Below, piece by piece: positions 1 through 6,197 of a stretch of DNA of 6,197 bases. Numbering within the stretch: the first letter of the stretch is position 1; every line of letters begins with the position of its first letter. The DNA comes from Microcaldota archaeon (lineage in GTDB: Archaea > Micrarchaeota > Micrarchaeia > Micrarchaeales > CABMGC01): the NCBI GenBank assembly GCA_021851985.1, contig JAJZOS010000047.1, positions 1 to 6,197 on the forward strand. Direction: 5' to 3'. The notes under the pieces are model-generated. The model saw only the letters and a program-made list of their open reading frames with translations. It was not told where the DNA came from and made no database searches. Made by a program: the position numbers and the translations under genes.

Positions 1-33
1 GCCAAGGTTCCCTCATTTGGAGGGAACCTTGGC
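1..33. repeat. Perfect 14-bp inverted repeat at the window edge
   Basis: Bases 1-14 are the exact reverse complement of 20-33, separated by a 5-base loop (15-19). Bases 20-33 encode the conserved E-G-T-L-A stretch of Rrp42, so the right arm is real coding sequence. The left arm is therefore either a fold-back artefact at a contig end or, less likely, genuine coding sequence that happens to be self-complementary. Confidence 0.85.
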
Positions 34-583
34 TATGTCTGCAGACCTTCTCCCCCTCGCCTCCGCGGATTTCGAGATGGGACCTCCAAGCCCTGAGGCA
101 ATAGAGCTGGCAAGGGTAGTTGATAGGGGCATAAGGGCGGGGAAATGCGTAAATATGGAGAGCCTCTTCATTGAAGAAGGCAAGGCTTGGAATGTTTTCG
201 TAGATATATATGTGCTTAATTACGACGGAAACCTGTTCGATGCCAGCGAGATAGCCGCAATGAGCGCTCTTCTAAATACAAAGGTGCCAGAATATGCAGA
301 TGGCAAAGAACTAAGAGATAAAAGGATAAAAGCGCTTAAGATTGATAATGTTGTGACATCTGTGACTGTTGCAAAAGTGGCAGACAAAATACTGTTGGAT
401 CCGAATGGGGACGAGGAGGAAGCTGCAGATGCAAGGCTGACCATAGCAACAGATGGAAAGTTCATAAGAGCGATGCAGAAAGGCCTCGGTGGGAGCTTTA
501 CTCAGAAGGAGATTCTCGATGCAGCAGACGCTGCGCTTAATAGGCATAATAAGCTAAAGCAAGTAATAGAAAAAACAAGATGA
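2..583 (+). CDS. rrp42: Exosome complex subunit Rrp42, 5'-truncated by the window edge
   Basis: Rrp42 is the RNase PH-fold subunit that alternates with catalytic Rrp41 in the hexameric ring of the archaeal exosome, the cytoplasmic 3'-5' RNA degradation and tailing machine; Rrp42 shapes the active site and RNA channel but is not itself the phosphorolytic subunit. Visible family hallmarks are a LLPLAS segment, GPPSPEAIELARVVDRGIR, then VLNYDGNLFDA, ALLNTKVP, KILLDPNGDEEEA and a C-terminal QKGLGGSFTQKEI. The full protein is usually about 260-275 residues; only about 190 C-terminal residues are here, so the N-terminal third lies outside. The frame is open from base 2, and a TTG at 17 is not a credible start. 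The first 14 bases form a perfect inverted repeat with 20-33, so the first residues may be artefactual. The stop is 4 bp before rpl37ae, matching the conserved archaeal rrp4-rrp41-rrp42-rpl37ae order. Confidence 0.93.
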   Translation, partial: PRFPHLEGTLAMSADLLPLASADFEMGPPSPEAIELARVVDRGIRAGKCVNMESLFIEEGKAWNVFVDIYVLNYDGNLFDASEIAAMSALLNTKVPEYADGKELRDKRIKALKIDNVVTSVTVAKVADKILLDPNGDEEEAADARLTIATDGKFIRAMQKGLGGSFTQKEILDAADAALNRHNKLKQVIEKTR

Positions 584-587
584 TCAT

Positions 588-833
588 ATGGCAAGTTCAA
601 ATATAAGGTATGGAGCTAGCATAAGGAAAAAGGTCAGAGCCATCAAGGCGACAAAAAGCGCGCATTATAAATGCGAAATGTGCGGCCGTGAAAGCGTTAG
701 CAGAAAGAACACGAGCATATGGGAATGCACACATTGCGGCGCAATATACGCAGGAGGCGCATATAGCATGACAACAGCGGCAGGCGAAGTTGCGAAAAGG
801 CTTGTGGAGGATTTCGTAAACAAAAGTAAGTGA
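588..833 (+). CDS. rpl37ae: Large-subunit ribosomal protein eL43 (L37Ae)
   Basis: This is a zinc-binding protein of the 50S subunit, found in archaea and eukaryotes. The 81-residue length is typical. A basic N-terminus with RYGASIRKKVR is followed by a four-cysteine zinc ribbon, C29-x2-C32 (CEMCG) and C47-x2-C50 (CTHCG), with the family's IWECxxCG and the AGGAYSMTTAAG segment right after. The ATG at 588 lies 4 bp after the rrp42 stop; the string TGATC at 581-585, overlapping that stop, resembles part of the archaeal GGTGATC Shine-Dalgarno sequence but is only 2 bases from the start. Its place directly after rrp42 and close to rpoP is a classic archaeal arrangement, so co-transcription with the exosome genes is likely. 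Confidence 0.96.
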   Translation: MASSNIRYGASIRKKVRAIKATKSAHYKCEMCGRESVSRKNTSIWECTHCGAIYAGGAYSMTTAAGEVAKRLVEDFVNKSK

Positions 834-834
834 T
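830..834 (+). promoter_or_regulatory. SD site overlapping the rpl37ae stop codon
   Basis: GTGAT here includes the TGA stop of rpl37ae (831-833) and sits 4 bases before the GTG at 839. It decides the preferred start of the following gene. The next junction (1198-1202, before rpoP) has nearly the same layout: AAGTGATT, then a few bases, then the start codon. Confidence 0.5.
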
Positions 835-838
835 TAAT

Positions 839-1201
839 GTGGTAAAAGTAACATATGACCCGATACACACTCTGGTAATCCACGACATATCGAAAATTCC
901 TTTGGATGACCTTCTGCGCGAGCGTGTAACTCCCGGTGCAACAATGCCGCTCTACTGGTGCAATGGCATACTTTTTAGTTTCGCATCGCCACCAATGATT
1001 GACGACATGGCCAAGGACTACTTTAGCGGTAAGATACACTGGATGGAAGTCCATTACATTGAAATGAAAGAATACAAGCCGGTTATAGAACTTAATGATG
1101 AGCATTACAACGGAGTCATAAAAGTCCGCGTAATAGATACTGGAAGCTCACAGCTTCATAGGGATTTTATATCCTGGCTTAAGAATAATACCAATAAGTG
1201 A
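839..1201 (+). CDS. Unrecognised 120-residue protein between rpl37ae and rpoP
   Basis: I do not recognise this family. The product is a small soluble alpha/beta-looking protein without cysteine pairs, signal peptide or membrane segment; it contains TPGATMPLYWCNGILFSF, a DDMAKDYFSGKIHWMEVHYIEMKEY-like region rich in aromatic and acidic residues (split here for length: DDMAKDYFSGKI, then HWMEVHYIEMKEY), and ends SSQLHRDFISWLK. Two GTG starts are possible: 830, overlapping the rpl37ae stop, or 839. I prefer 839 because GTGAT at 830-834 then serves as an SD site 4 bases upstream, a spacing like that at rpoP and the thioredoxin gene, and the protein starts MVKVTYDP. Using 830 gives 123 residues. 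The gene is flanked by rpl37ae and rpoP with almost no gaps, so it is surely translated from the same mRNA; a role in translation, RNA processing or transcription is a context-only inference. Confidence 0.8.
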   Translation: MVKVTYDPIHTLVIHDISKIPLDDLLRERVTPGATMPLYWCNGILFSFASPPMIDDMAKDYFSGKIHWMEVHYIEMKEYKPVIELNDEHYNGVIKVRVIDTGSSQLHRDFISWLKNNTNK

Positions 1202-1205
1202 TTTT

Positions 1206-1337
1206 ATGGCATATGTATGCACAAAATGCGGTAAAAAGACAAAGCAGCTGGATAACTCTGCCAGATGCCAGTATTGCGGTTCTAGAATAAACGTAAAGAG
1301 CAGGTCAAACCTATCAAGAGAGATAACAACAGACTGA
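1206..1337 (+). CDS. rpoP: DNA-directed RNA polymerase subunit P (Rpo12)
   Basis: This 43-codon gene encodes the small zinc-ribbon subunit of archaeal RNA polymerase, the counterpart of eukaryotic Rpb12, which takes part in polymerase assembly next to the Rpo3/Rpo10 platform. The sequence shows C5-x2-C8-G (CTKCGKK), then RCQYCGSRI with C21 and C24, the usual RCxYCGxRI signature. Length is at the short end of the family (usually 44-50), with the typical basic tail after the second knuckle reduced to NVKSRSNLSREITTD. The ATG is 4 bp after the preceding stop, and GTGAT (1198-1202), overlapping that stop, can act as SD. The stop lies 8 bp from the convergent stop of the PRC-barrel gene. Confidence 0.93.
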   Translation: MAYVCTKCGKKTKQLDNSARCQYCGSRINVKSRSNLSREITTD

Positions 1338-1345
1338 TGCTGTAG

Positions 1346-1585
1346 TTATTTCGCGCTTATGATTATAGTTTCTGATACGCTCTTTATCCTTCCATACTTA
1401 ACGCTGCTTTTTGCCAGTATTCCAGCAGTATTATTGCTCCTAACCAGGTTTTCAACCTTTACCAGCAGAAGATTGGCCACAGAACCGCTGTCAAAATCAA
1501 GAATCAAGTCTTCTACAATGCCTACCTTCTTTCCTTCGTTTGTTATTATCTGCTTCCCATAAAGCTCTGATAAGAGTATTTCCAT
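1346..1585 (-). CDS. Single-domain PRC-barrel protein
   Basis: A 79-residue protein that is one PRC-barrel domain from end to end. The family pattern is clear: LLSELYGKQIITNEGKKVGIVEDLILD (in two parts: LLSELYGKQIITNEGK and KVGIVEDLILDFDSG), then VANLLLVKVE, and a closing IKSVSETIIIS strand. PRC barrels are small beta-barrels used for protein contacts; some free-standing archaeal ones (CdpB type) work with SepF in cell division, others are uncharacterised, so a division role here is only a possibility. The ATG at 1583-1585 is supported by AGGTG at 1591-1595, 5 bases upstream. The gene follows the zinc-ribbon gene by 11 bp and is probably the last in the histone operon, ending tail-to-tail with rpoP. 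Confidence 0.9.
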   Translation of the reverse strand: MEILLSELYGKQIITNEGKKVGIVEDLILDFDSGSVANLLLVKVENLVRSNNTAGILAKSSVKYGRIKSVSETIIISAK

Positions 1586-1590
1586 GATAG

Positions 1591-1595
1591 CACCT
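1591..1595 (-). promoter_or_regulatory. Shine-Dalgarno site of the PRC-barrel gene
   Basis: AGGTG on the minus strand, 5 bases before the ATG. It lies in the 11-bp gap after the upstream stop and fixes the start. Confidence 0.7.
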
Positions 1596-1596
1596 A

Positions 1597-2151
1597 TTAT
1601 TTTACGTTCATTATCTTTTGGGATGCAAATATTCTTATTATGTTTGCTCTGAGCTCTTCCATGAATGCTTTTTCATTATTGTTCTTTTCTGCGATTTCAT
1701 TAGGTTCAAATAGCCCTGGATTAGATTCCACAAGCCTTTTCAGGTATTCGTCTGTCAGATGGTAAGACCTGGCTTTGCATGAATCGCATACGAGTATTGG
1801 GATTACGGGCACATCCGAAGGCGACTGCACTTTATCAAGCTGCCTTGATAGCGGGGAATTGCCGCATTTCGGGCATTTTTTATTGAGCTTTATTTCAAGG
1901 TAGTGCTTTGATATTGTAACCTCTTTCCTATTCTTGGTTATTTGACCAACGATGGCATCCATGCCCCCGTCAGGCAACTTTACAAGCTCCTGCACGAGTA
2001 GTTCATTGTCTTTATTGAAAGTGCTTTTTAGAGCAGCAATTCCATTGATAGGCTCGAGTAATATAATCCTGCTTGTTTCTCCATTTACCTTCTCAACAGC
2101 CTTTATTTTGCCATTTGGATTCTTACTTAATTCTATAGCTCCCTCAGCCAT
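1597..2151 (-). CDS. Zinc-ribbon protein of unknown function, 184 residues
   Basis: I do not recognise a named family. Residues 1-90 look like beta-rich segments (repeated short hydrophobic strands with turns such as NPNGK, KVNGE, PINGI, LPDGGM). Residues 93-125 form a probable treble-clef or ribbon zinc site, C93-x2-C96 (CPKCG) and C122-x2-C125 (CDSC), 25 residues apart. The C-terminal 55 residues are helical and charged, with an asparagine-rich linker (KNNNEK) before a last amphipathic helix. No membrane segment or signal peptide is seen. The ATG follows the histone stop with no gap (TGAATG), with GGGGA upstream as a possible SD inside the histone gene, so translation is probably coupled to it. 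Nucleic-acid or protein binding through the zinc ribbon is inferred from the motif and the histone neighbour only. Confidence 0.85.
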   Translation of the reverse strand: MAEGAIELSKNPNGKIKAVEKVNGETSRIILLEPINGIAALKSTFNKDNELLVQELVKLPDGGMDAIVGQITKNRKEVTISKHYLEIKLNKKCPKCGNSPLSRQLDKVQSPSDVPVIPILVCDSCKARSYHLTDEYLKRLVESNPGLFEPNEIAEKNNNEKAFMEELRANIIRIFASQKIMNVK

Positions 2152-2361
2152 TCAATCCCCGTACTTCAACCTGTAAGCATCTATATCTTCTTTTAAGATC
2201 GTATCCCTGCCCAACTTTTTCGCCCTTGCAAAAGCGTACTTGGCTATTTTGGATGCCTTTTTTTCCAGGATTAGAGATATGGAGGAGGCTGCGCTGTCCG
2301 TAAGAGAGATTCCTTTTCTTTTTTTAACGAGTTTCTTTATCGCAACTTTTGGTATGTTCAC
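2152..2361 (-). CDS. Archaeal histone (single histone-fold, 69 residues)
   Basis: This is a histone-fold protein that dimerises and wraps DNA in archaeal chromatin. The 69-residue length is typical of tail-less archaeal histones. Alpha1 is IPKVAIKKLVKK, loop L1 is about residues 14-20, the long alpha2 is about 21-48 (TDSAASSISLILEKKASKIA onwards), and the L2 DNA-contact segment GRDTI (51-55, with the R-x-T pair R52 and T54) leads into alpha3, KEDIDAYRLKYG. The N-terminal half is unusually lysine-rich, with KKLVKKRKG. The start is GTG at 2359-2361, with AGGTG at 2369-2373 as SD, 7 bases upstream. It heads a minus-strand unit with the zinc-ribbon and PRC-barrel genes. A box C/D sRNA lies on the same strand only about 20 bases upstream. 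Confidence 0.92.
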   Translation of the reverse strand: MNIPKVAIKKLVKKRKGISLTDSAASSISLILEKKASKIAKYAFARAKKLGRDTILKEDIDAYRLKYGD

Positions 2362-2368
2362 CTATATG

Positions 2369-2373
2369 CACCT
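2369..2373 (-). promoter_or_regulatory. Shine-Dalgarno site of the histone gene
   Basis: AGGTG on the minus strand, 7 bases before the GTG start at 2361. A second AGGTG copy at 2359-2363 overlaps the start codon itself; no later in-frame ATG is close enough for that copy to serve. Confidence 0.6.
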
Positions 2374-2379
2374 ATTTTT

Positions 2380-2442
2380 CATTTCAGCACTCAAGATCGT
2401 CTTCACCGCGTGAGCTCAGCGTAGTGCATTTTCATCATATGT
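2380..2442 (-). ncRNA. Box C/D guide sRNA (2'-O-methylation guide)
   Basis: Read on the minus strand, all four boxes occur in order: C = ATGATGA (2432-2438), 12-nt guide (2420-2431), D' = CTGA (2416-2419), 9-nt spacer (2407-2415), C' = GTGAAGA (2400-2406), 12-nt guide (2388-2399), D = CTGA (2384-2387). Box C and both D boxes match consensus; C' differs from RUGAUGA at one base but keeps both GA steps needed for the K-turn/K-loop. The two 12-nt guide spacings match the geometry of archaeal C/D sRNPs (L7Ae, Nop5, fibrillarin). The flanks allow a short terminal stem (CAT before box C, ATG one base after box D). The ends given are estimates. The D-guide is complementary to an anticodon loop CU-CAA-GA and would direct methylation of C34, so tRNA-Leu(CAA) is the proposed target; the D'-guide target was not identified. 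Confidence 0.82.
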
Positions 2443-2462
2443 TGCTTTATTGTACATTTATG

Positions 2463-2470
2463 AATAAAAG
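2463..2470 (-). promoter_or_regulatory. TATA-like element for the sRNA and possibly the histone operon
   Basis: The minus strand reads CTTTTATT, centred about 28 bases before the start of box C, which would put transcription start close to the 5' end of the sRNA. It is not a perfect archaeal TATA box (consensus near TTTATATA), and no better candidate was seen nearer to the histone gene. Position is the main support. Confidence 0.4.
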
Positions 2471-2496
2471 ACTATCTTTGCATCTGTATGCAGGCA

Positions 2497-2504
2497 TATA
2501 AAAG
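2497..2504 (+). promoter_or_regulatory. TATA box of the thioredoxin-hisS operon
   Basis: TATAAAAG on the plus strand, preceded by GCAGGCA, which could carry the TFB-recognition element. A start about 25 bases downstream (near 2525) would give a leader of roughly 30 bases, which includes the GGTGA SD at 2549-2553. Confidence 0.55.
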
Positions 2505-2548
2505 GGCAATACACTCACATTTTTAATCTTTCAATGGCTATTATATAC

Positions 2549-2553
2549 GGTGA
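2549..2553 (+). promoter_or_regulatory. Shine-Dalgarno site of the thioredoxin gene
   Basis: GGTGA, the core of the archaeal SD sequence, 4 bases before the ATG at 2558. The TATATA just upstream (2542-2547) is too close to the start codon to be the promoter. Confidence 0.7.
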
Positions 2554-2557
2554 ATAA

Positions 2558-2878
2558 ATGAGCCTTATTGCTGTAAATGAAGCAAACTTCGAAAGCGAGG
2601 TACTGAAATCTCAGATCCCAGTAGTGGTAGATATATGGGCACCTTGGTGCGGACCATGCAGAATGTTTAGCCCAATATTTGAAGAACTCTCTTCTGAATA
2701 TGATGGAAAAGTAAAATTTGTGAAGATAGATGCGGATGAAAATGAAGGTATCGCTACAAAATACAACATAATGAGCATACCAACAACTCTTCTCATAAAA
2801 AAAGGGGAATTGGAGGCCATGAACGTAGGCGCAGTCCCGAAAGAAACCCTAAGGAAATGGATTGAAAAGAATCTTTAA
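2558..2878 (+). CDS. Thioredoxin
   Basis: A cytoplasmic dithiol/disulfide carrier that reduces protein disulfides. The 106-residue length and order of elements are those of classic thioredoxin: an N-terminal strand, the VVVDIWAPWCGPC strand-plus-active-site with C31-G-P-C34 and the preceding W30, the central KFVKIDADEN strand (D58 and D60), the cis-proline loop SIPTT (P75), and the C-terminal strand and helix (MNVGAVPKETLRKWIEKN). The CGPC active site favours a reducing thioredoxin over a glutaredoxin or protein disulfide isomerase. There is no signal peptide. The gene is first in a plus-strand unit, with hisS 9 bp behind it. The reductase that would recharge it is not in the window. Confidence 0.95.
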   Translation: MSLIAVNEANFESEVLKSQIPVVVDIWAPWCGPCRMFSPIFEELSSEYDGKVKFVKIDADENEGIATKYNIMSIPTTLLIKKGELEAMNVGAVPKETLRKWIEKNL

Positions 2879-2887
2879 ACGATTTTT

Positions 2888-4162
2888 ATGACAGAGCTGG
2901 CTTTACCGCGCGGAATGAAAGACCTTCTTCCTAATGCTGCATTATTCAGAAACGAGCTGATAGCCAAAGTAGAAAAGGTCTTCCAGACTTTTGGGTTTCT
3001 GACCATAGACACCCCTATGCTGGAGTCCATAGACATATTAAAAGCAAAGGGAGGAATTGGAGAGGAATCGAAATTGATATTTGAGACAACCGAAGACAAC
3101 CTGGGCTTGCGCTATGACCTAACAGTTTCTCTAAGCAGATATATTGCAATGCATCAAGAATTGCCTATGCCGTTTAAGAGGTATGCGATAGGCAAGGCTT
3201 GGAGAAGAGAGGAGCCGCAGCACTTAAGGCACAGGGAGTTCACACAAGCAGATGTCGATATAGTCGGAGGAGATGCTGCGCAGACAACGGTTGAGGTCAT
3301 AGCAGCCGCAGGGAGGGCATTCGACGAGATAGGCATAGGATACATTGTAAGAATAAACAGCAGGTCTGTAATGAATGCAGTATTGGATAAATTTGGAGTT
3401 GAGCCCAAAATGCACACTGATGTGATGCGAATCGTAGATAAGCTTGATAAAGTGGGCAGGGACAAGATCCTTGAAATGCTTGGGGAATTAGGCCTGCAAA
3501 GGGACATTATCAGCAGAATTGATAATTTAATAAACATGCAAGGCTCAAACAGCGAAAAATTTGCATATATTGCGACACTTTCCATAGAGGAAGGCACTTT
3601 GGCTGAACTGAAAGGGGTGCTTGAACTGCTTCCTGCATACCAATTGAAAGGCAGTGTTATGCTTGACTTTTCTATAGTAAGGGGGCTTGACTACTACACC
3701 GGCGTGGTGTTTGAATTTTCAGATGCTTCTGGAAAAGAGAGAGCCTCTATAGGGGCAGGGGGGCGATATGACGGCCTTATAGGCTTGTACGGCAGCAGAA
3801 GCCTGCCCGCAGTAGGAGCATCAATAGGGATAAATAGGATATTGGATATCCTTGGATTTGAAAAATCTGAAAAAATGACGTATGCAAAGCTTTTTGTTAT
3901 AAATGTAAAGAAGGAAAACTACCAGTATGCAGTTAAAGTGGCAAATTGGTTTAGACTGAAGGGCGTACCTACAGATATTAATCTTTCCCAAAGGAACATA
4001 TCTAATCAGCTATCATATGCCAACTCCTTGAAATTCGGGTTTGCTGCCATAATAGGAGATGCTGAACAGTCACAAAACAAGATAAAGCTGAGAGATCTTG
4101 TTAGCGGAGAGGAGAATGAAATGTCAATTGAAGAAGCGCTATTTGCAATAGAAAAGAGATAA
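2888..4162 (+). CDS. hisS: Histidine--tRNA ligase (HisRS)
   Basis: This class II aminoacyl-tRNA synthetase charges tRNA-His. The 424 residues match the usual length. Visible are LPRGMKDLLP (6-15), the RYDLTV segment (75-80), motif 2 with RYAIGKAWRREEPQ and HREFTQADVDIVG (98-127), the HisRS-specific histidine-binding RGLDYYTG (265-272) and GAGGRYDGL (289-297), motif 3 GASIGINRI (310-318), then the C-terminal anticodon-binding domain from about 333 (KLFVINVKKE to the end). In motif 2 the stretch PQHLRHREF has leucine where many HisRS have glycine (PQxGR); I take this as lineage variation because every other signature is intact, and the RGLDYYTG block argues against the paralogue HisZ. The ATG has no obvious SD; it lies 9 bp after the thioredoxin stop, behind a T5 run, so re-initiation from the upstream gene is likely. 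Confidence 0.96.
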   Translation: MTELALPRGMKDLLPNAALFRNELIAKVEKVFQTFGFLTIDTPMLESIDILKAKGGIGEESKLIFETTEDNLGLRYDLTVSLSRYIAMHQELPMPFKRYAIGKAWRREEPQHLRHREFTQADVDIVGGDAAQTTVEVIAAAGRAFDEIGIGYIVRINSRSVMNAVLDKFGVEPKMHTDVMRIVDKLDKVGRDKILEMLGELGLQRDIISRIDNLINMQGSNSEKFAYIATLSIEEGTLAELKGVLELLPAYQLKGSVMLDFSIVRGLDYYTGVVFEFSDASGKERASIGAGGRYDGLIGLYGSRSLPAVGASIGINRILDILGFEKSEKMTYAKLFVINVKKENYQYAVKVANWFRLKGVPTDINLSQRNISNQLSYANSLKFGFAAIIGDAEQSQNKIKLRDLVSGEENEMSIEEALFAIEKR

Positions 4163-4166
4163 TTAT

Positions 4167-4685
4167 ATGACAAAATCAGAAATGGATAGAATAACTGAAG
4201 AGAAGATAGCGGCAGGAGGCATGCTTGTTAAGTTTTATTTTGATATCCAGAATGAGGATAAGGAAAAGCTGCAGCCTCTTTTGGTAGACCTCATAAATGA
4301 ACGCCTGCTTAAGGAGCCCGGAGTAATATACTGCTACGGAACCATAGAAGAGCCGATAAAAAAAGACAAATACTATATAACCAGCGCGTCGGTAAATGTG
4401 CTTTTCGGCAGCATAAAATCCCTTGTTCCGATAGTATTCAAATATGCACCGATAGGGGTAGAGGTGCTGAAGCCGCAAAAGGAGATTAAACTGAACTTAT
4501 GGGACTTGCAGGCAATGCTCATGGATATTGCCCAAATGTCGACAGAATACTCGAGATACATACTTGAGAAGGTGCTTAGCCCTGATGACATAAAGATGAT
4601 AACGCAGGAGATGGAAAATAGAAAAGAGCTTGGTAAAAAGCTTATTGAAAAGAAAGAAGAAAGCAAGGATGGAAAAAATACTTGA
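4167..4685 (+). CDS. Unrecognised 172-residue protein downstream of hisS
   Basis: No family recognised. After a short charged N-terminus, residues 19-105 run as alternating strands and helices (MLVKFYFDIQ, a helix QPLLVDLINERLLKEPG, then VIYCYGTIEEPI, YYITSASVNVLFG, a helix SLVPIVFKYA, and IGVEVLKPQKEIKL), which could be a ferredoxin-like or similar alpha/beta sandwich. Residues 106-172 look fully helical, ending in a strongly charged lysine/glutamate tail that may be a coiled coil or disordered. No signal peptide, no convincing membrane segment (SLVPIVFKYA is too short), and one cysteine only. The ATG is 4 bp after the hisS stop, so it belongs to the thioredoxin-hisS unit. It ends 10 bp from the convergent surface-protein gene. 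No function is assigned. Confidence 0.85.
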   Translation: MTKSEMDRITEEKIAAGGMLVKFYFDIQNEDKEKLQPLLVDLINERLLKEPGVIYCYGTIEEPIKKDKYYITSASVNVLFGSIKSLVPIVFKYAPIGVEVLKPQKEIKLNLWDLQAMLMDIAQMSTEYSRYILEKVLSPDDIKMITQEMENRKELGKKLIEKKEESKDGKNT

Positions 4686-4695
4686 CTACTTATGC

Positions 4696-5736
4696 TTAAG
4701 TCGAGCCGTATATATACGGTCCGGAAAGTACTCCTGGATCTTGGTTTGGAGAAGATGACATATAGAATTGGCCTATTGAGATGTAGTTCTGCTGCCCTGT
4801 TACTTTTGCAACCACTCTTATCTGGACAACCTTGCCTATTACTGTTGTAAGGGGAATGGTGGCATTCCTGAATGCCGATTCAGTAGTATTATGAAACCCG
4901 CTTGAAAATGAAAGGTTATACGTATTGTAATGGGCTATGATGCTAGGCGAGCCGTTATACAGTATTTCTACATATAAATTGGCATTCTGCGGGCTAATTA
5001 TTTTAAAGTTTAGGAAGGGCTTGTTTGCTATAAAAGGGCTTGAAGTAAGGTTTCCGGGGCTATTTTGCAATCCGCAGTGATAAGTGCTTGCAAAAAAGGT
5101 TGCATTATAATTGCTCCATGGATATTTGCCTACGTAGCAACGGCTTTTATTTGCATGTGTTATATTTAATGGAGCTGTTCCGAAACCGGCCCCTGTAACA
5201 TTCCATCCGGTAAATTCTCCCGAGGAGAAGTTGCCATTATACACCGTGGTATATATTGTTTTTGGAGGAGGTATAGTGGTCATGTTAAGCTTAAGCAGAG
5301 CTGAGCCGCACGCTCCACCCCCTAGACCGGTAGTCATAGACAATGTATAAATTTGCGGTGGAACTGTCAAATTCTTGAAGAAAGTTACACAATCATATGT
5401 AAGAGTCTGGTTAACATATGTCTGGTTATTTGCGCCGACCATTTTTATATGGACACTGCTGCTGTTTCCTGCCGCCACCCAAATTCCAGTGTAATTTGCG
5501 GTAAGGATGCATTTTGCAGTAGATGTTTTATTGAATGCTGTGCTGTTAAGCTGGTAGCCTGTACAGTTGTATATGATGGTTGTTGTTATTGTTGAATTTG
5601 CAGTAGGGGTATAATTTTGTGTTGTGGTAACTGTTGTGAGGCTTATATGCTTTACATTAAATCCTGTTTCAACGTATGCTATTGCTATCATTATGACTAG
5701 TATTATAACAAAGCCGATTACGCTTTTTTTTACCAC
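4696..5736 (-). CDS. Membrane-anchored, sequon-rich surface protein with C-terminal jelly-roll-like domain
   Basis: Probably an exported protein held by one N-terminal membrane helix (residues 5-21, SVIGFVIILVIMIAIAY, after MVKK). A threonine-rich stalk follows (about 33-57), then a beta-rich region (about 57-155) with four cysteines, then a region starting VYNGNFSSGEFTGWNVTG (about 165-327) that resembles galactose-binding/carbohydrate-binding jelly-roll modules. I count 21 N-x-S/T sequons in about 345 residues, implying dense N-glycosylation outside the cell. Six cysteines (about 58, 76, 116, 143, 200, 221) could form disulfides. The GTG at 5736 is preferred over the GTG at 5745 because GTGAT (5741-5745) then stands 4 bases upstream as SD. 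The final residues, SSSPNQDPGVLSGPYIYGST, carry no recognisable anchor. A role in the cell envelope or host contact is inference. Confidence 0.85.
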   Translation of the reverse strand: MVKKSVIGFVIILVIMIAIAYVETGFNVKHISLTTVTTTQNYTPTANSTITTTIIYNCTGYQLNSTAFNKTSTAKCILTANYTGIWVAAGNSSSVHIKMVGANNQTYVNQTLTYDCVTFFKNLTVPPQIYTLSMTTGLGGGACGSALLKLNMTTIPPPKTIYTTVYNGNFSSGEFTGWNVTGAGFGTAPLNITHANKSRCYVGKYPWSNYNATFFASTYHCGLQNSPGNLTSSPFIANKPFLNFKIISPQNANLYVEILYNGSPSIIAHYNTYNLSFSSGFHNTTESAFRNATIPLTTVIGKVVQIRVVAKVTGQQNYISIGQFYMSSSPNQDPGVLSGPYIYGST

Positions 5737-5780
5737 AAATATCACAATCCCTTTTATACATAGTTATTTATTTGAATCTG

Positions 5781-5790
5781 TTTATATATC
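5781..5790. promoter_or_regulatory. Shared near-palindromic TATA box between divergent genes
   Basis: The plus strand reads TTTATATATC and the minus strand GATATATAAA, so a TATA core is available in both directions. Starts expected about 26 bases away fall near 5811 for the L41e gene (SD at 5813-5816, start 5822) and near 5759 for the surface-protein gene (start 5736). Both give short leaders that still include the SD. Confidence 0.55.
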
Positions 5791-5812
5791 TTAACACTTA
5801 AAAATCATTTGT

Positions 5813-5816
5813 GGTG
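5813..5816 (+). promoter_or_regulatory. Shine-Dalgarno site of the L41e gene
   Basis: GGTG, 5 bases before the TTG at 5822. It supports that unusual start codon; no ATG or GTG lies in frame before it. Confidence 0.55.
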
Positions 5817-5821
5817 CTAAT

Positions 5822-5935
5822 TTGGGAAGCATTCCTAGAAAATGGAAAAAGAAAGGAAGAATGCGCTGGAAATGGCAAAAAAAACGCCGAAAGAGATTAA
5901 GAAGAGCTCAGAAGAGAAGAGTAGGAGAGCTCTGA
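5822..5935 (+). CDS. rpl41e: Large-subunit ribosomal protein eL41 (L41e), 37 residues
   Basis: The tiny, extremely basic L41e is a single long helix that sits at the subunit interface of archaeal and eukaryotic ribosomes. The translation from TTG contains IPRKWKKKGRMRWKWQKKRR followed by KRLRRAQKRRVGEL; the RKWKKKGRMRWKW core and the RRL/RR spacing match, as I recall them, the L41e proteins of Thermococcales (about 37 residues). Over half of the residues are lysine or arginine, and four tryptophans or methionines interrupt the basic run. The gene is easily missed: it is under 40 codons, begins with TTG, and a longer reading frame in the +1 phase (ATG at 5842) covers it. SD and TATA box are both present upstream. 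It ends 11 bp before the convergent stop of the LamG gene. Confidence 0.85.
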   Translation: MGSIPRKWKKKGRMRWKWQKKRRKRLRRAQKRRVGEL

Positions 5936-5946
5936 TTTATTACGAA

Positions 5947-6197
5947 TCAAGGCGCACTGTAACCGGAAGTCCATGCACTTGTGTATGTCACATTTGTAGG
6001 CACTCCATTGTTATCATTTCCGCTGTAGTCGTTAGCGTTGCCGTTGAGTGGCCACCATCCAACAAGATTGTTAACATTGATAGGAGCTCCTCCTATTCCT
6101 TCTTTGTAGAGAGCTTGAATCTCTGATTGTGAAAGTGAAGTGTTATAAAGTTGAACGTTAGTAATAGAACCATTGAATGATCTTAAGTTGGCCGGAA
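5947..6197 (-). CDS. LamG/concanavalin-like repeat surface protein, C-terminal end (5' end outside window)
   Basis: An open frame of 82 codons enters from the right edge and stops at 5947-5949. It holds the end of one LamG-type module (residues 4-36: FNGSITNVQLYNTSLSQSEI, then QALYKEGIGG) and the beginning of another (44-72: LVGWWPLNGNANDYSGNDNN, then GVPTNVTY). Such modules are beta-sandwich domains of secreted proteins that bind sugars or other proteins, often in tandem in ARMAN-type archaea and candidate-phyla bacteria. The last module stops after about 40 residues with WTSGYSAP, far short of a full domain (about 150 or more), so the end is either a truncation or a family-specific tail. 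Four N-x-S/T sequons are visible. It is convergent with rpl41e, which occupies the DNA just beyond the stop. Confidence 0.82.
   Translation of the reverse strand, partial: PANLRSFNGSITNVQLYNTSLSQSEIQALYKEGIGGAPINVNNLVGWWPLNGNANDYSGNDNNGVPTNVTYTSAWTSGYSAP

Follow-up and report, generated by a model that had tools for sequence, protein, structure and literature searches.

The closest described counterpart of the locus analyzed here is a Pyrococcus C/D sRNA that, in the available text of one review, is reported for the first anticodon position of tRNA-Leu(CAA) (PMC7994747). Available sections of a second account predict Cm34 of tRNA-Leu(CAA) in P. furiosus and state that Cm34 was detected in some tRNAs, with other predicted marks not detected among the tRNAs analyzed (PMC7668247), and the Haloferax table, in the accessible part of its source, gives Cm34 only for tRNA-Met and tRNA-Trp (PMC2584109). 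Regarding genomic context, 7% of the C/D genes of six archaea share sequence with the 5' end of the open reading frame behind them, an arrangement called rare because it lowers downstream expression (PMC7994747, reviewing Tripp 2017, in the same available text). On the rRNA side, the accessible parts of three further sources report that yeast snR40 targets 18S Gm1271 (PMC3938493), that SNORD32A guides human 18S G1328 (Gm1328) (PMC10932220), and that yeast C1274 is the equivalent of E. coli C1054 (PMC13231172).

The window, that is, the whole stretch of 6,197 nucleotides that we analyzed, corresponds to G000:C30:7136-13332, where G000 is the own assembly of 643,104 bases in 30 contigs. Its Pfam content includes an RNase PH-like exosome subunit, ribosomal L37ae, a PRC-barrel protein, a histone, a thioredoxin, and HisRS. 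Among the contigs found to carry related HisRS genes, the two that bear a name belong to Candidatus Micrarchaeota (86% and 52% identity). A perfect 14-bp inverted repeat, GCCAAGGTTCCCTC...GAGGGAACCTTGGC, occupies positions 1-33 at the head of the exosome-subunit reading frame. Further along the window, a long frame on the minus strand (4696-5745) has a hydrophobic N terminus and no Pfam match, and the adjoining minus-strand frame (5947-6195) resembles, by eye, a fragment of a LamG-type surface protein.

A preliminary description had placed a complete box C/D sRNA on the minus strand upstream of the histone gene, reading ATGATGA, 12 nt, CTGA, 9 nt, GTGAAGA, 12 nt, CTGA in the order C-D'-C'-D, and rereading the sequence from 2438 to 2384 reproduces this array exactly. 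The predicted core, 55 nt that reach from box C through box D (2384..2438, minus strand), consists of box C, ATGATGA (2432..2438), a 12-nt D' guide, AAATGCACTACG (2420..2431), box D', CTGA (2416..2419), a 9-nt D'-C' spacer, GCTCACGCG (2407..2415), a near-consensus box C', GTGAAGA (2400..2406), which is one base off UGAUGA, a 12-nt D guide, CGATCTTGAGTG (2388..2399), and box D, CTGA (2384..2387), all on the same strand. The surrounding gap indeed measures 196 bp and extends from the archaeal histone gene (2152..2361, minus strand; GTG start, PF00808), on whose 5' side the sRNA lies, to a thioredoxin open reading frame identified by Pfam (2558-2878, plus strand). Box C/D sRNAs are recognized by boxes of the type RUGAUGA, CUGA, UGAUGA-like, and CUGA in this order within 50-65 nt, by guides of about 8-12 nt 5' of D or D' that are complementary to rRNA or tRNA and whose fifth nucleotide from the box faces the target, by conservation of the sRNA above its flanks, and by a fibrillarin in the genome. 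The element at 2384-2438 shows all of these features, with fibrillarin encoded in the own genome at 248.7 bits; a Nop5-like open reading frame adjoining fibrillarin was not seen by eye in its locus (L077), and the sRNA alone folds no better than shuffled sequences (z = 0.30). Judged from sequence, the element is very probably a genuine archaeal box C/D methylation-guide sRNA, and RNAs of this type are known. To the joint reading, a canonical C/D sRNA with its own TATA box, a transcript that spans the histone gene, and guides toward C34 of the tRNA and toward 16S rRNA, we assign a probability of roughly 90%.

Positions 2-11 of the D guide (GATCTTGAGT) are complementary to ACTCAAGATC, nucleotides 31-40 of tRNA-Leu(CAA) in the anticodon loop. 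The ten contiguous Watson-Crick pairs were matched by none of 4,000 shuffled guides on the same tRNA, and C34, the wobble base, lies opposite the fifth guide position counted from box D. From this pairing and the fifth-nucleotide rule, the D guide is predicted to direct Cm34 in tRNA-Leu(CAA). The exact tRNA-Leu(CAA) pattern was matched in 57 of 60 genomes, the own genome included, with misses in G004, G020, and G029. Since the ten target bases are part of the pattern itself, finding them constant is not independent evidence; the independent points are the fit of 57/60 genomes to the pattern and the agreement with ARAGORN, which named Leu(CAA) in all four intronless copies tested. In one of the misses, G029, whose genome is 84% complete, neither the guide nor the tRNA match was found.

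The own copy of tRNA-Leu(CAA) is found at G000:C16:17903 with an intron inside its T-loop. We rejected the reading that the own genome is devoid of this tRNA, because the intron-bearing copy is present and is missed by ARAGORN. Inspection by eye placed a T-loop intron in tRNA-Leu(CAA) at the own locus (L185, G000:C16:17780-18080) and in nine of ten f2 loci (L078, L079, and L081-L087). Introns of two other tRNA genes contain box-like motifs by eye, ATGATGA and ATGAAGA in a tRNA with a CCA anticodon (L066) and GTGATGA and ATGACGA in a tRNA-Met (L047), reminiscent of the tRNA-Trp intron guide.

We compared the element among relatives using the kinship terms of the genome search, in which g1 is the own genus and the families f1 and f2 constitute one order. 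Within g1 (seven comparisons to the own copy, eight genomes), identity amounted to 77-100% for the sRNA, 29-77% for the 60 nt upstream, 24-71% for the sequence separating box D from the start codon, and 47-77% for the start of the histone coding sequence, and the sRNA was better conserved than the histone coding 5' end in 7/7 comparisons. Reading the histone-upstream region in related genomes, whose alignment had been suggested in the preliminary description, revealed the element at the same place, with the D guide and D box 5' of the histone gene, in 29 of 30 histone loci (own genome included); the sole exception was L013 (G029), where D guide and D box were not found upstream of the histone. 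Boxes lost in relatives within preserved flanking sequence had been named as grounds against a C/D sRNA. The converse was found, as boxes and D guide are kept and flanks are not, which supports the C/D sRNA reading.

On a wider scale, the 15-mer GATCTTGAGTRCTGA (D guide plus D box) occurs in 166 of 301 genomes of the phylum, and its reversed control pattern in none of the 301. A hand count by group gave 77/85 for f1, 67/79 for f2, 144/164 for the order, and 22/137 for the rest of the phylum; the 20 of 164 order genomes in which the exact GATCTTGAGTRCTGA was not found are those whose assembly, often incomplete, lacks the exact 15-mer. Genome G050 holds tRNA-Leu(CAA) with no such element at its histone gene. 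Among the loci read, the D' guide changes between genera while the D guide stays.

Linkage to the histone gene was widespread. In all 51 order genomes for which both coordinates are listed, the element lies directly 5' of the histone gene on the same strand. These are the genomes, out of 57 with a histone match, that have guide coordinates among the matches listed; the others are G029 and G050, where no exact element was found, G012, G016, and G024, where the element was read directly before a histone-like frame, and G018 (L027), where it lies upstream of the histone. The same arrangement was read in G032, a genome with no match in the histone search and yet a histone-like frame directly behind the element. 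Protein alignment, which may err by a few nucleotides, puts histone codon 1 at -2 to 55 nt from box D in f1 (29 genomes) and at 4 to 20 nt in f2 (22 genomes), with 4-8 nt in 19 of the 22. By eye, the start codon follows box D after 4-5 nt in 11 of 14 f2 loci and after 1, 6 (or 14), and 11 nt in the remaining three. In the window itself this distance is 22 nt (2362..2383, minus strand), a stretch that carries an AGGTG motif as a possible Shine-Dalgarno sequence. In one further locus (L021, G021), inspection by eye suggests that the histone frame may start within the sRNA, at an ATG or TTG in box C' and the D guide, which would be a true coding overlap.

Outside the order, 18 loci with the identical 15-mer (L120-L137) gave no histone match in a one-query BLAST search, which also missed two true histones (L146 and L147), and their next reading frames bear no likeness to histones by eye; two of these loci, L122 and L126, are little informative on the neighboring gene, as the contig stops about 100 nt downstream. 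Because the same 15-mer is thus found outside the order with no histone match beside it, the guide is probably older than its histone linkage. Two of these loci have the look of a small tandem array, with D guide and D box repeated three times (L128, G113) or two times (L129, G119) within about 130 nt.

Next to the sRNA, the upstream sequences point to a promoter. Across 45 loci from 45 order genomes, the A+T content reaches 96-100% at positions -29 to -25 relative to box C and 91% at -24 and -23, compared to 38-87% elsewhere, where A+T is again raised at -10 to -7; a TATA-like hexamer starts between -38 and -24 in 29 of the 45 loci, between -58 and -44 in four, and between -20 and -6 in one. 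Based on this profile, we predict a TATA box in the window, CTTTTATT (2463..2470, minus strand), 25-32 nt ahead of box C. Archaeal TATA boxes are located about 26 nt ahead of the transcription start, and since about 26 nt separate the TATA position here from box C, the transcript is expected to start at box C or close to it. Guide RNA and histone gene are likely to share one transcript in f2, because the gap between box D and the start codon is too short to accommodate another TATA box outside the sRNA, and promoter and spacing together suggest that a shared transcript is probably found in most genomes of the order. The case is weaker in f1, this window included, because box D and histone can be up to 55 nt apart and, in this window, the AGGTG motif lies between them.

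We infer the following course of events. A transcript would start at or near box C from the TATA box of the sRNA and continue into the histone gene, so that it would also yield the histone mRNA. On the C/D and C'/D' kink motifs, an RNP with L7Ae, Nop5, and fibrillarin would form, as is the established mechanism for such RNAs; the D guide would then pair with the anticodon loop of tRNA-Leu(CAA), leading to methylation of the C34 2'-OH, and in most of g1 and one other genus the D' guide would lead to methylation at the equivalent of 16S 1051. It is tempting to speculate, although we regard it as a tentative idea that is more doubtful than likely, that this one transcript meets two fates: either the 5' C/D RNP protects the guide, with processing just past box D yielding a nearly leaderless histone mRNA, or it blocks the histone start. 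If this were true, histone output would be coupled both to how much C/D protein is available and to methylation of the tRNA-Leu(CAA) wobble base, a coupling that could explain the order-wide union of guide and histone despite the changing D' guide. A regulatory role toward the histone is put forward here as a hypothesis.

Alternatively, the element could be nothing but a leader of the histone mRNA that acts in cis, with L7Ae on the kink motifs controlling translation and no guiding in trans. The 4-5 nt between box D and start codon in those 11 of 14 f2 loci would suit such a leader, as would the position of the shared promoter and the repression by Sulfolobus L7Ae of its own mRNA via a 5' k-turn, described in the available part of PMC5539422. 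However, a cis element would have no need for an invariant 10-nt guide that matches a tRNA anticodon loop, and several genomes of other families have the identical D guide in C/D-like elements that neighbor other genes. We therefore consider an exclusively cis-acting leader improbable.

For the guide sRNA, the second predicted target lies in 16S rRNA. Positions 2-10 of the D' guide form 9/9 bp with 16S GTAGTGCAT in G003 and G005, both of the same genus, and in G010; the own assembly gave no 16S match. The target G aligns to E. coli position 1051 (C in E. coli), in a region that we take to be 16S helix 34. As 57 of 4,000 shuffled guides attain 9 bp on the same 16S, this nucleotide, with a predicted Gm, is the probable rather than the certain target of the D' guide. 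Because yeast C1274 equals E. coli C1054, yeast Gm1271 should correspond to E. coli 1051, the D' target position, and presumably human G1328 is this same site. The D' guide contains TGCACTACG in seven of eight g1 loci and in two g3 loci (L017 and L020); among the loci read, this type is restricted to g1 and g3, and G007 (g1) has a different one. For the D' guides of other genera, tried in nine genomes on their own 16S loci, no convincing 16S target was found: matches with a score of 9.0 were rejected in G015 and G019, being located in the flank of the 16S gene, and in G018, where the match lies inside 16S and starts at the target nucleotide (guide positions 5-13), running into box C. In G010, the best D' match (10 bp) is likewise in the flank, and the 9-bp match is in the 16S gene. 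On 23S, neither the D guide nor the D' guide ever scored above 7.5 in five genomes (G008, G001, G005, G002, and G010). A scan of own tRNAs with at most two mismatches found no D' guide match inside a tRNA gene in the loci scanned, the nearest (L037) being just outside a tRNA-Lys gene. Several of the 16S matches L105-L111 are about 1950-2275 nt long, compared to about 1486 nt, and the insertions in these long 16S genes are probably introns.

The sequences ACTAAAGATC or ACTGAAGATC, one mismatch off the D guide target, stand 29 nt before the D' region in L090-L094, L096-L099, and others. Their position ahead of the D' site in the 16S of many relatives would fit a classical double guide, in which both guides act on 16S and the D guide aims at a nucleotide in ACTAAAGATC, 29 nt 5' of the D' target, and double guides within 100 nt are frequent according to the accessible portion of PMC4644070. 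Nevertheless, the sole mismatch falls exactly on the target nucleotide, seven f2 16S loci (L095, L100, L101, L102, L103, L105, and L110) contain no site with one mismatch or fewer even though their genomes retain the exact D guide, and tRNA-Leu(CAA) pairs with no mismatch at all. Owing to the mismatch at the target nucleotide and the loss of the match in the seven f2 loci, we rejected 16S as a target of the D guide, and a double guide on 16S seems slightly less credible still than the cis-acting leader.

The claim that such an array is unlikely to arise by chance held up in shuffling, as the four-box pattern had no match in 1,000 dinucleotide shuffles of the window, both strands considered. 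The partial pattern CTGA-N9-GTGAAGA occurs once in the window and in 0/200 shuffles. Scanning 466,825 bases of loci, a set in which some genomes are present twice, returned 41 four-box matches, 39 of them with the identical D guide; the other two are L126, with a near-identical guide, and L060, which resembles a separate C/D gene. Box motifs are short enough to make a fortuitous array within an intergenic gap conceivable, but the window shuffles and the conservation across the order reduce this to a negligible prospect, and we rejected it. Rfam, used for the covariance search that had been suggested, placed sR19 (E = 0.015, 24.0 bits) and snoPyro_CD (E = 0.37, 21.9 bits) exactly at the element, both under the gathering threshold of 45 bits, so that the location agrees while membership in either family at that threshold was not obtained.

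Locus L060 (G000:C1, minus strand from 1148) appears to be a second C/D-like gene of the own genome. Because TACGAGGTATTT, its D' guide, is similar to the one that the tRNA-Leu(CAA) sRNA carries in other families (L120-L123, L136, and L137), guides may be reshuffled between sRNAs.

Taken together, the RNA class and the target nucleotide are already known, as are C/D genes that overlap a coding gene at its 5' end. The order-wide pairing of the guide RNA with a histone gene is the part that is absent from the accounts found: a literature search that covered few subscription papers, and thus does not prove absence, had among the papers listed none that ties a C/D sRNA to a histone gene of archaea. 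An interval that protein annotation leaves blank would be filled by a gene with a nameable product and target, and two exact sites are predicted in uncultivated archaea, Cm34 in tRNA-Leu(CAA) and a Gm at position 1051 of 16S. That a guide RNA has stayed united with a chromatin gene also offers a natural test of whether C/D genes in archaeal mRNA leaders are tolerated or regulatory.

Of the described systems, the Pyrococcus C/D sRNA shares with the present element the RNA class, the tRNA, and the target nucleotide (PMC7994747, PMC7668247); the available portions of its accounts make no mention of histone linkage, and the two are likened by target, not by sequence or neighbors. Similarly, snR40 and SNORD32A are eukaryotic snoRNAs that we liken by target site, with no claim of homology to the archaeal sRNA. 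In the 5'-overlapping archaeal C/D genes, as covered by the available text on them, the guide RNA adjoins a start codon as it does here. Unlike those genes, called rare, the near-overlap described here is kept in most genomes of the order, and the neighbor is the histone in 51/51 compared. The Sulfolobus leaders controlled by L7Ae have, in the accessible part of their description, a kink-turn just 5' of the coding sequence, as here (PMC5539422). Whereas those leaders are cis regulators, the element leading the histone gene is predicted to be a complete two-guide C/D RNA as well.
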